Shown: in pieces, positions 1 to 7,906 of the stretch
Numbering within the stretch: position 1 is the stretch's first letter
Layout: the number at the start of each line of letters is the position of its first letter
Assembly: GCA_947169455.1 (NCBI GenBank)
Contig: CAMVPV010000049.1
Span: forward strand, 1 to 7,906
DNA: 7,906 nt
Reading direction: 5' to 3'
From: an uncultured Clostridia bacterium
Lineage (GTDB): Bacteria > Bacillota_A > Clostridia > Oscillospirales > Ruminococcaceae
Position numbers and translations under genes: made by a program
Notes under the pieces: generated by a model
Databases searched by the model: none
The model's input: only the letters and a program-made list of their open reading frames with translations
What the model was told of the DNA's origin: nothing

Positions 1-1965
1 GGCGACAGCCATCACGCGCGCTGAAAGAGGTATCTCCTCTCCGGCGAGCCCGGTAGGATAGCCCTTGCCGTTCCATTTTTCATGGTGATAGACCGCAAGG
101 TTCTTGGCTTCGTGCAGATAGCCGGAATCCGGCACGATGGCGATGACCTTGGATATTATCTCGCTGCCCGCGGATGTGTGCGTCTTCATCGTCTCGAATT
201 CCTCGTCTGAGAGCTTGCCGGGCTTGTTGAGTATCGCATCGGGAATGATTATCTTGCCCACATCATGCAGCGGCGCGGAATGGATGACGTTCTGTATGAA
301 TTCTTCGTTGAGCTTATCCTTGTAGATGCCGAGGCTTTTCATCTCATGCAGGATTATATCCACATAAGCAGCCGTTTTGCGGACGTGGTCGCCCGTGTTC
401 TTGTCGCGGCTCTCGACCATATCCGCCAGCACCATGATGAGCGCGTTCTGCATTTTGGAAATAGTCTCGTTCTTTGCGTTTATATCGGTGACGTATTTTA
501 CGCTGTCCTCGGACATTTTCAATATCGAGAGATAGAGGTTCTCTATCTCGTCGCCCGTGCGGATATGCAGCCCGCGTATCCTGTCAACGCTCGCCTCGCT
601 GAATTCGCCGCTGAACGCGAATTTGTCGGAGCGGTGCGCCATAGTGTTCACCGGCATTATGATGTTGTACTCGACCATCTGCCATACAAACGAAAGGATC
701 AGTATGAATATGCCCAGGAAGAGCGATATCATCTCGGTGAAGAAGCTGCGCTCATTCAGGCGGAGCCTGTCCATGGATACATCGGCGGCGGCATAGCACA
801 CGCACTTGCCGTCCGAATCATAGACCGGCTTATATACTGTGAGCAGCCAGCCGTAGGTATCATCGGTGATTATGGGGTCTATCGGACGTCCTGCGACAAG
901 GCTCGGGATATATTCCTCGAAGGACTCATCGAACGGGATCAGTTCGCCGGGCTCTGCGCCCTTCAGATCGGAGGTGTCAAGGTCGAACACCACATGGCAG
1001 CCGTCCTCAAGTATCTTATATACATATATATACTGTATATCGGGAGCGCTCTCCCTGATATCGTAAAGTATCTGTTCTGTAGCCAGATATCCCTCGGCAG
1101 CTTCTCCGTGATTTATGAAATCATCGACGCGGTCGCCGTTGATGACCGATGCCGCGAGCACCGCCGCTCCCTCGGCATATTTCTCGTGCTCATTTATCGT
1201 GTCGGTGTGGAATATCATCAGGCTGATAATGGAGCTCGCCGTGCCTATCAGGAGCATGGTTATCGTGAGGACGAGGATTATCCTTGTGCGCACCGATACG
1301 GAGCGGCATTTTATATGGCGGACTTCCTCGTACTCCTCGTCTGTTAGCTTTGCCTGCATCCGTATGCAGCTGCGGAGATCCTCCTTTATGCGCTCGGGAA
1401 TGAGCTTCAGGATAATGAGTACCAGTACTGTGGTTATCAGCTTGTCAAGGAAATCGAGCATGAGGTTTCCCAGAAGCTGAGCCTGTGCGGGCGAAAGAGA
1501 GCCGCTCTCGGACAGCTTGTTGTGGAACATCTCATAATCGAAGGGAACGCCTTCCAGGAACCACGGCAGGAACGTTCCTATACCGCCGCCGATAAGTGTA
1601 AGCACAAGTATCAGCGGAACAGCGAGTATCGGCTTTTTCAGTTTGCCCTTGCGGAAGAACAGTACGGTCGCCGAGGCGATGAAGGTACTGAGAAAGCCGT
1701 AGTATATCGAGGACGGGTCTATCATGCTGTTGATGATATTGTTCGCCAGACCGACCACGACGCCGGGCAGCCAGCCGCCGAGAACGGCACAGAGCATCGT
1801 GCCGACATTGTCGATATACAGGGGCAGCCCGAGCTTATTGACCCCGAGAGAAAGCAAATAATTGATAAGTATCCCGGCCAAGCAGAGCATCACTATCTTG
1901 TGGCGCCCGTTCAGTGCGCGTATGAATTTTCTTATTCTGCTTTCCTGAGCATTGTTATTTTCCAT
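1..1965 (-). CDS. Membrane-bound sensor with HD-GYP phosphodiesterase domain (3' end cut by window)
   Basis: Reading leftward from ATG at 1965, 655 codons are open to the window edge, so the C-terminus is missing. Residues about 22-190 form a multi-helix membrane block (for example LPLYIDNVGTM followed by LGGWLPGVVVGLANNII) resembling the ECF-substrate-component-like sensor fold. A second helix (229-250), an extracytoplasmic region (about 251-408, Cache/CHASE-like by layout) and a third helix block (410-430) follow. Then come a HAMP-like segment (about 432-490, TGDEIENL) and an HD-GYP domain from about 510. The metal and catalytic motifs are visible: H527, H567-D568 in LHDVGKI, H596 and HHEKWNGKGYP at 627-637. 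HD-GYP proteins hydrolyse cyclic-di-GMP to pGpG or GMP. The likely role is therefore signal-dependent lowering of c-di-GMP at the membrane; the ligand is unknown. The codon before ATG 1965 is an in-frame TAG, which fixes the start. The ribosome site is weak: GTGGGAT rather than AAGGAG. No GGDEF protein lies nearby. Confidence 0.93.
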   Translation of the reverse strand, partial: MENNNAQESRIRKFIRALNGRHKIVMLCLAGILINYLLSLGVNKLGLPLYIDNVGTMLCAVLGGWLPGVVVGLANNIINSMIDPSSIYYGFLSTFIASATVLFFRKGKLKKPILAVPLILVLTLIGGGIGTFLPWFLEGVPFDYEMFHNKLSESGSLSPAQAQLLGNLMLDFLDKLITTVLVLIILKLIPERIKEDLRSCIRMQAKLTDEEYEEVRHIKCRSVSVRTRIILVLTITMLLIGTASSIISLMIFHTDTINEHEKYAEGAAVLAASVINGDRVDDFINHGEAAEGYLATEQILYDIRESAPDIQYIYVYKILEDGCHVVFDLDTSDLKGAEPGELIPFDESFEEYIPSLVAGRPIDPIITDDTYGWLLTVYKPVYDSDGKCVCYAAADVSMDRLRLNERSFFTEMISLFLGIFILILSFVWQMVEYNIIMPVNTMAHRSDKFAFSGEFSEASVDRIRGLHIRTGDEIENLYLSILKMSEDSVKYVTDINAKNETISKMQNALIMVLADMVESRDKNTGDHVRKTAAYVDIILHEMKSLGIYKDKLNEEFIQNVIHSAPLHDVGKIIIPDAILNKPGKLSDEEFETMKTHTSAGSEIISKVIAIVPDSGYLHEAKNLAVYHHEKWNGKGYPTGLAGEEIPLSARVMAVA

Positions 1966-2074
1966 CTATCTTATCCCACTTTCGGTAAGTCTGTCAGTAG
2001 AATTTCTGTCCGCTTTTTTTCAGTTATGCGGCGGTTCTGAAACAGCGCATAGTATAACATTATGCAATAAATTA

Positions 2075-2103
2075 ATTATATAATACAATTAATGATTTGT
2101 CAA
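2075..2103 (-). promoter_or_regulatory. Consensus sigma-70-type promoter for the HD-GYP gene
   Basis: On the minus strand TTGACA (2103-2098) is followed by exactly 17 bases and TATAAT (2080-2075), a full match to both hexamers of the housekeeping promoter. It points at the HD-GYP start at 1965. Transcription would begin near 2068, giving a leader of roughly 100 bases. I saw no known riboswitch in that leader, only a short GCATA/TATGC hairpin near 2047-2065. The spacer carries the CAATTAATGA motif shared with the opposite promoter. Confidence 0.8.
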
Positions 2104-2144
2104 TAATTGAAAGTACAGATAATCGAAATTCTGACATTTGCAAT

Positions 2145-2163
2145 TAATGACTTTTCGTCATTA
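2145..2163. repeat. Inverted repeat over the operon -35, candidate operator
   Basis: TAATGAC, five bases, GTCATTA: perfect 7-base arms. The left arm extends into CAATTAATGA (2141-2150), which is repeated exactly at 2086-2095, 55 bases away, inside the spacer of the opposite-facing HD-GYP promoter. The upstream copy has a looser partner arm (TCAATA at 2100-2105) with a shorter gap. Position over both promoters suggests a shared regulator, but the region is AT-rich and this is inference. Confidence 0.4.
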
Positions 2164-2175
2164 TTATGATATAAT
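2147..2175 (+). promoter_or_regulatory. Extended -10 promoter for the EFR1-SDR-membrane operon
   Basis: TGATATAAT at 2167-2175 is an extended -10 element (TG, one base, then consensus TATAAT). A partial -35, ATGACT at 2147-2152, lies 17 bases upstream and matches four of six consensus positions. It sits 54 bases before the ATG at 2230. A perfect 7-base inverted repeat, TAATGAC (2145-2151) and GTCATTA (2157-2163), covers the -35 and part of the spacer, where a repressor could block the promoter. Confidence 0.65.
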
Positions 2176-2229
2176 ATTTTTATACGGGAAGATCCGAATA
2201 ACACTGCACCATACCTGGAGGCTGATGTA

Positions 2230-3006
2230 ATGGTACTATATTTTTCCGCAACAGGCAATACAAAATTCATAGCAGAACTCATCGCAGAAAGAACGGGCGA
2301 TGAGATCCTCGACCTTACAAAGAGGATAAAGGAGAATGACTTCTCTCCGGTGCGCTCAAAAAAGCCGTTCGTTATATGCTGCCCCATATATGTATGTGAT
2401 ATGCCCCCGTTTTTTGAAAGGTTCCTCCGGGAACTGAAATTTGAGGGCAGCCGCAGGGTGTACTTCATATTCACCAGCGGCAGCGGATATTCCGGCGTAG
2501 CGGGATATATCGCGGAGAAGCTCATACGCAGGAAGAAAATGATCTTCATGGGATATACGGATTTCAGGATGCCCAGCAATTATATGGTGAGGAAAAAACA
2601 CAAGGGCGCCTCTGAGGACAAAATACATGAACTGATCGATGACGGACGTTATAAGGCACGCATCACCGCGGCTGTGATACGTCACAAAAAGAAGCTTTTC
2701 CCGCGCTATGTATATGTTCTGGAAAAATCCATAATCATACCGTTTGAGGCGGTATGGACAAAGGTGAGCCAGCCCTCGAAGAAGTTCTGCGCCGGTGATA
2801 AATGCGCAGGCTGCGGAAAATGCGCGGCCGTATGTCCTGTGAACAATATCACCATGAAGGACGGCAGACCCGTCTGGTCGGGAAAGCAGTGCGCACACTG
2901 CATGGCGTGCATCTCCAACTGCCCCGTGGGCGCGGTAGAATACGGCGATATCACCGTGAACCGTGAAAAATACAATTTACGAAAATATCTTAAAAACTCA
3001 AAATAA
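2230..3006 (+). CDS. EFR1-family flavodoxin/ferredoxin fusion protein
   Basis: This 258-residue protein joins an N-terminal flavodoxin-like domain to a C-terminal two-cluster ferredoxin. YFSATGNTKFIA (4-15) is the FMN phosphate loop and TSGSGYSG (82-89) a second flavin loop. The ferredoxin part has two CxxCxxCxxxCP motifs at Cys192/195/198/202 and Cys221/224/227/231, each expected to hold a 4Fe-4S cluster; Cys187 is extra. The pattern, including PVNNI and W near the second cluster, fits the EFR1 family common in anaerobic Clostridia. These are cytoplasmic electron carriers or reductases whose partners are mostly unknown. The start is set by TGGAGG at 2216-2221, eight bases before ATG. It is the first gene of an operon, with the SDR gene 25 bases downstream, so the SDR or the membrane protein may be a redox partner. 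No truncation is seen. Confidence 0.92.
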   Translation: MVLYFSATGNTKFIAELIAERTGDEILDLTKRIKENDFSPVRSKKPFVICCPIYVCDMPPFFERFLRELKFEGSRRVYFIFTSGSGYSGVAGYIAEKLIRRKKMIFMGYTDFRMPSNYMVRKKHKGASEDKIHELIDDGRYKARITAAVIRHKKKLFPRYVYVLEKSIIIPFEAVWTKVSQPSKKFCAGDKCAGCGKCAAVCPVNNITMKDGRPVWSGKQCAHCMACISNCPVGAVEYGDITVNREKYNLRKYLKNSK

Positions 3007-3031
3007 CACCAACCGAAAGGGGTAATCCGTA

Positions 3032-3898
3032 ATGAAGATAGTACTCGCAGGAGCGTTCGGAAATCTCGGCTTTGAAATACTGAAGGTGCTCGTTGAACAG
3101 GGGCACGAGGTCGTTGCTGCCGATCTGAAGGAAAGGGAGAACAACGGTCTTGAAGGAAAATATACGTTCAGATACATCGACGCCGCAAAGAAAGAGACCT
3201 TCAAGGGGCTTTGCAAGGGCGCGGATATCGTTATCACCACGATGGGACTGACCGGCGCTTCGGCAACAGTGAATAATTACGATGTCGATTTCAAGGGGAA
3301 TATGTACCTGTACTTCTCCGCGAAGGCTGCCCATGTCAAGAAGTTCAACTACATATCCGTCATATCCTGCAAGGAGCCCGGCGCCGAGAAGATAGCCATG
3401 CTGCACGCAAAGGCGCTCGTCGAGGATAAGCTGCGGCTGGGCGAGATGGACTACGTCATCTACCGCCCGACCGGATATTTCTACGATATAGCGAAGGTGT
3501 TCAAGCCGTTCGTCGAAAAGGGCGAGATGAAACTGCTGAAAGGATATCACGGCGTTAAGGCAAACGTGGTCGATTGCGCCGATTTTGCGGAATATATCGT
3601 TGAGCACATGAACGACACGAACATGATATACGAGGTGGGCGGCAAGGAAACATACACCTACGAGGAAATGGCAAAGATGTGCTTCGATGCTGCCGGAAAG
3701 CCGGTCGTGATAAAGGACAGCCCCGCATGGCTGTTCTCGGTGCTCGCTGAGCTGCCCATGATAAAGAAAGCCGGCAAGCACGATGTCATACTGTTCTCAA
3801 AGTGGACGATGTCGCATGACCTTGTAGGCAGGGACATCGCGGGAGACCGTTCATTTGCCGAATATGTAAAGGAATACTTCGGTGCGGAAAATAACTGA
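3032..3898 (+). CDS. Atypical short-chain dehydrogenase-like NAD(P)-binding protein
   Basis: This 288-residue cytoplasmic protein has a Rossmann start, AGAFGNLG (6-13, GxxGxxG), and an acidic residue, Asp31, at the end of strand 2, which favours NAD(H) over NADP(H). Further along, YISVISCK (107-114), RPTGYF (145-150), DCADFAEYIVEHM (181-193) and VGGKETYTYEEMA (202-214) match the layout of NmrA/UDP-sugar-epimerase-like atypical SDRs. There, RPTGFF and a GG-x-TY-x-E segment are typical. The classical catalytic YxxxK is not evident, so it may be a reductase of an unusual substrate or a nucleotide-sensing protein; I cannot name the substrate. GAAAGGGG at 3015-3022 provides the ribosome site, nine bases before ATG. 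It is the middle gene of the operon, 25 bases after the EFR1 stop and 16 bases before the membrane protein. Confidence 0.88.
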   Translation: MKIVLAGAFGNLGFEILKVLVEQGHEVVAADLKERENNGLEGKYTFRYIDAAKKETFKGLCKGADIVITTMGLTGASATVNNYDVDFKGNMYLYFSAKAAHVKKFNYISVISCKEPGAEKIAMLHAKALVEDKLRLGEMDYVIYRPTGYFYDIAKVFKPFVEKGEMKLLKGYHGVKANVVDCADFAEYIVEHMNDTNMIYEVGGKETYTYEEMAKMCFDAAGKPVVIKDSPAWLFSVLAELPMIKKAGKHDVILFSKWTMSHDLVGRDIAGDRSFAEYVKEYFGAENN

Positions 3899-3914
3899 GA
3901 TAAGGATGTAATCT

Positions 3915-4520
3915 ATGAAAGAATTCACCGTGCCTATGGCATTATTTGACATCGTTCCCGTGGCGCTTTTCTTTATCTCCGCTGTCCGTATAGGTATGGA
4001 TGTCGGAAAGCACGCAGGGATAGTGAACATGATATTTTACTGGGCGGGCGCAGGCGTCGTCACCTGCGCAGGCTGCTTCAAGGCTTTGTACAAGCTCGCC
4101 TATGCGGTCGGCGCAGGCGATATCTTATGGATGAACGATCAGTTCTTTCCGAACCAGACGCTCGGGTTCCTGCTCATCGGCTCATCACTGCTGTTCTCGC
4201 TGCGCGGCATCAACGACAAGAAGAGCTCACCGGGGAATATGGCGGTCATCCCTACGATGGGGCTCGTCGGGATATCGGTAGTCGGGCTGTGCGCGATGTT
4301 CGCAGCGCTCTGCCGCTATGCCGCAAAGCTGAAAAAGACCTCCGCTATCGTGATCTTTGTGATCTCGTTCTTCCTCAGCTTATGCATGGGGTATCTTTCA
4401 TCGAGGAATTTTGACACTGCTGCGATGAACTGGATAGCTCAGTGTGTCAATACGGCTGCTCAGCTGATGCTGTGCATCGGCAGTATGATACTGCACAAGG
4501 CGGGGCTCGGAAAAGAGTGA
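3915..4520 (+). CDS. Six-helix integral membrane protein of unknown function
   Basis: I do not recognise the family. The 201-residue protein is strongly hydrophobic with about six predicted membrane segments near residues 8-26, 36-63, 82-97, 109-134, 143-162 and 172-193, joined by short basic loops (RGINDKK, KLKK). Several cysteines fall in or near helices (51, 54, 126, 133, 157, 177, 187), but none forms a cluster motif. It follows the SDR stop by 16 bases with TAAGGAT at 3901-3907 as ribosome site, so it is almost certainly co-transcribed with the EFR1 and SDR genes. A hairpin terminator begins nine bases after its stop, making it the last gene of the unit. It could be a membrane anchor or partner for the redox proteins, but nothing in it shows heme, quinone or ion binding. 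Confidence 0.82.
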   Translation: MKEFTVPMALFDIVPVALFFISAVRIGMDVGKHAGIVNMIFYWAGAGVVTCAGCFKALYKLAYAVGAGDILWMNDQFFPNQTLGFLLIGSSLLFSLRGINDKKSSPGNMAVIPTMGLVGISVVGLCAMFAALCRYAAKLKKTSAIVIFVISFFLSLCMGYLSSRNFDTAAMNWIAQCVNTAAQLMLCIGSMILHKAGLGKE

Positions 4521-4529
4521 ATACAAAAG

Positions 4530-4556
4530 AGCAGTCTGCGGTCACAGGCTGCTTTT
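4530..4556 (+). terminator. Intrinsic terminator after the operon, copy 1 of a repeat
   Basis: AGCAGTCTG (4530-4538), loop CGGTCA, CAGGCTGCT (4545-4553): a 9-base-pair stem with one G-U pair, followed by a short T run to 4556. The 28 bases 4530-4557 recur exactly at 5254-5281. The next ribosome site is only 25 bases downstream, leaving little room for a new promoter. The hairpin may therefore act as a partial terminator inside a longer transcript. Confidence 0.8.
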
Positions 4557-4597
4557 GCGTTAATTGAACGGATATCCGGCTAAGGAGTGTGATATGA

Positions 4598-5239
4598 TTG
4601 AAATGTCCCAAATGCGGTTCGGAAGAAAAGACAGAGATACTGTACGGTATTCCGTCTTTTGAAAATGATTCCGCGATACCCGAAGAAATCCGGAAAGGTT
4701 TTTTCCGCGGAGAAATAATACTCGGCGGGTGTGCAGAATTTCTCACATCACCTAAATACAAATGCCGCGGATGCGGTTTCAAATATGGCTCGCAGCCGTA
4801 TATCATCAACAACAGATCACATAGCAGCATTGACGCTTCAAATTACCTCGATTGCCGCAGATCGGTCGTTTTCTTTTCATTTTCTGCGGGCAGCTTTTTT
4901 ACAGGATATCAAAAAATAACTATTGAAAAGAGATCTTGCGATATTATCCTGACGGCTGGATCTTCAAAGTTCATAGACGGAAAAAAGATCACAAAAGAAT
5001 TATCTTCTGCCGAATGGAATGGGCTTCTTGATAAGATATTCTCGGAATATCTTCTGCATGAATGGGATAAGAAGTACAGCAATGATGATCTGCTTGACGG
5101 ATACGACTGGGAAATACTTGTGCGTCTCGAAACAGGAAAAGAAGTATGGTGGAACGGGTATATGTCATATCCGGCATACTGGAATGAATTCAAAGGATAT
5201 ATAAATGTGATGATCGCTTTTTCGGGACTGCAATTCTGA
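4598..5239 (+). CDS. Zinc-ribbon protein of unknown function, TTG start
   Basis: The 213-residue protein opens with a zinc ribbon: CPKCG (Cys3, Cys6) and CRGCG (Cys56, Cys59), with Cys45 in ILGGC between. The intervening YGIP...RGEIILGGC layout is seen in many small Clostridia zinc-ribbon proteins. The rest (about 85-213) has no recognised catalytic motif. Its end, DGYDWEILVRLETG...GYMSYPAYWNEF (168-198), resembles a Trp/Tyr-rich C-terminal module found in uncharacterised Firmicutes proteins, from memory only. No signal peptide or membrane helix is evident. The reading frame has no ATG at the front: TTG at 4598 lies ten bases after AAGGAG (4582-4587), while a better-placed ATG at 4594 is out of frame. 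Sampled lines run about 40-42% GC, against about 58% in a sampled line of the SDR gene. The gene lies between two identical terminator hairpins, so it may be a later arrival. Confidence 0.8.
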   Translation: MKCPKCGSEEKTEILYGIPSFENDSAIPEEIRKGFFRGEIILGGCAEFLTSPKYKCRGCGFKYGSQPYIINNRSHSSIDASNYLDCRRSVVFFSFSAGSFFTGYQKITIEKRSCDIILTAGSSKFIDGKKITKELSSAEWNGLLDKIFSEYLLHEWDKKYSNDDLLDGYDWEILVRLETGKEVWWNGYMSYPAYWNEFKGYINVMIAFSGLQF

Positions 5240-5250
5240 ACTGACGATAA

Positions 5251-5280
5251 AAAAGCAGTCTGCGGTCACAGGCTGCTTTT
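5251..5280 (+). terminator. Intrinsic terminator after the zinc-ribbon gene, copy 2 of the repeat
   Basis: AAAAGCAGTCTG (5251-5262), loop CGGTCA, CAGGCTGCTTTT (5269-5280): a 12-base-pair stem with one G-U pair. Six A bases lie before it and four T bases close it, so it could stop transcription from either side. Its core 5254-5281 is identical to 4530-4557. The next ribosome site (5303) is 22 bases away. Confidence 0.82.
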
Positions 5281-5317
5281 GATTTATTGATACAAAATAT
5301 GCAAGGAGAATGGTGCT

Positions 5318-5893
5318 ATGAAAATACTTTATATCGATGCCGCCGTGCGAAGGGAGTCGCGCACAGCCGAACTCGCGGGATATCTGCTCGCAAAGCTGAA
5401 CGGCGAGGTCACTTCCGTAAAGCCGATAGAGCTCGGTATGCCCGCCGCCGATGAGAACTTTCTGCGGGAGCGCGACCGCGCCTGTGCAGCAAAGGACTTT
5501 TCCGGAAAAATATTCGCCCCCGCGAGGCAGTTCGCGGAGGCGGACATGATAGTCATCGCGGCGCCGTTCTGGGATCTTTCATTTCCGGCTGCGCTGAAGC
5601 AGTACTTTGAGCAGATAAACGTCGTCGGGCTGACGTTTGCGTATAATGAACAGGGAGTGCCCGTGGGTCTGTGCAGAGCGAAGAAGCTGTTCTACGTGAC
5701 CACCGCAGGCGGAAGGATATTCTCGGAGGAATACGGCTTCGGCTATGTGAAGGCACTTGCGCAGGGCTTTTACGGGATAAAGGACTGCGTGATGTTCAAG
5801 GCGGAAAACCTCGATGTTTACGGCAGCGATGCCGGTGAGATACTTGCCCGCGCGAAAGCGGAGATAGACCGCGCTCAGCTGTCGGGAGTATAG
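5318..5893 (+). CDS. FMN-dependent NAD(P)H oxidoreductase, flavodoxin-like fold (azoreductase/quinone reductase type)
   Basis: This 191-residue cytoplasmic flavoprotein has the AzoR/NQO-like layout. An N-terminal strand and phosphate-binding loop (ILYIDAAVRRESRTAELA, 3-20) is followed by PFWDLSFPAALKQYFEQI (83-100), the flavin-contacting segment, and VTTAGG (127-132), the glycine loop beside the isoalloxazine ring. Family members pass two electrons from NAD(P)H through FMN to quinones, azo dyes or nitro compounds; the natural substrate here is not evident. The length is close to the usual 190-210. AAGGAG at 5303-5308 lies nine bases before ATG. It follows the second repeated terminator with no clear promoter between, so it may depend on read-through. 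Its last 19 bases overlap the end of the convergent lipoprotein gene (stop at 5875), with no terminator between the two. Confidence 0.9.
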   Translation: MKILYIDAAVRRESRTAELAGYLLAKLNGEVTSVKPIELGMPAADENFLRERDRACAAKDFSGKIFAPARQFAEADMIVIAAPFWDLSFPAALKQYFEQINVVGLTFAYNEQGVPVGLCRAKKLFYVTTAGGRIFSEEYGFGYVKALAQGFYGIKDCVMFKAENLDVYGSDAGEILARAKAEIDRAQLSGV

Positions 5894-6738
5894 TTCGTGA
5901 ACCAGCGGAAATCATTGTGGTTTGCATCGTAATAGTTGAAATTGCAGAGATAGTATTCCTTTCCGCCGGCGCTGCGGAAGTAATAGAACGTTACGGGTGA
6001 ATCGGGCGAGGTGGGGTAGTCGGTGCCGAGCACGCTCACCACGCGCCCGAGGTCTGCGCCGGTATCGGAGAATTTGCCGTACTCGGTGCGCAGATATTCC
6101 GCCTTGCTGTCGGTCTGCATACGTGCCATTTCGGTGTAGTAAGCAGCGTGCTCGTCGTCCGGCGTGCGCCATACGATATCGGGGAGCTTCACGCTGCCGT
6201 AATGATCGCAGTGCCACCAATCCTCATCGGTGTTGCCGTAAGCGGTGATTATCATGCCGTTGAGCCGTTCGTTCTTGTTTTGTTCCTGCAAAGCGGCGGC
6301 GCATTTCAGCGCGGCATCCTGTGCGGACTTCCCGTCCGGCGCCGTGATGATGAGCAGTATCTCATCGTCAGCAAAGAGCATTTTTTCGGGGACAGCCACG
6401 CCGCCGGTGCACGCCGCACCGATCGCATCGCCCGCGTTGGAAATAACGGTCTTCTTCAGCGACCTGACGAAGTCGTCGCTCGTTTGGGGGACGCTGCCGA
6501 AGCTGCTGCCGTCTATCATGATATCCTGCATACCGCTGGAGACAGTATAGTCAAAATCCTGCAGCTTGTCATGAACGACTATCCTTGCGCCTTTTTCGTC
6601 CTCGGTCTTTGAGACGAGACTGCAGGCGCCGTGTTCTGCCTTTGCGCGGCGGTAGAGCTTATTTGCGCTTGCGGGGCGGCAGCCGGTGAACAGGAATACC
6701 GCCGGAAGTATAAGAAGGAACAGCAAAGATCTTTTCAT
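5875..6738 (-). CDS. Secreted lipoprotein of unknown function
   Basis: The 287-residue protein starts KRS, then a hydrophobic stretch LLFLLILPAVFLF (5-17) and lipobox FTGC with Cys20. It should be lipid-anchored on the outer face of the membrane after signal peptidase II cleavage. I do not recognise the mature domain. Visible features are DYTVSSGMQDIMIDGSSFG (63-81), a repeat-free middle with ILLIITAPDG (127-136), and an aromatic C-terminus, FYYFRSAGGKEYYLCNFNYY (251-270). ATG at 6738 is chosen over an upstream in-frame ATG at 6810. It follows AAGGAG (6754-6749) by ten bases and begins the signal peptide directly, and the longer form would read back into the inserted element. The original consensus promoter lies beyond that element at 7080-7052. 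The 3' end overlaps the oxidoreductase gene by 19 bases. Confidence 0.85.
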   Translation of the reverse strand: MKRSLLFLLILPAVFLFTGCRPASANKLYRRAKAEHGACSLVSKTEDEKGARIVVHDKLQDFDYTVSSGMQDIMIDGSSFGSVPQTSDDFVRSLKKTVISNAGDAIGAACTGGVAVPEKMLFADDEILLIITAPDGKSAQDAALKCAAALQEQNKNERLNGMIITAYGNTDEDWWHCDHYGSVKLPDIVWRTPDDEHAAYYTEMARMQTDSKAEYLRTEYGKFSDTGADLGRVVSVLGTDYPTSPDSPVTFYYFRSAGGKEYYLCNFNYYDANHNDFRWFTNYTPDS

Positions 6739-6790
6739 GCATACCACGCTCCTTGCACTGTTGTTTTGCTTGTCAGCTTCATTATTTTCA

Positions 6791-6800
6791 ATAATTATAA
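6791..6800. repeat. Target site duplication, left copy
   Basis: ATAATTATAA, identical to 7049-7058, directly abuts the left terminal inverted repeat; the bases outside both copies differ. The minus strand of this copy contains TATAAT (6799-6794). Confidence 0.8.
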
Positions 6801-6802
6801 CA
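6794..6802 (-). promoter_or_regulatory. Possible new extended -10 at the element-target junction
   Basis: On the minus strand the junction reads TGTTATAAT: TG comes from the element's terminal bases (6802-6801) and TATAAT from the left target duplication (6799-6794). Before insertion the bases ahead of TATAAT read CAT. A weak -35, TTTACG, lies 19 bases upstream inside the element. It could drive the lipoprotein gene with a short leader, but the -35 is poor. Confidence 0.4.
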
Positions 6803-7048
6803 CTACCCACAACTTAAGCGTAAAATGCGGCGTTAGCCGCAATCAAAGTTTTCGGTCAAGCCTTTTTCAAAAGGCTTGCGGGGTCGAGGGGCGGAGCCCT
6901 CGCCGCCGTCCGCAGACGGCGGAATTCCTATACAAAGAGCTCCGCAAGGGGGGTAGGAAAACAGTCCGGTGGACTGTTTTCCGTAGGGGGGACGCCCTGC
7001 GATAGAGGGCGTCCCCCCTATCCCACAATCCTTAAGTTGTGGATAGTG
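6801..7048. mobile_element. MITE-like non-autonomous element, 248 bases, with terminal inverted repeats and 10-base target duplication
   Basis: The ends are CACTACCCACAACTTAAG (6801-6818) and its near-perfect reverse complement (7031-7048, one mismatch in 18). Exact 10-base direct repeats ATAATTATAA flank the element. There is no open reading frame with a recognisable transposase; the interior is almost entirely GC-rich hairpins. Such short elements are moved by a transposase encoded elsewhere. The terminal sequence does not let me name the insertion-sequence family, and a duplication of about 10 bases fits more than one. It sits between two minus-strand lipoprotein genes and splits the promoter of the downstream one from its gene. 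A third, imperfect end-like copy (CTATCCCACAA, 7018-7028) lies just inside the right end. Confidence 0.85.
6826..7020. repeat. Tandem run of hairpins inside the element
   Basis: Successive inverted repeats are: TGCGGC/GCCGCA (6826-6841); a 10-base-pair stem CAAGCCTTTT/AAAAGGCTTG (6857-6878); CGAGGG/CCCTCG (6885-6902); CCGCCGTC/GACGGCGG (6903-6922); a 12-base-pair stem GGAAAACAGTCC/GGACTGTTTTCC (6956-6982); and a 15-base-pair stem TAGGGGGGACGCCCT (6984-6998) with its complement (7006-7020). Almost every base of the interior lies in one. Transcribed in either direction this would fold into a rod of stem-loops. None ends in a good U run on the minus strand, so they are not obvious terminators for the lipoprotein transcript. 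Confidence 0.85.
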
Positions 7049-7058
7049 ATAATTATAA
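7049..7058. repeat. Target site duplication, right copy
   Basis: ATAATTATAA directly follows the right terminal inverted repeat and equals 6791-6800. On the minus strand it contains the TATAAT (7057-7052) of a full-consensus promoter. Confidence 0.8.
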
Positions 7059-7080
7059 TGATTTTTCAGCGCAATGTCAA
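7052..7080 (-). promoter_or_regulatory. Consensus promoter split from its gene by the element insertion
   Basis: On the minus strand TTGACA (7080-7075), a 17-base spacer (7074-7058) and TATAAT (7057-7052) match the housekeeping consensus fully. It points toward the lipoprotein start at 6738. The -10 lies inside the right target duplication, so transcription would start inside the element's right end and run through all its hairpins. Removing the element and one duplication would leave the same promoter about 55 bases before the ATG, a normal spacing. Confidence 0.8.
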
Positions 7081-7148
7081 GGCTTTTCCGGTTATGATAA
7101 GCATTTGATATGATAGGGCGCGTTGTATAGAAAATACGGGGTGTGCGG

Positions 7149-7694
7149 TCATTCTGCGCGGATGAAGCCGACCTGAGCGGCTGTGCCCTCCTTGCAGTCT
7201 TCCCAGAAGAGCGTTCCGCCCTTGATATTGAACCTTGCCGTGCCGTCGGTATAGACGGTTTCGGGCTCCTGCATCTCACCGTCCGGTGCATAGTCTGTAC
7301 GGTTCAGCGTACCGCCGCCCGTGCATTCGATATATGTGCCGTCGTCGCTGCCTGTGCATGAATAATCCCACAGATAATCTGCGACCGCGCTGTGTGTGGA
7401 GACTTCAACGTCAAAGCTGCCGCTGTTCCCGTTGATAACGATGTAAAGGTCGTTGCCGTTCCACTGTTCTGTGCTCTCCCACTGACCGATATATTCTTCA
7501 AAGGGGTCAGACCCGCTTTCCGGCTCGGCTTCGGCGGATGCATCGGTGTCGGGCTGTGCTTCTGCTGTCGTTTCGGGCTCGGCGGCGGTAGTAGTTTCGG
7601 CGGCTGTTGATGCCGATGTTCCGGCGTCTGCTCCGCAGGCAGTCATTACAAGCACAGTGCTTATCACAGCAATAGTTATCATACTTTTTTTCAT
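7149..7694 (-). CDS. Small secreted lipoprotein with acidic Thr/Ala-rich linker
   Basis: The 181-residue protein has a short basic start (MKKS), a hydrophobic stretch (ITIAVISTVLVM, 6-17) and a lipobox-like VMTAC with Cys20. It is therefore a likely lipoprotein on the outer face of the membrane. Residues 21-63 are a low-complexity Ala/Thr/Glu/Pro spacer of the type that tethers domains through the cell wall. Residues 64-181 form one compact, probably beta-rich domain (YIGQWESTEQWNGNDLYIVI, 68-87; WDYSCTG, 109-115; YTDGTARFNIKGGTLFWED, 148-166) with Cys113 and Cys124 that could form a disulfide. Similar W/Y-rich domains occur in uncharacterised Clostridia lipoproteins, from memory; no function can be assigned. 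AAGGAG (7708-7703) lies eight bases before ATG at 7694. No terminator follows before the next promoter at 7080. Confidence 0.85.
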   Translation of the reverse strand: MKKSMITIAVISTVLVMTACGADAGTSASTAAETTTAAEPETTAEAQPDTDASAEAEPESGSDPFEEYIGQWESTEQWNGNDLYIVINGNSGSFDVEVSTHSAVADYLWDYSCTGSDDGTYIECTGGGTLNRTDYAPDGEMQEPETVYTDGTARFNIKGGTLFWEDCKEGTAAQVGFIRAE

Positions 7695-7728
7695 GCCATA
7701 TTCTCCTTATCCGGTAAGTTTATCTCAA

Positions 7729-7757
7729 TATATATCCGGCAGTTTTTCTGCTGTCAA
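7729..7757 (-). promoter_or_regulatory. Promoter of the small lipoprotein gene
   Basis: TTGACA (7757-7752), a 17-base spacer and TATATA (7734-7729) on the minus strand, 34 bases before the ATG at 7694. The spacer contains a small inverted repeat GCAG/CTGC (7751-7739). A second possible start is the extended -10 TGATATAAT at 7770-7762, which lacks a clear -35. Confidence 0.7.
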
Positions 7758-7789
7758 TAATATTATATCACAAGCCCGTGCAAAAAGAT

Positions 7790-7814
7790 AGTGTCCAAAA
7801 AGGACACTTTTTTT
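7790..7814 (+). terminator. Strong hairpin terminator, possibly bidirectional
   Basis: AGTGTCC (7790-7796), loop AAAAA, GGACACT (7802-7808), then T to 7814 (seven T): a classical intrinsic terminator on the plus strand. No plus-strand gene in the window feeds it. On the minus strand the same stem is followed by ATC then TTTTT (7785-7781), so it could instead end a leftward gene lying beyond the right edge and shield the lipoprotein promoter. Confidence 0.75.
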
Positions 7815-7851
7815 GCCGGAAATGCCGTGCATAGCAGAATTTCTGCATCGA

Positions 7852-7877
7852 GCCCCGCAATATTCGGGCGATTTTTT
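7852..7877 (+). terminator. Weak possible hairpin terminator near contig end
   Basis: GCCCCG (7852-7857) can pair with CGGGC (7865-7869) with one bulge, followed by GA and six T (7872-7877). A near-palindrome GCAGAA-T-TTCTGC lies just upstream (7834-7846). No coding region is visible in 7715-7883, so these may be tail sequences of a neighbouring unit not in view. Confidence 0.3.
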
Positions 7878-7883
7878 GACTTT

Positions 7884-7906
7884 AGATCGGAAGAGCGTCG
7901 TGTAGG
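7884..7906. other. Illumina adapter sequence (assembly artefact)
   Basis: The last 23 bases, beginning AGATCGGAAGAGCGTCGTGT, match the start of the standard TruSeq adapter read-through sequence. They are not part of the genome; the real insert ends at about 7883, where the contig was terminated by untrimmed reads. Confidence 0.97.

Follow-up and report, generated by a model that had tools for sequence, protein, structure and literature searches.

In the window analysed here, which is the whole stretch of 7,906 nucleotides, a short element with inverted ends sits in the -10 box of a full-consensus promoter, and a lipoprotein-like gene lies on the other side of it. This arrangement raises the question of whether the gene is still transcribed, from which promoter, and with what kind of leader.

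A full-consensus promoter and the element within its -10 box

The earlier note had placed a minus-strand TTGACA-17-TATAAT promoter at 7080-7052. All 12 bases match the consensus and the coordinates are correct (Table 1). Exact TTGACA-TATAAT sites with spacers of 16 to 18 bases occurred twice in the whole window versus none in 200 shuffled sequences, and full-consensus promoters are credible in this window because the other exact site, at 2103-2075, precedes an HD-GYP gene (ATG 1965). It had also been stated that the TATAAT belongs to a duplicated target with a second copy at 6799-6794, and that an extended -10 arises at the near junction. Both statements hold, since the repeat is exact over 10 bp with TATAAT in each copy, and TGTTATAAT is found at 6802-6794. 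When the element and one repeat were removed, the end of the -10 box lay 55 bases before the ATG at 6738, in line with the estimate of about 55.

Table 1. Positions of the features discussed, numbered along the window
Feature	Position	Strand	Remarks
Lipoprotein-like gene, 287 aa	5875..6738	minus	Downstream of both promoters; ATG 6738
Outer promoter	7080-7052	minus	TTGACA 7080-7075, 17-base spacer, TATAAT 7057-7052; 12/12 consensus
Target-site duplicate, gene-distal copy	7049..7058		ATAATTATAA; contains the outer -10; exact 10-bp match
Target-site duplicate, gene-proximal copy	6791..6800		ATAATTATAA; minus-strand TATAAT at 6799-6794; exact 10-bp match
Junction extended -10	6802-6794	minus	TGTTATAAT; TGnTATAAT exact; TG from the element's last bases
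Non-autonomous element, 248 bp	6801..7048		18-bp inverted ends, exact 10-bp duplication, without transposase-sized frame
Terminal inverted repeat, promoter side	7031..7048	minus	Predicted transcript start on its first bases
Terminal inverted repeat, gene side	6801..6818	plus	Last bases supply the TG of TGTTATAAT
Hairpin-chain core	6842..7021	plus	Aligned stretch 6842-7021; best matches 6845-7017; covarying stems
Weak terminator-like hairpin	6841-6826	minus	Followed by TTTTACGCT; -9.9 kcal/mol, 5 T in 9; missed by the stricter scan

Being short, with inverted ends, a target duplication and no transposase-sized frame within, the element shares features by which bacterial MITEs are recognised. 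Rfam 15 gave no match in the window at gathering score, and a lax search gave one match within the element, at 25.2 against a gathering score of 137; over five sources, the lax search returned three weak matches, all under the gathering scores of their families. Elsewhere in the window, two identical 26-base terminator-like stretches (4531-4556 and 5255-5280) stand behind two different genes. At 7884-7906, AGATCGGAAGAGC and the bases following it are adapter-like, presumably a sequencing adapter, and the contig end is therefore probably an artefact.

Predicted transcription through the element and the leader it would provide

Transcription typically starts 6-8 bases after the -10 box. As only 3 bases separate the end of the outer TATAAT from the element, the transcript would start at base 3, 4 or 5 of the element. 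A leader beginning near 7046 would be about 308 bases long, with a predicted fold much stronger than in shuffled sequences (z -9.6, 100 shuffles), in agreement with the hairpin-rich leader of roughly 300 bases that had been proposed. For a start at 7047, the predicted probability of being unpaired was 0.16 for the first base and 0.0 for the 13 that follow, a consequence of pairing between the two inverted ends.

Predicted changes near the start codon were modest: the mean unpaired probability of the ribosome site was 0.36 with the element versus 0.57 without it, and that of the ATG 0.43 versus 0.38. A terminator scan of 6600-7250 found none at threshold, with 1.3 expected in shuffled sequences, and the hairpin at 6841-6826 was the most terminator-like site of the leader. 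Read-through is the default expectation in this model, since target duplication has preserved a complete outer promoter, the scan found no terminator and there is only one weak candidate. The statement that the insertion split the promoter from its gene is therefore right only as regards distance.

The explanation that best joins these observations, and which we favour with some reservation, is as follows. An IS4-type transposase acting in trans would have inserted the 248-bp element into the -10 region of the lipoprotein-gene promoter, and the 10-bp target duplication would have copied the whole TATAAT, so that a complete promoter was kept on the far side. The element would then serve as a folded leader, its 5' end held in a helix formed by the two inverted ends, and the native 52-base leader with its ribosome site would follow unaltered, outside that domain. 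The gene would most likely be expressed from the outer promoter with changed stability or level, and TGTTATAAT at the junction could serve as a weaker second start. On this model the next gene is probably still on, but its transcript would have gained a long folded leader. Note that the ends, the duplication, the promoter sequence and the predicted hairpins are features of the locus itself, and that from them we infer the start position and the read-through.

It is unlikely that the element instead silences or attenuates the gene, through its hairpins, through the weak terminator-like site at 6841-6826, or through RNase III-type cleavage of its helices. The predicted folds are very stable, that site does lie in the leader, and expression might drop with the lower predicted accessibility of the ribosome site. 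There is also a precedent in a Correia element immediately beyond the mtrCDE promoter: its IHF site is reported to lower transcription, and the same review mentions cleavage of transcripts by RNase as a further route (PMC10969869). Against such silencing, however, the scan of 6600-7250 returned fewer terminators than the shuffled sequences would yield, and the closed structure does not include the native ribosome site.

A further alternative, distinctly unlikely in our judgement, is that the gene has been re-promoted: the junction -10 would be the main start, bringing the native short leader back, and the outer promoter would feed the element only. An exact TGnTATAAT is present at the junction, and likewise at the exit junction of an insertion at another locus, L084; a start near 6787 would give a 49-base leader and regain its ribosome-site accessibility. 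However, the scan found no -35 partner reaching 9/12 at 16-18 bases from TGTTATAAT, the best candidate matches at most 2/6 by eye, and the outer site should dominate with its 12/12 match. TGnTATAAT was moreover formed in just two of the four checked duplications that contain TATAAT, which argues that it is no rule of the element.

Under the favoured reading, in which the outer promoter is read through the element, an apparent promoter knock-out would, if the geometry holds, be a conservative edit that copies the -10 box instead of breaking it and turns the element into a structurally defined leader. The annotation of promoter insertions would change with it.

The lipoprotein has no Pfam or NCBIfam match and 74 relatives besides itself (best 57%), and its Cys 20 is invariant in 28 aligned sequences, itself included. 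Its frame is open through the junction (6738-6810, minus strand) to a GTG in the end of the element; judged from the sequence, an N-terminal extension from this GTG is formally possible. No empty site was found in 396 genomes of the family, eight of which gave short partial matches, the best of 46 bits over part of the flank. The promoter scan covered 47 of 59 lipoprotein loci, 12 being left out, and an upstream promoter-like site of 11/12 was present in three of the 47 and one of 12/12 in none. None of the other window genes was found in the lipoprotein loci within a reach of up to 2.5 kb beyond the match, and in the genus of G001 just two of 20 genomes, G001 (77%) and G188 (76%), match another window gene, which is NmrA-like. 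In G001, as read by eye, some 27 bases separate the start of the lipoprotein gene from the apparent stop of a frame before it, and the 260 bases scanned contain no promoter-like site of at least 9/12. As the neighbourhood is not shared, the ancestral promoter is not comparable in the relatives, whose sequences neither confirm nor refute it.

Same-ended elements, their transposase and the hairpin-chain cargo

Ends of this type were searched for with the pattern CACTAYCCACAACTTAAG, allowing up to one mismatch, and with the reversed pattern as a control. They were present in 6 of 396 genomes from the family of G008 and in 4 of 394 from the order of G017 (G017 itself belongs to both draws), and the control gave single matches in five and two genomes, respectively. 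The lone one-mismatch ends in G265 and G343 can therefore be chance matches, which those in G394 (39 ends, the elements being multi-copy there), G212 (five) and G017 (an exact pair) are not. Fifteen end pairs, including that of the window, were recovered in the fetched loci: ten are flanked by exact 10-bp duplications, two by imperfect ones (L092, L097) and three by none (L104, L107, L117). With one further exact case, L188, the exact duplications number eleven, window included. The elements are 113-171 bp long except for that of the window and that of L094, which measures 1413 bp. One element of 114 bp with such ends, flanked by an exact 10-bp duplication, lies in a contig of the viral collection (L001, 11705-11818).

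The full-length relative in L094 encodes a transposase frame of 445 residues with a TTG start. It matches PF01609 (DDE_Tnp_1) at E 9.2e-17 and the NCBIfam IS4 model NF033592 at 139.5 bits versus a cut-off of 115, matches that concern L094 and not the window. Its Y(2)R(3)E(6)K (YREK) motif occurs once, at residue 306, and its DDE spacers are 77 and 85 residues, of which the first is within the printed IS4 spacing D(60-110)D(100-150)E (PMC2266710, De Palmenaer 2008) and the second is too short. IS4 elements are expected to duplicate about one helix turn of their target, and the eleven exact cases, at 10 bp, agree with this. By its sequence, the mobilising enzyme is IS4-type with ends nearest to those of IS231, and we do not file it as IS231 because the third end base is C and the second DDE spacer is short. 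Relatives of this transposase also adjoin such ends in G394 and in G210. Of the 394 genomes searched in the order, however, only one contains a close relative (E 1e-40 or better), a point against the favoured model. Plasmid records matching it number 47, all below 60% identity, and among the plasmid matches listed 26 of 40 are annotated as IS4 or IS4-like.

The sequence at 6801-7048 is accordingly read as a transposon insertion, given the same ends on other short elements and on a 1.4-kb IS and the eleven exact 10-bp duplications; these copies and the IS4-type enzyme bear out the proposal of an element landed in the -10 box. The insertion is recent-looking, as its duplication is exact.

The cargo of the element is unusual and forms a repeat family in its own right in related genomes. 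Element positions 45-217 match, wholly or partly, a repeat in related genomes, with 8 places in G008, 10 in G007, 13 in G017, 37 in G407 and 44 in G377; within the genus of G001, eight of the 20 genomes carry it. Copies of this hairpin chain are seen in L061, L064, L123, L128, L132 and other loci, and there are many in some Ruminococcus-like genomes. The fold z of the element was -12.5, and -12.4 on the opposite strand. Fifteen core sequences were aligned (the window and 14 of 24 longer stretches, the other ten being omitted as partial or redundant); their 46 pairs were 97.8% paired and 15 pairs changed on both sides, which 0 of 500 shuffles reached, and since the counted structure was derived from this same alignment, the slid controls favour it.

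IS4-type ends with up to one mismatch were absent from G007 and G008, and none adjoined the 24 longer core stretches, which were read by eye and some of which are cut by contig ends. Also by eye, the core copies of G007 and G017 tend to AGTCTGTCGAAAAAG- and CTTTTTCGACAGACT-like borders, often near terminator-like hairpins, and those of G008 and G410 are bordered by other words. The window is the sole composite of ends and core among the sequences examined. As IS4-type ends and the core occur together in the genomes of G017 and G212, it is plausible from the sequences that the core was captured between such ends. In a phage collection, one faecal phage record matched part of the core (29% of the query), and a plasmid collection gave no match. 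Crude reading frames were used for the gene context of 57 copies, 20 of which were unclassifiable because a frame runs through; of the 36 copies that have a left neighbour, 25 have a same-strand gene there, a count that such frames make unusable for inference. The core could be a mobile cassette or a structured repeat that has so far escaped cataloguing; its compensatory changes and its differing borders across genomes make it a candidate for a repeat of the latter kind in gut and rumen bacteria.

That the locus is a chance inverted repeat or an assembly error at a repeat, with no mobile insertion, is hardly credible: the contig is short with an adapter-like end, so that the assembly is not clean, and some relatives carry the core in many copies, but the same ends with exact 10-bp duplications occur at 10 other places in the fetched records, and mis-assembly could hardly produce matched ends plus an exact duplication.

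Target sites and comparison with known systems

The targets are AT-rich (84% over 11 duplications), and TATAAT is contained in 4 of 10 exact duplications (letter permutation P 0.0012). Ends fell in promoter-like sites of 11/12 or better in 3 of 53 cases. When the window, which had been chosen for its promoter, was left out, 2 of 51 ends did so (all-position P 0.0005; AT-matched P 0.023). Once L188 was included, TATAAT occurred in three of the ten remaining duplications (permutation P 0.006). Three more genomes supplied ten new ends, none of which lay in a promoter-like site or showed TATAAT, giving 2 of 61 combined without the window (AT-matched P 0.031; all-position P 0.0007). The sequences are thus suggestive of a preference for -10 boxes, which we do not take as established because the test was designed post hoc, the two ends of one insertion were counted separately, and ends with up to two mismatches may include chance matches.

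Two other insertions also sit in consensus-like promoters and in a similar register. The insertion at L084 lies in TTGACA-16-TATAAT, 3 bases from the -10 to the element, and that at L121 in TTGACA-17-TATTAT, 5 bases away, its other end not being found. A lipoprotein-like gene follows about 280 bases on at L121, and by eye there is no clear gene downstream of the L084 insertion, only a terminator-like stretch. This short stretch (L084, 1660-1780), near an rpsL-like gene and ending in a terminator-like hairpin, is possibly a small RNA whose promoter was hit; a lax Rfam search of it gave no match at gathering score. A broader picture strikes us as quite improbable, namely that of a family of small IS4-type elements prone to land on -10 boxes in a fixed register. 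The promoter would be doubled by the target duplication, the TG would make the second copy an extended -10, and all messages of the old promoter would begin at the outermost bases of the element, their 5' ends locked in the helix of the two ends. The window copy would in addition have taken up a covarying hairpin cassette able to pass between different kinds of ends.

Among known systems, IS231 is printed in the IS4 table with ends CAT-------AA--TAA--- and a 10-12 bp duplication (PMC2266710). The elements described here share with that entry the CA start, the AA at 11-12, the TAA at 15-17 and the 10-bp duplication, whereas their third base is C and not T. With the IS4 family, the relative in L094 shares the YREK motif, and it passes the NCBIfam IS4 model; its second DDE spacer of 85 residues is below the printed 100-150 (PMC2266710), and the window element has no transposase.

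It is already known of bacterial MITEs that they can contain promoters, insert at AT-rich targets and affect neighbouring genes (PMC6382973; PMC10969869). Like mobile insertion cassettes and MITEAba12, as presented in PMC6382973, the window element is short, lacks a transposase and has ends in common with a full IS; AT-rich targets and a possible outward promoter are further likenesses to MITEAba12. In contrast to MITEAba12, however, the window copy carries a structured repeat that is found elsewhere with other borders, and the promoter is the target itself rather than lying inside the element (PMC6382973). The Correia element described just downstream of the mtrCDE promoter resembles our case as a small element in the same position; the effect on transcription known there is that of Correia, which has other ends and belongs to another family, whereas in the window the -10 box itself is duplicated (PMC10969869). 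At fucAO, IS5 also forms a new promoter from element and flank (PMC11894529), but in that case the promoter comes from the element and an activator site from the flank, whereas in the window the -10 comes from the flank and the element contributes no more than the TG.

Within a limited collection searched by titles and abstract openings, none of the matches listed dealt with duplication of a -10 box by such elements, and none with this hairpin repeat. Taken against these systems, the event is of a known kind, and what is new is the cargo and the neat geometry with which the element sits in the promoter.
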